Part shown: positions 1-64,000 of the stretch, one piece after another | How positions within the stretch are numbered: position 1 is the stretch's first letter | How the letters are laid out: each line of letters starts with the position of its first letter | The notes under the pieces: generated by a model | What the model saw: only the letters and a program-made list of their open reading frames with translations | Told to the model about the DNA's origin: nothing | The model's database searches: none | Origin: a virus | IMG/VR virus record: IMGVR_UViG_3300039308_000034 | Span: 1 to 64,000 of that record | DNA: 64,000 nucleotides | Reading direction: 5' to 3' (one strand) | Made by a program: the position numbers and the translations under genes

Positions 1-1377
1 ATGCCCAGAAACGTAGGTCGAGAAGCCATTCAAAAACTGAAATATCATGCCAAAGACTTTGGCATCTTTGCCAATCTTGAAACGATCGGCTCCTACGATG
101 ATTTTTCACAAATGGTTTTTCTCGACTATTTAGATGAAGAAAGCTTTTTGCAATTACTAGAAAGCTTTCAGTCAAATACCAAAGGAGATAAGGCTCAAAA
201 AGATGCACTACAAGCAAATTACGAAGCCACAACACGCTTCTACTCAACTTGTGTGCACGAATTTACCCATTGGTTAGACCATACATCTACTCTTTGGGGG
301 CAAAGGCAATTAGTCCTTATTTACAATGCTATTAACGCATGGACTAATCAAAATGAGCAAGAATTTCATAGGATAGCTACTGCTAATTCTGAGAGGCATA
401 GAGCAAGGCTTGCAATCTACTACACAGAAAAATATAAAGTAGACCACCAGAGTACTGATACTACACCCTGGCAGTATCAGTACGGTTCTGGTCTTGAATT
501 TGGTGTTGATGGTAGACCGAGAACAGATAGACCTTTTGTTTATACCGTTTTCTCAAATTCCAGCAATCAGCCAGTTATTCGCGTTCCTTTTAGCATGTTC
601 GCATTGACAGAAGCTAATGCAACTTATGCAGAGTTTACAGTTAAAAGTCAGAGCCTTGCGTTTCTAGGTGATGATCCGAAATTGGTAGAACAACTTCGTT
701 TAGAACAAGAAATCCGGCAAAATTTGTATGATCCCAAACTAGTAATTTACTCAGTTGCAACGCATTGTTTAGCTAATTCGATTGGCATTGATGAATGTTT
801 CCAAGCATATGAATTTTCCTCTGCCTTGGCGACACTCTGCTTAAACCTACCCAAAGAGCTATTCCAAAATCTATCCGTGCCGGAGGAGCTTAAAGCTTGG
901 GGTAGTAGAGTACAAGCGCTTCAAGAACTTTCAGATCCAGGATTTGCATTTTTTACTATTGCCAAACAAGCTCCCACAAGTGGAGATAAGCTCTCCGTTG
1001 AACAATGGCTTCAAGAAGCTCTTAAAAATGCTGGGCTCCCAAGTCTAGAAATAATTAAGGATTTAGCTATAGTCCAAATGCAAGAGTTGGAAGATGAAGT
1101 TATAGAGGGACTTTACGCAGACCAATTAAGGGCTTTGCTCTCTATTGGGAGAGAAAATTTTGTACACAGAGGAGTTTGGGGACAAAATGTTTTGTCAATG
1201 GAGAACCTGCACAAAACTTCGATAATGCTTCCATCCATTGTTTTAGGGGATGGTTACACAGTCCCTGTTGTTCCTACAACTATCCCTACTAATCCACAAG
1301 GTGTAGAGCAATGGATTGATCAGATAATCAAAATAGAAATTTCGATAGAGCAATTTGTTCGCGCTTGTCGCTTTTAA
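1..1377 (+). CDS. Putative zinc metalloprotease-like protein (HExxH)
   Basis: A 458-residue protein not recognised overall. Residues 86-94 read HEFTHWLDH, an HExxH zinc-binding motif with a third histidine four residues later, the pattern of gluzincin/metzincin-like metallopeptidases; E87 would be the catalytic base. No signal peptide or membrane segment is evident, so a cytoplasmic protein is expected. The first codon coincides with the window edge, so the true start may lie upstream. Base use is AT-richer with fewer CGATCG sites than the following genes, and it is separated from them by 148 bp containing transposon-end-like repeats, so it may be cargo or flanking host DNA. Substrate unknown. 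Confidence 0.6.
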   Translation: MPRNVGREAIQKLKYHAKDFGIFANLETIGSYDDFSQMVFLDYLDEESFLQLLESFQSNTKGDKAQKDALQANYEATTRFYSTCVHEFTHWLDHTSTLWGQRQLVLIYNAINAWTNQNEQEFHRIATANSERHRARLAIYYTEKYKVDHQSTDTTPWQYQYGSGLEFGVDGRPRTDRPFVYTVFSNSSNQPVIRVPFSMFALTEANATYAEFTVKSQSLAFLGDDPKLVEQLRLEQEIRQNLYDPKLVIYSVATHCLANSIGIDECFQAYEFSSALATLCLNLPKELFQNLSVPEELKAWGSRVQALQELSDPGFAFFTIAKQAPTSGDKLSVEQWLQEALKNAGLPSLEIIKDLAIVQMQELEDEVIEGLYADQLRALLSIGRENFVHRGVWGQNVLSMENLHKTSIMLPSIVLGDGYTVPVVPTTIPTNPQGVEQWIDQIIKIEISIEQFVRACRF

Positions 1378-1390
1378 GGTCATTCCTGTC

Positions 1391-1438
1391 TGTGTCGCTA
1401 ATGTTTTCGACAACCACTAATATCCTTTGCGACTAATG
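1391..1438. other. Short repeats resembling a degenerate transposon end
   Basis: Three CTAAT units lie in a row (GTCGCTAATG, CACTAATATC, GCGACTAATG), with TGTCG and CGACA flanking the first spacer. Arrays of such short sites with TGTCG/GCGAC cores resemble TnsB-site arrays at cyanobacterial Tn7-like ends. No transposase is visible and the target duplication cannot be judged. The rest of 1378-1525 holds nothing recognisable. Confidence 0.2.
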
Positions 1439-1525
1439 CCCGTTAAAACTGCATGAAGCTTGCTTGTCCCCAGCTTAAACCCTACCAGAAACGAAGATGC
1501 GAATCCTGCGGGACGTGAATCTCAC

Positions 1526-2725
1526 CTAAAGTTCAAGCCCTTCTAGCAATAGCTGCATTGACCCATCAGTAAACATTTTGGGTAGGAGTGTGTCACCACG
1601 CGGTTCTGTTCCGTTCCACTTGTCAGGATAGGTTCCAGCTGTGATTAATTCCTGAATTCGGCTTAACTCCTCTTCGTTGATCAAACTCATTCGAGGTCTA
1701 CCGAGGCGATCGGCATTCTGATTAATCTCAGCTTCAATCCCTAAAACTTCTGCCAATGCCCACTTGCGCGTTTCCAATGTCAGTGGACCAAGGCGATTTT
1801 GTTTACTCACCAACGTGCCATCCTTTCGGCTCTCACCGCCAGGCTTACGGTGGCGATATTGAGGCTTGTGCAACTCCCAGTAAAAGGGACGAAGCTTTCG
1901 CAAGGGGGCAAGATATGACCATTCGGGAATGGCGATAACTCGCTCTAAAGCCTTATCCTCCTGCACCAGTGGACAGCCAAAACAGCCAGTTCTTGCATTG
2001 ATTGGCTCTTCACCATCAAGCACATCCATCCCGTAAACTTTGGCGATCGGTTCCGTCGTAAACCCTTCATTTGGGGCAAACAGTGTTAGCCAATCCCAAA
2101 CATGGCAAACCCTGAAATGGGCAATTGGGGCAAGGGTATCGGCAACCGCACTGGGCGGCTCTCGTTGAAAGAGTCCCTGACCACACTCACCACCATCTTT
2201 AGAGCAACTCAAAGCAATGCGCTGATCACGTGCAACGCTTTCCCCAATCCTAACTCCGGTCAACATCAGCAACTTTTCACCCACTTCCTGACGCAACAGC
2301 TCCAGCTCCCACCCCATTGGCATCTGCTTCAGCTTTGGGGTACACCAGCGGAATACATTTGATGGTGGCGGTACACCGCGACCCAGGATATAAACAAAGT
2401 ATCGTAAATCTAATTCTGGCAGCACTACTCTGGTTTGAATGCCGCGATCGCCCAGTTCCTTCAGAATCTGCATGGCTGCTAGGTGAAGGGGCGGCAACTC
2501 CTGGCGCGTATCAGCATAGATTACAGTTAGCGTCTCTGGCTGCGGAATCTTGCCAGTAGCAATCAGGTAAGCCACTAGCGTCACCAAGGCAGAAGAGTCC
2601 TTTCCACCCGAATAAGCAATCCCAACATGACGATAGCGACTGAAATAGTGACACAGCGATTCAATTGCTAAGTCAATGGCACGATCGAGTGTAAGGCGTT
2701 GATCATCAAACAGGGTTAGATTCAT
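1526..2725 (-). CDS. PAPS reductase / DndC-like ATP-pyrophosphatase
   Basis: The 399-residue product carries the PP-loop motif SGGKDSS near residue 40, the signature of ATP-pyrophosphatases that adenylate a substrate (PAPS reductase, DndC and relatives). Cysteines in an RWC motif, a CSKDGGECGQG segment and a CFGC pair near residues 249-252 could hold an iron-sulfur cluster, as in DndC-type sulfurtransferases. The family is common in cyanobacteria and phages, and its substrate is not settled. A second, frameshifted copy lies at 4467-5665. No dndB, dndD or dndE neighbours are seen, so a full phosphorothioation operon is absent. ATG start at 2725; the gene is intact. Confidence 0.85.
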   Translation of the reverse strand: MNLTLFDDQRLTLDRAIDLAIESLCHYFSRYRHVGIAYSGGKDSSALVTLVAYLIATGKIPQPETLTVIYADTRQELPPLHLAAMQILKELGDRGIQTRVVLPELDLRYFVYILGRGVPPPSNVFRWCTPKLKQMPMGWELELLRQEVGEKLLMLTGVRIGESVARDQRIALSCSKDGGECGQGLFQREPPSAVADTLAPIAHFRVCHVWDWLTLFAPNEGFTTEPIAKVYGMDVLDGEEPINARTGCFGCPLVQEDKALERVIAIPEWSYLAPLRKLRPFYWELHKPQYRHRKPGGESRKDGTLVSKQNRLGPLTLETRKWALAEVLGIEAEINQNADRLGRPRMSLINEEELSRIQELITAGTYPDKWNGTEPRGDTLLPKMFTDGSMQLLLEGLEL

Positions 2726-2789
2726 CAGAAGAAGGGGGTTGATAAGGGGAGGAACGGATATTTCTGCATCCTTTTAGGGATGAAGTAGC

Positions 2790-2972
2790 TTACTTCTGAT
2801 TGTCTCCCTGGTTATTCTGCCATTCACGTTCCAAATCAACCCTGATTCCTTTTAGGGAAATTGATTCAAACATATTCATTAGTTTTTCGGCTATTGTTTC
2901 AGATGTACAAACAATATGAATGTCAATTTCAGTGCCACGTTTATTAATCCGAATATGATTTTTTTCTGACAC
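2790..2972 (-). CDS. Small hypothetical protein
   Basis: A 60-residue, lysine- and glutamate-rich soluble protein with a beta-alpha-like pattern (an IDIHIV strand, then an amphipathic helix). It lies 64 bp upstream of the PAPS-reductase-like gene on the same strand and may share its transcript. No motif identifies a function. Confidence 0.45.
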   Translation of the reverse strand: MSEKNHIRINKRGTEIDIHIVCTSETIAEKLMNMFESISLKGIRVDLEREWQNNQGDNQK

Positions 2973-3019
2973 AATTTTCCCTTATTAAGCTGTAACTGAA
3001 ATGATCCAGATAGTTAACA

Positions 3020-3328
3020 CTATTCCCCCGTTAAGTCTTCAACTTGTCTTTCTGCTTCTCTTTTCAGTCGCTTTAATCGTTCGATCTGATGCCGCCGCAT
3101 CTCCTGAATTACGGGATCAGCTTCGCCATTTTCCTTATCCCAAATACCCAAGTCTATATATCGCTGAATCAGCCACCGATAATAGCGATGCTTAGCTTCC
3201 CACCACTCGATCGCACAACGATTTTTCAGTAGCCGTTCGTGACGAGATATCCGAATTTTGTTATCTAACGAAGGTTCTGCTTGCTCTTCTGCTGAGGGCA
3301 CGTAAGACAGGAGATCAATCTGATTCAT
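3020..3328 (-). CDS. Hypothetical protein, helical and charged
   Basis: A 102-residue protein with a tryptophan/tyrosine-rich centre (WWEAKHRYYRW) and a strongly charged C-terminal helix (repeated RLKRLKREAERQ) that could form a coiled coil. It fits the minus-strand series of small genes between the two PAPS-reductase-like copies. No family recognised. Confidence 0.55.
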   Translation of the reverse strand: MNQIDLLSYVPSAEEQAEPSLDNKIRISRHERLLKNRCAIEWWEAKHRYYRWLIQRYIDLGIWDKENGEADPVIQEMRRHQIERLKRLKREAERQVEDLTGE

Positions 3329-3379
3329 AGGTCAATCTCCTTGCCCATTACCCAAACCCTAATATGCTTCGTTATGTCT

Positions 3380-3398
3380 AAGCCCTGAAGCAGGGCTT
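3380..3398. repeat. Intergenic hairpin
   Basis: AAGCCCTG and CAGGGCTT form a perfect 8-bp stem around a 3-base loop, between two minus-strand genes. No T-run follows on either strand, so it is a weak terminator candidate or an RNA-processing hairpin. Confidence 0.4.
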
Positions 3399-3416
3399 CC
3401 TGTAGCAATACATCAT

Positions 3417-3836
3417 TCATAGCCCCTCCAGGTATGATTTCAATGCCTCTAGGTGCGCTGTGTAGTATGGGTTCCCATGCTTCAGGGCTTTCAACTCATC
3501 CATTAGCCAAATTGATTCTTGATCAGTTAACCAGCGATCGGGCTGACACCCATGGGGACATTGCATTTTCTGAACCAGTCCAAACAGGCGACAGATCAGA
3601 GGGCGATGGGCATAAATGTTGCACTTACCATTTAGCAGCAGTGCAGAGCAAGCAATTTTGCCCCATGCCGGATGCAGTTGAGCTGAGGGGATGAGATTAC
3701 CTGATTGATGAATGTGTTCAACTTCGATTGGAAATAAGCCGATGGGTCCGCAGCTTTCCTGACATTTTCTTTTGCATTCAATCTGCGGCAAAGCCTCATA
3801 AATCTGCTCTAAGGTTCTTCTTTTTTTCTTAGTCAC
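3417..3836 (-). CDS. YkgJ-family cysteine cluster protein
   Basis: A 139-residue protein with about ten cysteines in YkgJ/UPF0153-like spacing: a KRKCQESCG segment near the N-terminus, a GKCNIYAHRPLICRLFG block mid-protein and CPHGC near residue 95. Members of this family are proposed to chelate iron or zinc, with roles not well defined. It sits among genes for cluster-type ATP-pyrophosphatases, consistent with a sulfur/iron-related set. Its start overlaps the next gene by four bases (ATGA-type coupling). Confidence 0.7.
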   Translation of the reverse strand: MTKKKRRTLEQIYEALPQIECKRKCQESCGPIGLFPIEVEHIHQSGNLIPSAQLHPAWGKIACSALLLNGKCNIYAHRPLICRLFGLVQKMQCPHGCQPDRWLTDQESIWLMDELKALKHGNPYYTAHLEALKSYLEGL

Positions 3837-4204
3837 TCGAATCGCTCCTTTGCCTCCTGAAGACAGACGATCGCCCGTCGAATTTCCTGCTGAACATCTC
3901 CACTTGTCGCTTCATGAGCATTTATCAGATGCATCAGAGCTTGTGCTATCCGTTCCCGAAGTTCATCGCAGCCTGAGATTTCTAGCTGCATCTTTTCGAC
4001 TCCAAGTCCTTCAATTGCAATGCGAGCAACTTCTTTTAACTGAGCGTTCATGAGGCGATAGCTTCCTGCCTTGCCGATCATGGATGCGAATTGGCGTTTG
4101 ATTTCCTGCTCCTCGCCCCGCTTCCAAATATTCCAGAAGCGGTTTTTAGAGCCAGACAGAGCAGGAGTCAAAGTTTGGATTTCCCAAATATTTCTACTGT
4201 CCAT
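3833..4204 (-). CDS. Hypothetical protein
   Basis: A 123-residue, mostly helical, charged protein (AQLKEVARIAIEGLGVEKMQ, RRAIVCLQEAKERFE). Its stop overlaps the start of the YkgJ-like gene by four bases, implying translational coupling. No motif or family recognised. Confidence 0.55.
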   Translation of the reverse strand: MDSRNIWEIQTLTPALSGSKNRFWNIWKRGEEQEIKRQFASMIGKAGSYRLMNAQLKEVARIAIEGLGVEKMQLEISGCDELRERIAQALMHLINAHEATSGDVQQEIRRAIVCLQEAKERFE

Positions 4205-4224
4205 GCCATTTCCCTGGCTGTTGT

Positions 4225-4446
4225 TTAACTATGAGTTGATACAAAAGCTTCAACTTGTTGAAAATCCTGCACTGCTTCTATAAACAAGCAGGCGATCGTT
4301 AAATTGGGTGCGTTGAAAAGAAAGCTAAACTGTTCTCCCCTAAACCCTGAGAACACTATTGAACAGTTCAGTGCGATCGCAGTGCGAACAATCTGTGCTG
4401 GAGTTGCCGTATTGGTGCAAGATACTTCAATAGCAATCGGTTCCAT
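4225..4446 (-). CDS. Small hypothetical protein
   Basis: A 73-residue protein starting at the internal ATG at 4446; a start at 4476 would overlap the upstream gene end. It carries aliphatic beta-strand-like segments (IAIEVSC, CSIVFSGF) and no recognised domain. It lies 20 bp downstream of the frameshifted PAPS-reductase-like gene and likely belongs to that transcript. Confidence 0.45.
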   Translation of the reverse strand: MEPIAIEVSCTNTATPAQIVRTAIALNCSIVFSGFRGEQFSFLFNAPNLTIACLFIEAVQDFQQVEAFVSTHS

Positions 4447-4466
4447 ACTTAACGAGATTGGAATAG

Positions 4467-5665
4467 CTAATCCCAAAAGGGCAGCAACGGTTGAACACTG
4501 CCGTCAGAAAACACACGATCGAACAACTCATTCCCAATCGGTTCCGAACCATCCCATTTGTCGGGATAGATATTGTTTTGCCAGTGCCAATAAATGCGCT
4601 GCAATTCTTCTTCACTAATAAGTGAGATTTTAGGCCTGCCTTGAATTGCAGCCAATCGATTAATCTCCTCTTGAATTGATAAAACCTGCTCTACGCCATA
4701 CTGTCGGGCTTCTATTGTGTATGGATCCAATGGGTTTTGGTTGCTGACCAAGGTGCCGTCTGCTTTGGTTTCTCCCCAGGCTGCCGATGACGATATTGTG
4801 GTTGTGCTATCTCACGATAAAGTGGCTTCAGTCGCTTCAAGGGAGCTAAATATGCCCACTCTGGTAGAGTTAAAATAAAGTTAAGTGCAGTTTCCTTTTG
4901 GGCAACATTGCAGCCAACACAGCCAGTTCTGGCATTCATCTCTACCGCTTCATCGCCACCATAAATCTTTGCGACTGTTGCCGCTGTCGGGAAACCGATC
5001 GCCGAAGCCTCAAACATTAGCCAATCAAATACGTTGCACACACGCCAATGGATGATTGGATGATGAATCGTAGCGATATTAATGGGGGTTTGCGCTTGTA
5101 AATAGCCTTGAGAACATTCTGTTCCATCCTTGCCACAGCTCAAGGCAATACGCTGATCTCTCGCTGCCGACTCCCCTAATCTCACACCAGTTAGGGAGAG
5201 AAATGGTTTTCTAAATTGCTGATGCTGCTCCTCTAAATGCCCAGTCATGGGGCGAACTTTGAGCAATCCTACACACCAGCGAAAACCTGGGATTGGAGCC
5301 GGGACGCCTCGCCCAAACATATAGACGAAAAAGCGATGATCTAGCTCTGGTAAAACAACTTTAGTATGAACCTCTCGCTGTTCCAGCTGCTCCATCAGTT
5401 CAATTGCGCTGAAATAGAGCGGTGGTAGCTCCATGCCAGTATCAGCAAAAATAATGTGCAAACTCTCAGGTTTAGGGATTTGACCTGTTTCGATTAGATG
5501 CACGATCAGCGTCACTACTGTTGTGCTGTCTTTTCCTCCAGAGAAGCTGATCGACCAATGCCGATATAGCTCACCCACTTCACATAAGTTCTCGATCGTT
5601 AGGTCAATCGCCTTGGGCAACTTCAATCGATCGCCCTCAAACAGGCTTAGATTCACGGCAGCCAT
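4467..5665 (-). pseudogene. PAPS reductase / DndC-like gene, frameshifted
   Basis: Paralogue of the gene at 1526-2725. The first 300 or so codons are in one frame with an intact SGGKDST PP-loop, a CSGKDG-like cysteine block and a CVGC pair. The last 94 codons, matching the intact paralogue's C-terminus through YPDKWDGSEP, are in another frame. The frames meet at a C-run at 4774-4777 (GGGG on the coding strand) where the intact copy implies five Gs, so one G is missing. Either a real inactivation, a phase-variable homopolymer, or a sequencing error. The ATP-pyrophosphatase core is upstream of the shift and could still be made. Confidence 0.8.
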
Positions 5666-5715
5666 CGATCACCCATCTCCAAATTTTGCGACATAAGATG
5701 ATATATTGCATTTAG

Positions 5716-5749
5716 TTTTACCTTAAGATATTACTATTAAGAAGTAAAA
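5716..5749. promoter_or_regulatory. 34-bp divergent-promoter element, copy 1
   Basis: TTTTACCTTAAG, ten variable bases, then TTAAGAAGTAAA: an imperfect inverted repeat between the divergent genes at 5665 and 5790. Copies of the same length lie at 31861 and 57436, each also between divergent genes. With copy 2, similarity extends about 30 bp further left (TTGCGAC, TAAGAT, ATATA blocks). A promoter or operator for an element-encoded regulator is likely. Confidence 0.6.
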
Positions 5750-5789
5750 TTTTTCTCGGGCTGCAACAGATTTTCAAGGAAGCCCTGCA

Positions 5790-5972
5790 ATGCCCACCGT
5801 TGATATTCGCTTCTGTCCCGATCCGGTTTGCCCTTGCTGCAACGAATTTATGGAACGTCGTTCCTTGTTTGAGCAAGAAGATGTAGCGCACATTCCAGAA
5901 GGCGATTGGATTTGTAGAGACTGTTGTGAGGCTTCCAAGTCGCAAACCTTACCACTAGCGGAAGATGTCTAA
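5790..5972 (+). CDS. Small zinc-ribbon protein
   Basis: A 60-residue protein with two cysteine knuckles, CPDPVCPCC near the N-terminus and CRDCC near residue 45, that could bind one zinc. Its end overlaps the start of the radical SAM gene by eight bases, so the two are probably translationally coupled and functionally linked. First gene of the rightward operon behind copy 1 of the 34-bp element. Confidence 0.6.
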   Translation: MPTVDIRFCPDPVCPCCNEFMERRSLFEQEDVAHIPEGDWICRDCCEASKSQTLPLAEDV

Positions 5973-6918
5973 AACGATCGCCTCCGAGTCCATCAAAAAT
6001 CCGCTTACCCGCAGTGGGCTCGATAAAAAGTCGCTCTGTGATTACGTTGTAAACATTGCAACTGGCTGTCTGCATTCTTGTAATTTTTGCTATGTCCCTA
6101 GCACACCTACTGTGCGGATGCGGGGTCAAGAATTACGCGATCGAGGGGTCGAAGATCCTCAGATGAATTGGGGTGAGTATCTATTTATCCGAGAAAATTT
6201 ACCCGAATCCCTGGAGCGACAGTTAAAAAGTCAACGTACCTGGGTTAACTCCGCATCAGGTCGTGGCGTAGTCATGCTGTGTTCAACAACTGACCCATAT
6301 CAGAATTCCCAATGCGCCAAAGTCACTCGTGCTGCTGTTAAAATTTTGCTTCAGCACAATAAACGAGTCAGAATTCTGACTCGATCGCCTCTCTGGGTCA
6401 AGGATTTAGATATCTTGACCCATCCTAATGTCACAGTTGGCATGAGCATTCCCCATGCGGATGATGTTTTGAGCCGCAGAATTGAACCTGGTGCACCTTT
6501 ACCTGAGGATCGACTCAAGGCAATGAAGGTCGGATTCAAAGCAGGGTGTCGCTTATATGTAGCGATGGCTCCCACACCTCCCATGATGGGCTATCGAGAG
6601 TTCTACCGACATTTAGAAACGCTGATGCAGTTTGAGCCAGAAGTTATCTTCTTCGAGCCAGTCAACGCTAGAGGTTCAAACGGTAAGCCTATGGCAGCAG
6701 CGGGTCTGGAGTGGGCAAAGGATGTTATGGAGAAGACAAGCTGGGCTTCTAACTTCCTGCGGCAGTGGGCTTGCCTAGAAGCAGCAGCAAAGGATTTGGA
6801 CGATTTAGGATGCAGCGATCGATTACATATCTGGACGGACAGCGGACTATCAGGGCATCTACCACAGGACGAGATTGAAAAGTGGTGGTACAAGCCAACT
6901 CCGGAGAAATGGAATTAA
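5965..6918 (+). CDS. Radical SAM protein, SplB/COG1533-like
   Basis: A 317-residue protein with the radical-SAM cluster motif CLHSCNFC (C35, C39, C42; CxxxCxxC) followed by YVPST, and the LCSTTDPYQ and RILTRSPLW segments typical of the spore-photoproduct-lyase-like DNA repair photolyase family (COG1533). Family members bind a 4Fe-4S cluster and cleave S-adenosylmethionine to make a 5'-deoxyadenosyl radical; substrates for most are unknown. It overlaps both neighbours and sits with zinc-ribbon, methyltransferase and sulfotransferase genes, so a repair or nucleic-acid-modification role is possible but not shown. Confidence 0.8.
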   Translation: MSKTIASESIKNPLTRSGLDKKSLCDYVVNIATGCLHSCNFCYVPSTPTVRMRGQELRDRGVEDPQMNWGEYLFIRENLPESLERQLKSQRTWVNSASGRGVVMLCSTTDPYQNSQCAKVTRAAVKILLQHNKRVRILTRSPLWVKDLDILTHPNVTVGMSIPHADDVLSRRIEPGAPLPEDRLKAMKVGFKAGCRLYVAMAPTPPMMGYREFYRHLETLMQFEPEVIFFEPVNARGSNGKPMAAAGLEWAKDVMEKTSWASNFLRQWACLEAAAKDLDDLGCSDRLHIWTDSGLSGHLPQDEIEKWWYKPTPEKWN

Positions 6919-7112
6919 TTTACTCAATCACAACCTATCCAAATCGTTGTGAGCTTTGGATTACGGAGAATCAAGAACATTCAAGAAAACCCTTGTACAG
7001 CATTCGCTTTCAGCATTCAGAAGAGTCAAAAGTTAGGGAGTTTTTAGCCCTGCATATTCAACTCAATCAACCTCAAACAATTAAGGGAATTTATGAGCCG
7101 AGAATGGATTGA
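6909..7112 (+). CDS. Small hypothetical protein
   Basis: A 67-residue protein, start placed at the ATG at 6909, which overlaps the radical SAM stop by ten bases; its own end overlaps the next start by twenty. The sequence (YSITTYPNRCELWITEN) suggests beta strands. No family recognised; position implies translational coupling in the operon. Confidence 0.5.
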   Translation: MELIYSITTYPNRCELWITENQEHSRKPLYSIRFQHSEESKVREFLALHIQLNQPQTIKGIYEPRMD

Positions 7113-7734
7113 AGTTTTTGACGGAAAACACATCGGATTAGTGACTCCAACCCCTTGCAGTATTACTCATTTTCGAGTGATAACGCTGCTTCAGCAAGAT
7201 CCAACAACGCTGACAGCCACAGTTTGTTCTCAGGAACATCCTGATGATGGTGCTGCAATTCATCGTTATCCAATTGCCATTGAAGCGGTTGTTCCCTATC
7301 TTGAAGGAGTTCTCAACCGCAAATTTTGTCAGGAAAAGTTTGAAGTTGCTGAAAAAGTAACGGAATGGGACAGCTGGATCTACGCTAGTGGCTACAATAT
7401 TGCTAATTCTGAATGCTATTTCCGATCAGTCACCGAACTTAGAGAGATGATCGAGAAGTACAACGCGGAGCATCCCGGTCCGGACGAGCAATATGAAATG
7501 CCTCGTTGGGTTTTTTGCACAGAACCCTGTCATTTGTATCGCTCCAGCGCAAAAGATTTGTTTGAAGAGAGCTTCGTTGCCGACGTCTATAACGAAGCCT
7601 GGAAGGAATGTGAAACTCGCCATAAGGATGCGATCGAAGAGTTAGATCGAGCACTCGATCAGTTTTATGCAGCAACCTCAAATGTCTGCACTTTTCAGCC
7701 TGACTACAACAAAGTTTTGATTATTTCTGCCTAA
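7093..7734 (+). CDS. Hypothetical protein
   Basis: A 213-residue soluble protein, C-terminal part helical and acidic (HKDAIEELDRALDQFY). No motif recognised. It overlaps the preceding small gene by twenty bases and is followed after 7 bp by the next gene, so it belongs to the compact rightward accessory operon. Confidence 0.6.
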   Translation: MSREWIEVFDGKHIGLVTPTPCSITHFRVITLLQQDPTTLTATVCSQEHPDDGAAIHRYPIAIEAVVPYLEGVLNRKFCQEKFEVAEKVTEWDSWIYASGYNIANSECYFRSVTELREMIEKYNAEHPGPDEQYEMPRWVFCTEPCHLYRSSAKDLFEESFVADVYNEAWKECETRHKDAIEELDRALDQFYAATSNVCTFQPDYNKVLIISA

Positions 7735-7741
7735 TCCCGCC

Positions 7742-8320
7742 ATGTTTTCACTGGAATACGATCCCCTTTACGACGATCTAACGGTCTCCTCAGAAGCCTA
7801 TCAAGACCTACAAACTAGGCTTGATTACCTAAGCGACGCAGAAATGCGAAAGCGGAGTGTTTCCCTGCCCAAAACCCGAATTGAAAAACGGTATAAGACA
7901 CAAAAATACAATTCGCCTCACTGGAATCATGTTCGATCGCTCATTTTAGGATTTCTCCAGACCGATACACCAACAACACTAAGGCAGATTGGTGATTACT
8001 TGTTGAAGGAGCACGGCATTTTTGTGATCCGTAGCCAAATTGGACAGGTCTGCAATTGCTTGATTGGACAATACATTGACAAGCAAAGAATCGGGCTTCA
8101 AACCGCTTACCTGTTGAGGTCGGTTGACAATATCAAGCCGGAGAAGGTCTTCTCTGTTGGTGATCCAGTTGTGCAATTTAAGGGAACGCGGTCAGAGCAA
8201 AACGGTCAGGTTATTCGCTTCCAGTATCAAAGGCAGAAGAAGCGGTTGATGCCAGTTGTGGAATGGAGTAACGGGTCAACCTCTTTTGCCGATGAAGAAA
8301 CACTGGACATACAGCTATGA
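7742..8320 (+). CDS. wHTH plus KOW/SH3-like protein
   Basis: A 192-residue protein. Residues about 60-125 look like a winged helix (LRQIGDYLLKEHG, then a second helix and wing). Residues about 140-190 look like a KOW/SH3-like barrel (VGDPVVQFKGTRSEQNGQVI, then WSNGSTSFADEETL), similar in pattern to the barrels in the giant protein at 13478. A nucleic-acid-binding role is inferred. Its stop overlaps the next start by four bases. Confidence 0.6.
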   Translation: MFSLEYDPLYDDLTVSSEAYQDLQTRLDYLSDAEMRKRSVSLPKTRIEKRYKTQKYNSPHWNHVRSLILGFLQTDTPTTLRQIGDYLLKEHGIFVIRSQIGQVCNCLIGQYIDKQRIGLQTAYLLRSVDNIKPEKVFSVGDPVVQFKGTRSEQNGQVIRFQYQRQKKRLMPVVEWSNGSTSFADEETLDIQL

Positions 8321-8784
8321 CCTCAGAAGCACGTCTTGCCTACCGTAACTGGTGCTTGCAGAAGCTGACTGCTCAGGCGTATGTCGTTTATGAAATTTGT
8401 CAGGATTTGGGGGAAGGACTGACAACGATTCGCGCAATCGCAGCGTATGCTGACTGCAAAAGTGACACAGCATCTGCAGCACTTAAGGTGTTGCACAAAT
8501 ACATCTTTATTCGCTATGCCAACCTGGGTGCATCTTACGGCATCTCGCTCGACTGGATTCGCAGCACGATCGACCAAGTTCCCCCTACAGAGCAAGCCTG
8601 TCGGCAAAAGCGACTAGCACTCTATGGACATACGTTTGTTGATACACACGGGAAAATTCACCGTATCTCGCCTGGAAACCTGCAAAAGTTTTGCACAAAG
8701 AATGAACTGAACTATCGCTGTATGCAGTACTTGCTAAACGGCGAGATTTCAAACCACAAAGGCTGGAGGTTATCAAGCCGATGA
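8317..8784 (+). CDS. HTH protein with homing-endonuclease-like C-terminal motif
   Basis: A 155-residue protein. The N-terminal half has an HTH-like pattern (TTIRAIAAYADCKSDTASAA). The C-terminal 45 residues (GNLQKFC, then NHKGW) resemble the small DNA-binding repeat found at the ends of phage HNH/GIY-YIG homing endonucleases (NUMOD-type). No nuclease domain is present, so it may be a DNA-binding relic or regulator. ATGA overlaps couple it to both neighbours. Confidence 0.55.
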   Translation: MTSEARLAYRNWCLQKLTAQAYVVYEICQDLGEGLTTIRAIAAYADCKSDTASAALKVLHKYIFIRYANLGASYGISLDWIRSTIDQVPPTEQACRQKRLALYGHTFVDTHGKIHRISPGNLQKFCTKNELNYRCMQYLLNGEISNHKGWRLSSR

Positions 8785-9026
8785 AAGACTTTAGTTTTAA
8801 CTGCCTAAATTATAAAGATGACAGGTGGTGGGCAACCTGCTGGTCCTACCGTCGGGAGGTTGATTACAAACTCAACCCAGAAGTTCAACTTCCACCCGTT
8901 CGAGCGCGCTTCAAAATCCAGATTCAGCCCTTCTATGCACTGGAATTCAAGCACGTTAACCCTTTCTTCTGCTTCTGGTTTGCAACAAAGTACGGCACCG
9001 AGGAAGAATATTGCAGGGATGTCTGA
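8781..9026 (+). CDS. Small hypothetical protein, aromatic-rich
   Basis: An 81-residue protein rich in Trp, Phe and Tyr (DDRWWATCWSYRREVDY; NPFFCFWFATKY). The start overlaps the preceding stop (ATGA), and the end overlaps the next gene by eight bases. The pattern suggests a compact beta-rich fold; no family recognised. Confidence 0.5.
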   Translation: MKDFSFNCLNYKDDRWWATCWSYRREVDYKLNPEVQLPPVRARFKIQIQPFYALEFKHVNPFFCFWFATKYGTEEEYCRDV

Positions 9027-9288
9027 ATCAACAGAGCCAACCCCAACAGAACCGATTATCTGGAAACGCGATGAGTCTGGCTGTGTCCGCCGAGACGAGC
9101 ACGGAAACTGGTGGTCGCTCAATCAGCAACACAAGGGATGGAATTCTTTCGGCTTTCGCTATCCCAGCCAAGAAGTCCTAGAAAAAGCAGAGCATAGCCG
9201 TGTGTTGCTAGATGAACCTCAAACCGATAAGTACGGCACGTTCTATCGAACTGAAAAAAACATGAGCAGTGGATATTGGGCAGGGTAA
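9019..9288 (+). CDS. Small hypothetical protein
   Basis: An 89-residue protein; the start at the ATG at 9019 is preferred because upstream codons lie inside the previous gene. Contains KRDESGCVRRDEHGNWWSL and a polar C-terminus. It ends exactly one base before the methylase-like gene starts, so it is probably co-translated with it. Function unknown. Confidence 0.5.
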   Translation: MSESTEPTPTEPIIWKRDESGCVRRDEHGNWWSLNQQHKGWNSFGFRYPSQEVLEKAEHSRVLLDEPQTDKYGTFYRTEKNMSSGYWAG

Positions 9289-10401
9289 ATGAAATCATTG
9301 GTCAAAAGAGCAGCGTTAAAAACTCTTACCCAATCCGATCGCATATTGGGTGAAACCGAAGTAAAAGCGATTGCTGAAGCAATGGCACTGTTATCTGAGT
9401 ATTTGGGCGGTTACGAACTGTTTGGGGTGCATCTAGAGAATGCAACCGTAAAAGACTGTGTTGAGGTGTTTCAGCAACAGTATCAGACCGTCAGGAATGA
9501 AGAAGATCGTCGCCAAATGGGTCGGCACTACACTCCTAACAATCTAGTTCGGTTCATGTGCCACAACACGCTTGGAACTGGCAAGAGCAAAAATCAAGAT
9601 TTGGGACTGGCGAGGAAGCTGGAACAAGTTAAAGCCTTACCTGTTGAGCAGCAGCTAGAAACACTATTGCAATTTTCAACAGCTGACATCTCTTGCGGCA
9701 GTGGCGTTTTCTTGATCCGAGCAGTTCGATCGATTGGGCTGGAAGTTGCGCGAATTGCCTTTCAATCCCAACATCTCACGCATGACCAAATTGAATTTGG
9801 TCTATTGCTTGCAACGCAGCGTTGCATCTACGGGGTTGATAAAGACCCTCTAGCAGTTGAATTATGCAAGCTCAGCTTGTGGCTTAATGCAACGCAGCAG
9901 CATTGCCTCACAGATCTCCCTCTGCCACCCTTATCCAACATTCGCTGTGGGGACAGCCTGATTGGCGTCGATAAGTTGTCTGTGTTGCAGCAGGGTATTC
10001 CAGACGCTTTTTATAAAACCTCTGGCTCGGAAGATAAAACGATCGCTGCTGAATTGCGGAAGCGGAATAAACAGGAACGAGCGTGTTTCAAAATAGCCGC
10101 TACATCAGGGTCTCTTGAGACACTTAGAACCGCCTGCAATGTCTGGTCATCTGTGCCTTTTATCCCCAAAGTTGCGGGTGCATTGGTGCCTACAACTAAT
10201 ACACTGCAATGTGTTCTTAACGGCAAAATTCCGTCAGAGCAGCAAGCGATCGTCAATCACGTCAACGACGTTGCTGCTCGATTGCGCTTTTTTCACTGGC
10301 GATTGGAATTTCCTGATGTGTTTCTGAATACTCAAGCTTTTATTCCACCTAACGAGGTGAGATCGGAGTCACAACTAAGTCAATTGTCTTTGCATTTATA
10401 G
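9289..10401 (+). CDS. Truncated Eco57I/PglX-type N6-adenine methylase
   Basis: A 370-residue protein matching the N-terminal part of large N6-DNA methylases: GRHYTP entry motif, SAM-binding motif I at residues 132-139 (ADISCGSG), YGVDKDPLAVEL, and RCGDSLIG. In intact relatives the FHWxLEFPxVF segment is followed closely by catalytic motif IV (NPPY/F) and a target-recognition domain. Here the protein ends about 25 residues after FPDVF with no NPPY/F and no continuation in another frame. It should bind SAM but is unlikely to methylate DNA alone. Possible remnant, domesticated SAM-binding subunit, or anti-restriction decoy; the last two are speculation. Confidence 0.75.
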   Translation: MKSLVKRAALKTLTQSDRILGETEVKAIAEAMALLSEYLGGYELFGVHLENATVKDCVEVFQQQYQTVRNEEDRRQMGRHYTPNNLVRFMCHNTLGTGKSKNQDLGLARKLEQVKALPVEQQLETLLQFSTADISCGSGVFLIRAVRSIGLEVARIAFQSQHLTHDQIEFGLLLATQRCIYGVDKDPLAVELCKLSLWLNATQQHCLTDLPLPPLSNIRCGDSLIGVDKLSVLQQGIPDAFYKTSGSEDKTIAAELRKRNKQERACFKIAATSGSLETLRTACNVWSSVPFIPKVAGALVPTTNTLQCVLNGKIPSEQQAIVNHVNDVAARLRFFHWRLEFPDVFLNTQAFIPPNEVRSESQLSQLSLHL

Positions 10402-10415
10402 AGGAAGGCTTCGTT

Positions 10416-10877
10416 ATGGGTAAAGCAAGACAACGGCGATTAGCCAAGGTAGGACGTAATGGAGGTAAAACTTTGGCTCTATCAAAAATAGTGTCCAAAA
10501 TTTCTCTTGAGGAAATTCCCTGCACGCTGAAACTATTTATTAGGGAATTCAACAGTGATTTAATTCGTCGCGCCTGTTTGGAATATTGGGTAATCCACGA
10601 TTTTAATTGGGCTGACTACAGCTACCCTTCGCCAAAGGGACAAGCAGCAAATATCACTTTTTGTCATCAAGATCACCCAGGGGATATGGCGACTGCCCTA
10701 TCCCTCGAAGCCTTTGCTGAGTTGGTTGAAGCTGAACCAGTTGATGAAACAAAGATTAGAACCTTCTGCATGGTTGTCTGTGGCTTAGGGAAAGCCATGC
10801 AATTGATCGATCGCTATCAGACATTAACCCCAGACCTTTTGTACCAAACCGCCCTGAAATTAACGGGTTGTCAATAA
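10416..10877 (+). CDS. Hypothetical protein with basic N-terminus
   Basis: A 153-residue protein with a strongly basic start (GKARQRRLAKVGRNGGK) that could contact nucleic acid. The core (WVIHDFNWADYSYPSPKG) is not recognised. It follows the truncated methylase after 14 bp and precedes the next gene by 9 bp in the same operon. Confidence 0.55.
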   Translation: MGKARQRRLAKVGRNGGKTLALSKIVSKISLEEIPCTLKLFIREFNSDLIRRACLEYWVIHDFNWADYSYPSPKGQAANITFCHQDHPGDMATALSLEAFAELVEAEPVDETKIRTFCMVVCGLGKAMQLIDRYQTLTPDLLYQTALKLTGCQ

Positions 10878-10886
10878 GGAATAAGT

Positions 10887-11729
10887 ATGAACTACCGCGA
10901 CATTGCACAGAAACATGGGGATGGTGGCTATTGGTGCCAGGCAGATGCTGTCTGGATTGAAGCTGAAGATCCAATTTGCGCTGTTAATCTCTACCGCCAG
11001 AAACTTGCACAGGGAGAGATTGGCATTTCCTCACACTTGCCCTGCATTGATGCTGCCAAGGTGAAGCAGCTACAAGATGATTGGCGATATCGCATCGCTA
11101 CAAAGCTTTATGACAGTGTGCCTCGGTTAGACAGCATTGAGAAAACGCGGCAAAAAATCAGCGCGATCGAGGACATTGAACTTCTACGCTTTGCGCTCCT
11201 TATTACGGCTGAAACCCTGGTAACAGTTGATAACTGGCTGGGTCATGCCGGAACTCAAAATGCAGCTAATGATGCGCTCTGGCGACTGCGGCGGCTGCTT
11301 TGGGGTTTGGGGCTAAATCCGGTAGATACACTCAGCTCTTCTGCCCTGGAATGGCGCGGCAGCTTGATTGAAGCATTGGAGCGATCGGGGTTTCGGGCTT
11401 CAGAGGACGGAGATATTCGGCGAATTTTGCCGGGTCAACCGAATTGGGAGCTGGCGAAAGGCGAAACCTTGGCGGAGATAATGCAACGCTTTGACAACGA
11501 CGACTCACTCTTTGACAAATGGTTTCGAGAAGGTGAGATTTTTGCAGAGCGTGACCACCGAGATAGCACGATAACAATTTGCCCCTATGAACAGTCTGTC
11601 GCGATTCGCTGGTGGACTCGCGGCTATGCCCATCAATTCAGGCTCCTGAGAGCGATCGAAGCTGAAGCCAAGCTCCCACACACTTTTACCATTTGCAACA
11701 ATGACTCTCCCTCAAATTTGCAACCCTAA
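10887..11729 (+). CDS. Hypothetical protein
   Basis: A 280-residue soluble protein starting at ATG 10887, with an AAGGA ribosome-binding site 7-8 bases upstream. Mixed helical composition; no catalytic motif recognised. Its end overlaps the next gene by 29 bases. Confidence 0.6.
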   Translation: MNYRDIAQKHGDGGYWCQADAVWIEAEDPICAVNLYRQKLAQGEIGISSHLPCIDAAKVKQLQDDWRYRIATKLYDSVPRLDSIEKTRQKISAIEDIELLRFALLITAETLVTVDNWLGHAGTQNAANDALWRLRRLLWGLGLNPVDTLSSSALEWRGSLIEALERSGFRASEDGDIRRILPGQPNWELAKGETLAEIMQRFDNDDSLFDKWFREGEIFAERDHRDSTITICPYEQSVAIRWWTRGYAHQFRLLRAIEAEAKLPHTFTICNNDSPSNLQP

Positions 11730-12222
11730 CGATGAAATAACCCTTGTAATTGGAGCATTCCGCTATTATCTAGGACGACAGAGCTATGGAGTTTCAGACT
11801 TTTGCGATTGGCTCTGCTTAACCTGGCAAGTTCTTGAACTCCGAACCCAATATCTTATTCAAACTGAGCTAGAAAAAACGTTCCAGAACGATGATGAAGC
11901 TCGTGCTGAGGGTCGGCGATATTTGCCGCTTGGCATGGATATGGATCGTCAGGAATGGGAACGCATCCGTAAGCTCTATCGCTCTCCCGCCCTCTACAGC
12001 CGATCGCCCGACTATCCACCTCACTGGAACGATCGAGTTCCTGCGCGCATTAAGATGCTCAAGAATGTTGCATCAGGAATGCCAGGGGTAAGAGCAATCG
12101 CAGTCGGAGGGATGGAATATTCCACCTGGGTTAATTCGCATGGAGCTATATCAGCCGTTCTGGAAGATGGCAAAAAGCTGGGCGTTAAACCCGATGAGTT
12201 TGAAATAACAGAATGGATTTAG
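11701..12222 (+). CDS. Hypothetical phage-type protein
   Basis: A 173-residue protein opening with GAFRYYLGRQSYGVSDFCDW, a pattern seen in small uncharacterised phage proteins of the 'RYxLGRxTYxV' type. The C-terminal part is helical and acidic. It overlaps the preceding gene by 29 bases. Function unknown. Confidence 0.5.
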   Translation: MTLPQICNPNDEITLVIGAFRYYLGRQSYGVSDFCDWLCLTWQVLELRTQYLIQTELEKTFQNDDEARAEGRRYLPLGMDMDRQEWERIRKLYRSPALYSRSPDYPPHWNDRVPARIKMLKNVASGMPGVRAIAVGGMEYSTWVNSHGAISAVLEDGKKLGVKPDEFEITEWI

Positions 12223-12253
12223 CTAAATACAAGATACAAAAGATTTAATTTAC

Positions 12254-12856
12254 ATGAGTGAAATTATTACGATCGTCTGCGGGTTTCCCCGTTCTGGCTC
12301 AACCCTCACGATGAAAATGTTGCACAGGGGAGGGATGGAGGTTTTCTGCGAAAACTTAAATGCTTACGAAACAAGCTTGCAGTTTGGCTTGCCGCAGCAA
12401 ACAGCGTGGATGCGGAATTGTCGGGGAAAGGCAGTCAAGCTTCTTGATATTCATAAGCACCGTCCGCCTAAAACAGAGCAGTATCGCTTCATCCACATGA
12501 CTCGCAATTCATGGGATCAGGCAAAATCTCAGCAGATGTTTCTGACACTCACAACCGGAATAAAGTTTGATAATCATAGCCTTCGCAAACTTCAGCGGAG
12601 CATTAAGCGCGATCGGGAAGCGGTAAGACAACTGTTGCCGTGCTACAAAAACTCAACCAGTTTAGAAATCAAATTCAGCGAGCTTATCACCTACCCCCAC
12701 ACAGTAGCCGATCAAGTTGCACAGTTCTGTGAAGCACCGCTTGAGGTTGAGGCAATGGCGGCAATTGTTATTCCACGGACTCCAGAACCGATCGGTGGGC
12801 ATCTCGAAGCGTTGCAGATTAGAGGCATTGAAGGTTTAAAATATGGAAATTGTTGA
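12254..12856 (+). CDS. Sulfotransferase-family protein
   Basis: A 200-residue protein with a P-loop-like 5'-phosphosulfate-binding motif, GFPRSGST (residues 10-17), and a downstream HMTRNSWDQAKSQ segment that fits the 3'-phosphate-binding strand and helix of PAPS-dependent sulfotransferases. The family transfers sulfate from PAPS to hydroxyl or amine acceptors; the acceptor here is unknown. It is short for the family but appears complete. It overlaps the methyltransferase-like gene by 14 bases, and PAPS-reductase-like genes lie in the same window, hinting at shared sulfonucleotide chemistry. Confidence 0.7.
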   Translation: MSEIITIVCGFPRSGSTLTMKMLHRGGMEVFCENLNAYETSLQFGLPQQTAWMRNCRGKAVKLLDIHKHRPPKTEQYRFIHMTRNSWDQAKSQQMFLTLTTGIKFDNHSLRKLQRSIKRDREAVRQLLPCYKNSTSLEIKFSELITYPHTVADQVAQFCEAPLEVEAMAAIVIPRTPEPIGGHLEALQIRGIEGLKYGNC

Positions 12857-13481
12857 CCCTAATCCCAAAATTCTGAAGAAGTTGGACGAGAAGCTTTTGG
12901 ATGAAGGCGGCCGAATTAGACTCTATCCATCGGCGTTTTATTCTACGCTCCCTAGAGATCAATTTCGTGCTTGGTGTACAAAACGCGCTCGATACCAGAT
13001 CCCAACGATCGAACTGGTTCAATGGCTTAAGGATTTCATCGGCGCTCGTTCAGCGATCGAGATTGGCAGTGGAAACGGCGATCTATATTGGCATCTGGGC
13101 ATCCCTGGAACTGACAACTACTGTCAGGAATTTCCTGAGGTTTTGTTGCAGTACCGAATGATGCGGCAAGTTCCCACGAAACCACCATCAGACGTAATCC
13201 GATTAGACGCGATCGAAGCAATTAAACAGCTTCAGCCAGAAGTGGTGATTGGTGCCTGGATTACACAGAAGCATTTGCCTGACTCTCCGGATGGCAATAT
13301 GTATGGCCCACGAGAGGAAAGCATCATTCGTCAATGCACTTATGTTCATATCGGCAATAAGGCAGTTCACGGTAGTAAGCGAATTCTTAAGTTTGAGCAT
13401 CAGGTTATTCAAGCACCCTGGTTAGTCTCAAAGGCATCACAGCCTCCGGGCAATTGCATTTATATCTGGCAAAAGCCATGA
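12843..13481 (+). CDS. Class I SAM methyltransferase-like protein
   Basis: A 212-residue protein with Rossmann motif I, AIEIGSGNGDLYWHLG, near residue 71, followed by a plausible nucleotide-binding strand (DVIRLDAIEAIKQLQPEVVIGAW). This fits a class I SAM-dependent methyltransferase, with no obvious substrate-specific motif. It overlaps the sulfotransferase-like gene upstream and shares ATGA with the giant gene downstream, so the three are likely made together. Confidence 0.6.
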   Translation: MEIVDPNPKILKKLDEKLLDEGGRIRLYPSAFYSTLPRDQFRAWCTKRARYQIPTIELVQWLKDFIGARSAIEIGSGNGDLYWHLGIPGTDNYCQEFPEVLLQYRMMRQVPTKPPSDVIRLDAIEAIKQLQPEVVIGAWITQKHLPDSPDGNMYGPREESIIRQCTYVHIGNKAVHGSKRILKFEHQVIQAPWLVSKASQPPGNCIYIWQKP

Positions 13482-16400
13482 ATAATGAAACACTTTTAGC
13501 CTCCTTCAAGGTAGGTGATCGCGTGGCTTACAGCAATTCACTCGATCGTCCTCTAGAGATTCTCGACACTTATATTGACGAGCAAAATCATGCACGGGCA
13601 AAAGTCAAGCGTTTAACCGACAGTGCTGAATTTTATGCCTATCTCAGCCTTTTAGTGCATCTTGATTCCCAACTGTTTCAACCTGCAAATCTTGAATTTC
13701 CATCTCAAATAGGGGACAAGTTTGTTGAGATCCTACATCCATCTGGTGGACATATCGAGCTGGATATTGCCTGGGAAGTGACCAGCATTGATTGGGAAAA
13801 ACGGCAATTTTGGGGAGAAGCTCATTGCAAAAACCTTTATAAATTTGATGAAACAGACTGGCTTGTTCCTTATGCGCCACCCACTCGCCGCCTGCTGATC
13901 GTTGCCTGCTCTGATCGCAAGGCTCCCGGCAAAGACCTGACTGCCCTGGCAAGATATGATGGTCCACTTTATCAAATGCTGCGGAAGCTGCGTGAGCAGA
14001 GCTACTGGGTGTTTCGTGGCTTAGATGTACTCATCCTATCTGCCAAATATGGACTGATCGAAGTCTTTGACCATATCGAGGACTACAATCAGCGCATGAC
14101 CGCCAGTCGCACCGTAGAACTGCTGCCGCAGGTTAATGAAAAGCTGGAATCCATCAAGCAAAAGGCTCCCTTCACAATCTGCCAGACCCGCTACAGCCCT
14201 GGCAATTACGAAGAGATTTTAGTCAGTTTGGGCAAAGATTACCGTCCTGCGATTGCAGATATCGATCGCCACTTTCCTCATACCAGCATTACCTATACAT
14301 CCGGCGGCATTGGGCAGCAGATTTCTCAAGTGAAGCGGTGGATTATTGAGCATCCCCAGGCAGTCGAGGCACAGGCTTACGAAGCAATCAACCTCTGTCA
14401 TAATGGGCGACGTACAAGTTTTGACGGTCTTAAATCTGAGCACCCAACCTATAAACTCAGTCAATATCCCGAGACAATTCAGCAGGCAGCAGGAGCATTT
14501 GTTGATTTGCGAGCGAGGCTTGAATACGATCGCAAAAAACCGCCCGCCATTGAAAAAGTGAATCAACCGTTTGCTATCGGCGAGCGATTGCAGATTCAGT
14601 GGCAGTTGAGAGTCGAACACAATAGTAAATATTGGCAAGACAAGCCAGCCAATCAACCTGCCATTGTTTGTGGCTACAGTCCTTACGAAAGTTCAGATCT
14701 GATTGCCGTGCGAGCTGAGGGAGAGCAATTAGTGCAGTACGCCTCCCCGCATGCGTTGAAGCGACCATATGAACCAGAAAACACAGATATTAATCCATAT
14801 GGTCTCAGCGAAGCTGAATTTCCACAATGGTTCTATTCTGTACCGCTCGTCGAGGCAAAGCAACTATTAGAAAAATTTGAGTGGACATTCCCGAAGTGGT
14901 GCTGGGAACTCGATCGGCGTCGAAATCCTGATTATGTTCATTTTGCAGACTGGTATCCACCGCTGAAAAAGTTGGAAGTTTATAAAACTCCTGGCACTCG
15001 TCAGAAATGGAGTACTTTTCAGGACTGGTGGCAAATTACTCAATTTCACTTTGAAGCAACATCAGAAGGTATCCATCGTTGTAGACCTGATGAAGCAGGC
15101 GGGAAGCGGCATATCGAAGCACTGTTGCAAACTGATCTGATTGAACAGTGTGACGATCGCACCATTCTTGAAGCTGCTTACGAATTTTTCAATGTAATTC
15201 AGAGGAACAACATCGCCTTTCGCAAGTCCAGCAATCCCCCAGAGCTTCGCACCCGCATTCATAACCAGATCAATCGCCTCAAGTCTGGCAAAGCACTAAA
15301 GCCCACAGTCAAGAAATCTGAGATAGCAGCTGCCAAGCAACGCTTTACTGTTGGCACTCGTATTCAAGGACCTGATAATCAAGGCGAGTGGAAGCATGGG
15401 AGTGTGCTGCAAACTCACAAGAAAAATACTACTTTCGTAATTCGCTTCGACGACGGCAGTTTCAGCCAACGCAGCATTACCAAACTGTTGCAGGACGGCT
15501 TTATCAAAAGCAATGCACCGATCCAAGAGCCAGAACGCTACAGCTTTGAGGTCGGCGATCGGGTGACAGCCAAACGCTACGTCGAGCCAACCCCCGGCAC
15601 GGTTGTAGAAGTCCGTTTTCCTCAAGTGAAGGTGCGGTTTGACAAAGGCTCGATCGAGCGCACCCATGATGCCAGCGAACTCACTTTCTACTTTGAATCA
15701 AACCACCCCTATCCTGAACTGTATTTATTAGAAATCGAAGCACAGCTAAAGTTCAGTTTGCAAAAGCTAGAGCAGGTTGGCGAAGAGTATTGGAGCCCAA
15801 GCCAGAAGCGCGGTTCTGCAGGCAAGTGGATTAAGCCAGGTGAAAAGCAAAATGAGCAAGAGCGCGAGCGGCTGGAACGGGAACAGGAAACCCTGATGGC
15901 AAAAGCCCAATGCTTTGCCAAAGCCAATGACATTCAGATTGATGGCTCTGAGGCACATTGGGTGTTTCATCCGCGTACCTGGCTGAGTCTAGATGCTGAT
16001 TTACTTGCCCTAGCATCACTGGAAAAAGCTGGCATCAATCACCCTTATCCTGAATTTCATTTGCACAAGCTGTTTCAGCGACTTTACCAGGCGATCGAGC
16101 AGACAGATCAGCCAACCATTGAAACCCTGCTTGATCACATTGAGAAGTTGCAAGATTGCCAGTCGATCGAGAATATTGCACAAGAACTGGACAATTATAG
16201 CTTTGCTCCGATCCCCCGCTGTGCCCGTCGCTACTGCAACTTGCCATTAGCTCGAAACTATTGCCCACTACGCTCGATTCAAGTTGGCGATCGAGTCACA
16301 GTGCAATATGTGCAGGAGCATCGGGCAGGCAAAACCAACACACTGATTGTAGACAGGATGGGTTTATTCGGCGGAACTGGCTCCAACCCAGATAGCCACA

Positions 16401-19400
16401 TTCAGCACGGCTTCACCTTGGAGCAAATTCTGCAACATCAACGCATTCCGGTTTCCCTGCATGAGCAGATTAAGACCTGCCATAACGGAGAAATGATTCG
16501 ATATTTTGAAGTGTTGTGCGATCGATGCAGCTGCCAGCGTCCAGAGTTCGTTACCAAGCCCTCTGCAAAAGCCGATTCAGTTTGCCCGATGGGTAGTCCC
16601 AACTTCGAGGAGAAGCGACGGTTTGCTCGGTGGAAAGCAGTAGATGAGGCAATCGATCGAGGCTTTGTAGAACAGCAAGAAGACGGACTTGTAAAACTGA
16701 TTTGTCCCTACTGCACTACTGAAACACACCTCCCCACACTCCAGCCATTAACGGAGTCAAAACAAATGTCTCAATTAAACAACCAAGAGTTAAACATCCT
16801 TGAAACGGGAACACCCGCATGGGTTAAGGCAGCATTAGAAACTAGATCTTCGGATGATCTACCTCAAAACTCAGGTTCATCCTGTAGATCTTGTGAAGAT
16901 CTAGATCAGACCCTCCAGCCCCAAAAAGCTCTATTCACAAACCTCACATCAGCCTGGGTGAAGATTAACGCTAACCTGCTGAGAAAGCTTCAACAGGAAT
17001 TGATTGATCACCCTGAACGGGCAGTCCGGCAGCATGATCCCGATCGCTGGCATCTTTACTGGCGTGGTGAGTACTTGGCGCTGCACAATTACGGCGAAAC
17101 CGTTGAAATTATTGCTCATTACGATTGCTCGGTCACTTCGGTCGGCGGCACAATGACCCAATCGAAAGTTGAGCAGTTTATTCGAGACTGGCTAAAAGTT
17201 GACCCAACTGCCGAACCTGCTCATAACCTGATCGGGCAGTACGATATGACGACTCCCATTGGAGAGATTGCTATGCAGGTTGTCGCGGAGCGTAACGAGG
17301 AGGGACAACCGTTTCTGCTGTTTGAATTCTGCGGCATTCCCAAGCCCGTGAATTACCCTAACCCCAACACAGTGTTTATTCACCGAATGCCTGATGAGTT
17401 AGAAGGGATGGAGCCGACCTGCAACAGTCCATCAGGGTATGCCGAATTTTCAGCACGGCAGATGCTGGCAGAGTTCATGGCAACGCTCGACCAAGAGGTT
17501 GAAGAGACTCTCCCCATTCTCCACAAAACACTGAAGCAGTCAGGAAAGCAGAAGGAGCAACAGATCCAGGTTTGCCAGGAAATTCTTCGCCAAATCGAAG
17601 CCACAACTGTGGGTACATGGTGGGAGCCATTTGAAGCACTGCGACAGAAACCCTATTCAGCCGAGTTTATGCGATTGGTAGTTAAGGCAGCTACGCTGCG
17701 GAAACTAGAAAAGCTTGGAGTAGCAACTGCGATCGATCAACTCTTCAATGGGCAACGAGCATGGTATTCCGAGCAGAAAGACACCAGTGCACTGGCAACT
17801 AACCTTGAACTCAGCAATCCTCGTCCAGCGGTAATTAACGGAGCAGCAGGAATTGCGTATGAAGTGGCGATCGTTCAGCCAGGACACCCTCAGCTTCGTG
17901 GCAGAGTAATTGAAGCTGGAGAAGCTGAAAGTATAGTTGAAGTTCCAGAGTTTGATCAGCCTGTTAAAGTATTCAACCAGTTTCTGGCACCGCTCCTGAG
18001 TGAAAAGAGACGCAAGCAAATTGAACGACTCCGCAAAGCTGCTGCATCCAAAAAATTGACCGATCGCTGTGATCATCGCTCGATTTCTGCCGCCTTAGTA
18101 GTAATTGCAAATGCCCTCGAAACCAATACCTGCCCAGAACTGCTGCAAAAAGTCTCAGCCCTCAGCCACGTCAAAGCCCTCCTGCTAGGAGAACCGGCTA
18201 CTGCCGCCGCAAATAAGCCTGATCACACTGCAATTCAGTCAATGGGACTCGTCGATGTAAACGCTTTTGCCGCAGCCCGAAATGCCCTTGTTGAGTTAAT
18301 GAAGCAGTCTGAAACTGCCAGCCAAAGAACGCCGACTGATCGCAGCACCCAAATCTACACGCTCGATGGAGATGTCTTGATCGGTACTGTTGAAACAGCG
18401 AATGAGCTTCGATCACTTCTTGTTGAAAATCAATTAACGCTGGATGAAGTTTGGGGTGTTCCTGAAGAGGCGTATGCAGTTTTAGAGCAAGCAGTAGGAT
18501 CGATCGATTTTGGGAAACATCAGTCATCCTATGTTGTTAACGTCAAGTACACCAAAGACTACGACACTTACATTGGTCGAGGGAACCCCATCTATCGGCT
18601 ACCTCAGTCAAAATGGCACAATCCCTTCCAAATTGGCAAACATGGTAATCGTGTTGAGGTTCTTCAGAAATACGAAGCTCATTTATTAGGCAACGCTGAG
18701 TTAATGGCAGCCCTGCCGGAGTTATTTGGACAAACGATCGCCTGCTGGTGTGCTCAAAAAGGTGAACGGCTCACAGCAGACGACCCGCTCAAATGTCATG
18801 GACAAATCCTTCTCAAAGCTTTACGCGGTGACTATCAGCAACCCACACCACCCTCAATCCAATATGCGGAAATCAAAACACTTCAGCCGATGCATGGGCT
18901 TTGCTTCCTGGCAGCTGGAGCCAATCAATACTGCGATCGTCCTGCACCCGGAATTACCCTTCAAGTTGATGATTGGGTTCTAGTTCATGACGTAGCAGAA
19001 TCCGCCCGTCCGGGCATCGTCAGGGGCTTCATTCATGATGCAGATTATGAGGGACGCGACGGCAGTCCCAACAGCATCCTAGTGCAGCTAGAGGACGGCT
19101 CGCACATCATTCAACCTGCTGCCTGGATTGAACCCGCCGAACCAGGACGGGCGTATCTTGGCATTCGCAGTGGCGATCGGGTGCAAATTACTCAACGTCC
19201 TAGTCACATCGACCTAATTGAGTTTGAGCAATGGAGAGAGCGAATCGTTCAGCGAGTGAATTGGTTTAACGGCTTGTTTGCCGTACAGGTGCCTGGTCGC
19301 CCTGAACACAGCGTCCAGGACTACTCATTTAACCAAGTTCAACTTGTTTCACCAATTACTCTAGAAGTCCGTGAAACGGACTATAGCACTGAAATCTCAC

Positions 19401-19555
19401 CAGAAGCTGTCGTGCAAGTTACGGAATCCGATGAACCCTCATTAGCAGAACTTCCTCCACCTAAAAAACGAGGACGTCCCCCAAGCCGCAGAACAACATT
19501 ACTATTCAACTCGCTCTTTTCTAGGAGATTTTCTCATGCCTCAATTACCCCCTAA
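13478..19555 (+). CDS. Giant multidomain protein with DUF6884 and DUF4326
   Basis: A 2025-residue protein; ATG 13478 (ATGA overlap) is preferred over an upstream TTG. Around residues 137-240 is a DUF6884/YaaA-like domain (LIVACSDRKAPGKD; VLILSAKYGLIEVFD). KOW/SH3-like barrels recur (VGDRVAY near the start, VGTRIQG near 620, VGDRVTA near 690, VGDRVTV near 933). Cysteine pairs (CPYC) lie near residue 1080. Around residues 1683-1780 is a DUF4326 domain (YVVNVKYTKD, YIGRGNP, WHNPFQIG, CWCAQKG, CHGQIL). The end carries an AT-hook-like KKRGRPPSRR. Neither DUF has an established activity known to me; their fusion plus barrels suggests nucleic-acid work. It holds two iteron-like palindromes (16843-16903). 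Confidence 0.75.
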   Translation: MNNETLLASFKVGDRVAYSNSLDRPLEILDTYIDEQNHARAKVKRLTDSAEFYAYLSLLVHLDSQLFQPANLEFPSQIGDKFVEILHPSGGHIELDIAWEVTSIDWEKRQFWGEAHCKNLYKFDETDWLVPYAPPTRRLLIVACSDRKAPGKDLTALARYDGPLYQMLRKLREQSYWVFRGLDVLILSAKYGLIEVFDHIEDYNQRMTASRTVELLPQVNEKLESIKQKAPFTICQTRYSPGNYEEILVSLGKDYRPAIADIDRHFPHTSITYTSGGIGQQISQVKRWIIEHPQAVEAQAYEAINLCHNGRRTSFDGLKSEHPTYKLSQYPETIQQAAGAFVDLRARLEYDRKKPPAIEKVNQPFAIGERLQIQWQLRVEHNSKYWQDKPANQPAIVCGYSPYESSDLIAVRAEGEQLVQYASPHALKRPYEPENTDINPYGLSEAEFPQWFYSVPLVEAKQLLEKFEWTFPKWCWELDRRRNPDYVHFADWYPPLKKLEVYKTPGTRQKWSTFQDWWQITQFHFEATSEGIHRCRPDEAGGKRHIEALLQTDLIEQCDDRTILEAAYEFFNVIQRNNIAFRKSSNPPELRTRIHNQINRLKSGKALKPTVKKSEIAAAKQRFTVGTRIQGPDNQGEWKHGSVLQTHKKNTTFVIRFDDGSFSQRSITKLLQDGFIKSNAPIQEPERYSFEVGDRVTAKRYVEPTPGTVVEVRFPQVKVRFDKGSIERTHDASELTFYFESNHPYPELYLLEIEAQLKFSLQKLEQVGEEYWSPSQKRGSAGKWIKPGEKQNEQERERLEREQETLMAKAQCFAKANDIQIDGSEAHWVFHPRTWLSLDADLLALASLEKAGINHPYPEFHLHKLFQRLYQAIEQTDQPTIETLLDHIEKLQDCQSIENIAQELDNYSFAPIPRCARRYCNLPLARNYCPLRSIQVGDRVTVQYVQEHRAGKTNTLIVDRMGLFGGTGSNPDSHIQHGFTLEQILQHQRIPVSLHEQIKTCHNGEMIRYFEVLCDRCSCQRPEFVTKPSAKADSVCPMGSPNFEEKRRFARWKAVDEAIDRGFVEQQEDGLVKLICPYCTTETHLPTLQPLTESKQMSQLNNQELNILETGTPAWVKAALETRSSDDLPQNSGSSCRSCEDLDQTLQPQKALFTNLTSAWVKINANLLRKLQQELIDHPERAVRQHDPDRWHLYWRGEYLALHNYGETVEIIAHYDCSVTSVGGTMTQSKVEQFIRDWLKVDPTAEPAHNLIGQYDMTTPIGEIAMQVVAERNEEGQPFLLFEFCGIPKPVNYPNPNTVFIHRMPDELEGMEPTCNSPSGYAEFSARQMLAEFMATLDQEVEETLPILHKTLKQSGKQKEQQIQVCQEILRQIEATTVGTWWEPFEALRQKPYSAEFMRLVVKAATLRKLEKLGVATAIDQLFNGQRAWYSEQKDTSALATNLELSNPRPAVINGAAGIAYEVAIVQPGHPQLRGRVIEAGEAESIVEVPEFDQPVKVFNQFLAPLLSEKRRKQIERLRKAAASKKLTDRCDHRSISAALVVIANALETNTCPELLQKVSALSHVKALLLGEPATAAANKPDHTAIQSMGLVDVNAFAAARNALVELMKQSETASQRTPTDRSTQIYTLDGDVLIGTVETANELRSLLVENQLTLDEVWGVPEEAYAVLEQAVGSIDFGKHQSSYVVNVKYTKDYDTYIGRGNPIYRLPQSKWHNPFQIGKHGNRVEVLQKYEAHLLGNAELMAALPELFGQTIACWCAQKGERLTADDPLKCHGQILLKALRGDYQQPTPPSIQYAEIKTLQPMHGLCFLAAGANQYCDRPAPGITLQVDDWVLVHDVAESARPGIVRGFIHDADYEGRDGSPNSILVQLEDGSHIIQPAAWIEPAEPGRAYLGIRSGDRVQITQRPSHIDLIEFEQWRERIVQRVNWFNGLFAVQVPGRPEHSVQDYSFNQVQLVSPITLEVRETDYSTEISPEAVVQVTESDEPSLAELPPPKKRGRPPSRRTTLLFNSLFSRRFSHASITP
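16843..16903. repeat. Two 19-bp palindromes matching the initiator iterons
   Basis: TAGATC-N7-GATCTA at 16843-16861 and again at 16885-16903, 42 bp apart. The same palindrome with the same 42-bp period occurs in the replication initiator gene at 61554-61656. Here they encode RSSDDLPQNS and a degenerate copy inside a linker of the giant protein. Could bind the same protein as the origin repeats. Confidence 0.8.
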
Positions 19556-19949
19556 CTGGACAGAATCCGATCGCATTCAGTGGAGCCAATTTGTTTTTCA
19601 GGTACTGAAAGACTGGCAGGAGCAGCACCCTGGAGATTCTAGCATTCGCCTTTATGTCGATTTCGATCGATTATGGGGCACAGAAAAGGCAACTCTAGTA
19701 AACCTGGCAGCCCAGATTATCAATCGGTGGCTTGCCGAAGCTCCAGCAACGCCCCAATCACCTCAAGACAAACTATGCAATACCCTTGCCTTTTACGTTG
19801 AGAGTCATACTTCTGCCGCTGCCTGGGATGATTCTTTTCAGCGCCAACTTGTTCGAGATCTTATCGAAAATATTGATAAAACACTGGAGCAAACATTACC
19901 CCGCATCACAGTTACCCCTTCATGCGCACTTGGAGGGACTGGAAATTGA
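19536..19949 (+). CDS. Hypothetical protein
   Basis: A 137-residue protein starting at ATG 19536 behind a TAGGAG ribosome-binding site and overlapping the giant gene by 20 bases. Soluble, mainly helical (FVFQVLKDWQEQHPGDSSI). No family recognised. It overlaps the frameshifted ASCH gene that follows. Confidence 0.5.
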   Translation: MPQLPPNWTESDRIQWSQFVFQVLKDWQEQHPGDSSIRLYVDFDRLWGTEKATLVNLAAQIINRWLAEAPATPQSPQDKLCNTLAFYVESHTSAAAWDDSFQRQLVRDLIENIDKTLEQTLPRITVTPSCALGGTGN

Positions 19950-20475
19950 CAAAGTTTGAAGTTCGCGCCCTCACCCTTTGGGAACCTTGGGCAACTTTTA
20001 TTGCCCTACTCCTCAAAGAATACGAAACCCGCCCCAAAAGACTTCTCTGGCGAGGACAGCTATACATTCATGCTGCACAGCGAAAAGTCCGTCACGATGA
20101 TCTGCTGGCAATTAAAGAAATTGCGGCAGGCACTCCATTAGTTGAGAAAATATTTTAACCAAACTTTGGACAGGACAGATCCCGGTGCATTATGGCTGCA
20201 TCATTGCCGTTTGTGACCTGACCCAATCACTCGAAATGGTAGCGAATTCTGGTAATTCTGCCTCACGCGAGGGTAATGACACAATCGCAATTTCCAGTGT
20301 TTCATCACTAGAACGTGCCGTTGGTAACTGGCAACCCAACCGGCATGCTCTCAAACTCGAAAATGTTAAACCGCTCATTCTCCCTGTTCCAGCACAGGGC
20401 AAGCAAGGGCTTTGGATTCCTGATGTACAAACCATTGAACAAGTTGAGGTAAACTTCCATGCAGCCACTTTTTAA
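19922..20475 (+). pseudogene. ASCH-domain protein, frameshifted
   Basis: Two consecutive frames together make one ASCH domain. The first (19922-20158) has RALTLWEPWATFI, YETRP and RGQLYIHAAQRK; the second, readable from about 20159, has HYGCIIAVCDL, ALKLENVKPL and GKQGLWIPD. The shift falls in the A-rich run at 20144-20158, where two extra bases (or one missing) break the frame and create a TAA. ASCH domains bind RNA or modified nucleosides; a close relative group hydrolyses N4-acetylcytidine. Inactivation, programmed shift or sequencing error cannot be told apart here. Confidence 0.7.
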
Positions 20476-20905
20476 GCGCACCCAATACGCGATCAACATC
20501 CTGTGTAACGGAATTCCTGTACCCCTATCTCTTACACCAGCACCAATCGCTATCGCCCAGCAAGATGTCATTTCCGAAGTTCAGGAAATTGCAAACACTG
20601 CTCGCACAATTGTCAAAGAGCGCAGCAAAACGAAATATGGGAACTTGCAAGTGTTTACTGATGGTGTTTTAACCATCACCACTGACTTAAAAACTCAATA
20701 TGTCATTATCGTCATCTGGACAGACGGAGGAAGCGATCGCATTTTTGATGTTGCCGCTAATGGACGGCTAGATCTGTTTGTTCGAGACGTAGTGGTTGGG
20801 GAATCTTGCGTAAATTGGATCGATTGGCTGAAAGAAATTGCAGCACAGCCAAATGCTGCAGATTTCGGACTAGATGTTGAGCTGCAGATGGAGAGCGATC
20901 GATGA
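20459..20905 (+). CDS. Hypothetical protein
   Basis: A 148-residue soluble protein; residues about 60-110 alternate strands (NLQVFTDGVLTITTD, YVIIVIWTDG). ATG at 20459 overlaps the ASCH pseudogene by 17 bases, and its stop overlaps the next gene by four. No family recognised. Confidence 0.5.
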   Translation: MQPLFKRTQYAINILCNGIPVPLSLTPAPIAIAQQDVISEVQEIANTARTIVKERSKTKYGNLQVFTDGVLTITTDLKTQYVIIVIWTDGGSDRIFDVAANGRLDLFVRDVVVGESCVNWIDWLKEIAAQPNAADFGLDVELQMESDR

Positions 20906-21522
20906 CTAATCCAATTCCTTTAATGCCAGACATCGAACCGGATGTCATTTTTACAAATGCCTGGTTTAACCCTGAAAACCATCAGCCTGCCGTCTACTGG
21001 CAGTTGAATAGCAAAAATGGGATTATCTCGCTTATTGAAGCTAGAGCCAGGGCGCAATCTCTGTTTCAAGCGGTAGGTTATGCCGAGGGGGAAGCAGCGA
21101 TCGTCAAAGGACTAATACATCTGCACAAATCCGCCGAGCGCCCTCAAAAAGGCTTTGAGAATAAGCGCAAGACAGAAGATAAAGCACTAATACTGTCTGC
21201 CAAGCTGCGAGAGTTTTTGAAAAAGGGACGATCGCCCTTGATGGAAGGTGTTGAGGTAATTTTTGGGCTAAAAACTCGCAAAGCTTTGGTTAATTGTCAT
21301 TGGTACGGAGAGATGTCCCAATGGGAAACCACACAGGCAATTAACCATGCCATCGGACTAATTGAAACGGCTGAAGCATCTGAGAGCGATGCCTATTTTC
21401 GGTGGTTCCTCATGGAGCGAATCGGAATTGAGGCATCTGAAACCTATCCACTCATAGCAGAATTTCAAACGTTTCGGCATCGTAGGCAGCTAGAAGAAAT
21501 ATTTAGAGAAACAATCCTATAG
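20902..21522 (+). CDS. Hypothetical protein
   Basis: A 206-residue, mostly helical protein starting in an ATGA overlap with the previous gene. Contains a basic patch (GFENKRKTEDKALILSAKL). Last gene of the compact rightward series; 117 bp of noncoding sequence follow before the TnpB-like gene. No family recognised. Confidence 0.5.
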   Translation: MTNPIPLMPDIEPDVIFTNAWFNPENHQPAVYWQLNSKNGIISLIEARARAQSLFQAVGYAEGEAAIVKGLIHLHKSAERPQKGFENKRKTEDKALILSAKLREFLKKGRSPLMEGVEVIFGLKTRKALVNCHWYGEMSQWETTQAINHAIGLIETAEASESDAYFRWFLMERIGIEASETYPLIAEFQTFRHRRQLEEIFRETIL

Positions 21523-21604
21523 CTCAATAATGCGCTGACTCAAATTCATCAACAGAGCTAGAAGTTTCTTCAACCGAATTAAACCGCCCTACCAAGTTGT
21601 GCCT

Positions 21605-21626
21605 AACCCTAAATCCTATGAGGGTT
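21605..21626. promoter_or_regulatory. Inverted repeat just upstream of the TnpB-like gene
   Basis: AACCCT and AGGGTT flank a 10-base spacer, ending 13 bases before the ATG at 21640. It could be a remnant of the left-end hairpin of an IS200/IS605 element or an operator for self-repression. Confidence 0.4.
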
Positions 21627-21639
21627 CTCGAAGATCCCT

Positions 21640-23016
21640 ATGAAAACATTAGAATTTAAAATCTATCCCAACAAAACTCAGCAGCAAACGATCGATCGGT
21701 GGATTGAAACCCTCCGCTTAGTTTGGAACTGGGGGTTAGAACTCTTGATTGAACTTGATGCTTACAGTGCTCCCTACGTCGTCATGGTTAAACAAGAGGG
21801 AGAACTCAAAAAAACTTATCATCGTGCTCCCTGTTGTCCAATCGGATGGGAATACCGCTGGATGAAAGGAAAACGATGGGAGTTTACCTCAGGAAAGCTA
21901 GACATTATAGAAGGGGCTAGCGACACTGATTGGGCTGCCATTCCTTACTCGCGTCGTGCTTCAAGGCGACCTTACCGAATGTTCTGCCCACTCATTCCTA
22001 CAGGGCTGGACGATCGCATTTGGGAAGAACCCTCACCCTTTGCCTATAAAGAACCGCGCCTCGACAACCCCTCCAACTTCTCACTCGCCAAGTTCTTCGC
22101 TCACAAACGCCATCCAGATTGGCAGGCACTCAATGAAATCCCTGCTTGGTTTATTCGAGGAACCTGCCACAGCCTTGCTAATGCTTGGGACCGATATAAG
22201 TCTAAGAAAGGAGGACTTCCCCGGTTTAAGCGCAAGGGGGATGCGGTTGACACTCTAATTCACGAAGACGCCTCAAAGCTGCGAATCCGACGGGTTGATG
22301 AAAAAGGTCGAGAGGTGGCATATCTCCAGATTCCCAAGCTGGGCGAATTCAAAGTGAAATATTTTGCACAGGACTGGAATCAAGATGTTCCGGTGAAAGT
22401 GTTAAAGCTGTGCCGCCAGCCTGACGCTTATTATCTCCAGATGACAGGCAATTTACCTGTCAAGCCACCCAAAGTCAGCACTAGAACGGCAGGATTGGCT
22501 TTGCCACAGGCACAAGGCATTTTGTATGTAGACGATCGCGGCAAGATGGTGGAGGCAATCCCTGAAGATCTAAAGCTGCTATTGCGCCTGGAAAAATTAC
22601 AGCAGCAACTGGCACGCCAGGAGTATTTGTCGAAGAATTGGCATAAGACAAAAAACAAGATTGCGCGGCTGTATCGTCGAGCGAAGCTTCGGGCTAGAAA
22701 TCACAATCATAAACTCAGTACGTTTGTCGTGCGGAAGTTTAATGAGATTGCAATTCAGGATGTAAAGGCAGGAGCCATCCCTAGCCCAGAACCAATTGTG
22801 GAGCACGTTGAACCGCCTAAATATGCGCCAAATGGTGCAACGCAGGTTTCGCTAATTAACCAGCGTCGTACTGCTATGCGAACTGGACAATTTGTTGCCT
22901 TGATTCAGCAAAAAGCTAAATCAGCCGGTAAAACAGTTATTAAAATAAAACCTAAAAAGAATGCGAAGCAAACAAACCCCGCTAAGATAGCAGCTAGTAT
23001 CAAACCCAAAGACTGA
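21640..23016 (+). CDS. Nuclease-dead TnpB-like protein (TldR-like candidate)
   Basis: A 458-residue protein with the TnpB N-terminal signature (KIYPNKTQQQTIDRWIETLR, VWNWGLE), the central GLPRFKRKGD segment, and a RuvC-like region. The RuvC-I site, normally GIDLG, reads GLALP (A287 for Asp). The RuvC-II site, normally (V/I)EDL, reads IQDV (Q373 for Glu). The protein stops after KSAGKTVIKIKPK, before the zinc ribbon and RuvC-III Asp. All three catalytic acids are therefore missing while the RNA/DNA-binding part is kept. Such TnpB-like nuclease-dead repressors (TldRs) are RNA-guided transcription regulators. No tnpA is nearby. Alternative: a decaying insertion-sequence gene. Confidence 0.75.
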   Translation: MKTLEFKIYPNKTQQQTIDRWIETLRLVWNWGLELLIELDAYSAPYVVMVKQEGELKKTYHRAPCCPIGWEYRWMKGKRWEFTSGKLDIIEGASDTDWAAIPYSRRASRRPYRMFCPLIPTGLDDRIWEEPSPFAYKEPRLDNPSNFSLAKFFAHKRHPDWQALNEIPAWFIRGTCHSLANAWDRYKSKKGGLPRFKRKGDAVDTLIHEDASKLRIRRVDEKGREVAYLQIPKLGEFKVKYFAQDWNQDVPVKVLKLCRQPDAYYLQMTGNLPVKPPKVSTRTAGLALPQAQGILYVDDRGKMVEAIPEDLKLLLRLEKLQQQLARQEYLSKNWHKTKNKIARLYRRAKLRARNHNHKLSTFVVRKFNEIAIQDVKAGAIPSPEPIVEHVEPPKYAPNGATQVSLINQRRTAMRTGQFVALIQQKAKSAGKTVIKIKPKKNAKQTNPAKIAASIKPKD

Positions 23017-23252
23017 TACTCGCTCAGGGGTGGGTCTGGGCGTAATGAATGGGTAAGTCGCTCGCGCACCATTGTACAACCGAGGTAGGTGCTACCTCCG
23101 ATCGTCCTAAGGCAGCACGCTGACGGCAAATCTGGAAAATCTTGTTTACCTGTTAGTAAACGTTACTGCATCGATCACACACTTTTCCCAAAAGAAGATC
23201 GCACTTCCAATTGACCTGACCTTATTCCGATCGCACTGTAGCGAGGCATACG
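23017..23252 (+). ncRNA. Candidate guide-RNA region downstream of the TnpB-like gene
   Basis: The 236-bp gap between two convergent genes is where TnpB-family guide RNAs are normally encoded. It contains a perfect hairpin GAGGTAG-GTG-CTACCTC (23082-23098) and a second, GTTTAC with GTAAAC (23144-23161). The G-rich start (AGGGGTGGGTCTGGGCG) fits a structured scaffold. No conserved scaffold could be compared, so this is position plus structure only. Confidence 0.35.
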
Positions 23253-24341
23253 CTAGACTGTCTTCCGGCTTCCAGGTAATAAATGGCGATATCGTCGCGC
23301 AATCATCATTGGGATCTTGGCTTCTCTGGCAACGGCTGCTAATGTCGCGCGTTTACGTTTCTGGGCAAGCCGTTGAATTGCTGCCCGGACGCGACTGGGA
23401 ACATCCTCGCCAAATTGAATTTGATGTAGAGCTTTAGGATGATGCCACAGCTTTTGGCATTCAATTCCAGTTGTTTGAGCAATCGCACCTATATGAACCG
23501 TAGACCGTTGAGTTTGCAATTGAACGATCGCTGTTTGAACCTGCTCCAACACAACCTGCATTTCGCTTTGGGTTGCCCGTTGCCATTCTGGAAGTTCAGT
23601 TGCGCTTCCAGGATCTTCAAACTGTTGGCGCAATAAAGATAGGGCTTGATCCAAATATTGCTCTACGTCCCAGGTTGACCGCTCCAAGAACCGGGCAATT
23701 TCATGGGGCGATCGATTATCGACATAAGCCCACTCCACAATCTGCTGAAGCTCCTGGGGCAGGAAGTCGAGGATCGAGCGTAACTTTGAGAATAGGGACA
23801 ATCTTTCGGGTACCATAACGGCTTCAGTTCCCTCATTGTCTGGGCAGGGAATTGTATGAAGCAGCGTAAATCCTTCCTCTCCCTGTTGAACTGGCGCGTC
23901 CAAACTTACTGCTGAACAATTTGCCTGCTGAAGCTCTAAAAACTTTTCAACAGAGATACCCATCATTAACCGAACTTCCTCGTGAGTGGGCTGCCGTCCT
24001 AAGAGGCTGAACAATTCTGCTTCAGCAGCATACATTCGTCGCCTCAATTGCTTAATTTCCGAGGGAAGCTTCACCGCTCCGTTTTGACCCAAAAACTCAC
24101 GCATCTTACCTTTAATGCAAACCCTGGCGTAAGGCAAGAATGCATGAGTCGGAATTAAACCCAGCCGCTCGATCGCATAGATTAACCCGTCATAGCCCAC
24201 CATTTCAAGATCTTCTACATCCATCCACCCGTTGCGGCAAAGGGAACGAGCAATCGACTTAACCAGGCCACGATGTTGCTCAATGATGCGGTTACGAAGA
24301 ACGGTTGAAGGATCTTGGATATAAGCTTCCAATAATTCCAT
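23253..24341 (-). CDS. Sigma-70 family sigma factor with C-terminal extension
   Basis: A 362-residue protein. ATG at 24341 is preferred because its A is the last base of the clamp gene's TAA (TAATG). Region 2 is clear (MDVEDLEMVGYDGLIYAIER, FLPYARVCIKGKMREFL), region 3 follows (RQPTHEEVRLMMGISVEKFL), and region 4 lies around residues 190-240 (LDFLPQELQQIVEWAY, RSPHEIARFLERS). About 110 further residues end in another HTH-like stretch (TLAAVAREAKIPMMIARRYR). It likely directs host RNA polymerase to element promoters. Co-expression with a sliding clamp recalls T4 gp55/gp45. Confidence 0.85.
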   Translation of the reverse strand: MELLEAYIQDPSTVLRNRIIEQHRGLVKSIARSLCRNGWMDVEDLEMVGYDGLIYAIERLGLIPTHAFLPYARVCIKGKMREFLGQNGAVKLPSEIKQLRRRMYAAEAELFSLLGRQPTHEEVRLMMGISVEKFLELQQANCSAVSLDAPVQQGEEGFTLLHTIPCPDNEGTEAVMVPERLSLFSKLRSILDFLPQELQQIVEWAYVDNRSPHEIARFLERSTWDVEQYLDQALSLLRQQFEDPGSATELPEWQRATQSEMQVVLEQVQTAIVQLQTQRSTVHIGAIAQTTGIECQKLWHHPKALHQIQFGEDVPSRVRAAIQRLAQKRKRATLAAVAREAKIPMMIARRYRHLLPGSRKTV

Positions 24342-25495
24342 TAGACAGACCTGATCTGGATCGGCATGGTCAGTCCTACATAATCCTCCCCGCCAATGGG
24401 ACGAATTACCGCCGGACTTGTGGATGTATTGCACTGCAGCACAATCTCTTTTGTGCTGATCGCCTTCAGGGTTTCGAGCAGATATTTTACGTTAAACGCA
24501 ATATCCAAGTCATCTCCTGTAATTGTCGCTGGAATCTCTTCCCTACCACTGCCCACATCTTGAGCTTCAACCGATAGCACAATCGTCTGAGAAGGAACAT
24601 TAAGGCTGAATTTCACAATGCTGTTTTTTTGGTCTGCCAGCACAGCTACGCGTTCCATCGCCCCAATCAGTTGACGACGATCGATATAAGCCTCTCGTCC
24701 GAATTGACGCGGGATTAGCTGGTTATAGTTTGGATACTGCCCTTCAAGCAGACGCGTCGTCATGACCATGTTTTCTTCACGAAACTCAGCTAAGCCTTTA
24801 CCCAGCTTAAAATCAAAGGTTTCTTTCGCTCCATTGCACAAAATTGCTTCCAGCAGTTTGACTGCCTTGCCTGGAATGGTTAACGACCCAACCTCTCGAT
24901 CCGCTGGCTCCTCCTCAACAACTTTGAAGCAAGATAGGCGATGCCCGTCTGTCGAAGCCCATTCCAGACGATCGGCTTCGAGAGTGAAATGGATTCCGGT
25001 CAACACTTGTTTTGTTTCGTCATCGCTACAGGAATAAAGTGTATGGCGCAATCCCGCCAACATCTCAACTTTGTTGAGGGTCATTGCTGCTTCTTGAGGC
25101 AACTCAAGCTCAGGGTATTCATCAGCTGGCATACCACGCACTTGATAGCGCCCAACTGTTGCAGTAATTGTTGCAACATCTGACTCATCAACCGAAATGG
25201 TAAGTACTCCTTCCGGCAAACGGGAAACAATATCTCCCAAAAGTTTGGCAGGAAGAGTAATTGACCCAGAGGACTGAACAACTGCACCCATACTGACGCA
25301 AATTCCAATCGATAAATCAAATCCAGTCAAGGAAATCTGCTGCTTATCTTGATTGACCACTAAAAGCACGTTTGCTAATACTGGTTGAGAAGGGCGATTC
25401 GGAATTGCACGAGATACCAATGTTAGTTTTTCATTGAGTTCTTTCTGCTGACAATTAAACAAAATTGCAGCATCAGTTTTGAGTAGTGTTGCCAT
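24341..25495 (-). CDS. dnaN: DNA polymerase III beta subunit (sliding clamp)
   Basis: A full-length 384-residue clamp with the family's segments in order: SRAIPNRPSQPVLANVLL near the N-terminus, the RGMPADEYPELE loop, ASTDGHRLS in domain 2, EGQYPNYNQLIP, and the C-terminal MPIQIRSV close to the usual MPMR end. It forms a ring that tethers polymerase to DNA. An extra seven to eight residues precede the usual start. Its start overlaps the small HTH gene by 23 bases; its stop overlaps the sigma start by one base. Carrying a private clamp is unusual for phages outside the T4-like and giant groups. Confidence 0.92.
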   Translation of the reverse strand: MATLLKTDAAILFNCQQKELNEKLTLVSRAIPNRPSQPVLANVLLVVNQDKQQISLTGFDLSIGICVSMGAVVQSSGSITLPAKLLGDIVSRLPEGVLTISVDESDVATITATVGRYQVRGMPADEYPELELPQEAAMTLNKVEMLAGLRHTLYSCSDDETKQVLTGIHFTLEADRLEWASTDGHRLSCFKVVEEEPADREVGSLTIPGKAVKLLEAILCNGAKETFDFKLGKGLAEFREENMVMTTRLLEGQYPNYNQLIPRQFGREAYIDRRQLIGAMERVAVLADQKNSIVKFSLNVPSQTIVLSVEAQDVGSGREEIPATITGDDLDIAFNVKYLLETLKAISTKEIVLQCNTSTSPAVIRPIGGEDYVGLTMPIQIRSV

Positions 25496-25658
25496 TTCCT
25501 AAAAATCCTTTTTGCTTAATTCGATGGACGTGAGCATAGATTGTTCCGAGCGCATTGAAACGAATTACGGCAATTTCTTTGCGGGTTTTACCCAACTGGA
25601 TCAATGCTAGGACTTCTTTTTCAGCCTTCGTCAGCCCTGCTGTTTTCAATTTTGCCAT
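25473..25658 (-). CDS. Small LuxR-type HTH protein
   Basis: A 61-residue protein that is almost entirely an HTH: GLTKAEKEVLALIQLGKTRK followed by EIAVIRFNALGTIYAHVHRI, like the DNA-binding end of LuxR/NarL regulators or sigma region 4. It overlaps dnaN by 23 bases and the next upstream gene by 13. Possible regulator or sigma accessory of this operon. Confidence 0.6.
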   Translation of the reverse strand: MAKLKTAGLTKAEKEVLALIQLGKTRKEIAVIRFNALGTIYAHVHRIKQKGFLGNGNTTQN

Positions 25659-25906
25659 TCTCTACGAACCTGGATAAAACCAATAGTTGGATTAGCATAA
25701 GTCTTAAGCCAAACCTGATACTTTAAATAATCTCGATCATCAAACAGCTTTTTTAAATCTCCATCCTGTTCAGTTAGCGTTAATATCCGCTCCATTGAAT
25801 GTGCTTCATATACTTCAATCGAGTGCCGAAACAACATCGCTTTTAATATTCGGGTAGGGCAGTCGAATTCTCCAACAATTTGAATAATTGGAAGGGATTC
25901 AGGCAT
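25646..25906 (-). CDS. Small hypothetical protein
   Basis: An 86-residue soluble protein with a beta-alpha pattern (PIIQIVGEF; ILKAMLFRHSIEVYEAHS). Its ATG overlaps the preceding stop by one base (TAATG), as for sigma and dnaN, so it is coupled within the operon. No family recognised. Confidence 0.5.
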   Translation of the reverse strand: MPESLPIIQIVGEFDCPTRILKAMLFRHSIEVYEAHSMERILTLTEQDGDLKKLFDDRDYLKYQVWLKTYANPTIGFIQVRREWQN

Positions 25907-26238
25907 TAATCTAGTAAGCGATAGGGAGCGATCGAAAGCGTTTCACCACCATTGACACCAGCTGAAGCAAAGAGCGTTAGGAAGCTCATGCCATCATCGT
26001 CCTCACTTGGCAAGCAAAGATGGAGGATTTGACCTGGAGCAGGGATGAAGGGCAAAGTAATAGTGGCGGAAGATTCTGCAATTCGTTTCAGGTGCTCGCG
26101 CTCGAATCGTTCATCTTCTGACAGATTGCCAGATAGGTAAGTGTTGAAATCAAATTGAGCAGGTAGCCACAGATCAACGTAAAACGTATAAATAGCAAAG
26201 CATACTGTCCTGGCAGGGCTAAGAGCGGTCTTGGACAT
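25906..26238 (-). CDS. Hypothetical protein
   Basis: A 110-residue protein; ATG at 26238 is chosen because earlier codons run inside the thymidylate synthase-like gene. The protein is aromatic and acidic (FYVDLWLPAQFDFNTYL; LPSEDDDGMSFLTLFA). No recognised motif. Overlaps the upstream gene by 20 bases. Confidence 0.5.
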   Translation of the reverse strand: MSKTALSPARTVCFAIYTFYVDLWLPAQFDFNTYLSGNLSEDERFEREHLKRIAESSATITLPFIPAPGQILHLCLPSEDDDGMSFLTLFASAGVNGGETLSIAPYRLLD

Positions 26239-27709
26239 AGGGTTTTCCTTGTTGAACTGCTTGATAAGCACGTTGCAGCTCCATTCCCAAGTAAGCTGCG
26301 TGATCAGGTTGAAGTCCTGGGGCATCTTGGATGATCGCCCGCACAATCTCCTGGGGTTTACCTCGATAGGATGCAACCGTTGAACCTTTCGGATAACTCC
26401 GCTCGACAAGCAGTTCCTCCCCGGAGACCTGAATCAGATAATCCCCACAAGGATCAAAATATCGTTTTGTTTCTGCGCGGATGAGCTGCTGGTAGTGAGT
26501 TTTTACAATGGCGTCTGCTGCTTCAAAGCTCTCATCGTAAAGATGGGCTGATTCACTCAAAATAATGAGTGCTCCTAGCTTGAAGGTTTGTCCCGATCGC
26601 CTCGTTACCTCATCCCAAACATGTCTCTGAAGGGCTCGCAGCCCCATCGCATTAGCGACCCAAGCTGAGAACATATCATTTGAGCGAAACACAGCGGTTA
26701 AGCTAAAAACGCCATCTAGAACGCGTACCCAAATGTGATTAAGGCAAGGCGGGTTTTTGGCATCAGGATCATGTTGAACGTCCCAAAGGCTCATTACTGC
26801 TCTGGCAGAATTTGGATCATCACAAAGCTTCTGAATTACCTGCTCAATCTGATCTACTCCGAACTCCGACCGCAAACGCTGCCCATAGGTATATTTCACT
26901 CCGTCTGAACCTGTAGCATCTGCTAGAATTTGTGCTAGATAATCTCGGATAAAAGCACGATCAACGGGTAAGTAATTTGGCTCTGGGAAATCAAATCCAT
27001 CCGGCTCATCCGTTACCACTGCCATCACATCAATCAATTCCTGCCACTGTCCATCATGTTGGTTCGGACGAACAACACCTGTTGTCCGAATCCGATGGAG
27101 GATTTTTACCCAAGCTTGAGCGATTGTCTCTCCTTCAATTCGATGTCCGTATAGCTGTCCTGGCAGAATGTTAGAGGCAAGTTGCCGGACTGGGAACTTC
27201 AAGCGGCTACGACCCGTTTCTGGCTTTTCTGGAAACATACAAGCTAGTGCATGAACCCGCTCGATCGCTGCTCCACGCTCGTCATGATAAAAACAAAGAA
27301 TTGATTGCCGCAGCGTTTCTAGTGCCTCAGCAGTAATCTCAAAATCAATAAAGCCCTTGATTTCCGATCGAATCAGCCAGGTTGGATGTCCGGCATCATC
27401 TATGCCTGCCTCAAATCCATGTACAAAAAAATCATGGAAGCAGCGGCAACTACCTGCATTGCTATCTTCTGTTGTTGCAGCTATCAAAACAACGTATTGA
27501 ACTTGTGGATTAAGCAGCAGGTTTCGCACCAAAAACGAAATTCCGCGTGCTGCGCTATAAAGCTGCCCAATTACCGCATACTCATGGGATTCAAGGCGTT
27601 TAGCGATCGTTTCTGAGATCGTCCAACCCGTAACGACAACTGTATGCCCACTACCATACAGAAGTTGACCGGGCTTATATTCTGCGAAATAAATTCCTGT
27701 TGTTTCCAT
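26219..27709 (-). CDS. Thymidylate synthase-like enzyme with DUF4346 N-terminus
   Basis: A 496-residue protein starting at ATG 27709. Residues about 10-110 match the DUF4346 type (HEYAVIGQLYSAARGISFLV, RNLLLNP). The C-terminal half has thymidylate synthase features: YTYGQRL, DQIEQVIQKL, PPC with the catalytic nucleophile C322, and FRSNDMF with R342, S343 and D345, then N353. The residue after the catalytic Cys is Leu, as in archaeal-type ThyA. It should methylate dUMP, though hydroxymethylation of a pyrimidine nucleotide cannot be excluded from motifs. It lies between the RNR set and the clamp, fitting dNTP supply. Confidence 0.8.
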   Translation of the reverse strand: METTGIYFAEYKPGQLLYGSGHTVVVTGWTISETIAKRLESHEYAVIGQLYSAARGISFLVRNLLLNPQVQYVVLIAATTEDSNAGSCRCFHDFFVHGFEAGIDDAGHPTWLIRSEIKGFIDFEITAEALETLRQSILCFYHDERGAAIERVHALACMFPEKPETGRSRLKFPVRQLASNILPGQLYGHRIEGETIAQAWVKILHRIRTTGVVRPNQHDGQWQELIDVMAVVTDEPDGFDFPEPNYLPVDRAFIRDYLAQILADATGSDGVKYTYGQRLRSEFGVDQIEQVIQKLCDDPNSARAVMSLWDVQHDPDAKNPPCLNHIWVRVLDGVFSLTAVFRSNDMFSAWVANAMGLRALQRHVWDEVTRRSGQTFKLGALIILSESAHLYDESFEAADAIVKTHYQQLIRAETKRYFDPCGDYLIQVSGEELLVERSYPKGSTVASYRGKPQEIVRAIIQDAPGLQPDHAAYLGMELQRAYQAVQQGKPYVQDRS

Positions 27710-27710
27710 G

Positions 27711-28052
27711 CTACGCCGCCTCCTGATGTTCCCAATGCTGGAAGTGGGGTTTCGGCGTGTACCACCAATCTTGTTCCTCTGATGTAAGCGCCATCCAATG
27801 AAGCGTAGTGACTGTTTCTGGCTTCTGATATCCACCCAGCAGTATTACCGAATAACTGGGCGATTTAATACAGGCACGATCGGGTACAAACCTTTTACCG
27901 ATTCGGTTCCAGCTTGGCATCTTGCAGCGAAACTGAATTGAGCAGTGAGGGTAGGGTAATTCTTCTCGATCGTACAACCGACAAACAGGACCCACTATCC
28001 GATACACAAACGTTTTGCCTGGCGACAGGACAGTATCGCCCTCATTCAGCAC
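27711..28052 (-). CDS. Hypothetical protein
   Basis: About 113 residues if it starts at GTG 28052, which overlaps the NrdR-like stop by 11 bases; a longer start at 28130 would sit inside that gene. Contains [19 protein letters not shown] (a beta-barrel-like opening) and [13 protein letters not shown]. Its stop precedes the thymidylate synthase start by one base. No family recognised. Confidence 0.5.
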
Positions 28053-28524
28053 CTTGAATTTCCTCCAGAAGAGTTGCCATTTTTGCCGCTTCTGTGGACA
28101 GTTCTCGATATTTTTCAGCCAATCGGACAATTATGGTTTGAGACGAGATTAACTTCTCTAAAAAATCGCTTTTAACCTCATAAGTTGTGTATCGTTCCCC
28201 GCAAGCAAGACATTCGCGCCGTCGCCTCGTTGCTCCCCGCTGATCATGATTCCGCGATTCCAAAACTCGCGAGTCACGCCGTCCACATACCGGGCATTGA
28301 GTTCCGACTCGACTTTTCACAAGCTCTTGTGCCTGGCGACACAACTCCTGAATTTCAGGATCAACCAGACTAGGGCGAATTGATCGCAGCATGTTAATTG
28401 CTGCCTCACGGCTCGAATTCCAGGTCTCCCAAAACTTCAGTTCTTCATCCGAATCCCCCAAAATGTCGGCGAGCCGAATCGACTGGTAATAGGGTTTTAG
28501 TTTTGTTTCTATTTGTGCGACCAT
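28042..28524 (-). CDS. NrdR-like zinc-ribbon protein lacking the ATP-cone
   Basis: A 160-residue protein with a near-perfect NrdR zinc ribbon at residues 77-116: [20 protein letters not shown], cysteines 77, 80, 105 and 108. In bacterial NrdR the ribbon is N-terminal and is followed by an ATP-cone that senses dATP and represses nrd genes. Here about 75 helical residues precede the ribbon and only about 45 follow, with no ATP-cone. The gene sits directly downstream of the element's own RNR. It may bind NrdR boxes without nucleotide control, blocking or replacing the host repressor; this is inference. Confidence 0.7.
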
Positions 28525-28572
28525 ACAACTCCTGTGGACGGGCTAGAAAGATTTGACGCTCGATCGAAACGA

Positions 28573-28647
28573 GTTCGGATGGTACTTAAAAAAGTGTTTA
28601 AGTCTTGGTGTGCAGAGGTTATACACTTTTTAATTTACTGTCCGAAC
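28573..28647. repeat. Long inverted repeat, GGTTCGGA family, copy 1
   Basis: Arms GTTCGGAT and TCCGAAC enclose an inner near-palindrome of AAAAAGTGT and ACACTTTTT with a roughly 20-base loop. A closely similar structure lies at 55646-55722. It overlaps the end of the 52-residue small ORF and precedes the NrdR-like gene. Terminator, processing site or mobile repeat. Confidence 0.65.
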
Positions 28648-28793
28648 CAATCGCCCAAGCTCCAGCGAGCTACTGTGCGACCCCTCTCTTTGAAAGTAAA
28701 TCGCTGCACATTCGCAATAAATCTGCTTCTGAGCATAAATAACTTGTTCTTCAAGAAAATAGAATTCAACCAATCAGTTTGTGCTTGTGGCAT
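28635..28793 (-). CDS. Small ORF between RNR and NrdR-like genes
   Basis: A 52-codon ORF with an AAGGA ribosome-binding site six bases before its ATG. The product is basic (FTFKERGRTVARWSLGDW) with a short hydrophobic helix (SIFLKNKLFMLRSRF). Its 3' end runs into the inverted repeat. The position inside the nucleotide-metabolism operon makes it plausible, but there is no family support. Confidence 0.35.
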   Translation of the reverse strand: MPQAQTDWLNSIFLKNKLFMLRSRFIANVQRFTFKERGRTVARWSLGDWFGQ

Positions 28794-28821
28794 GATGTCC
28801 TTGAAAGAAATTCAAGTAGGC

Positions 28822-28845
28822 AGGGCGGAAAGCCGCCCTATTTTT
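28822..28845 (+). terminator. Terminator-like hairpin with T-run (plus strand)
   Basis: AGGGCGG and CCGCCCT form a perfect 7-bp stem with a 4-base loop, followed by ATTTTT on the plus strand. A second small hairpin (CTTGAA/TTCAAG) precedes it. No plus-strand gene ends here, so it may end an antisense or small RNA, or act as a 3' hairpin of the RNR transcript on the other strand. Confidence 0.5.
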
Positions 28846-28851
28846 CTGAGC

Positions 28852-31275
28852 TTATCGCTCCGACAAAAGACATTTATCGCTGTCACATCCAGCAGGACCC
28901 GCTTCGCTAATTTCCCCTTGGTCGTATCGGCTTAAGGCTACATAAAAGTCATCAATCTTTTGCCGCTGCAACACCTCTTTCAAGAGCTGATCGTACTTTG
29001 CTTGATCAATCGGCTCGAATGGCAGACGTGGAAACGATTGATGGTCGTCAAACCGAGCCAGTAGGGTAGCAGAGATATAGCCCTCATCATTTTGAATTGC
29101 TTCGTAAATTCGCCGGGCAACTGCCTCAATTTCTGGTTCACGGAGTTCGATCGTTGCGGAAGTATTGTGTGCTGTATAGTGCTGTTGCACTTGCATATAG
29201 AAATCCAGCTGTGCCAGAGCCGAGAACTTGGAGATATCAATCTGGTCAGCTCCTGGCAGGTTTGCCCAACTCACTTCTACCGGAATTTCAACTAGCCATT
29301 CAGTGCAACGTGGTGAGAACGGATCGTTCAGTAAATTTCCCTGCTCATCCGTATCTGATTGAGCTGGAACTACGTTGTACCCATAGTCCAGACAAGCCAG
29401 TGCTACTGGGTCATTTTTAGCAAAGGTGATTCGACGAATGCAGCGTTGCGCCTTGGGTGGGTGCCACCCTGGACTAGCACCTGTAAGAAGAGATTTTGTG
29501 CCGGAAGGTTGTACTGTTGTACAGCGATTAGGACATTTCAGCCCATGCTTGTCGCAATATTTCCAAACCTCACGGTGAACAATCGATTGCCAGAAATTGA
29601 GAAAACTGGACTCTAAGAACGAAAAAATAGATGCAGTATTGCTTAGATCAACAGCATTCTCACCTGCAAACAGTGCAAGGAGTTCTGTAAGATTTGGATT
29701 TGCATCGCAGCTATGCCATTCGATGGGTCGTCCGGCTTCCCACCAGCGGAGCCAGTCAACACCAAAGGCGTTAACGAAGAAATCAAATAGCCCAGTAAAC
29801 GAGACACCGACAATTGGATCAAGCGATCGGGCTTCCTGGTATCGATCTTCAGTAAATTGATGATGCAATAGCCCCGCGACGAAAAGAGCACCTGCTGTAA
29901 ACGCATCATTCTGTTCCACAAGGTTCAGTGGATCAATTCGGTTGAGATGCACCTCGGAAAGATTGCAGTGGAAATTCGATGAAATAATTTCACCACAGGG
30001 ATTTAGGGCATAGCGGATGATTCGATGATGCAACTCAGCTGCATCCATTTCTCTTCCATATTTCTGGAAAAATAGCTCCTGTAGATGTTCCTGCGCTAAG
30101 GATTGATCCTCGTCATAATTTTCTAGAAACAGCTTTTTTTCGTAAGTTGTGCAGATCAGATCGCTGTTTGACCTGGCGACCGCCTCCCCTGCCCACTGAA
30201 TTGCCCCTTCACCCGATTCATACTGAAGGTGTACTGCCTCCCAACATTCCTCTAAGGTTGGCTTACGGTGATAAACGCGAGTGTGATTTGCCATTCGCAG
30301 CGCGTCGCGTTTAGGGTCAATTTGCCAGTTTCCAGCTTCATCCTGACTCCAGAGGTTGAGCTTTAGCTGCGGATAGTCCGCGTCAAACTGACGAATTCCA
30401 GCACTTCTCCTGACGTTTCCTGCCACAACACATCGCGAGGCTTCATCAATCAACAGACAGCATTCTTCTGGGGTAAGCTGCCGCTCGATCGCCCCATTCA
30501 ACAGGTGAGCCACTCTAGGAAATAGCTCTGGTAGCTTGCATGGATTTGCTACCCCCCCAAATCCATGCAAGCGTTCTCCCTGAGGCCGCACATAATTGAG
30601 TTCCACTTGAACATGAAGCACTGACCCTATTGGGATATGCAATCCCTGCGGCATATCAAGCAGTCCAGGCTTTACAAACTCAGGCACAAAAATTGCAGAA
30701 GCTAGATGCAGCAGTGATTCATATGCCTGCACCCATCCTTGGCGGCTATCGCCCACCTTAATGACAAACGACCAATAGTTTTGCGCGGACCAATCCTCAA
30801 TTGTCGAAACCTCCCGCTTTGCCGAAATTCCTCCTGGTTGACCCAAAATGGAAACTTGCAATCGGTTCCGAATTACAGGCAGTTGGGAAATGCAGCGACT
30901 TTCTAGCACTGCTCCTGTGCCACAGCCCATCATTGCCAATTCCATAAGTAACCCAAAACTGCGCCAGTCTACTACCTCAGTCCCTGTGCAGTTATAAGCT
31001 CCTGAAAAATTTTCAGGCTTTTCTAGCCAGGGAGTTCCCCCAACCCAGAGCCAGCGACCTGATGGCAAGGCTTTGAGGGAGCGCTGCATCTGATTTAGTA
31101 AATGGAATTCTCCAGTTGAGAATTTTCCTAACTGGATGGCTCCAGCAAGCGTTCGATCGCATACTTCATTCCAGGATTCTCGCTGCTTTGCTGCTGTATT
31201 CCATCGGCTATAGGTTCGAGAAAACACAGGGTTGGCAGTTGGCGCAAAAAAATCGGATTTGACTTGGGATAGCAT
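28852..31275 (-). CDS. nrdJ: Adenosylcobalamin-dependent (class II) ribonucleotide reductase
   Basis: An 807-residue enzyme; ATG 31275 is preferred over a TTG at 31296. It has GCGTGAVLE, the NVRRSAG segment, the active-site NPCGEI, the TVQPSGTKSLL loop, and a C-terminal CDSDKC pair that re-reduces the active site. Class II enzymes reduce ribonucleotides using adenosylcobalamin, without oxygen or a second subunit. No intein is visible. It heads the minus-strand operon that continues through NrdR-like, thymidylate synthase-like, clamp and sigma genes. The host must supply B12 or pseudo-B12. Confidence 0.92.
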   Translation of the reverse strand: MLSQVKSDFFAPTANPVFSRTYSRWNTAAKQRESWNEVCDRTLAGAIQLGKFSTGEFHLLNQMQRSLKALPSGRWLWVGGTPWLEKPENFSGAYNCTGTEVVDWRSFGLLMELAMMGCGTGAVLESRCISQLPVIRNRLQVSILGQPGGISAKREVSTIEDWSAQNYWSFVIKVGDSRQGWVQAYESLLHLASAIFVPEFVKPGLLDMPQGLHIPIGSVLHVQVELNYVRPQGERLHGFGGVANPCKLPELFPRVAHLLNGAIERQLTPEECCLLIDEASRCVVAGNVRRSAGIRQFDADYPQLKLNLWSQDEAGNWQIDPKRDALRMANHTRVYHRKPTLEECWEAVHLQYESGEGAIQWAGEAVARSNSDLICTTYEKKLFLENYDEDQSLAQEHLQELFFQKYGREMDAAELHHRIIRYALNPCGEIISSNFHCNLSEVHLNRIDPLNLVEQNDAFTAGALFVAGLLHHQFTEDRYQEARSLDPIVGVSFTGLFDFFVNAFGVDWLRWWEAGRPIEWHSCDANPNLTELLALFAGENAVDLSNTASIFSFLESSFLNFWQSIVHREVWKYCDKHGLKCPNRCTTVQPSGTKSLLTGASPGWHPPKAQRCIRRITFAKNDPVALACLDYGYNVVPAQSDTDEQGNLLNDPFSPRCTEWLVEIPVEVSWANLPGADQIDISKFSALAQLDFYMQVQQHYTAHNTSATIELREPEIEAVARRIYEAIQNDEGYISATLLARFDDHQSFPRLPFEPIDQAKYDQLLKEVLQRQKIDDFYVALSRYDQGEISEAGPAGCDSDKCLLSER

Positions 31276-31298
31276 GGCTAACTTACTAAAGGACAAAC

Positions 31299-31820
31299 TT
31301 AATCACGCTCGCGCGGCATCTGTACTGGAGAAAACACATCACAGCCGTCCTTCCCGTGACTGACTACCTTTAAGATGCGTTCTGGCTCAATCACATAAAT
31401 CCGCTCAACATGAGCAACTGAATAAAACCGTTCTGCAATCTGCTGAATATCTCTAGCTCCATTCGGTTCGTCAAAATCGGTTTCACTTTGGGCAAACAGA
31501 ACTACCACAGGAACCCTATCCTTCTCTTGAAAAACCTGAATGGTGCAAAACTCTTTAAGAAACGTTCGAGTTGAAGTGCTTAACTGGTCAATTGCATACC
31601 CAACCCAAAAATCAGATAGGTCAGCTGCATCTAGATAAGGGTCAGATTGCCACTCGATCGCTGCTTCAAGGTCTTGGGCTTCAATCTTCTGCAAGTCAGC
31701 ATCAGATGGCTCTTGCCAATCCGATTGCTTGACTGGTGACCAGGCATATTGAACAAACTGCACTGCCAACAACGCCGACAGCCACACTCCTTTCAGGCTG
31801 AAGGCAATTTTTATGAGCAT
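31299..31820 (-). CDS. Hypothetical protein with N-terminal hydrophobic segment
   Basis: A 173-residue protein. The first 25 residues (KIAFSLKGVWLSALLAVQFV) could form a signal anchor. The rest is acidic, with regular strands (VPVVVLFAQSE, VERIYVIEPERILKVV). First gene of the leftward operon behind copy 2 of the 34-bp element. No family recognised. Confidence 0.55.
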   Translation of the reverse strand: MLIKIAFSLKGVWLSALLAVQFVQYAWSPVKQSDWQEPSDADLQKIEAQDLEAAIEWQSDPYLDAADLSDFWVGYAIDQLSTSTRTFLKEFCTIQVFQEKDRVPVVVLFAQSETDFDEPNGARDIQQIAERFYSVAHVERIYVIEPERILKVVSHGKDGCDVFSPVQMPRERD

Positions 31821-31860
31821 TGATCAAGCCTCGTTGCGACTTAAGATAATATACAGCGTT

Positions 31861-31894
31861 TTTTACCTTAAGGTGTTAATAGCTTAATATAAAA
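31861..31894. promoter_or_regulatory. 34-bp divergent-promoter element, copy 2
   Basis: TTTTACCTTAAG, then GTGTTAATAG and CTTAATATAAAA, the same length and arrangement as the copies at 5716 and 57436, between the divergent genes at 31820 and 31919. A TTGCGAC-TTAAGATAATATA tract to its left matches the flank of copy 1, so the conserved part extends toward the leftward gene. Confidence 0.6.
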
Positions 31895-31918
31895 TTAGCC
31901 GAGAAAAAGAGGAAGCGT

Positions 31919-32500
31919 GTGACGAAACCAATCAAGTTGGAAAGCGACGAGGTGGCGAAGCTCAAGCTGAAGATCAGCCATCTAGAAGGGCAGATTGCGG
32001 AATTAAAGGTAAACGCTGGAATTACTGAGCCCAGAATTAAAAAACTTAAATTACAGCGCGACGATAAAGGAAACGATCGGATTGCCATTACTTACCAGTC
32101 CCTAACGCCTGATGGTGACTGGGACAATAGCTCTATCTCTCGTAAAGCCGCTGCTCGCCCCCAGTTTTATCATGCCCTTGAAGACCTGGCTCCTTACGTC
32201 TGTCTCATTTGTGAGCTGGACCCGGACTACAAAGAGGAAATGAGCATTATTGGGGTCAGCTTCTCGTATTCCGACGAAGATGTACCAGTCATGGGCGCAA
32301 CAATTACGGCTCAGAAGAAGTTGGAGACAGCAACCTCACCGCTCATCCTTAACACACCCCACAAGTCAGCCCAGCCATACGGTGGGGGTGAGGATGACTC
32401 CAATTGCTTTGACGAGAAAACTGTTCAGGCACTCAATCGAGTGAGTGAAGAATGTCAGCGATATTTGCGCGGCGAACGTGCCCAGCTGTCGTTTCTGTAA
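31919..32500 (+). CDS. Hypothetical phage structural-region protein
   Basis: A 193-residue protein starting at GTG 31919. The first 35 residues form a coiled-coil pattern (AKLKLKISHLEGQIAELKV). The middle has strands (RIAITYQSLTPDG, SIIGVSFSYS). It opens the rightward tail/lysis series. A phage structural or chaperone role is inferred from position only. Confidence 0.5.
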   Translation: MTKPIKLESDEVAKLKLKISHLEGQIAELKVNAGITEPRIKKLKLQRDDKGNDRIAITYQSLTPDGDWDNSSISRKAAARPQFYHALEDLAPYVCLICELDPDYKEEMSIIGVSFSYSDEDVPVMGATITAQKKLETATSPLILNTPHKSAQPYGGGEDDSNCFDEKTVQALNRVSEECQRYLRGERAQLSFL

Positions 32501-32648
32501 GGAAATCCTCAAGCATCAATGGGGGATTGATACAGAAAGCTGTTTGACATAAATCTGTTAGGGTCTAACTCGCTTGTCTCTCAAGCTGAAGGAAAAATGA
32601 TAGACAAAGTTGATTGTTATCTCTAGCGCACTCAATCCCCTAATTCGT

Positions 32649-34160
32649 ATGACCCAAGCCTCTGATACACCAATCAAACCCACGAATGCAGCCAGCACTC
32701 CTGCCCAAACTGCTCCTCCATCTACAACAATCCAGGCTTCCAATTCTCAGTCTGCAACGGCTACAGCACCAATAGCCACAACCGCCAGAGTCGCAACTGT
32801 TTCTCAAACAGCCTTTCAGCCATCCCCGCTGAAAGAACAATATCGTGCACCCTATCAACCCGAATGTACTCCGGTCGAACTGATCTTTTTGTCTGGGCCG
32901 TACAAAGGCAAATCCCTTGATCTGGGGTTGGCAGTCAATGAGATTAGCCACAGCCAGAGTGCAAATTGGGAATCCCAAACTGTCAATGGCATTCGGGTTG
33001 GAGTTAACTTTACAAATATTGGTGGCAGGGAAATTTCCATGTCCCTAGAATACGCCGATGTCACTTACGACATCATTCACTTAGCAGAAGGAGTTGCGCT
33101 TCTCCAGCAAATTGGGGATGGTGAAGTGCAGCCACCGCTCATGCTGCTGACCCAGGGTGACGCAAAAAATATTGGTCCCATGGTCTGCAACAGTTTTCAG
33201 CAGAATTACAGCGAACCTTTTGCAGGTAGAACCAGAGGGTTCCGTCATGCAAAAATTGACCTTAAATTTACAGTTATTGGTGGCAAAGCCAGCAACAACG
33301 CCTTAGCTCCCCCGATCGCCTCAACTCCACTCGGGGACGAAACCAAACGGCAAACACAATTGGAGCGGCAGCGGCAAGGAACGATCGCTGCTCAAAAGAC
33401 GCTGTTGCTTCCCTGTTTAGGAGAAGAAGGCAGCAATCAGCTGACTGAAATGATTGATCAAGGGAAGTTGACTAATGTTGAGGCAATTTTGCAGCTTCCA
33501 GCTGATGTATTTGTCAATGGGACACTTGGCGGGTTGTTCAACAAGCAGGTCTTGGCAGACCAACGCTTGCAAGATAAGTTGCGGGCTGACCTTGCCAGCA
33601 CAATAGCAGCTAATGAAGATGGAGTTGGCAACACTACGTTTGCTCGTCAATTTGCCGAGGCACTGATTACCGGAGATTTTTCTCACGTTTCTCGTCCAGC
33701 AATCCAGGCACAAGCACAGGCAAGCAAACCAGATTACGACCAGATCTATCAAGCCATCCTGAACCAGGAGCTGGGCGATGACGCTTCTGTTTTTGCAGAT
33801 GGTAATACTGCCGGGGAGCGATTGCGATCGGGTTTTGGAACCTGTGGCATGAAGCTTCGCAGCAGTAACACTGGAATTACTGGAGCAAAAGCTCTGTTAG
33901 ATGCAGAGGTGTTAAATGCGTTCAACACTTTGCTTGCAGATGAAAGTAATACTCAAACTTTAAAGGATGACTATGGCTTAACAGAATCCCAAATCCGTCA
34001 TCTACGTAAAGGGCAACCTTTTCAATCTAAAGAAGAGTTTATGAGCTACGTAAACCAGGATGGGAGCGGGATTAGTGGATACGCGATCTGGTCAAAAATT
34101 GGGAATCCTGCAACTGGAGGTAATGACTCTAACCCATCCCCAACGGAGCCAACATCATGA
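32649..34160 (+). CDS. Putative tail/baseplate-associated protein
   Basis: A 503-residue protein; ATG 32649 is preferred over an upstream TTG. A Thr/Ala/Pro/Gln-rich linker (first 65 residues) precedes a beta-rich domain (PVELIFLSGPYKGKSLDLG, VNEISHSQSANWESQ, KIDLKFTVIGG) reminiscent of tail-tube/baseplate adaptor proteins. The C-terminus has a helix-hairpin-helix-like stretch (ESQIRHLRKGQPFQSKEEFM). It stands in front of a lipoprotein and two lysins, consistent with a tail module. The exact family is not recognised. Confidence 0.45.
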   Translation: MTQASDTPIKPTNAASTPAQTAPPSTTIQASNSQSATATAPIATTARVATVSQTAFQPSPLKEQYRAPYQPECTPVELIFLSGPYKGKSLDLGLAVNEISHSQSANWESQTVNGIRVGVNFTNIGGREISMSLEYADVTYDIIHLAEGVALLQQIGDGEVQPPLMLLTQGDAKNIGPMVCNSFQQNYSEPFAGRTRGFRHAKIDLKFTVIGGKASNNALAPPIASTPLGDETKRQTQLERQRQGTIAAQKTLLLPCLGEEGSNQLTEMIDQGKLTNVEAILQLPADVFVNGTLGGLFNKQVLADQRLQDKLRADLASTIAANEDGVGNTTFARQFAEALITGDFSHVSRPAIQAQAQASKPDYDQIYQAILNQELGDDASVFADGNTAGERLRSGFGTCGMKLRSSNTGITGAKALLDAEVLNAFNTLLADESNTQTLKDDYGLTESQIRHLRKGQPFQSKEEFMSYVNQDGSGISGYAIWSKIGNPATGGNDSNPSPTEPTS

Positions 34161-34558
34161 TTTACCGTTTAGTTGTCGCAGCATCGATCGCCTTATTGAC
34201 CGCTTGTTCTGGGAATGTTGCCCAATCCCAGGTTCGCTACACGCTACAACCTTTGAGTGAGAATTGTCAGCTTCCATCTCATTTCCAAAATCAAGCCCTT
34301 ATTGATCGAGCTGCAAGTGTTTCCCTGGGGAGTACTGTAGATACAGCAATCCAGCAAATGGGACAACCGACTCAACCAATCAGTCATTACCGCAACATTC
34401 AGGCGGTTTCAGCAACCTGGCAAGCTCAAGAAAGTGGAACTCAGTTTGAGGTTGGATTTGATTTTATGGATGGTAAAACACTGTCCGATCGAACTGTTAC
34501 GCTGGCTTACAATCTAGGAACCCCCTCAGAAAAGCTTTGTACCTGGAAGATTCAGTAA
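34157..34558 (+). CDS. Small lipoprotein
   Basis: A 133-residue protein with a lipoprotein signal: hydrophobic residues 5-14, then the lipobox LLTAC with C17 as lipidation site. The mature part is soluble and polar, with a C-terminal cysteine. ATGA overlap with the preceding gene. Among lysin genes it could be a cell-envelope factor (spanin-like or superinfection-exclusion protein), but no motif proves this. Confidence 0.6.
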   Translation: MIYRLVVAASIALLTACSGNVAQSQVRYTLQPLSENCQLPSHFQNQALIDRAASVSLGSTVDTAIQQMGQPTQPISHYRNIQAVSATWQAQESGTQFEVGFDFMDGKTLSDRTVTLAYNLGTPSEKLCTWKIQ

Positions 34559-34603
34559 CCATCTAGCCGAGCCCACACTCAACAGCGCGATCGGCTTTTC
34601 ACA

Positions 34604-36232
34604 GTGATAACCAATCTCAATCAAAATCAACCACTTGCCCCAGTATCTCAACCCCAATCAAGCAGTCCACAGAACCAGAGTTTACAAGGGGGAACCAATT
34701 CAGCGTCAACTAAACCGCAATCGGAAACTGGAAAAGGGCGCACGAAGGCTTATTTGCGGATCAAACTTGGGCAACTAGAATTCAGCAGTCTCAATGGCGA
34801 TATCTTAGGAAACCCTTGTATTCGCCTTAGCAGCTATCAATTCAGCTCTGCCAAAATTATTCTGAATGATCCAGACGACAAGATTCGACCAACCTTGGAA
34901 AAGCAACAAGATGTTGAGATTGAGATTGGGTTCGCTGACGCCGAAAAGCAAAATGTTTTAGTCGGCAAACTCTTTGCGATCGGACGCATTCCCCCAGACG
35001 GAACTGAGATCGAGATTATTGATCCATCAGCAGCCATGCAAAACACAGGGTCTTCTGTGCAGTTTGCCAACGAAAAGCCTGTTGCCGTTGCTACCACAAC
35101 CGCTCAAGATATCCTAACCGCCGATACTGCAATTCAGCAGGCACTCATTAACGCCGGACAGACCGCTGAGTCTGAGCAGGTTAATGATCTCGATCGCCTT
35201 ACCCATCAAGTTCCTGAACAGGAGCAAAACAATCCGTTTCTCTCTGCCGACGCTGCTTCTTTTACTTTTGGAGCAGGTGAATTCAACGCGATCGAGGCTA
35301 CAGCCAACCCTCAATCAACTGTTGACACAGTTGACACGCAGACTAGCCAGCAGCAACAAACTCAAACTGACTTAGCTCAATCTGCCACTCAGTCTGCCAC
35401 TCAAAATCAATCAACCAATTCACCAACAGCCCAATTCGTTGCTGGACATCCAGGCTTGCAATATGCCAATAGCAGCACCAGTGGCACAGGTAACGCAGGT
35501 TCAGTTCGAGTTTCTCAGAGCGAAATGCGATCGGCACAGAACCAAGCAACCCTGACCGGAGATGTGGTGGTAACCCGCGGGAATACAGTACGTCAGGTTA
35601 GTCCGGGACAAGCTGACAAAACTGGGGTAGTGCTGGACTATAAAGGCAATCCTTCTGCCTTTATCGGTCGTCCAATCATCACGAAAAAAACAGGACTTCA
35701 GCTTCAGTCTGGATACGGCGCATTAACCGTAACTGGCTGGAGCCCCAATGATAAGCGCACTGTTGGCGCAACCGTCGTGACACCTGGTGGTGCGAGAGCT
35801 TATAGCCCAGATGAAACAATCAATGCACCCGAGTGGGGTCAGGTGAAGCTGGGTGATCCAGTCGTGGCAGGCAATATGTTTACTTGGGCAGACGTAACCC
35901 GCAATGGCGAACGCATTCCAGAGACGAAGAGTGTAATGGAGGCGGCAATTCGCATCGCCAAAATCCTCGACCAAGTTATGCGGGACATGAACGGTGGCAA
36001 GAAGCCAGAGATTACCAGCTGGTATCGTCCGCTTTGGTACAACCGTCAGATTGGTAGTTCTGACAATTCACGGCACGTTCATGGTGATGCAATTGACTGG
36101 TTTCTACCGAATATGATGAGTATTCACGATGCGATCGAGCCAAGCTATTCAGGCGGACTCGCCATCAAGAGCGGAGCATTTATCCACATTGATGCCTGTA
36201 CAGATCCAGCTAAACGGCGCTGGACTTATTAA
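34604..36232 (+). CDS. Tail hub-like protein with M15 peptidase domain
   Basis: A 542-residue protein starting at GTG 34604. After a Gln/Ser-rich linker, residues about 45-150 form a beta-rich domain like phage tail hub proteins (SSYQFSSAKIILNDPDDK; VEIEIGFADA). The last 100 residues are a VanY/D-Ala-D-Ala carboxypeptidase-like M15A domain: ITSWYRP, SRHVHGDAID and FIHID, with zinc ligands H491, D498 and H528. This is a tail-borne peptidoglycan peptidase, which would open the wall at infection. It abuts the next lysin gene (2 bp). Confidence 0.7.
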   Translation: MITNLNQNQPLAPVSQPQSSSPQNQSLQGGTNSASTKPQSETGKGRTKAYLRIKLGQLEFSSLNGDILGNPCIRLSSYQFSSAKIILNDPDDKIRPTLEKQQDVEIEIGFADAEKQNVLVGKLFAIGRIPPDGTEIEIIDPSAAMQNTGSSVQFANEKPVAVATTTAQDILTADTAIQQALINAGQTAESEQVNDLDRLTHQVPEQEQNNPFLSADAASFTFGAGEFNAIEATANPQSTVDTVDTQTSQQQQTQTDLAQSATQSATQNQSTNSPTAQFVAGHPGLQYANSSTSGTGNAGSVRVSQSEMRSAQNQATLTGDVVVTRGNTVRQVSPGQADKTGVVLDYKGNPSAFIGRPIITKKTGLQLQSGYGALTVTGWSPNDKRTVGATVVTPGGARAYSPDETINAPEWGQVKLGDPVVAGNMFTWADVTRNGERIPETKSVMEAAIRIAKILDQVMRDMNGGKKPEITSWYRPLWYNRQIGSSDNSRHVHGDAIDWFLPNMMSIHDAIEPSYSGGLAIKSGAFIHIDACTDPAKRRWTY

Positions 36233-36234
36233 CA

Positions 36235-37830
36235 ATGGCTGACACTCAATCACTTACCCCAATTCAACCGATCAACCAACCAGGAACCGCAGATCCGGCT
36301 TCAGCGGTTTCTGTTGCGGCTACACCTGCTCAGCCCAAAGTAGATCCCTATCCGACTGCGAGCGAGATTATGCAGGTCTGTGTGGACAGCAACTCGTCAA
36401 ACGTTAAAAAGTATGCGCCTTTTGTTTTGAAGGCAATGTGTAGTGCGGGCTTAACTAGCCGCAATCAGTTAATTGCGATCATCTGCACGATTTACACCGA
36501 AACGACCCCCTTTGCTCCGATCCCAGAAGATGGGCGGGGTGCAGGCAGCGACTACGGAACCACCTATTACGGACGTGGATTTATTCAACTGACCTGGGAG
36601 GACAACTACATTGCTGCCGAAAAGGAGCTTGGTTTAACCGGGCTTCACGCTAACCCAGATCTGGCACTAGAGCCGGAAAATGCGGCAAAGATATTAACCT
36701 GGTTTTGGAAGCGGAATGGAGTTGCTGCTTATGCTGAGAAAGGCGATTGGCAGAACGTTCGCTCAATGGTCAATGCCGGACACGCAGGCTCTTACAGCTA
36801 TTGTTGGGGACGGGAAACTTATGAGCCTGCATTGGAACGTGCTCAAAAAGTTTTCACAAAGGATCTAAACCCTGCTGAAATTGGCGCGATGCCTGTAGAC
36901 GGCAGTTACGGACTCGGCTGCATCGATCCTGGTTCAGGTTTAACCCGGACGATCGCCGGAGTGCAAAACCCAACGACTCAGGAGGATGCGCTTAGCTATG
37001 CCCTGGGGCTACACTTCCTCGATCGCCAGAAATCCCATGAATGTGTGCTCAACACCAACGTCTCCAGTGAGCCAGAGATTCTGAAGTTAGATGCTCAAAA
37101 GACTTTTGAACTCAAAGGAATTAGCACTGATTTAGACGGCGAGTACACAATTGATGAGATCTTCTTCTACCCGTTAGCGCCTGGCGGAATCCAGGCAAAG
37201 ATCTATGGCTATAAGCCAGACCCTAACGCACCTGCTCCACAGGTTTTCCTGCACGACACCACTCAGGCTAATGCACCTGCCACAGCAGCCACACCGCAAT
37301 CTTCACCGAGTGGTAGTACAGTTTTGCCAGTCCCCTGTTGGTTGCAGACCGACAATGCTGTGCAGCCCGACCGAACTTGTAACACCAGCTCAAATGCAAT
37401 GGCAGCTAAGTTCTTGGGCGCTACCATCCAGAGTGATGACCAGTACTTCCAAATCGTGAGCAAGTACGGTGACAGTACCAGCATGGAGGCACAGACTGCC
37501 GCTCTTTCAGAGATTGGCATCAAGTCTCAGCAAAAAACAAACCTTGATTTCGCCGATCTCGATCGGCAGCTTGCCAATGGGAAACCCATCACCATCTCGA
37601 TCGCCCATCGTGGTTCAGAGAGCAGCCCTAACTTAAACAAGTGGCATGTCATCTGCGTCATTGGCAAAACGCCGAATGGGGACTATATCGTTAATGATCC
37701 CTATGGCAGTGTCAACGATGCCTATACAAGTGACCCACACAACGGATGTGGTGCAATCTATACTCGACAAACCTTGACCCGCCGTTGGCTCGCAAGCGGT
37801 TCTGGAACTGGATGGGGGAGGCTCTTCTAA
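36235..37830 (+). CDS. Dual lysin: GH19 glycosidase plus C39-like peptidase
   Basis: A 531-residue protein. Residues about 45-210 are a GH19 chitinase/lysozyme domain: YTETTPFAP with E89, then E98, and YYGRGFIQLTW. After a linker, residues about 365-520 form a papain-fold C39-like peptidase, with candidate catalytic residues C382 (TCNTSS), H471 (KWHVICVIG) and D488 (VNDPYG). The protein would cut both glycan and peptide parts of peptidoglycan. No signal peptide, so it is a tail-associated lysin or a holin-dependent endolysin. Confidence 0.75.
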   Translation: MADTQSLTPIQPINQPGTADPASAVSVAATPAQPKVDPYPTASEIMQVCVDSNSSNVKKYAPFVLKAMCSAGLTSRNQLIAIICTIYTETTPFAPIPEDGRGAGSDYGTTYYGRGFIQLTWEDNYIAAEKELGLTGLHANPDLALEPENAAKILTWFWKRNGVAAYAEKGDWQNVRSMVNAGHAGSYSYCWGRETYEPALERAQKVFTKDLNPAEIGAMPVDGSYGLGCIDPGSGLTRTIAGVQNPTTQEDALSYALGLHFLDRQKSHECVLNTNVSSEPEILKLDAQKTFELKGISTDLDGEYTIDEIFFYPLAPGGIQAKIYGYKPDPNAPAPQVFLHDTTQANAPATAATPQSSPSGSTVLPVPCWLQTDNAVQPDRTCNTSSNAMAAKFLGATIQSDDQYFQIVSKYGDSTSMEAQTAALSEIGIKSQQKTNLDFADLDRQLANGKPITISIAHRGSESSPNLNKWHVICVIGKTPNGDYIVNDPYGSVNDAYTSDPHNGCGAIYTRQTLTRRWLASGSGTGWGRLF

Positions 37831-38199
37831 ATGCTCAATCCTCGCTTTTTCGCCATCCCTTCTGATATCAAGCTTGAGCCATGGCAGAAGTTTCGTGTCA
37901 TGGGATATGCTCAGACTGGAGATTGGGTATTGGTCAAGTGGCAGATTACGATCGGCAGCAGAGAAGCCTACCGTTGGCAGAGTGGCGAAACCCTGTACCA
38001 CGGTGAAACCGCAATCGAGGGGGGGAGGTTGGAGGGCAGCTTTAACCTTTACCAGACACCTGCTATTGAGCAAACCGGCACCCCACTCAACCAATCTGTT
38101 TGGGATCGGATCGATCGGCGCATTGGGCAGCACGGCATTCCCCCAGCGATCGCGGCTGGCTTGAGAAATCCCAGAAATTATCGCTGTTTTCAGGTTTAA
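37831..38199 (+). CDS. Hypothetical protein
   Basis: A 122-residue beta-rich protein starting at the ATG directly after the lysin stop (TAAATG). Segments such as FRVMGYAQTGDWVLVKWQIT suggest an SH3-like fold. Probably belongs to the lysin unit. Its stop overlaps parB by four bases on the opposite strand. Confidence 0.5.
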   Translation: MLNPRFFAIPSDIKLEPWQKFRVMGYAQTGDWVLVKWQITIGSREAYRWQSGETLYHGETAIEGGRLEGSFNLYQTPAIEQTGTPLNQSVWDRIDRRIGQHGIPPAIAAGLRNPRNYRCFQV

Positions 38200-39230
38200 T
38201 CTTTCTCTATTTTCTCAATTTCCTTTCGCTTCTGACGCAGCAGCTTCTCTAAGCTATCGATCTCCTGCTTCAACTGTCCCCTTTCCTCGTCAGATAGTTT
38301 TCGTACTGACTTCTCGCTAATCCCCTCAATTTGGGAGCGAACCTTACCAATTCGACCTAGTACCGATCGAGGTACAGTGCTGCCAGCGGGTTTAATCAGA
38401 GACTTAATTTCAGAAACCGTTAATTCCTCCTCAATTGCTTTTTGGAGAATGGATTGCCTCAGCTCTAGATCGGCAATTCTCGATAGTTCGATCGCCTTTG
38501 TATAGGTCAAGCTGCCAGCGTTATAGGCTGCCAGGATCTCTTCTGGCAGGTTGAGGAGCCGGAGACGAGTCGTCACAAAGGAGAGAACAGTTAGCTCTGG
38601 GGCAGCTTCCTGGAAAAGTGCCTCAATTCGATCTCGCAGTGTTGGATCAATCGATGCTTTCTTCTCTGCTGCATTTTTCAGCTGATACAAAATTGAAATT
38701 GTCTCCTCTCGCGTCTTCTCCAAAGCCAGGGAGAGGAGATACAAGATCTCTTCTGTATCGTCTAATTCGTTTAAATCCTGACGACGCTTATTTTCAATCC
38801 GAGACAGTTTTACAGCTGTCAGATCATCAACCTCAATAATATCTACAGGAATCTCCGTCAGGTTTGCCACGATCGCCGCATCCAGTCGAGTTTCTCCTGC
38901 AATTAAGCGTAGCCTACCATCAGATAGGCGTTGAACCCAGATAGAGCCGCGAAACCCGTAGGTTTGAATGCTCTCTACTAATAGCTGAAACTTTTCTGAG
39001 TCACGTTCTCGCCGCGAGCGATAAGGACGACGCTCAATTTGGGAAATCGGCACAACGGCTTGAGCGATGCGATCGGATGGTACTTCTGACAACAGGTTTT
39101 GCCGCCTTGAGGCTAACTCCTGCTCTAATTCAACAATCCGGGCTTGAGCTGCATCGAGTTCCTCTTTTGCTTGAACCGATTTCGTATGGTTGGAGAAGAA
39201 GGAAGCGGGGTTCGGACGGGTCTTAGGCAT
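38196..39230 (-). CDS. parB: ParB-family partition protein
   Basis: A 344-residue ParB-like protein. Residues about 60-150 hold the CTP-binding N-terminal domain (IERRPYRSRRERD, LRLIAGETRLDAA, RIENKRRQDLNELD). An HTH region follows, and the C-terminus is a charged coiled coil (EEIDSLEKLLRQKRKEIEKIEK type) for dimerisation. ParB loads at centromere sites and works with ParA to segregate low-copy DNA. It starts eight bases inside parA. Presence indicates extrachromosomal maintenance. Confidence 0.85.
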   Translation of the reverse strand: MPKTRPNPASFFSNHTKSVQAKEELDAAQARIVELEQELASRRQNLLSEVPSDRIAQAVVPISQIERRPYRSRRERDSEKFQLLVESIQTYGFRGSIWVQRLSDGRLRLIAGETRLDAAIVANLTEIPVDIIEVDDLTAVKLSRIENKRRQDLNELDDTEEILYLLSLALEKTREETISILYQLKNAAEKKASIDPTLRDRIEALFQEAAPELTVLSFVTTRLRLLNLPEEILAAYNAGSLTYTKAIELSRIADLELRQSILQKAIEEELTVSEIKSLIKPAGSTVPRSVLGRIGKVRSQIEGISEKSVRKLSDEERGQLKQEIDSLEKLLRQKRKEIEKIEKD

Positions 39231-40053
39231 ACTGAACTTCCTGGGAAATTTCCTGAACTAACAGATCGGCGATCGGCTCAAAATCTTTGCAAGCTTCATG
39301 CCCTGGGCGATAGCAATAAAGCGGAGCCTGTCCTCGATTAGCAGCATTTTCAAACTCAGCGCTGTAACGAACGCCAGGGAAACAAGGAACGCCTTGACTC
39401 TCTAGTACCTCTGCGATTGATGCAGCAAAAGCTTTTTGATCTGCATTACTCGCAATCTTCATTGGCACACAGCCCAAAAGCTTTGGTACTGGCACAAGAT
39501 TCAGATCCTCCTCAACATTTCCAATCCACTGCAAGAGGGAATCAACTCCGGTCATTTTGACGCTCATTGGCAGTGGAATCAGGATATGTGTTGCGGTTGC
39601 CAAAGCCGTACAGCTCAACACATCTAGCGAAGCAGGTGAATCCAGGATGATCAGGTCATATTCTGGTGGATATTTCTTAAATGCCCTTTTCAAAACGGTT
39701 TCACGTCCTGTACGTGTTGGCAAATCCAGTGCGACTGAAACCATTACATCGCCACCTAAGCACACATTAAATTGTCCTTTCGGCGTTCCCCACTCTGGCG
39801 TTAAAGTGGGATACTTCCCATCAAAATCTCGATCGAACAGTGCAGCAGCCGTCTGACTCGGATCAATCTGAGGCTCTAGTCCACAGAACCGAGCTACAGA
39901 ACCGTTAGTATCTAAGTCGATAAACAGCACTCTCAACCCTAGCTGAGCGATGCGATAACCTAGATGCACTCCCAATGTTGTTTTTCCAACGCCGCCAGCA
40001 TTGGCAGTAATCCACAGAACTATCTGTTGTCGTGGCGTAATCAGCTTCTTCAT
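39223..40053 (-). CDS. parA: ParA-family partition ATPase
   Basis: A 276-residue ParA with a deviant Walker A motif (NAGGVGKTTLGVHLG) near residue 20, FIDLDTNGS, and a Walker B-like LIILDSPAS segment near residue 135. The short N-terminus without an HTH places it in the type Ib-like group, where ParB or another protein rather than ParA usually represses the operon. Transcription likely starts from the palindromic region at 40066-40123. Confidence 0.88.
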   Translation of the reverse strand: MKKLITPRQQIVLWITANAGGVGKTTLGVHLGYRIAQLGLRVLFIDLDTNGSVARFCGLEPQIDPSQTAAALFDRDFDGKYPTLTPEWGTPKGQFNVCLGGDVMVSVALDLPTRTGRETVLKRAFKKYPPEYDLIILDSPASLDVLSCTALATATHILIPLPMSVKMTGVDSLLQWIGNVEEDLNLVPVPKLLGCVPMKIASNADQKAFAASIAEVLESQGVPCFPGVRYSAEFENAANRGQAPLYCYRPGHEACKDFEPIADLLVQEISQEVQYA

Positions 40054-40065
40054 AACCCCTCCTAG

Positions 40066-40123
40066 TTTAGGAAAGTCGTTTTTCCTAAAATTCTATAAAA
40101 TTAGGAAAAACGATTTTCCTAAA
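40066..40123. promoter_or_regulatory. Twin palindromes upstream of parA (operator or centromere)
   Basis: Two copies of an inverted repeat, TTTAGGAAA to TTTCCTAAA, at 40066-40089 and 40101-40123, centres about 34 bp apart, between parA and the divergent gene at 40184. The arrangement fits a ParB/repressor operator or a plasmid-type centromere. Confidence 0.65.
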
Positions 40124-40183
40124 TGAGATATCGCTTAGAATAACGGCAAGATCGATCGCTTGCAACATTTTCTTCAAACTGAG

Positions 40184-41176
40184 ATGCTTCCAAGTTTTCA
40201 ATCCCATGTCGTTAGCAAAACAGAGGATTGCTTCAAATGCTCTGTCTGTAGTCGGTCGTGGAAAAGTCGCCCCAGAACTGCCAATTGTCCAGGAGTTACA
40301 GCTTATGACTGGATACCCAGGCACCTCAAGACGATCGATTGGTTTAAGTCTCAAAATTTGAAGCCTGCAACAGCCCCAGCTGGGTACTGGAACAAGCAAT
40401 ATTTGTATGAGATGGACAAGGTTGAAGTTGACGACCCTAACCTGCCACCGATCTACAAAGGCTACGATTTTGTTCGTGTAAAAGAAGGCTTAAAGACCGC
40501 AGGCGAATGGAAGAAAGATGATCGCTGTCCTCGGTCTGATGCGTCACCCAGGGCTGTTATATGGTGGTGCAATCGGTGGGAACCGTTATTCAAACAGGAA
40601 GACTGCGAATGGCATCCCCGCGATCGATTTATTTGCAGATCGACGTTGAAACGGAAACAGGGAGGTTTTTCACTGTCGAATGGATGGATCAGGCGACTCG
40701 AAGCCTGGATGAAGGAGCGAGGACATCATGTTTTGGAGGTAGAAAATCCTTACTCAAAACATGCACCAGATATGAAGCTATACAAGTCGTCTTGGGTGAA
40801 AATGTTCCTTGCGGAAAACGCTGAAGACTACTGCAAGTGGCTCGATCGCCAACAAACTTATATCGAACTGTTTGAGCGTAACCGGGAAGCGATCGCACAA
40901 GGGCGTATCCGGGCACGCCAACAGCAGCAGCAAAGACGCCAAGAGGCTGTACTTCAATTTGAGCAAGAAGCCAGAGAAAGAGAAAAAGCAGCTCAACAGC
41001 AAACCGTAGCGCAAAGCTTCTCACTTGACCTTTTACAAGACCAGATTCGAGAGCAAACGCTCCGATGTCTTCAGTGCGCGTCCAGCATCATGACTGAACA
41101 GGGGTTTCTTTGCGTGATTCACCAGTATGAGTTGCCCAGTATTCCCTGCCCTGATTGGAGCAGCCCAACCCCATAA
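40184..41176 (+). CDS. Hypothetical zinc-binding-like protein
   Basis: A 330-residue protein; ATG 40184 is preferred over a TTG at 40160. An N-terminal cluster (DCFKCSVCSRSW, then NCPG) and a C-terminal pair (RCLQCASS) may bind zinc. Residues about 235-290 are a Gln/Arg/Glu-rich coiled coil. The middle has KDDRCPRSD and HPRDRFICR. Not recognised; its position before an SF2 helicase suggests nucleic-acid work. Confidence 0.5.
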   Translation: MLPSFQSHVVSKTEDCFKCSVCSRSWKSRPRTANCPGVTAYDWIPRHLKTIDWFKSQNLKPATAPAGYWNKQYLYEMDKVEVDDPNLPPIYKGYDFVRVKEGLKTAGEWKKDDRCPRSDASPRAVIWWCNRWEPLFKQEDCEWHPRDRFICRSTLKRKQGGFSLSNGWIRRLEAWMKERGHHVLEVENPYSKHAPDMKLYKSSWVKMFLAENAEDYCKWLDRQQTYIELFERNREAIAQGRIRARQQQQQRRQEAVLQFEQEAREREKAAQQQTVAQSFSLDLLQDQIREQTLRCLQCASSIMTEQGFLCVIHQYELPSIPCPDWSSPTP

Positions 41177-41195
41177 GAGAAATCATCGGAAAATC

Positions 41196-42620
41196 ATGAC
41201 AGCTATTTCCAAGCTTCGCTTCTGGCAGGAACAAGCACTCAACCACTATCTCAGCCTCAATCCCAAAACCTATTTGGCTGAGGTTACCCCTGCAGGTGGG
41301 AAAACCCGCTTTGCGCTGGCGCTGGGGAAAACCCTACTCGATCGCCGCGAGATTCGTCAGATTGTGATTGTCGTCCATACTGATCATCTGCGGTATCAAT
41401 GGATTCAGGAATCCAGGAAACTGGGATGGAATCTTACAACTTATAGTGAGTATCTGAAGAAGGTTGAACATCGTCGCAGTAGTTTTACACTGCCTATTGG
41501 AGAACTGACCGGGTTCGTACTCACTTACCAGCAACTAGAATCTCTAGCGGGATCTCACCAATTCCAGGCAATCGTTGGAGGGAAAAACTGGTGGATGTGT
41601 ATCTTGGATGAAATTCACCACGCCAGCGAACATAAATCCTGGGGGACCTCCTTGCGATCGGCATTTTTGAATGTGCATCGGCGACTCTTGCTATCTGGCA
41701 CACCGTTCCGGCATGACGATGGCAAGATTCCATTCGTCAAATACAAACATAAGGTTGGGCAACCCGATTTTTATTATGGTTATGACGAAGCCTTAAAAGA
41801 CGGTATCGTTGCACCCATCTTCTTCCCAACCTTTGGCGGCTCAGCGCATTGGAAGTTTGGGGATAATGAATTTAAAACTGATTTTGGCAGTCAGTTGAGC
41901 CAGATCAACGCAGCTCGCCAACTGAATACAGCACTCAACAGTCGCGATTGGGTTAAATCAATTCTCGCGGCTGCTCACGATCGCCTCAGTGAGATTCGCC
42001 AATACCAGCCGAATGCAGGGGGTCTGATCGTCACCCGTGATCAAGCTCACGCTCGATTTGTCGCCCGGATTTTGAGTCAGATTACTGGGGAAAAGCCAAT
42101 TACTGTCATGTCTGACATTGACGAATCGCAGGAGCTAATCAGTCAGTTCCAATCGAGCAATGCTCCTTGGCTGGTGTCGGTCAAGATGGTTAGCGAAGGA
42201 GTTGATATTCCCCGGCTACGGGTCGGCGTTTATGCCACCAATACACGAACTGAGTTATTTTTTCGTCAGGTTGTCGGCCGCTTGATTCGCTTGGCTGCGA
42301 ATGTTGAGGACCAGAGTGTTTATCTCTATCTGCCACGACATCCACAACTGGTGAAATACGCTCAAGAAATTGCAGAACAGCGACAACACACTCTACGAGT
42401 TGTTGAACAGCGCAAGCCTGTGCAAAGTGCAGACGATCACCAATTTCTTCTTCCTGTTTCAGCTTTAGCTGCGATCGAGTCTACTTTGATGCCGGGAGGA
42501 GAATTCACTTCAGAAGAGCTGGCAAATGCTCAACGAGTCAGAGAAGCATCTGGAATGTGGGGAATTGCAATCGAAGCCGTTGCCAAAATTCTGAGAGCAC
42601 AAGCCTCACTTGTGGTTTAA
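41196..42620 (+). CDS. SF2 (DEAD/DEAH-like) helicase
   Basis: A 474-residue helicase; the start is set at ATG 41196. Motif I is TPAGGKTRFALA, motif II is LDEIHH, motif III is LLSGTPFR, and the second RecA domain has KMVSEGVDIPRLRVG (motif V) and FFRQVVGRLIR (motif VI). The pattern fits UvsW/XPB-type phage helicases used in recombination or fork processing. It lies alone between the zinc-binding-like gene and the tape measure gene, with a terminator behind it. Confidence 0.85.
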   Translation: MTAISKLRFWQEQALNHYLSLNPKTYLAEVTPAGGKTRFALALGKTLLDRREIRQIVIVVHTDHLRYQWIQESRKLGWNLTTYSEYLKKVEHRRSSFTLPIGELTGFVLTYQQLESLAGSHQFQAIVGGKNWWMCILDEIHHASEHKSWGTSLRSAFLNVHRRLLLSGTPFRHDDGKIPFVKYKHKVGQPDFYYGYDEALKDGIVAPIFFPTFGGSAHWKFGDNEFKTDFGSQLSQINAARQLNTALNSRDWVKSILAAAHDRLSEIRQYQPNAGGLIVTRDQAHARFVARILSQITGEKPITVMSDIDESQELISQFQSSNAPWLVSVKMVSEGVDIPRLRVGVYATNTRTELFFRQVVGRLIRLAANVEDQSVYLYLPRHPQLVKYAQEIAEQRQHTLRVVEQRKPVQSADDHQFLLPVSALAAIESTLMPGGEFTSEELANAQRVREASGMWGIAIEAVAKILRAQASLVV

Positions 42621-42707
42621 GAGTAAATTACTCAAAATCCCTCTTTCCCAGCCTTTCAGCCGATCGCCGCCGACAATAGAGAAAGCTGAAAATAACCTGG
42701 ATACCGC

Positions 42708-42746
42708 CAACGCACCTCTCGAACTTCGGGGGGTGCGTTGCTTTTT
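42708..42746 (+). terminator. Rho-independent terminator ahead of the tape measure gene
   Basis: CAACGCACC and GGTGCGTTG form a perfect 9-bp stem around 15 bases, followed by CTTTTT. It ends six bases before the tape measure ATG, so it ends the helicase transcript and also occupies the tape measure leader. No clear ribosome-binding site lies between it and the ATG. Confidence 0.75.
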
Positions 42747-42751
42747 GAGCC

Positions 42752-45700
42752 ATGACTGAAGAAAACAAGATTGAACGATACGGCATAAGCGCTGAATACT
42801 CCTTTGATGCGTCCGAAAATACGTTTGCAACGATGAAACAAGTCGTTGCGGGATTGCAGACGATCGAGGATGCGGTCAAGCAAACGAGCAGCGCAATTAA
42901 GCAGTCAGGGTTGGCGCAAAACCTGCGTCAGATGGCAAACCAGGCGGGGGGAGCAATCGGACAAGCTACCCAACAGATGCAGCAAATGGGGCAGGGCTCC
43001 AAGCAAACCGGAAATCAGCTTCAGCAGCTTGCTCAAGAATTTCGGGCACTTCGAGCTGAGAGTAAAGCGATCGATCTCAGCGAGATTGCTGACCCACAAC
43101 AGTTTAAGAAAGCGGAGACCGGGCTAAATGAATACATCCGGCAGCTAGAGCAGCTCAAAAAACAGATTGACACGACCACTCCTCAAGGTCGGCAAATGGC
43201 AGCGCAGATCCAGCGCGAACAGATGGTTGCCAGTCGCCAGATCGGCAAAATTAACCAGCAGGCACAGTCTTCTTCTCAGGATGCGGCACGCCAACTCGGT
43301 AACTTAGGCAAGGAGTTTCGAGCCCTGCGGGCAGAAGCACAAAATATTGATTTCGGTGATCTTGATGATCCCAATCAGTTTAAGCAAGCGACTCAGCAGA
43401 TTGAGAAATATATTACCGAGCTGAAGAAGCTAGAGGCACAGGTTGATAAAACCTCACCGGAGGGTCGAACCCTGGCAGCTCAAATGCAACGATCCCAGAC
43501 GATTGCCGGTAACCGACTCGACCGCGCCAACCTGGAACGACAATCAGCGAAAGCACAAGAGCGGCAAGGAATGGCAGCCGGAGTTGCCGGAGCCGGAGCT
43601 GCTGTCATGTTGCCAATGATTGGACTGGGGAAAGAAGCCATTTCCACAGTTAGCGAATTCAGCGACCAAATGATGGAGGTAAAAGCCGTCCTCGATCCGA
43701 AGGATTGGGGAATGTTGGATGCAATTCGCCAAAAGGCAAAAGATTTAGGAGCCAGCACTCGTTACTCTGCTTCAGAAGCCGCATCTGGTTTTGTACTGCT
43801 TGCTCAAGCAGGTTACGACGTTGACAAGCAGATGAAGGCGATCGACGGCACTCTGAGTCTTGCTGCGGCTGGCAATCTACAACTGGCTCGTGCCACTGAA
43901 ATTACGGTTAGCACCCTTGGTCAATTTCAGATAGATGCTACCAAGGCGACCCATGTTGCCAACGTATTAGCGAAAGCAGCGGCAATGGGTCAACTCGATG
44001 TCAATGACATGGGTGAATCCTTGAAATATGCCGGAGGTTCAGCAAAACGAGCAAACGTTAGCTTTGAGCAAACCTCCGCAATGTTAGCGCTGCTATCTGA
44101 AGGCGGACTAAAGGGTGAAATGGCAGGCAGTAACTTGGCATCCATGATGGACTCCATTACTGCTCCCAGTAGCACTGCTTCTAAAGCCCTGAGACAACTT
44201 GGCATTATCACCAAGGATGCACGAGGAAACTTACTGCCATTCGATCGGATATTAGGACAACTAAACAACAGGCTCAGCAAAATGGGTTCGGGTCGTCGAG
44301 CCAGTTTTGAGAGTGCCATCTTTGGGACTACTGGTGGGCGCGCAGCCTCAATTCTGTTGCCGCGACTCAGTAAACTCGGGTCTGCAACCAGTGAGATTAT
44401 GAATACTGCCGACCAGGGGATCGGGTCAGCAGCCGAGCAAGCTCAAATCATGGAATCTGATATTGGTGGGGCTTTCCGAAGCTTGCAGTCTGCCATGCAG
44501 GGCGCGTTTATCGAAATTGGAGAACGGATTGCTCCTGCCGTTAAGGCAGCGACGCAAGCCATTACAGGATTACTCAAAACCTTTATCAAACTTCCGGAGC
44601 CAATCAAGACTGCCATTATCTTGACGGGAGCTATTGTTACAGGACTGGCAACGCTGGCAGTTGTACTAGGGACCGTTGGCATTGCCTTCTTTGGTTTTCA
44701 AGCGGCAATGGCTCAGGCGGCGATCGGGATGAGTGCAATGGCAGGGGCAGGAGTGCCGCTGACTGGGTTCTTTGCAACCGTAATGCAAGCTTTCTCAACG
44801 GGTGGCATCATTACTGGATTTGCTGGGTTAGGAACAAGCATTAGTACAGCTGCAGCAGCGCTGGGCGCATTCATTACAGGACCCGTTGGACTGTTGCTCG
44901 TTGCTGGAGCCGCGATCGTCGGCTTATTGGAAATCCTCACTCCTGGTTTTAATGTCCTGGGCACTGTTGTCGGGGTGGCACTCAGTCCGATCGCTTTTAC
45001 ATTTGGGTTGGTCAGAGGAGCACTCCAGGGATTATGGGTTGCTCTTAAGCCTGTCGTCACTGAGTTCTCCGGCATGAGCGGAGACGGGAAATATCTCTCT
45101 GATGTGATGCAGACGATCGCCAAGGTTCTGAGCAATGTTGCCGGAGTTGGAAAAGTTGCTGGAAAGGTTCTGGGTTTTCTAGTTGGGGCTGGCATTGCCA
45201 CTCCATTGAAATGGCTAATCAAAGGGTTTAAGTTTCTTATTGGGATGTTGCGCGGTGTGGGCATGGTTGCCGGGACGATCGCCGCTCCCTTTGTGTGGGC
45301 AATTCAGCAAATTGGTAGAGCATGGCAGGGCTTCGTGGACTGGTTCCAGAAAATGCCACTGGTTAAGTTTGCGCTCGATATTGCCCAGAAGTTAATTAAT
45401 GCCCTAAATCATAATCCCACCGAGCGCATCCCTGAAGCTTGGGATAAAGCAGTGCAGCGAATTCAGGGGCTATTTGAATGGCTCGGACGTGCCGGACAAG
45501 CAACAGCAGAGGTTTTGTCCTACCTGCTCGACCCTTCCCGCATCTTCAAAGGCATTTTGCGTGGACTGATTACCCTGGTTCAAAATACGATTTCCACCAT
45601 TCAGGACAGTGGCATCGGGCAGGTGCTCGACAAGATTGGATTTGATGCACCGATCGATGGTTTACAGGCAGGCTTAGAAAAGCTTAAAGCGATGACTGAG

Positions 45701-48700
45701 GACAAGCCATTACAGGTTGAAGTCATCCCCAAACTGGACAGCACGATTCAGTCTGTTGCAGAAACCAAACCTGTTTCTCTAGCAGTTCAGCCAGTCGTAG
45801 ATAAGCCTGATCTCACCTCAGTTCAGTCCATCAAACCGAGCGCGGTTCCGATTCAACCCACTCTGAGCAAAACTCCGGCACTGGGAATGCTGCCAACCCC
45901 AACAGCGGCTCCCACGCTCCAAACTCCTAACTTGAGCAATTTCCTGTCTGCACTCACTACCCAACTTGAGACTGCCAAAACGATCGCCGCTCAGACCTTT
46001 GGTGAAATCAAGCAATCTTGGCTAGATAACTGGAGTTTCTTGCAACGGTCTGGCACAACCGATCTCAGCCAACTATTTGCACCAGGAATTGATACCCTCA
46101 AAGCTCAACTCTCAACTGTACGGCAAGACTTTCAGTCCTTTGCTCAAGAAACGATCGCCGCCATTGGCAGTATGGACTGGGAAAAAGCCAAGCAATCAGC
46201 ACAGAACTTTGGCACAACACTTAGTGGAGCTGCTCAAAGTGCAGGCAAGGCAATCGGTGGATTAACCCTAAGCACCATAGCCCTTGGTGTGTTTTCGCTA
46301 ACTTCCCTCAGCCCGCTAGTGCTAATTCTGGGCGGCATTGGCTTGACAGCACTCGCTATTGCAACTGATTTTTTGGGCATCCGCACCGCCATCATGGGTG
46401 TGATGAAAATGATTGGCGGACTGATCAATGTGGTCAGGGGTGCGATCGAAGTGTTTGTTGCACTACTTACCACTGCCACTAATACAGTGCAGGGCATCCT
46501 GAAAGTTTTGGATGGGATTCTGCCTGCCCTTCGGGGCGATTTCTCCCAAATGCAAGCTGGATGGAATCAAATTACGCAAGGATTCCAGGCAGGTGCAATC
46601 GAAATCTCACAGGCATTTGGGCGAATGGGTCGCGGCATTGGGCAAGTTTTTGAAGGCGCGTTTCAAGTTGTACATGGCATTGGGGAAGGCATTTTTAGAG
46701 CAATTACTGGAACAGCACAGGCTATCAAGCTAATCTTCCAGGGCATTGGCGCAACCATTAACGGTACTGCCAAACTGATCAGTTTAATTGGAGAAGGATT
46801 TCGGGCAATTCCTAGCGTCGTTGGAGAAGTTGGGCAGAAGATTCAGGCAAAGTGGCAGGCACTCAACAGTTGGATCAGTAATCTCAATTTGGTTCCCGAT
46901 CTCAGCAGCTTCAGCAAGGTGGGCGACCGAATCAGCGGAGTGCTTAGCAGTGCGAAGACCCTGATTCAGACGGGAGTTGAGCAGATTCATTCTATTTGGA
47001 ACGGTCTCAAGCTGAATCTACCTCATCTTGATCTCAGTCCAATACTGGGACTGCCCGATCGCATTCAGGGCATTGTGCAGCAAGCAGCTGGTGTTGTTCA
47101 AAGTGCAATTGCCCGGATTCAGCAAATCTGGCAAACTCTAACCTTCCATTTCCCTACGCTCGATCTCAGCCACCTAACCGCGCTGCCCAACCGCATTCAA
47201 GGCGTTGTGCAGCAAGCAACAGATGTTGTTCAAAGTGCGATTGCCCGGATTCAGCAGATCTGGCAAACTCTAACCTTCCATCTCCCTACGCTCGATCTCA
47301 GCCACCTAACCGCACTGCCCGATCGCATTCAAGGCATTATTACCACCATTCGCAGCACTTTCGATGCTGGCACAACTCAAATTCGATCGACCTGGGACAC
47401 GATCAGTCACCTTGCTCTGCCAGGGCTAAAGACCGTAATCGATACAGTCAAAGGTTTGCCGCCAATCTTCGAAGGAGCGATCGAGCGGATCAAGTCGCTC
47501 TGGTCTGGGGTGGGCGACAAAATTAGTAGCGTGTTGGGGTTTGTGCGAGGCAAATCAAAACAGGTTGGAGAAGAAATTACGCATAACCTGTCTGAAAACT
47601 CTCCGGGCCCGACCTTTCAGATTCGGATGAAATGGGCAATGACCGCCGAATCGGTGCAAGAACGAATGGTCAGCATTGCTCAACAAGCCAAACTGAGCGG
47701 ACAGCAAATTGCTGATCGGGTTGTGGGTGGCTTTGAACAGATTCAGGTTGGCGCTAAGGCGAAGCTATCAGGTGTCAAGCAGCAGATTAGTTCAGCATTG
47801 AACGGTAAAGGCGTTGGAGCAGTTGGGCGCAGCTTTAGTTCAGTGGGAATGGCACTCAGCAATATTTCGCCACAGCTCGCAGCACCGCTGTTTGTGATGT
47901 CGGACTTGATCGACACTTCCCAAACGCTTTCTGAAACCTTACCTGAAGCCCAAAAATTCTTTACCGGGCTTCTCCCAAAAGTGAAAGGATTGGGTGGAGC
48001 TGTTGGCGGACTGGTGCCCAAACTGGCAGGGATGTTGAGTGGGCTAATTCCAATTTTGACCAGCCTCAGCACAACTGCAATAACTGCACTTGGGGCAGTC
48101 GTCACACCACTGCTACCGATTATTGGCACGATCGCTGCGATTGGCATCGGCGTGATTCTGCTTCGCAAAGCATGGCAGAAAAACTTTTTGGGCATTCGAT
48201 CGCTTGTTGAAACCATCGGTTCTGCAATTCAATCCCTATTTGCAGGCATCCTCAAATTTGCTGATCGCTTCCTCAATCCCCTTCGGCTCATTCAAGGTCT
48301 GTTCTCTCTGATTCGCCAGGGACTGAGCGGGCTGGGTAAGTTGTTCATTCCCCTTATGGGAATTACTACGGCAATTCAGGGAGGTTGGCAAGGCTTCAAG
48401 GATTGGTTTAACAGCCTGTTCAATGGATTGCCGATTAAAGCAGCTGATGCCAGCAAGAAGGTACAGCAAGCACTCTACACACCAACCAAAAAAGTACCCC
48501 CTCCATGGGAAGCTGCGGTCCAGAAAGTTAAAGAGCAGATTGGCTCTCTCACTGCAATGGGGCAATCGATCGACCTCCCCCAAATGACTAGCCCCACAAT
48601 TCAACCCACCATTGCTCCAATTCCCACCATTACTAGCCCTACGATTCAGCCCACAATTGCCCCTGTTTCTCAGATTACAGCACCCCCTATCCTCGCTTCG

Positions 48701-51700
48701 ACTGCTCCTGGACTTGCCACCATTCCACCTCAAATTGCCCAGATTAAAACCGGAATGGAAGAGCTAGGGCAGACATGGCAAGCCGAAACTGACCAGATGC
48801 AACAGCAGGGTATCGCTGCCTTTACCTCTGTCTTCAGTCCACTTGCCGATCGTGCCAAGACTGCCTTTGGGCAGCTACATCAGCGAGTCGCAGAATTCGT
48901 GGCACAGGTGCAAGCATTGATGTCCAACGTAACGCTTGATAACTTGAACGAGGGAATTCAGGGCATTGGCAAGCAGTTGAAGGCATCCGTTCAACAGGCA
49001 GGCAATAGTTTAAACGCTGCAACCCTCTCTGCAATTGCTTTCGGTGTAACCTCACTGCTTTCTCTGAGCCCAATCATTCTGATTCTGGGAGCGATCGGTT
49101 TAGGAGCACTGGCGATTGCCACAAACTTCCTGGGAGTCAGGACTGCCATTTTAGGCGTGTTCAAAATTGTTACAGGCTTGTTTAATACGGTGCGAGGTGG
49201 GTTGGAAACCATGACCGCCCTGATTACGACTGTCATTAATGCAGCCCGCAGCATGGCTCAAATCCTGGGAGGCATTCCCGCTGCTTTCCGAGGTGACCCC
49301 TCGCAGATGCAAGCCGGATTTGGTTCGCTAGTTGAGTCATTCCAAACCGGAGCCAGCCAGATCAAGCAAGCTTTCAATCGCATTGGACGCGGAGTCGGGC
49401 AAATCTTTGAAGGAGCCTACCAGGTTGTCAGCGGCATTGTTGATGGACTCATTCGACTATTCCAGGGGTTAGGTCAAGCGATCGAGTTGGTATTTAAGGG
49501 AGCCAGTGCAATCGTTACGGGGTTGGGTAGAACATTTCAGTTAGTGGGAGATGGGATTCAATCACTGCCGGGAATCGTGACCACTGCTGGGGATAAGCTG
49601 AAAGCAACCTGGCAGAACGTCACAGCCGCAGTTCACAACTTACCCTTCTTACCCAATCTGCAAGATCTACAGCAGCTCCCCGATCGCGTGGCTGGCATCT
49701 TCAACATTATTAAAGAGCAAGTACAAAAAGGGATTACTCAAATCCAGTCGGCTTGGCAAAGCTGGAACCTGCATTTGCCAGAAATCAATCTAAGCAGTTT
49801 GCAGCCGGTGGTAGAACGAACCAAAGCCACTGCTCAACAAATTCTAGGATTTTTCCAGAACCTCACCTTAAGACTGCCTGAACTGAACTTGAGCAACCTG
49901 CTTAACGTACCAGAGCGCATTAGCAGCACGATCGCTCAAATTCAGGCAACCTGGACAAAGCTCAATCTCCCTTTCCCTGAAATTAAGCTGAGTGCTCTGC
50001 AAACAATCCCCGATCGCGTTCACTCGCTGATATCGCAGGTACAGAACTACTGGAATAGTCTGGCTCTCAAATTTCCTTTACCTGACCTGAGCAGTCTGGA
50101 AGGAGTCAGCGATCGAGTACGTGGGGTCATCAGCGCAACTCAAGAGGTAATCGCAGCCGGAATTGCTCAGATCCGATCGATCTGGCAAACCCTTACCACG
50201 CTCGATGATGTGCCAATCCTGCAAGGATTCGTTGATTTTGCCAAAACCCTTCCCGACATTTTTCAGGCAGCGATCGAGCAAATTAAGTCGCTGTGGGGTG
50301 GTTTGGGTGACAAGGTAAAAAACGTATTCGGCTTCATGCGCGGCAAGTCGAAAGAAACCGGGCAGGAGATGATTAGCAACCTTGCTGAAAACTCTCCGGG
50401 TCCGACATTTCAGATTCGCCAAAAGTGGCAGATGACCGCCGAACGGATTCAGGCGTATTTGTCAGGTGTTGCCGAACATGCCCAAGTCACAGGTCAGCAG
50501 ATTGCAACTCAAATTACTGCCGGAACCCAGCAAGCCGCGACCGCTGCCAAAACAAAATTAGGCGCGATCGGGCAAAGCCTGAATCAGGCATTGGGCGGCA
50601 AGGGTGTTTACGCAATGGGACGCAGCTTCAGTTCAGTCGGCATGGTATTGAGCAACTTTGCACCTCAAGCTGCCGCTCCGCTGTTCATGCTGTCTGATCT
50701 AGTCGATACATCGCAGACTCTCTCCGAAACACTGCCTGAAACTCAAAAGTTCTTTACTGGGCTATTGCCCAAGGTGAAGGGACTGGGGGGAGCTGTTGGC
50801 GGACTGTTACCCAAATTAGGGGGACTGGTCAGTGGCATAATTCCGCTCTTTGGTAGCTTGGGCACTGCTGCGACAACCGCGCTGGCTGCAATTGCGGGTC
50901 CACTGTTGCCGATTATTGCCGGGATTGCTGCGGTGATTGCAGTGGGCTATTTGCTATACCAGGCATTCAAACAAAACTTCCTTGGCATTCGATCGCTCGT
51001 GCAGGGTGTTGGTAAAGCCTTGACAGGCACATTCAAGCTCATTGGGGCGGTCGTTCAGGGAATTGCTGATTTGATTGGCAATACGTTTGGTGCAGCGATT
51101 CAAACGGTAGTGCGAGTTGCCAGTTCAATCGGCTCTTTCCTAATTGCTCCCTTTGTTGCTGCTAAAAACCAGATTCAGAGTGCATGGCAAGGATTTCAGC
51201 AATGGTTTAGCGGACTGATGGGCGGCTTGCCTAATCTGGCTGCCGAAGCAGGCAAGCGGATTATTGGCTTCTTGAATCACAATCCAACCATCGTGATTCC
51301 TGACTCCTGGGAAGGCGCGGTTCAACGCATCAGTGGTGATCTCTCAACGTTACCTGGAGTAGCGCAGGATGTGGGTCAGCAAATGGTAGGAGCAATTCAG
51401 CCCGATACCATTCCGAATCAACTCAGTGACTCGATCGGTGCATTTGGCGAAACTGCCTCAACTGTAGCTGGGCAAGTCAGCAATGGCTTTAAAGGCATGA
51501 CCCTGGCATCAGTCGCTTTTGGTGTTTCCTCGCTCACCTCCCTTGCCCCGATCGCGCTGATCATGGCTGGCATTGCTTTAGCAGCTCTGGCAGTTGCAAC
51601 GAATTTCCTCGGCATTCGCACCATTCTCGGCGGACTATGGCGCGTCATTCAGGGAGTGGTAGAGATTGCAGTCTCTGGGTTTAAGGCAGTTTTACAGGTC

Positions 51701-54700
51701 CTCAAAGGACTGTTCCAGATTCTGGGCAGCGTTCCGGCAGCCCTGATGGGTGACTTCTCCGGCATTCTGGCAGGCTGGCAAGTTGTGGCCGCAGGGATGA
51801 AGCAAGCGGCTGATTCATTGATGAGTGGAATGCAAACCATTTTTGGAGGTGGAGCACAAGTTATTCGTGGCATTTTTGAAGGGCTGGGGCAAATCGTCAA
51901 AGTTGATGTCTTTGACAAGATGCTTAATGCTGCTAGAGAGTTTGTTTCTCAGGTGCAAGCCTGGTTTGAGAAGCTATCTAGCACAATGACCACTACCCTC
52001 AGCAAACCAGCCGAGATGATGAGTGGTCTGTTTCGCCGGAAACAAAAAGGGGTTGCACCTGCGGCATCACCCATTCTGGAATCGCAGGCGATCGTTCCTG
52101 ATATTCAAGCAGCTCCAATCATCAATGCAGTTCCCCTTATCCCCGAATCCCGTGCAGTTCAGCAATCCCCTTCAGTCTCTATTGCCCAACCCCAAATCTC
52201 CTCTTCAGCCTCCAGTTCCAATTTGGATAGCCTCACTCAACAACTCAGTACCGCTGAATCTGGAATTGAGACGATACAATCTCGAACCCAAACTGCACTC
52301 AATGCCACCACTTCCGGCATCAGTTCTTTAGGGGTTGCCCTCTCCAACTTTGCCCCCCAACTAGCAGCCCCACTGTTTATCCTTACCGATATGATTGATG
52401 GCTTTCTTGGGGTAACGCAGGCAATTCCAGTCTTCAAAGCAGCGATCGTAGGGAGTGCCGCAGTGACAGCCACCACGAATGTTGAAATGACTGCCAGTAA
52501 CCTTGCCCTTGCCGGAAGCAACGAGATGGTTGCAGCGACAAGCCTGAGAACTCGACTAGCGATGATGCTCACGGCGGTTCAACAAAAGGCGATCGCTGCT
52601 TCAAACTGGGTTGTTTCTGCCTCCAACTGGGTTGCGGTTCAGAGTCAGCAAGCCCTGTCCAGCGCCACAGTGCAGTCGGGTTTAGCAATGCTCTGGAATC
52701 AGATACAACAAAAAGCTGCGACCACCTATAACGGGATGGTTGCTGCCTCCAACTGGCTTGTAGCAACCAGCCAGCAAGCGATTACTTGGGCAACTTCTGA
52801 GACCGGACTCGCAATGATTGGGGCAACCCTTCAGAAACAGGTGTCTACAGCCTGGAACTGGTTATTGGCAGCCAGCAATCAAGCTGTTGCCGGAACAACG
52901 ACCGAAGCAGGATTGACAATGCTTTGGTACAGCATTCAATCGAAAGCAGCGGTGGTCTGGAATGGCATTTTGATGGGTTGGAACTGGTTGCTGTCTCTCA
53001 GCTTTGAAGGGATTGCAGTAGCGGCAACGGCGGCATGGTCAGCCGTTCTCGCACCCATCATGCCGGTCGTTCTGGCAATCGGGGCAGTTGTTGGAGCTGT
53101 TGTTTTGCTCTGGCAGGCATTCAAAAATAATTGGGGTGGCATGGGGGATGCCATGTCTGGGGTCATGCAGGGCATTCAGGACTTTTTTGCCCAAATTTGG
53201 AATGGAATCAAAGCAGTGGTGGCATTAGGGGTGCAGTTTGCTCAATTCTCCTTCTCGATCTCCCCAATCGTCATTGCCTTCAAAATGTTGTGGGGTGTAA
53301 TTCAAGGGGTGTTAGTGGGAGTTGTCGCCGCTTGGAACTCGAGCTTCGCCATCATTGCTGAAAATATCAGCACAACCTTCGGCACAATCAAACAGGTTAT
53401 TGTCTCTGCCTTTCAGCCTTTTTCTGAAATGTTTGCTCAACTCAGTAGCAGCCTCAATCAAAGCCAAAGGCAGGTCGGTGGACTGGGTACAGCAATTAGT
53501 GCGCTCGTCAATATCTTGCTGATTCCGACTAAACTCATCACCGCAGTACTTGGCGTATTGCTGCGAGCGATCGGACTGATTATGCAGGCGCTGGTCGTGG
53601 TCGGTGGAGTAATCTTTAAAGCCCTGCTTGTGCCCTTCCGCATTGTGGCAGGAGTCGTGATGGGCATCATCCAGATTGGGCTAGGCGTCAAAGATGTTTT
53701 CATGGATGTGCTCGGTAGTGTCTGGGGTGCGTTGCAGTCGATCGCGCAAGCATTTCAACCGATGTTTGATGCGATTACCCAAATTGGCACAACTTTACGA
53801 GATGCCCTAAGCCCACTACTAGGAAAAGCTGCGGGCGGCGATAGCTTTGGAGCTGGAATTAAAGCAGTCATTAAAGCAGTCCTCATCCCAATTCGGGTTA
53901 TTGCGGGAATTATTCAGGTCATCTTTAAGGCAATCTCGCTCATCATTAAGCTTGTTGCAGCTGTTCTTAGCCCTGTGATTCGGGGACTGGCTGTACCCAT
54001 TCAAATCGTGGCGACTACCTTAAAGATTGTCGTTGCTGTAATTAGTACAATCTTCAACGTGATTGGCAGCATCGTTTCCTTCATCGGCAGCGCGCTCCAG
54101 TCCATTTACAATCTGATTCCGGCTCCCATCCGCTGGTTTTTGGAAACGATCGGCAAGGGAATTGGCTCAGTTGTGAGTTTCCTGTTCGGTAGTGGACAGC
54201 AAGAACAGGCACAGCCCACTCAGAAGCCGCAGAAATTTGCCTCTGGAGGTTTGGTCACAAATCCGGGCTTAGTTTCTGGTGCAGGCGGTGGCACAAGCGA
54301 TCGAATTCCGGCAATGCTCAGTAATGGCGAGTTTGTGATGCGAGCAGCGGCAACGAGAATGTTTATGCCCTGGCTCAACGCGATGAATCAGGGTCAAAAC
54401 CCGATCGCCTCGCTGATGGGCGGCATGCAGCAACAGCAATCTAGCTTTGTGCAGGCTTTACTGTCAGGTACTCCGGCTAAATCAGCGCTGCAACTCTTAC
54501 CGATCGCACCTCCGGCAATTCCTCAGACCCCGATTGCTCCAGCACAGCAGGCAAAGTTACCGGAAGGCGTGAGTGTAACGGTGCAACTGACGATTCAAAA
54601 TATTACTGTTGTCAGCGATAGCGATACCTCTAGCGCCGCTCGTCGATTAGCAGAGGAAGTGCAGCCCGAATTTGAACGTATGGTGCGCGATGCCCTCAGA

Positions 54701-54724
54701 GATATTGTCGAGAAGATGCGATAA
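42752..54724 (+). CDS. Phage tail tape measure protein (3990 residues)
   Basis: The protein opens with a duplicated coiled-coil unit (EFRALRAESKAIDL; EFRALRAEAQNIDF). Residues about 270-640 are the TP901-type tape measure domain (DLGASTRYSASEAASGFVLL; SEGGLKGEMAGSNLASMMDS). Long hydrophobic and helical stretches follow. The end has the tape-measure signature GGLVTNPGLVSGAGGG, SDRIPAML, NGEFVMRA. A module near residues 1172, 2091 and 2917 is present three times (periods 919 and 826 residues), and smaller repeats lie within it. At about 0.15 nm per residue the tail would be near 600 nm, a siphovirus-type tail; that factor is general knowledge and not measured here. Confidence 0.93.
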   Translation: MTEENKIERYGISAEYSFDASENTFATMKQVVAGLQTIEDAVKQTSSAIKQSGLAQNLRQMANQAGGAIGQATQQMQQMGQGSKQTGNQLQQLAQEFRALRAESKAIDLSEIADPQQFKKAETGLNEYIRQLEQLKKQIDTTTPQGRQMAAQIQREQMVASRQIGKINQQAQSSSQDAARQLGNLGKEFRALRAEAQNIDFGDLDDPNQFKQATQQIEKYITELKKLEAQVDKTSPEGRTLAAQMQRSQTIAGNRLDRANLERQSAKAQERQGMAAGVAGAGAAVMLPMIGLGKEAISTVSEFSDQMMEVKAVLDPKDWGMLDAIRQKAKDLGASTRYSASEAASGFVLLAQAGYDVDKQMKAIDGTLSLAAAGNLQLARATEITVSTLGQFQIDATKATHVANVLAKAAAMGQLDVNDMGESLKYAGGSAKRANVSFEQTSAMLALLSEGGLKGEMAGSNLASMMDSITAPSSTASKALRQLGIITKDARGNLLPFDRILGQLNNRLSKMGSGRRASFESAIFGTTGGRAASILLPRLSKLGSATSEIMNTADQGIGSAAEQAQIMESDIGGAFRSLQSAMQGAFIEIGERIAPAVKAATQAITGLLKTFIKLPEPIKTAIILTGAIVTGLATLAVVLGTVGIAFFGFQAAMAQAAIGMSAMAGAGVPLTGFFATVMQAFSTGGIITGFAGLGTSISTAAAALGAFITGPVGLLLVAGAAIVGLLEILTPGFNVLGTVVGVALSPIAFTFGLVRGALQGLWVALKPVVTEFSGMSGDGKYLSDVMQTIAKVLSNVAGVGKVAGKVLGFLVGAGIATPLKWLIKGFKFLIGMLRGVGMVAGTIAAPFVWAIQQIGRAWQGFVDWFQKMPLVKFALDIAQKLINALNHNPTERIPEAWDKAVQRIQGLFEWLGRAGQATAEVLSYLLDPSRIFKGILRGLITLVQNTISTIQDSGIGQVLDKIGFDAPIDGLQAGLEKLKAMTEDKPLQVEVIPKLDSTIQSVAETKPVSLAVQPVVDKPDLTSVQSIKPSAVPIQPTLSKTPALGMLPTPTAAPTLQTPNLSNFLSALTTQLETAKTIAAQTFGEIKQSWLDNWSFLQRSGTTDLSQLFAPGIDTLKAQLSTVRQDFQSFAQETIAAIGSMDWEKAKQSAQNFGTTLSGAAQSAGKAIGGLTLSTIALGVFSLTSLSPLVLILGGIGLTALAIATDFLGIRTAIMGVMKMIGGLINVVRGAIEVFVALLTTATNTVQGILKVLDGILPALRGDFSQMQAGWNQITQGFQAGAIEISQAFGRMGRGIGQVFEGAFQVVHGIGEGIFRAITGTAQAIKLIFQGIGATINGTAKLISLIGEGFRAIPSVVGEVGQKIQAKWQALNSWISNLNLVPDLSSFSKVGDRISGVLSSAKTLIQTGVEQIHSIWNGLKLNLPHLDLSPILGLPDRIQGIVQQAAGVVQSAIARIQQIWQTLTFHFPTLDLSHLTALPNRIQGVVQQATDVVQSAIARIQQIWQTLTFHLPTLDLSHLTALPDRIQGIITTIRSTFDAGTTQIRSTWDTISHLALPGLKTVIDTVKGLPPIFEGAIERIKSLWSGVGDKISSVLGFVRGKSKQVGEEITHNLSENSPGPTFQIRMKWAMTAESVQERMVSIAQQAKLSGQQIADRVVGGFEQIQVGAKAKLSGVKQQISSALNGKGVGAVGRSFSSVGMALSNISPQLAAPLFVMSDLIDTSQTLSETLPEAQKFFTGLLPKVKGLGGAVGGLVPKLAGMLSGLIPILTSLSTTAITALGAVVTPLLPIIGTIAAIGIGVILLRKAWQKNFLGIRSLVETIGSAIQSLFAGILKFADRFLNPLRLIQGLFSLIRQGLSGLGKLFIPLMGITTAIQGGWQGFKDWFNSLFNGLPIKAADASKKVQQALYTPTKKVPPPWEAAVQKVKEQIGSLTAMGQSIDLPQMTSPTIQPTIAPIPTITSPTIQPTIAPVSQITAPPILASTAPGLATIPPQIAQIKTGMEELGQTWQAETDQMQQQGIAAFTSVFSPLADRAKTAFGQLHQRVAEFVAQVQALMSNVTLDNLNEGIQGIGKQLKASVQQAGNSLNAATLSAIAFGVTSLLSLSPIILILGAIGLGALAIATNFLGVRTAILGVFKIVTGLFNTVRGGLETMTALITTVINAARSMAQILGGIPAAFRGDPSQMQAGFGSLVESFQTGASQIKQAFNRIGRGVGQIFEGAYQVVSGIVDGLIRLFQGLGQAIELVFKGASAIVTGLGRTFQLVGDGIQSLPGIVTTAGDKLKATWQNVTAAVHNLPFLPNLQDLQQLPDRVAGIFNIIKEQVQKGITQIQSAWQSWNLHLPEINLSSLQPVVERTKATAQQILGFFQNLTLRLPELNLSNLLNVPERISSTIAQIQATWTKLNLPFPEIKLSALQTIPDRVHSLISQVQNYWNSLALKFPLPDLSSLEGVSDRVRGVISATQEVIAAGIAQIRSIWQTLTTLDDVPILQGFVDFAKTLPDIFQAAIEQIKSLWGGLGDKVKNVFGFMRGKSKETGQEMISNLAENSPGPTFQIRQKWQMTAERIQAYLSGVAEHAQVTGQQIATQITAGTQQAATAAKTKLGAIGQSLNQALGGKGVYAMGRSFSSVGMVLSNFAPQAAAPLFMLSDLVDTSQTLSETLPETQKFFTGLLPKVKGLGGAVGGLLPKLGGLVSGIIPLFGSLGTAATTALAAIAGPLLPIIAGIAAVIAVGYLLYQAFKQNFLGIRSLVQGVGKALTGTFKLIGAVVQGIADLIGNTFGAAIQTVVRVASSIGSFLIAPFVAAKNQIQSAWQGFQQWFSGLMGGLPNLAAEAGKRIIGFLNHNPTIVIPDSWEGAVQRISGDLSTLPGVAQDVGQQMVGAIQPDTIPNQLSDSIGAFGETASTVAGQVSNGFKGMTLASVAFGVSSLTSLAPIALIMAGIALAALAVATNFLGIRTILGGLWRVIQGVVEIAVSGFKAVLQVLKGLFQILGSVPAALMGDFSGILAGWQVVAAGMKQAADSLMSGMQTIFGGGAQVIRGIFEGLGQIVKVDVFDKMLNAAREFVSQVQAWFEKLSSTMTTTLSKPAEMMSGLFRRKQKGVAPAASPILESQAIVPDIQAAPIINAVPLIPESRAVQQSPSVSIAQPQISSSASSSNLDSLTQQLSTAESGIETIQSRTQTALNATTSGISSLGVALSNFAPQLAAPLFILTDMIDGFLGVTQAIPVFKAAIVGSAAVTATTNVEMTASNLALAGSNEMVAATSLRTRLAMMLTAVQQKAIAASNWVVSASNWVAVQSQQALSSATVQSGLAMLWNQIQQKAATTYNGMVAASNWLVATSQQAITWATSETGLAMIGATLQKQVSTAWNWLLAASNQAVAGTTTEAGLTMLWYSIQSKAAVVWNGILMGWNWLLSLSFEGIAVAATAAWSAVLAPIMPVVLAIGAVVGAVVLLWQAFKNNWGGMGDAMSGVMQGIQDFFAQIWNGIKAVVALGVQFAQFSFSISPIVIAFKMLWGVIQGVLVGVVAAWNSSFAIIAENISTTFGTIKQVIVSAFQPFSEMFAQLSSSLNQSQRQVGGLGTAISALVNILLIPTKLITAVLGVLLRAIGLIMQALVVVGGVIFKALLVPFRIVAGVVMGIIQIGLGVKDVFMDVLGSVWGALQSIAQAFQPMFDAITQIGTTLRDALSPLLGKAAGGDSFGAGIKAVIKAVLIPIRVIAGIIQVIFKAISLIIKLVAAVLSPVIRGLAVPIQIVATTLKIVVAVISTIFNVIGSIVSFIGSALQSIYNLIPAPIRWFLETIGKGIGSVVSFLFGSGQQEQAQPTQKPQKFASGGLVTNPGLVSGAGGGTSDRIPAMLSNGEFVMRAAATRMFMPWLNAMNQGQNPIASLMGGMQQQQSSFVQALLSGTPAKSALQLLPIAPPAIPQTPIAPAQQAKLPEGVSVTVQLTIQNITVVSDSDTSSAARRLAEEVQPEFERMVRDALRDIVEKMR
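46265..51630 (+). repeat. Triplicated ~2.5-2.8 kb module inside the tape measure gene
   Basis: Matching anchors start at 46265, 49022 and 51500 (a TLSxIAxGVxSLxSLSP-type hydrophobic stretch and following FLGxRT). A second anchor (GRSFSSVGM, LSETLPE, FFTGLLPKVKGLGGAVGG) occurs near 47827 and 50620 and in a reduced form near 52320. Copies 1 and 2 are nearly complete; copy 3 is shortened by several hundred bases. Confidence 0.8.
47051..47314 (+). repeat. Near-identical 132-bp tandem repeat in the tape measure gene
   Basis: The 44-residue unit from LPDRIQG through IWQTLTFHFPTLDLSHLTA starts at 47051 and again at 47183, with the next unit opening at 47315. The first two units differ at only a few positions, indicating a recent tandem duplication. 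Confidence 0.85.
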
Positions 54725-54748
54725 CACTTTTTGCAGCACCGTCCGAAC
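54723..54748. repeat. Half copy of the GGTTCGGA inverted repeat
   Basis: AACACTTTTT followed seven bases later by CGTCCGAAC matches the right arm of the long inverted repeats at 28573 and 55646. It overlaps the tape measure stop codon and lies in the gap between two convergent genes. Confidence 0.5.
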
Positions 54749-54751
54749 TAC

Positions 54752-55528
54752 TTATTCGATCGGCTCTGAATCAACATCGATCGCCTCATTAAACAGTTCG
54801 CGCTTTGACTGGTGAATCAAGACCCAGCCATAGTCTGTCTGCCGCATTTCATAACCGTATTTATCTGCCACACGGAGCCAGTTGTTCCAGTCACTATCAA
54901 CCCCAGTGAATTTCGCCAGCAGTCGCAACTCGCTATCCCCAGATTTCATTTTAAGTTTTATCTGTGGTCGTCCCTGTTCATCTAAGGTGTTAGAAATTTC
55001 CTGAATTGCCCCTAGCACATGGCGCGGTAACTTCTTGAGGTCTTTGATTGAAATCTCGCCAGAAGGGGAAATGTCTGCAACATCAACAATGGTTGTTTCG
55101 ACCCTTGATTTCAGGTGTTTGAGCACCCAGGTCTGAGTTAGCTCTGCTTCAAGAGCGATCGAACCTGTCAGTTCACGTAAATAAGTTTGAATGTCGGGTC
55201 GTTTCAGCAGGCGGGAAGCATTTGTTCTGGCAACGGCTGAACTGACCTCGTAACCAGCTCTGATATAAGCAGCTCCACCATTAAAATCCTGAATATACTG
55301 CCGACAAAACTCTTTGTGCTGCGGATCGATCTCACTTGTGCTTGTTGAAAGCTCTCTTAATCGTTTTTGCACGTTAGCATTTGTGAGCAGCTTTCCCCCC
55401 ACGATCGCCGCCTCAGAGCGATTAGCGACGGGAATCCCAGCACGAATACAAGCCTCGCCTGGATCGAAACAGTCGAGGTATTCGAGGCAAAACTTATCTT
55501 CTTGATCAGCAGGACTCAAACTGGGCAC
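54752..55528 (-). CDS. Terminase small subunit with duplicated HTH domain
   Basis: A 258-residue protein starting at GTG 55528. Residues about 8-60 (FCLEYLDCFDPGEACIRAGI; LLTNANVQKRLREL) and about 68-120 (FCRQYIQDFNGGAAYIRAGY; LLKRPDIQTYLREL) are two copies of the Terminase_2 DNA-binding domain, normally present once. The remainder (SRVETTIVDVADISPSGEIS; KDLKKLPRHVLGAIQEI) matches the rest of that family. It recognises the packaging site and hands DNA to the large subunit, which is outside the window. The surrounding hairpins suggest its own transcript. Confidence 0.8.
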   Translation of the reverse strand: MPSLSPADQEDKFCLEYLDCFDPGEACIRAGIPVANRSEAAIVGGKLLTNANVQKRLRELSTSTSEIDPQHKEFCRQYIQDFNGGAAYIRAGYEVSSAVARTNASRLLKRPDIQTYLRELTGSIALEAELTQTWVLKHLKSRVETTIVDVADISPSGEISIKDLKKLPRHVLGAIQEISNTLDEQGRPQIKLKMKSGDSELRLLAKFTGVDSDWNNWLRVADKYGYEMRQTDYGWVLIHQSKRELFNEAIDVDSEPIE

Positions 55529-55583
55529 AAACGTCTAAACCTTAGCAACGATCGTCCTTACAGACTTTCTTAAGAAAACTAAA

Positions 55584-55615
55584 CGGCTTGATTCAAGTAT
55601 GCCCAAATCAAGCCG
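55584..55615 (-). terminator. Terminator-like hairpin upstream of terminase gene
   Basis: CGGCTTGATT and AATCAAGCCG form a perfect 10-bp stem with a 12-base loop. On the minus strand it is followed by TTTAGTTTTC. It lies 56 bases before the terminase start and would end transcripts from 55727. Confidence 0.55.
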
Positions 55616-55645
55616 CTGCGTCAGTGTTTAAGCTAGTTTTCAGTT

Positions 55646-55722
55646 GGTTCGGATGACATTTCAAAAAGTGTTTATGTGGATCTATCTGAACAAGAAACAC
55701 TTTTTGATTTACCATCCAAACC
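55646..55722. repeat. Long inverted repeat, GGTTCGGA family, copy 2
   Basis: Outer arms GGTTCGGATG and CATCCAAACC, inner perfect 13-bp arms TCAAAAAGTGTTT and AAACACTTTTTGA, about 21-base loop. Starts four bases after the stop of the minus gene at 55727. Closely related to 28573-28647. Confidence 0.7.
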
Positions 55723-55726
55723 ACCT

Positions 55727-56188
55727 TTAAAGTTCCTCATCAGGTGACCAAATCTTCCGATTTACAACCCACTCAACGCCAACCATGCGGCAAGATTTGA
55801 ATTTAAGAACCAAATTCAGGCAGTCTCGATTAGAGTTTTGCAAAAATGTCCAGGCTTGCTCAATCTCTTTACGTGTCACACAGATTGCCTGATCAACCCT
55901 CTCTCTCAAAATGGCATCCGTTATCCCTGTAAGTCGAGCAGGCTTCTTCACATCCCCCCGGCTGTAGGAATAAACCTGTTTATGAGATGGACAGTCCCAA
56001 ATCTGGACTTCATCCGCACTGCGCTTACCGTTGGCAGAGCTACGGCGATGATAAAACAGCAGTTTGAGACTCGTTTCCTGGTTGGGAGAGTTAGTCTCAA
56101 GCAGCATCTGCTTGATCAACGGCGCGATCGCTCTTAGAAGTTCACTGTGACGATCGGTAGGAAGAAGAGAAGTGGTGGCGGCGACCAT
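55727..56188 (-). CDS. Hypothetical protein
   Basis: A 153-residue protein (ATG 56188). Basic middle (HRRSSANGKRSADEVQ) and a C-terminal segment rich in strands (LNLVLKFKSCRMVGVEWVV). Located between the tail-chaperone-like genes and the terminase gene, so a head/tail assembly role is possible. No family recognised. Confidence 0.5.
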   Translation of the reverse strand: MVAATTSLLPTDRHSELLRAIAPLIKQMLLETNSPNQETSLKLLFYHRRSSANGKRSADEVQIWDCPSHKQVYSYSRGDVKKPARLTGITDAILRERVDQAICVTRKEIEQAWTFLQNSNRDCLNLVLKFKSCRMVGVEWVVNRKIWSPDEEL

Positions 56189-56224
56189 TTAAGTTAGGGA
56201 TTGGATAGGGATTAGATTTCTAAA

Positions 56225-56503
56225 CTAGCGATGGGAAGAACGTTGTTTGGTTTGAGCACGTTCCATTTCTTCGCGTTGCTGGCGGTAGAGATCACTGAGT
56301 TTTTTAACCCAGAAATCCCGTTGGCTTGGAGTCAGCTCATCGATCGCGGTGGCATCTTTGAACGGAGCTTGTTCTCCAACCGACAGCAGAAACGCTACTT
56401 CATTGAGGTATTCCTCATTCGGCGGATTCAGGAGGGACAAACAAAAATTGCCGAAGGTTCCCCCAGGCAACTGCCGCTTTCCATTCATGCCCACAACGAA
56501 CAC
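56225..56503 (-). CDS. Small protein overlapping the tail-chaperone-like gene
   Basis: Up to 92 residues. The reading frame overlaps the end of the upstream gene by 89 bases in the +1 frame. The unique part (NEVAFLLSVGEQAPF; LTPSQRDFWVKKLSDLYRQQ) is helical. Tail-assembly-chaperone pairs in phages often make a second, frameshift-extended product from such an overlap. At the upstream stop, GAA TGA GGA, skipping one base continues as GAG GAA TAC in this frame. The true start is not certain. Confidence 0.5.
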   Translation of the reverse strand: MFVVGMNGKRQLPGGTFGNFCLSLLNPPNEEYLNEVAFLLSVGEQAPFKDATAIDELTPSQRDFWVKKLSDLYRQQREEMERAQTKQRSSHR

Positions 56504-57344
56504 AGTTCATCTCAAGGCTCATGTCAGGAACGATTTGCAGCTTTTCCATTGCTTTCCGCAAAATTCCGAGGTCGGTTAGAGTCAGCTCATCATACAATTC
56601 GTCGCTGAAGACTTGCCCCCGAATATTCCCGTAGGTTGCTGAATCTGGAAGGGCAACAACCATCGCGTAGAGCATTTCAATATCTGTTACCGACTGCGGT
56701 TCAGAGAGCTTTGCCATGTGATGAAGTTTCATCGGCTGCATCAGAACACGCTTGATCGTTTCACCAGGAATATCAATTCCGTCCTGGAGAATCACTTCAA
56801 AGAGAGGCTTTGACTTCAAGTCGTGAACCAGGGGTACATCCAAACCGTCCAGCGTATGGTATCCACCTTTAGCAGGATTATCTTTATTCTTGGTACCACA
56901 AGCCTCACAGTCTGCTTCCATTGCAATCATTGTCCCCTGTGCAGCCTTACGAATGTGGAGCAACAGTGTCAGGACATCACCAAAACACATCCGCTCAAAG
57001 AAGAGGGATAGATTCAAGGACAGCTTTGAGGCAAGGTCTGTTACAGGGTAGCCGCCAATGGTCGCGACAATCTGAGGGAGAAACTGCCCGAGGATTTTGA
57101 CCGCCTTGCTCTTGTGCGTATTGATTAAAGTTGCCAGCAAGCGATCGTACTTAGTCTTATAGGGATGAAGCGTAAAGCTTTGCAGCCGCTCTCCTTCAAA
57201 GAAAATGCCAACTGGAAGAATTTGCTCCATCTCGGAGAATGCGATCGTATCAATGCGAAGCTCCCCAAGCGGCACTGCGTCGATCGTTGCCGTTGGGAGT
57301 TCGTCTGTTGCCTGGGGAGCAAAGCCACTATTTGATTTAGCCAT
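56415..57344 (-). CDS. Tail assembly chaperone / hub assembly-like protein
   Basis: A 309-residue protein (ATG 57344). The body is helical; residues about 148-160 hold a CEACGTKNKDNPAKG pair and the end holds NCVRCGHEW followed by FLF, two CxxC pairs that could share one zinc. Phage tail-assembly and baseplate-chaperone proteins often carry such a terminal zinc knuckle before an aromatic tail. It sits near the terminase small subunit, within a tail/packaging group, and is followed by an overlapping ORF. Family assignment is tentative. Confidence 0.5.
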   Translation of the reverse strand: MAKSNSGFAPQATDELPTATIDAVPLGELRIDTIAFSEMEQILPVGIFFEGERLQSFTLHPYKTKYDRLLATLINTHKSKAVKILGQFLPQIVATIGGYPVTDLASKLSLNLSLFFERMCFGDVLTLLLHIRKAAQGTMIAMEADCEACGTKNKDNPAKGGYHTLDGLDVPLVHDLKSKPLFEVILQDGIDIPGETIKRVLMQPMKLHHMAKLSEPQSVTDIEMLYAMVVALPDSATYGNIRGQVFSDELYDELTLTDLGILRKAMEKLQIVPDMSLEMNCVRCGHEWKAAVAWGNLRQFLFVPPESAE

Positions 57345-57435
57345 CGTTGATTCCTGGATACAAACAATAAGAGACTTCTCCCGCTAGGGGAAAAGCCTCG
57401 TTGAAGGGTGATTACACTATTTAGCTGTTGATTAA

Positions 57436-57469
57436 TTTTACCTTAAGGGGTAAGCCTTAAGAAGTAAAT
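57436..57469. promoter_or_regulatory. 34-bp divergent-promoter element, copy 3
   Basis: TTTTACCTTAAG, ten bases, TTAAGAAGTAAA, agreeing with copy 1 at nearly every arm position. It lies upstream of the minus gene at 57344. The next plus-strand gene starts at 57801, with the 57-residue minus ORF between. Confidence 0.6.
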
Positions 57470-57470
57470 C

Positions 57471-57508
57471 CTATCCTTTAAAAGATATTTTTTCCTTTTA
57501 AAGGATAG
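57471..57508. repeat. Strong hairpin next to the 34-bp element
   Basis: CTATCCTTTAAAAG and CTTTTAAAGGATAG form a perfect 14-bp stem with a 10-base T-rich loop, two bases after copy 3 of the 34-bp element. AAATC/GATTT outside can extend it with a three-base bulge. Confidence 0.7.
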
Positions 57509-57573
57509 ATGGATTTGAAATAATTCTTAAAGCTTGGCTTACAACAAACCCTTTGAAAGAGAGCGTTCAGCAG

Positions 57574-57621
57574 AAAACTTTACAGCAGATTAAAGAATTC
57601 TTTAATCTGCTGTAAAGTTTT
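57574..57621. terminator. 48-bp perfect palindrome centred on GAATTC
   Basis: Every base from 57574 to 57621 pairs about the GAATTC at 57595-57600. It begins with AAAACTTTAC and ends with GTAAAGTTTT, giving T-tails on both strands, as in a bidirectional terminator. It doubles as the last codons and stop of the 57-residue minus ORF. Confidence 0.65.
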
Positions 57622-57753
57622 TCCCTTCGTAAAACCCGCAATTAAGAGAACTACAAAGTCAGTAGGGCTTGATTTTCCGTATTTTTTCGCAATCATCAAA
57701 TAGTTAATTTGCTTATTGTTTTTCTTAGTAAGTGCATCTGCGGAGTTTTTCAT
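57580..57753 (-). CDS. Small HTH-like protein (57 residues)
   Basis: An ORF of 57 codons from ATG 57753. The product is basic at the front (TKKNNKQINYLMIAKKYGK) and ends in a possible HTH (LIAGFTKGKTLQQIKEFFNL). The last twelve codons and the stop form the left half of the 48-bp palindrome. Too short for family recognition; the frame, codon content and filled gap support it. Confidence 0.5.
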   Translation of the reverse strand: MKNSADALTKKNNKQINYLMIAKKYGKSSPTDFVVLLIAGFTKGKTLQQIKEFFNLL

Positions 57754-57800
57754 CTAGATAGCGTAATTTCACTCATATCTTTTGTCTGCTGAATATCAAT

Positions 57801-58265
57801 ATGCAAGCCAGAACCATCGACACAGCTTTTAACCTCGATCGCCCCGAACTGTATCACGAAAAAGCAATATTGCTTGATGCAATCACCGGAGACGACCCTT
57901 TTATCATTGTTCGGCAAGATAATAATCATGTCATTCAAGCAGGGCAGATTGAAGAAGTGTTTGGGATTCCGGCAACTTATTGGGTCGGTCAAGATCTAAC
58001 TAGGTTTCACAGCAGCGACAATGGTAAGCCCTTTCCTAGTTTTGGCAGGATGAGCTACTTGAACAGTGCAGGCAGACATCATTTATCTGATTTTGAGTTA
58101 ATTACCAGAGGTGTGCAATTCAACACCCAAACTCAAGCGATCACGCCAAGTGAAAGGTCTTGGCAGATCGTGTGCGATATTTGGTTTTTAAATTTCTACT
58201 TCGGATTTCCTTGTCGATTGGTTGTGATTAAAAATGCTGTTCCAATGCCTTACACACGCAAATAA
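57801..58265 (+). CDS. Hypothetical protein, paralogue A
   Basis: A 154-residue protein. From residue 18 it resembles the C-terminal half of the next gene: DDPFIIVRQDNNHVIQAG against NSFAVVRDEDNCVVWAG, and IWFLNFYFGFPCRL against IFFLKEYFGIPSRL. The ligand-pocket-like strands recall a PAS-type fold but no motif proves it. Tandem duplication is likely. Confidence 0.55.
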   Translation: MQARTIDTAFNLDRPELYHEKAILLDAITGDDPFIIVRQDNNHVIQAGQIEEVFGIPATYWVGQDLTRFHSSDNGKPFPSFGRMSYLNSAGRHHLSDFELITRGVQFNTQTQAITPSERSWQIVCDIWFLNFYFGFPCRLVVIKNAVPMPYTRK

Positions 58266-58346
58266 AAATTTTTGGCTAATTTGCTTCTCTAGCTTGATGT
58301 AAGCGATTTACAATAATTTTGGTATTATCTTTTTAAGCCTGAGCCT

Positions 58347-59042
58347 ATGTTGCCCGAGATACCAAAATTTATTGCCGGGGTAGGATTACCAGAACTCTTA
58401 CTTCCCTGCCAATTTTCTCGTAAGGGAAGCACTCTACAAATTAAAACCTCGCCTCAGTCAGCAGAGCAGTTATGGAGCTATTATTTGCTCCTGGCGCACA
58501 ATGCAGTGTGCTATTTGGATTGGTGCAATGTGATTCAAATAGACGGGCATCCTGTTGTTTATAATTTCAATGTAAAAGAAACTATTCAACATGCAATGAA
58601 CTTTGATTTGGTTGAAAGCGAATCGCCAGTTCGGGAAAAAGACATCCTGATCATGGCAACCGCATCCAACAACAGCTTTGCAGTTGTTCGAGATGAAGAC
58701 AATTGTGTTGTATGGGCAGGGGCAGGCGTTGTTCGATTTTCTCCAATTCCTTCTGGGCTTTGGAGCGGCTACAACATTACTCCTTTATGGCAGCAGGAAG
58801 ACGATACCCCTGGAGAGATGCCAAAAGAACTGAAGCGAATGTATGGCTACAGAGATAAAGGGGATGTTTATATCCCTAATTTTGAATATGTTGCTTATAC
58901 AGGGCAAATCGATCCTGATTCCAGGCAAATTGTTCCTAACCAAAAGTGCAACTTTGTTGCCGATATTTTCTTTTTGAAGGAATACTTTGGCATCCCAAGC
59001 CGGTTGTCAATTACCAAGAAATGTGAGCCAGTCGCACTTTAA
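58347..59042 (+). CDS. Hypothetical protein, paralogue B
   Basis: A 231-residue protein whose residues about 95-230 match paralogue A; the first 90 residues (LPELLLPCQFSRKGSTLQIK; YYLLLAHNAVCYLDWC) are extra. It ends four bases past the stop of the opposing gene at 59039. Function unknown. Confidence 0.55.
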   Translation: MLPEIPKFIAGVGLPELLLPCQFSRKGSTLQIKTSPQSAEQLWSYYLLLAHNAVCYLDWCNVIQIDGHPVVYNFNVKETIQHAMNFDLVESESPVREKDILIMATASNNSFAVVRDEDNCVVWAGAGVVRFSPIPSGLWSGYNITPLWQQEDDTPGEMPKELKRMYGYRDKGDVYIPNFEYVAYTGQIDPDSRQIVPNQKCNFVADIFFLKEYFGIPSRLSITKKCEPVAL

Positions 59043-59341
59043 TTTAGCTGCTCAGGGTTCCTTAATAAGGAATCTTCGCACTCCTGTTGCTGAATTTCAT
59101 ACAGTTCATCTACGGTATAGCGATCGATCCGATCGGGTCTGTAGATTAGCTGGGAAAATTGCCCGAGCCATAGCATGTTGATCATCTCTCCACGCAAAAC
59201 TGATTGGAGAATTTCAATTGGAATCCCATTGACCATCCCCAGTTCTAACGCCATATCGCAAAATCTTTGCTGATCATCCTGACTAGTGGAATCCAGCCCA
59301 CGCGCCTTCATCTCTTGAACGACCAGACAGCGTAAAGACAT
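59039..59341 (-). CDS. Single-module member of a repeated-domain family
   Basis: A 100-residue protein consisting of one copy of the module found three times in the neighbouring gene: VQEMKARGLDSTSQDDQQRF, GIPIEILQSVLRGE, LWLGQFSQLI. The GIPxxxLxxxLxG part resembles the recognition-helix end of a Cro/CI-type HTH, so DNA binding is possible. Lies 6 bp downstream of that gene and is probably co-transcribed. Confidence 0.55.
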   Translation of the reverse strand: MSLRCLVVQEMKARGLDSTSQDDQQRFCDMALELGMVNGIPIEILQSVLRGEMINMLWLGQFSQLIYRPDRIDRYTVDELYEIQQQECEDSLLRNPEQLN

Positions 59342-59347
59342 ATATTT

Positions 59348-60517
59348 TTAGACGTTAGCAAGAGTCGTATCCAAACTCACACTCATAGAGATTAGCTGGT
59401 TGACATCAAAAGGCAAAATCTGTGAAAGTTGACCAAGCCATAACGTTTTAATTGGCTTTCCTGCTAGGGCTGCCTCAAGATCTTTGACAGGGACGGCACG
59501 GCTCAGATTTAGTTCTTCTTTGAAAAGCCGTGAAAACTTTTTCACATCAGCCGAATCGGTTGGGTCAAGACCTCGCTTCTTAAATTCTTCCCACAAAGCT
59601 TTTGCTAGGGGAGTTTTGAATTCTGGCGTCTTAGGTTGGGGCTTAAACTGCAATTGATAGAGTTCTTTGCCTGTCTGCTTGAACAAAAGAGCTAGATCCT
59701 GAAGCTGCTCAACCTCAAGAACATCTCCCCGGAGGATTGCCTCGAAGACTTTGATTGGGATACCTTTCCCTTCCGGCGATTTTGTTAAATCTCGGAATTT
59801 CTTGATATCCATTCGGTTCTCTGGGCTAAGGCGGCGCAAAGCAAATTCACGCCTGAGCAGGGTAGCCACAGGAGTTACCCCCTCCGTTACTTGATATTCC
59901 TGGAGCTTTGCAAGCTCTAAAGGAGAATACAAACCGCCATCTTCATCTTTTAGAAACATGGCAAACTGCTCCAACCAATGAGCATCCACTGGGGAACCGT
60001 TTAAGGCTTGCTTCAGCACTTTCAAAGGGATTGCAGCTCCTTCCTCTTGAAGGATTTGCATTGTGAACTGGCGCTGTTGAGTTTCTTCCATGGGATCAAA
60101 CCCTCGCTCCTCAATCTCTCGGTAGAGAACAGCTTGCAAATTCAATTCTGGCTCTGCCGTCCGCTCAGCTGATTTAGTTTTCCGCTGTGTTGCATAAAGC
60201 GATGCCATCGCCTCTCGTGACAAGTCTCCAGATTTAATCTGAGCCGATCGCTCCACCAAAAGAGCAGCAACTCGTTCCCAGAAAAAACTAACTGCTTCAG
60301 GGCAGATGAAGTGGGTCGATAGCAAAATTGCTTCTAAATTCGCCAGTCGGGAATCTGAGGTCCCAAGCTTGATATCTGAAAGTTTTCCGTTTGTGAGACC
60401 CGAAGCCAAATAACTGCGGCAGCCTGCCACAATATCCAAGCCGATCAAAGAAAACTCTTCTAGAGTTTCCTCTAATGCAAGGGAAAAGATTGTTCGTTGG
60501 CGGGTAGTTGTGCTCAT
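59348..60517 (-). CDS. Protein with three tandem copies of a repeated module
   Basis: A 389-residue protein (ATG 60517; a TTG at 60526 is less likely). After an N-terminal helical domain, about 80-residue modules repeat three times: YREIEERGFDPMEE/IPLKVLKQALNG, REFALRRLSPENR/IPIKVFEAILRG, and EEFKKRGLDPTDS/VPVKDLEAALAG. A fourth copy is the next gene. The module resembles a degenerate HTH. It is divergent from the HTH regulator at 60679 across a palindromic operator, as in phage repressor pairs, which suggests a regulatory role. Confidence 0.6.
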   Translation of the reverse strand: MSTTTRQRTIFSLALEETLEEFSLIGLDIVAGCRSYLASGLTNGKLSDIKLGTSDSRLANLEAILLSTHFICPEAVSFFWERVAALLVERSAQIKSGDLSREAMASLYATQRKTKSAERTAEPELNLQAVLYREIEERGFDPMEETQQRQFTMQILQEEGAAIPLKVLKQALNGSPVDAHWLEQFAMFLKDEDGGLYSPLELAKLQEYQVTEGVTPVATLLRREFALRRLSPENRMDIKKFRDLTKSPEGKGIPIKVFEAILRGDVLEVEQLQDLALLFKQTGKELYQLQFKPQPKTPEFKTPLAKALWEEFKKRGLDPTDSADVKKFSRLFKEELNLSRAVPVKDLEAALAGKPIKTLWLGQLSQILPFDVNQLISMSVSLDTTLANV

Positions 60518-60623
60518 CAAACGCAAAATAAATCCTATCTTATGCCGATTTTACCGAATCTAGAGCCTTCAGGATTATTTTTTAGATAAACGTCGAAAAA
60601 TTTAATCCCCACTGTAGCGCGGA

Positions 60624-60648
60624 GTAACATTTTACAGGCTAATGTTAC
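60624..60648. promoter_or_regulatory. Perfect inverted repeat between divergent regulators
   Basis: GTAACATT and AATGTTAC, 8 bp each with a 9-base spacer, in the 161-bp gap between the module protein and the HTH gene. It ends 30 bases before the GTG start at 60679 and fits a repressor operator. Confidence 0.6.
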
Positions 60649-60678
60649 TATTTTAAGGAAAAGAAGAAGCATAAACTT

Positions 60679-60951
60679 GTGTTGCGCTATCAAGATCTCC
60701 GCTGGGGAAGCATTTCACTGTTGGCAGAGTTAACTGGCTATTATCCTAGCCAATTTTCCGCATGGATTAACCAACCAGATGCCCAAATGTCGATCGCAAC
60801 GTTAGACCACATTAGCGAGATGACAGGGGTGCCATTTGACGAGGTGAGACGTGCTTTTCGAGAGCGCAGACAACAGGCTCAGCTTGAACAAAAGGTAAAC
60901 CGGAGGCTGCGTAACGCTTTAAAAAAAACAACTCGAAAGGTAGCTGTATAG
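60679..60951 (+). CDS. Small HTH regulator upstream of the initiator
   Basis: A 90-residue protein starting at GTG 60679. Residues about 8-55 form an HTH (ISLLAELTGYYPSQFSAWIN, TLDHISEMTGVPFDEVRRAF) like Cro/CI or plasmid copy regulators; a basic helix (LEQKVNRRLRNALKKTTRK) ends the protein. It precedes the initiator gene and follows an 8-bp inverted repeat, so it may control replication or the switch with the divergent gene. Confidence 0.65.
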   Translation: MLRYQDLRWGSISLLAELTGYYPSQFSAWINQPDAQMSIATLDHISEMTGVPFDEVRRAFRERRQQAQLEQKVNRRLRNALKKTTRKVAV

Positions 60952-60968
60952 CATCTCTATAAAAACTT

Positions 60969-60993
60969 GGTTCGGAAGTGCCTCCTCCGAACC
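60969..60993. repeat. GGTTCGGA hairpin behind the HTH gene
   Basis: GGTTCGGA and TCCGAACC pair perfectly around a 9-base loop, 17 bases after the HTH stop codon. It shares its stem with the long inverted repeats at 28573 and 55646. Together with those it suggests a family of post-gene hairpins. Confidence 0.65.
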
Positions 60994-61024
60994 TACAAAT
61001 AATTATCCAAATCTGAGGGAAATT

Positions 61025-61114
61025 ATGAACGAAGTTAAAAGATTTAGCAAGCTTTTCCCGCAGCAAGCTTGCTCCTTCCTAAGCTCTACACAACAGGGAG
61101 GCGGAGTATGGTAG
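61025..61114 (+). CDS. Candidate leader peptide of the initiator gene
   Basis: A 29-codon ORF (ATG 61025 behind GAGGGA) whose last codons overlap the initiator's ATG, ending TATGGTAG. The GGAGG-like sequence inside it is the initiator's ribosome-binding site. Such leader ORFs couple translation of plasmid replication proteins and set copy number. It could be fortuitous. Confidence 0.4.
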   Translation: MNEVKRFSKLFPQQACSFLSSTQQGGGVW

Positions 61115-62811
61115 CGGCTAGTCATCTAAACATTGTGCCACTCCAAAGAAAACGTACTCCCGACATTCCAACTGCTTTTGAGATGGGATTGCTAGGCATA
61201 GGTACTGTTGCCTTTCGGATTTTCTACGATTTGAGAGAACTCGCCAAGCCTATGGTCGATCGCCAGGGGCAAGAACGGCTAGGGATAAAAATTGGCTTGG
61301 CTGCAATTGCTAAACGCTGTATTCTGCCCGATCGCCCGAATGCCTCTGCTGCTGTTCTCCGGCGCGCAGTTTTTCATGGCATTGCTGAGATTGAAGCCTG
61401 TGGTTTAATCCACATCGAAAAATCAACTACTGCCTCTAAAGAAGCAAATTGCTATTTTTTCTCAGAACGAACTGAGTGGTGCAAACGTCCAGAGAACTTT
61501 GCTTCCAGCAATATCCGCCAGGGGCGACCCAAGGGGATAACCAAGAAGAAAACTAGATCTTCAGATGATCTACTGCAAAATTCGAGCTTGCCCCCTAGAT
61601 CACCCGAAGATCTAGTGCAAATTAACGATTTAGAAGCTAGATCTTCGGATGATCTAGTCGTGCAAAATGGACGAAACCCGCATTCTTCCGTTGAGAGTCT
61701 ACAAAAAATCTCTGAAGCTAGATCTTCGGATGATCACTTTAAATATGTATATGTAGATCAGGATGTAGAAGTAACTAAAGATCTTGATTTAAACCAGAGT
61801 ATTGAAGAAAGAAATACTTTATTGCGTAGACTCAGCGCGATCGACGCCTCTACTGGCTCTATACCAGTTGAACTACCTTCAAACGTTGAGTTGCATTTCA
61901 ACCCTGAATTAATTTCACCTGTTCAGCCCAATACTGTAGAGCCACAAAGCCGATCGGCTCAGACTCTTTCTGGCGGGACGAATTCTACGAAGGTGAAAAA
62001 AACAAAACGACAGATAGACAAGGAGAAATATCTCCTACCGGATACAGGGGTCAATAAGGTCGCCGCACTGCCCAATGTTTCGCCGGAAGGGGTTGCTATT
62101 TTTGAAGCCTGGTTTCCCCAGTGGAAGGAGCGCTATCGATCGGTGCGAAACCGCTATGCGGATCAGACAATGGCAGCGATTCACTTCGCTCGGATGGTTC
62201 AGATCCAATTGGAGGAGGGGGAGTTTGATTCCGAAGCGGAACTCTATCAAGCGTTCTGGGAGCGGTGTTTGGTCTGGAACAAGCAGACGGATGACAAAAT
62301 TCTACGGGGCGATCGGTGTATCGAGATGCCTGACGTAGATGGGTTTTTATTGGGCAGGCATGGCGGTGAACCCTACTGGAAGCCCTGTATCCCCGAATCA
62401 GAGCCGCCAATCCCGCATGCTGAGCGATTTACTGCCGTTTGGCAGCAAGCTTACGCCGAGTACCTTTCCTTGCAGCAGGGAGGCTGTGATGTGTCGCCCG
62501 GTTCCCATGATGAGGCAAAACGAGTTTGGGCAATGCTCTACGTCGATGAACCACCTTGTGACATTGAAGCATTGATCAAGTTTTATTTTCAGCACAAACG
62601 TGAGCGGCTGGGCCGGAGCGGCAATATTGCAATTAGCAAATTCAGTAATTTGATTCGCCCTGAAAGTCTGAAGTATGTGCGGGATGTTATGCATCAAAAG
62701 CAACCAAGTGAGTCCAACGAGGCAAGACCCAAAACAGAATCTGAGCTGATGTTAGAAGCCGCATTGGAGGAACTGCGAAAACAGCCGATCGGAGGTGTAA
62801 CTTATGGTTAA
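61108..62811 (+). CDS. Replication initiator with internal iterons (lambda O-like)
   Basis: A 567-residue protein; ATG 61108 follows GGGAGGCGGAG. Residues about 20-125 look like a winged-helix DNA-binding domain (FRIFYDLRELAK; GLAAIAKRCILPDR; AEIEACGLIHIEKS). Residues about 150-215 are encoded by 14-codon repeats (RSSDDLLQNSSLPP type) that carry the 19-bp palindromes. The C-terminal half (RNRYADQTMAAIHFARMVQI) is not recognised. It overlaps dnaB by eight bases. Origin repeats inside the initiator gene next to a helicase recall lambda O with its four iterons. Confidence 0.7.
   Translation: MVAASHLNIVPLQRKRTPDIPTAFEMGLLGIGTVAFRIFYDLRELAKPMVDRQGQERLGIKIGLAAIAKRCILPDRPNASAAVLRRAVFHGIAEIEACGLIHIEKSTTASKEANCYFFSERTEWCKRPENFASSNIRQGRPKGITKKKTRSSDDLLQNSSLPPRSPEDLVQINDLEARSSDDLVVQNGRNPHSSVESLQKISEARSSDDHFKYVYVDQDVEVTKDLDLNQSIEERNTLLRRLSAIDASTGSIPVELPSNVELHFNPELISPVQPNTVEPQSRSAQTLSGGTNSTKVKKTKRQIDKEKYLLPDTGVNKVAALPNVSPEGVAIFEAWFPQWKERYRSVRNRYADQTMAAIHFARMVQIQLEEGEFDSEAELYQAFWERCLVWNKQTDDKILRGDRCIEMPDVDGFLLGRHGGEPYWKPCIPESEPPIPHAERFTAVWQQAYAEYLSLQQGGCDVSPGSHDEAKRVWAMLYVDEPPCDIEALIKFYFQHKRERLGRSGNIAISKFSNLIRPESLKYVRDVMHQKQPSESNEARPKTESELMLEAALEELRKQPIGGVTYG
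61554..61737. repeat. Iteron array, candidate replication origin
   Basis: Palindromes TAGATC-N7-GATCTA at 61554, 61596 and 61638 (all 42 bp apart, four helical turns), a degenerate copy near 61680 and a half-matching copy at 61719-61737. The 42-bp period equals 14 codons, so spacing is kept through the protein repeat. Confidence 0.75.
61738..61835. other. AT-rich tract beside the iterons (candidate unwinding element)
   Basis: A stretch rich in A and T (TTTAAATATGTATATG; AGAAAGAAATACTTTATTG) directly after the repeat array and inside the initiator coding sequence, placed as the unwinding element is beside the iterons in lambda ori. Confidence 0.5.
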
Positions 62812-64000
62812 TTCTGCCAAGGTCGTTTCTTTCTCAGGCGATCGAGATTTACTGCCACCCCACAACATCGACGTTGAAGAAGTCATTTTAGGGGGAATTC
62901 TTCTTGATCCTGTAGCGATCGAACGAGTGCAAGACATTCTGCTTCCTGAAGCCTTTTATATCTCTGCTCATCAGGAGATTTTTAGAGCCGCGTTAAGCCT
63001 GAACAATCAGGGAAAAAACCCGGACATTATGCAGGTTGCAACCTGGTTACATGATCACGGGTTGCTCGAAAAAATCGGCGGGCAAGCTCGCCTGGCAGAT
63101 TTGATGGGAAGCGTGGTATCTGCGGTCAACATTGACCAATATGCTGCGCTCTTGATGGACAAATACACTCGCAGGCGGCTGATCGAGGTTAGCCATGAAA
63201 TTCAGTCCATTGCCTATGATGGAACACAACCAGTCGAGCAAATACTCGATCTATCTGAGCAAAAGCTTTATGCCGTAAATCAATCTCTTAACACGGCTCA
63301 ACTCTCGGCAACACCGGTTGGAGAGATTTGCGATGAACTCTATATCGATTTAGAAGCAGGATTTTACCCAGGGCTAACAACGGGACATCTAGATTTCGAT
63401 GCGCTAACTGGTGGATATTTCCCTGGAGAGTTAACGGTTGCAGCTGGTGCAACCAGTATGGGGAAATCGCATTACGGTACTGCTCTCAGTTATGCCATTG
63501 CTGCAAGACATCGACTGCCAACAGTTATTTTTACTTGTGAAATGCCGAAAAAGCAATACACTGAAAGGCTTTTGGCACATGTCACGCTTGTGAACTCGAT
63601 GAAAATCCGATTTCGGCAAATTCCCCAAGACGACAGAGCGACTTGGGAAAAGATTTTGCAAGGCAGCAATCATTTGGCTGAGCAGCCCATTTACATCTAT
63701 GACTGCTCCAACCCCAGCTACACCCAGATGCGATCAATTCTGCGCCGGGTTCCGGCTCCCAACGGAATTGGGTTAGTGGTGCTGGACTATTTACAACTCC
63801 TGCAAGGTCAGGAGGACAAAGAAAATCGCGCCCGCGAACTCAACCGGATTACCTGGGGCTGTAAGCAGATTGCGATGGAATTTAATACCTCCTTTCTGGC
63901 ACTCTCCCAAATCCGTCGAGATGTTTCAACCCGTGCCAACAAACGCCCCACTCTCGACGACTTGTATGAGTCCGGAGCGATCGCCAACCACAGCGATCGA
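62804..64000 (+). CDS. dnaB: Replicative DNA helicase DnaB (partial)
   Basis: The ORF runs from ATG 62804 off the window end (399 codons seen). The N-terminal domain starts DLLPPHNIDVEEVILGGILL, typical of DnaB. The RecA-type ATPase has Walker A GATSMGKS (residues 215-222) and Walker B LVVLDYLQLL with D328, plus ALSQIRRDV and SGAIANHSD matching the DnaB motif 4 region. DnaB unwinds DNA at the fork. It overlaps the initiator gene by eight bases, an O-P-like arrangement with the helicase itself instead of a loader. No intein is seen in the visible part. Confidence 0.92.
   Translation, partial: MVNSAKVVSFSGDRDLLPPHNIDVEEVILGGILLDPVAIERVQDILLPEAFYISAHQEIFRAALSLNNQGKNPDIMQVATWLHDHGLLEKIGGQARLADLMGSVVSAVNIDQYAALLMDKYTRRRLIEVSHEIQSIAYDGTQPVEQILDLSEQKLYAVNQSLNTAQLSATPVGEICDELYIDLEAGFYPGLTTGHLDFDALTGGYFPGELTVAAGATSMGKSHYGTALSYAIAARHRLPTVIFTCEMPKKQYTERLLAHVTLVNSMKIRFRQIPQDDRATWEKILQGSNHLAEQPIYIYDCSNPSYTQMRSILRRVPAPNGIGLVVLDYLQLLQGQEDKENRARELNRITWGCKQIAMEFNTSFLALSQIRRDVSTRANKRPTLDDLYESGAIANHSDR

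Follow-up and report, generated by a model that had tools for sequence, protein, structure and literature searches.

Candidate operators in a likely cyanobacterial phage-plasmid: a dispersed 34-bp element with a copy beside putative repressor genes

What is the role of a 34-bp element that recurs at promoter positions of a virus genome, and which protein might recognize it? The question is raised by the 80,751-bp virus record IMGVR_UViG_3300039308_000034, of which positions 1-64000, referred to below as the window, are the whole stretch of DNA analyzed here (64,000 nucleotides). To our knowledge, there is little work on how temperate cyanobacterial phages or phage-plasmids hold their lytic genes silent, and a full-text search of the literature on cyanophage repressors and operators returned only a general review.

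The record looks like a trimmed provirus or phage-plasmid, not a complete genome, because its first codon is ATG, its final codon is TAA and an end repeat is absent. Even spacing of three copies of the element on a circle was considered and dropped, given that the record appears to be trimmed. ParA, ParB, a sigma factor, a DNA clamp, a class II ribonucleotide reductase (RNR), a small terminase, a DnaB-like helicase and a very long tape-measure-like protein are encoded on the record. Of its proteins, at least 15 have matches on the circular 223-kb plasmid pC052_F of Nostoc sp. C052 (NZ_CP040278), including a capsid-like protein (48% identical), the tape measure, RNR, ParA and ParB, and the record therefore most likely belongs to a group of cyanobacterial phage-plasmids.

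The sequence-only reading had described three elements of equal length that share one arm, and in this it was correct: TTTTACCTTAAG is found exactly at 5716, 31861 and 57436, with no further occurrence in the 80,751-bp record, and a 34-bp frame fits each of the three copies. The copies and their surroundings are as follows.

5716-5749, plus strand: copy 1, TTTTACCTTAAGATATTACTATTAAGAAGTAAAA, flanked by the leftward PAPS-reductase-like gene (4712-5665) and by a rightward unit that begins at 5790
31861-31894, plus strand: copy 2, TTTTACCTTAAGGTGTTAATAGCTTAATATAAAA, the most symmetric copy, between 31299-31820 (minus strand), which leads into RNR, and 31919-32500 (plus strand)
57436-57469, plus strand: copy 3, TTTTACCTTAAGGGGTAAGCCTTAAGAAGTAAAT, upstream of the hub-like gene 56415-57344, which runs leftward
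57576-57619, bidirectional: 20-pair stem with a T run, an intrinsic terminator lying right of copy 3

TTTTACCTTAAG is the sole non-coding 12-mer with three occurrences in the record, and a triple of any non-coding 12-mer appeared in only 5 of 1000 order-1 simulations of the non-coding DNA. Over the 34 bp, copies 1 and 3 are identical at 26 positions, copies 1 and 2 at 24, and copies 2 and 3 at 21. A lone 26/34 pair is not decisive evidence of relatedness because it was reached in one of eight null simulations; the contiguous 12-mer together with the common arm is the stronger evidence. The right arm TTAAGAAGTAAA is common to copies 1 and 3, which thus have 24 fixed bases in the arrangement TTTTACCTTAAG-N9-TTAAGAAGTAAA, whereas the right arm of copy 2 differs. 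The second arm, previously taken to be complementary to the first, pairs with it only in part: there are 11, 13 and 8 of 17 possible dyad pairs over the full 34 bp in copies 1, 2 and 3, respectively (7, 10 and 6 of 12 within the arms). Among all 34-mers of the record, these values place copy 1 in the top 0.08%, copy 2 in the top 0.005% and copy 3 in the top 4%; by this measure the symmetry of copies 1 and 2 is rare, whereas that of copy 3 is not. The orientation of TTTTACCTTAAG with respect to the leftward gene is identical in all three copies. A location between divergent genes, which had been proposed for each element, applies to copies 1 and 2; in the case of copy 3 it is doubtful because a possible 57-aa minus-strand ORF (57580-57753) and the bidirectional terminator lie to its right; the terminator separates the element from the first rightward gene, which starts at 57801, and copy 3 is probably not within a divergent gene pair. 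The gene to the left of copy 3, formerly described as a tail chaperone, resembles more, albeit weakly, a baseplate-hub protein. Rfam gave no match.

A symmetric matrix built from copies 1-3 was run across the whole record, and the best five matches in the 80.7 kb are all located in non-coding DNA, which accounts for 6.7% of the record. The exact motif is confined to the three original positions in the record, and the matrix adds a fourth copy and a probable fifth.

60630-60663, minus strand: copy 4, minus-strand reading CTTTTCCTTAAAATAGTAACATTAGCCTGTAAAA, between 59348-60526 (minus strand) and the helix-turn-helix (HTH) gene 60679-60951 (plus strand)
74236-74269 of the record, outside the window: probable copy 5, weaker, between a leftward ORF and the capsid operon

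Copy 4 is identical to copy 1 at 24 of 34 positions (minus strand), and its score of 20.1 lies above 40 whole-record nulls, with p = 0.001 when the non-coding DNA was shuffled 1000 times. For copy 5, p = 0.039 with the three-copy matrix and p = 0.003 with the four-copy matrix. Both copies were selected for symmetry, so that their own symmetry is no independent evidence. Across the five copies, the invariant columns are TTTTA at positions 1-5, T16, A18 and AAA at 31-33. Further candidates at 64885, 58413 and 67470 were not accepted, their scores being within the null. The four sites in the window and the probable fifth are all non-coding and upstream of genes, and they precede at least four, probably five, transcription units. 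Among the units concerned are the PAPS-reductase and radical-SAM units at copy 1, two units at copy 2 (RNR-to-sigma and one that contains an endolysin-like gene), the hub-like and terminase unit at copy 3, regulator and replication genes at copy 4 and, probably, the capsid unit at copy 5. The regulon that had been suggested to link the PAPS-reductase, RNR and tail-chaperone transcripts is supported as such and is wider than suggested, extending to the regulator/replication region and, probably, to the capsid operon.

Copy 4 is of particular relevance for the identity of the binding protein because it sits between two candidate regulator genes.

59348-60526, minus strand: 392-aa protein, candidate immunity repressor, with three tandem repeats of about 88 residues after an N-terminal helical part
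60679-60951, plus strand: 90-aa HTH protein of the Cro/CI type, a candidate for a Cro-like regulator or, alternatively, for the repressor

The repeats of the 392-aa protein match one another with E = 5e-11 and 2e-7, and the repeat, modeled from its three copies, is predicted to be a five-helix domain (pLDDT 92). When this model was compared with viral models, the top-ranked one was annotated as a phage immunity repressor (probability 0.92, TM 0.52, E = 0.35), and the fifth-ranked one carried this annotation, too; among PDB structures, CI of phage TP901-1 was the highest-probability match, a weak one (probability 0.16, E > 3). The predicted fold thus appears to resemble the HTH domains of phage immunity repressors, with all matches below E-value significance (E > 0.3), which is suggestive but not proof. 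The 392-aa protein has no Pfam match, no recognized C-terminal dimerization domain and no relatives in the collections searched, viral and genome contigs included. The 90-aa protein matches Pfam HTH_26 with E = 5e-4 and 20.7 bits, under the cut-off of 22, and PHROG 2328 ('transcriptional repressor') with E = 0.0087. A profile comparison between the repeat and the 90-aa protein found nothing.

On balance, we lean towards the 34-bp elements being dispersed operators of the phage-plasmid's own immunity (lysogeny) repressor, located at the main lytic units. This interpretation is favored because the sites combine dyad symmetry with a non-coding location at promoters, and another copy adjoins candidate repressor genes; because an exact 12-mer occurs three times and the best matrix matches all fall within the small non-coding share of the record; because -35/-10-like hexamers overlap the element in both directions, while parAB, the plasmid-maintenance unit, has other boxes; and because copy 4 adjoins both an HTH gene and the gene of a three-repeat protein with immunity-repressor-like fold matches. 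The protein that binds the dyad would most likely be the three-repeat product or, alternatively, the 90-aa HTH product. A binder with several HTH domains might cover the putative -35 and -10 hexamers inside and beside the dyad and, because these hexamers overlap the element both ways, would hinder RNA polymerase. In this manner, silencing could extend to the metabolic, replication, tail and capsid units while ParAB keeps the element as a plasmid. The promoter of the presumed regulator gene itself bears a site, and the position of copy 4 between the two regulator genes would provide for autoregulation and a cI/cro-like switch. It is the prophage context that points to repression rather than activation. 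The simplest reading is that one phage regulator acts at most of the lytic units and controls its own gene at copy 4.

Several observations count against operators. No copy precedes the tape-measure unit (from 40160), which would have to be controlled in another way. There are only four or five sites, their right arms vary and the TTAA is displaced by 2 bp between copies. The fold matches all have E > 0.3, and the match of the 90-aa protein is under the Pfam cut-off. Furthermore, the element is present in no relative, so that there is no phylogenetic footprint. Lysogeny itself is deduced from ParAB and from the plasmid relative.

A more specific version of the operator interpretation, which we consider doubtful, is that the 34-bp operator is bound by an immunity repressor with three HTH domains, belonging to a sequence family so far seen only here, which silences nearly every transcription unit and makes three contacts per site (TTTTA, the central TnA and TAAAA, about 14-15 bp apart). 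If this is the case, such a repressor would represent a third architecture beside the dimeric CI and the two-domain cluster A repressors. More generally, should the three-repeat protein be the repressor, long operators would be read in a new way.

The hexamers around the element also bear on another proposal, namely that the arms are promoter hexamers, possibly bidirectional, and form a promoter class that the SigB/F/G-like sigma factor of the phage (23253-24434) recognizes. The hexamers would be CTTAAG-N17-TAAAAT rightward and TTAAGG-N17-TAtcat leftward. The left flanks of copies 1 and 2 share TTGCGAC (5686-5692 and 31834-31840), TAAGAT and ATATA, as noted previously, but the common block is offset, its distance from the element being 3 bp shorter in copy 2 than in copy 1.

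5686-5709, minus strand: left flank of copy 1, in common with copy 2, with a possible leftward -10 TATCAT 17 bp after TTAAGG; leader start
31834-31854, minus strand: left flank of copy 2, in common with copy 1, with a possible leftward -10 TATCTT

The sigma factor gene is present, TTTTACCTTAAG points the same way with respect to the leftward gene each time, and the 17-bp spacing to TA-containing hexamers is constant in copies 1-3 in both directions. The putative -10 hexamers themselves, however, are inconstant (TATCAT, TATCTT and TAAATA leftward, and TAAAAT, TAAAAT and TAAATC rightward, in copies 1, 2 and 3, respectively), and rightward of copy 3 a terminator comes before any gene. The -10 motifs of SigF/FliA-type promoters are GC-rich, unlike TAAAAT, and neither two-fold symmetry nor a fourth copy beside repressor-like genes would be expected of such promoters, so that we regard this class as unlikely. 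Both a regulon operator and a sigma-specific promoter class had been put forward from the letters alone; symmetry, promoter positions and copy 4 argue for the former, and the link to the sigma factor gained no positive support.

Distinctly unlikely, too, are sites for an activator or metabolic regulator, such as one acting together with the NrdR-like zinc-ribbon protein (28042-28524), that would tie nucleotide and sulfur metabolism to infection. Copies 1 and 2 do precede the PAPS-reductase-like and RNR units, and the zinc-ribbon protein (PF22811, E = 5e-15) is encoded close to the class II RNR. This protein has no ATP-cone match, however, and the elements are not paired 16-bp palindromes, as NrdR boxes are; moreover, copies 3-5 precede structural and regulator genes.

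We attach little probability to the elements having arisen by duplication of AT-rich promoter DNA, or being similar by chance, with no protein dedicated to binding them. Such an origin is favored by the flanks that copies 1 and 2 share, by the presence of AAGCCTCGTTG in the left leader of both copies 2 and 3, and by the occurrence of a 26/34 pair in the null simulations; the triple 12-mer, the dyad symmetry and the significant fourth copy at the regulator genes speak against it. Promoter duplication accounts for some of the flank similarity between copies 1 and 2, but leaves copies 3 and 4 unexplained.

Finally, dispersed parS partition sites of ParAB, as in phage N15, are most improbable and were rejected: ParA and ParB are encoded and the sites are dispersed inverted repeats, but the elements sit at promoters and lack the TTTCCTAAA boxes that are clustered at the parAB promoter at 40.1 kb (three of the window's four) and are presumably parAB's own control. 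In the divergent region between parA and a rightward unit (40053-40160), four alternating boxes of the TTTAGGAAA/TTTCCTAAA type surround a long palindrome at 40078 and are likely to be a par operator or parS.

As regards known systems, the operators proposed here are closest to two types of phage immunity. Cluster A mycobacteriophages (L5, TipsytheTRex) have dispersed repressor sites and multi-domain repressors, and their operators/stoperators are asymmetric 13-bp sites, present in 20-30 copies per genome, mostly outside promoters and oriented with transcription (PMC9283540, PMC6550527). The present record is similar in that several sites are dispersed over a phage genome, the candidate repressor would have more than one DNA-binding domain and site specificity appears to differ between relatives. 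Unlike stoperators, the elements are 34 bp long, symmetric, located at promoters and number 4-5 per record, and accordingly the set is not filed there. With the lambda-type cI/cro immunity region (OR/OL), the record shares a divergent regulator pair with an operator in between (copy 4), the same type of site at other promoters and a Cro/CI-type HTH protein. In contrast to lambda, there is no tripartite operator, 4-5 scattered units are involved instead of two, and the candidate repressor has three repeats and lacks a recognized C-terminal dimerization domain. The site set probably adds a new case to the phage operators, which are known as a general kind of regulation, and the architecture of the repressor may be new. 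A defined set of sites and two candidate regulators make lytic silencing in cyanobacterial phages directly testable.

The element was also sought in relatives of the record. It is absent from Aphanizomenon phage CL131 and from pC052_F, which shares endolysin-like and hub-like genes with the record in addition to the capsid-like, tape measure, RNR and ParA/ParB genes, but has no detected relative of the three-repeat protein; a search of the pC052_F promoters for an analogous common site gave nothing clear. Seven PAPS-reductase loci were found in the comparative search. Nine IMG/VR contigs with RNR relatives have little in common with the record beyond RNR and lack the element. No relatives of the hub-like, capsid, 31919 and three-repeat proteins were found in the viral or genome contigs searched. 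A strict motif search of viral contigs returned no matches; a relaxed one returned three, in AT-rich contigs without a protein match to this phage, and these were judged to be chance. Absence of the element from relatives is expected if immunity specificities diverge, and also leaves no comparative proof.

Several other repeated features were observed in the course of this analysis. Two paralogous PAPS-reductase-like proteins (1526-2725 and 4712-5665) are encoded in one leftward gene cluster. Unrelated long ORFs for a 2033-aa and a 580-aa protein contain a common repeat with TAGATCTTCGGATGATC (window 16838-16904 and 61549-61735), which encodes RSSDDL-like motifs. In IMGVR_UViG_3300033978_000724, ACATACAAAGGACAA occurs about 10 times in non-coding DNA and may be a conserved promoter or a leader with a ribosome-binding site. 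A much larger set of dispersed sites is present in the phage contig IMGVR_UViG_3300038558_000079, which contains 28 non-coding copies of AACATGTCGGAAGC (e.g., 3363-3415 and 71234-71320), often paired about 40 bp apart and alternating in orientation.
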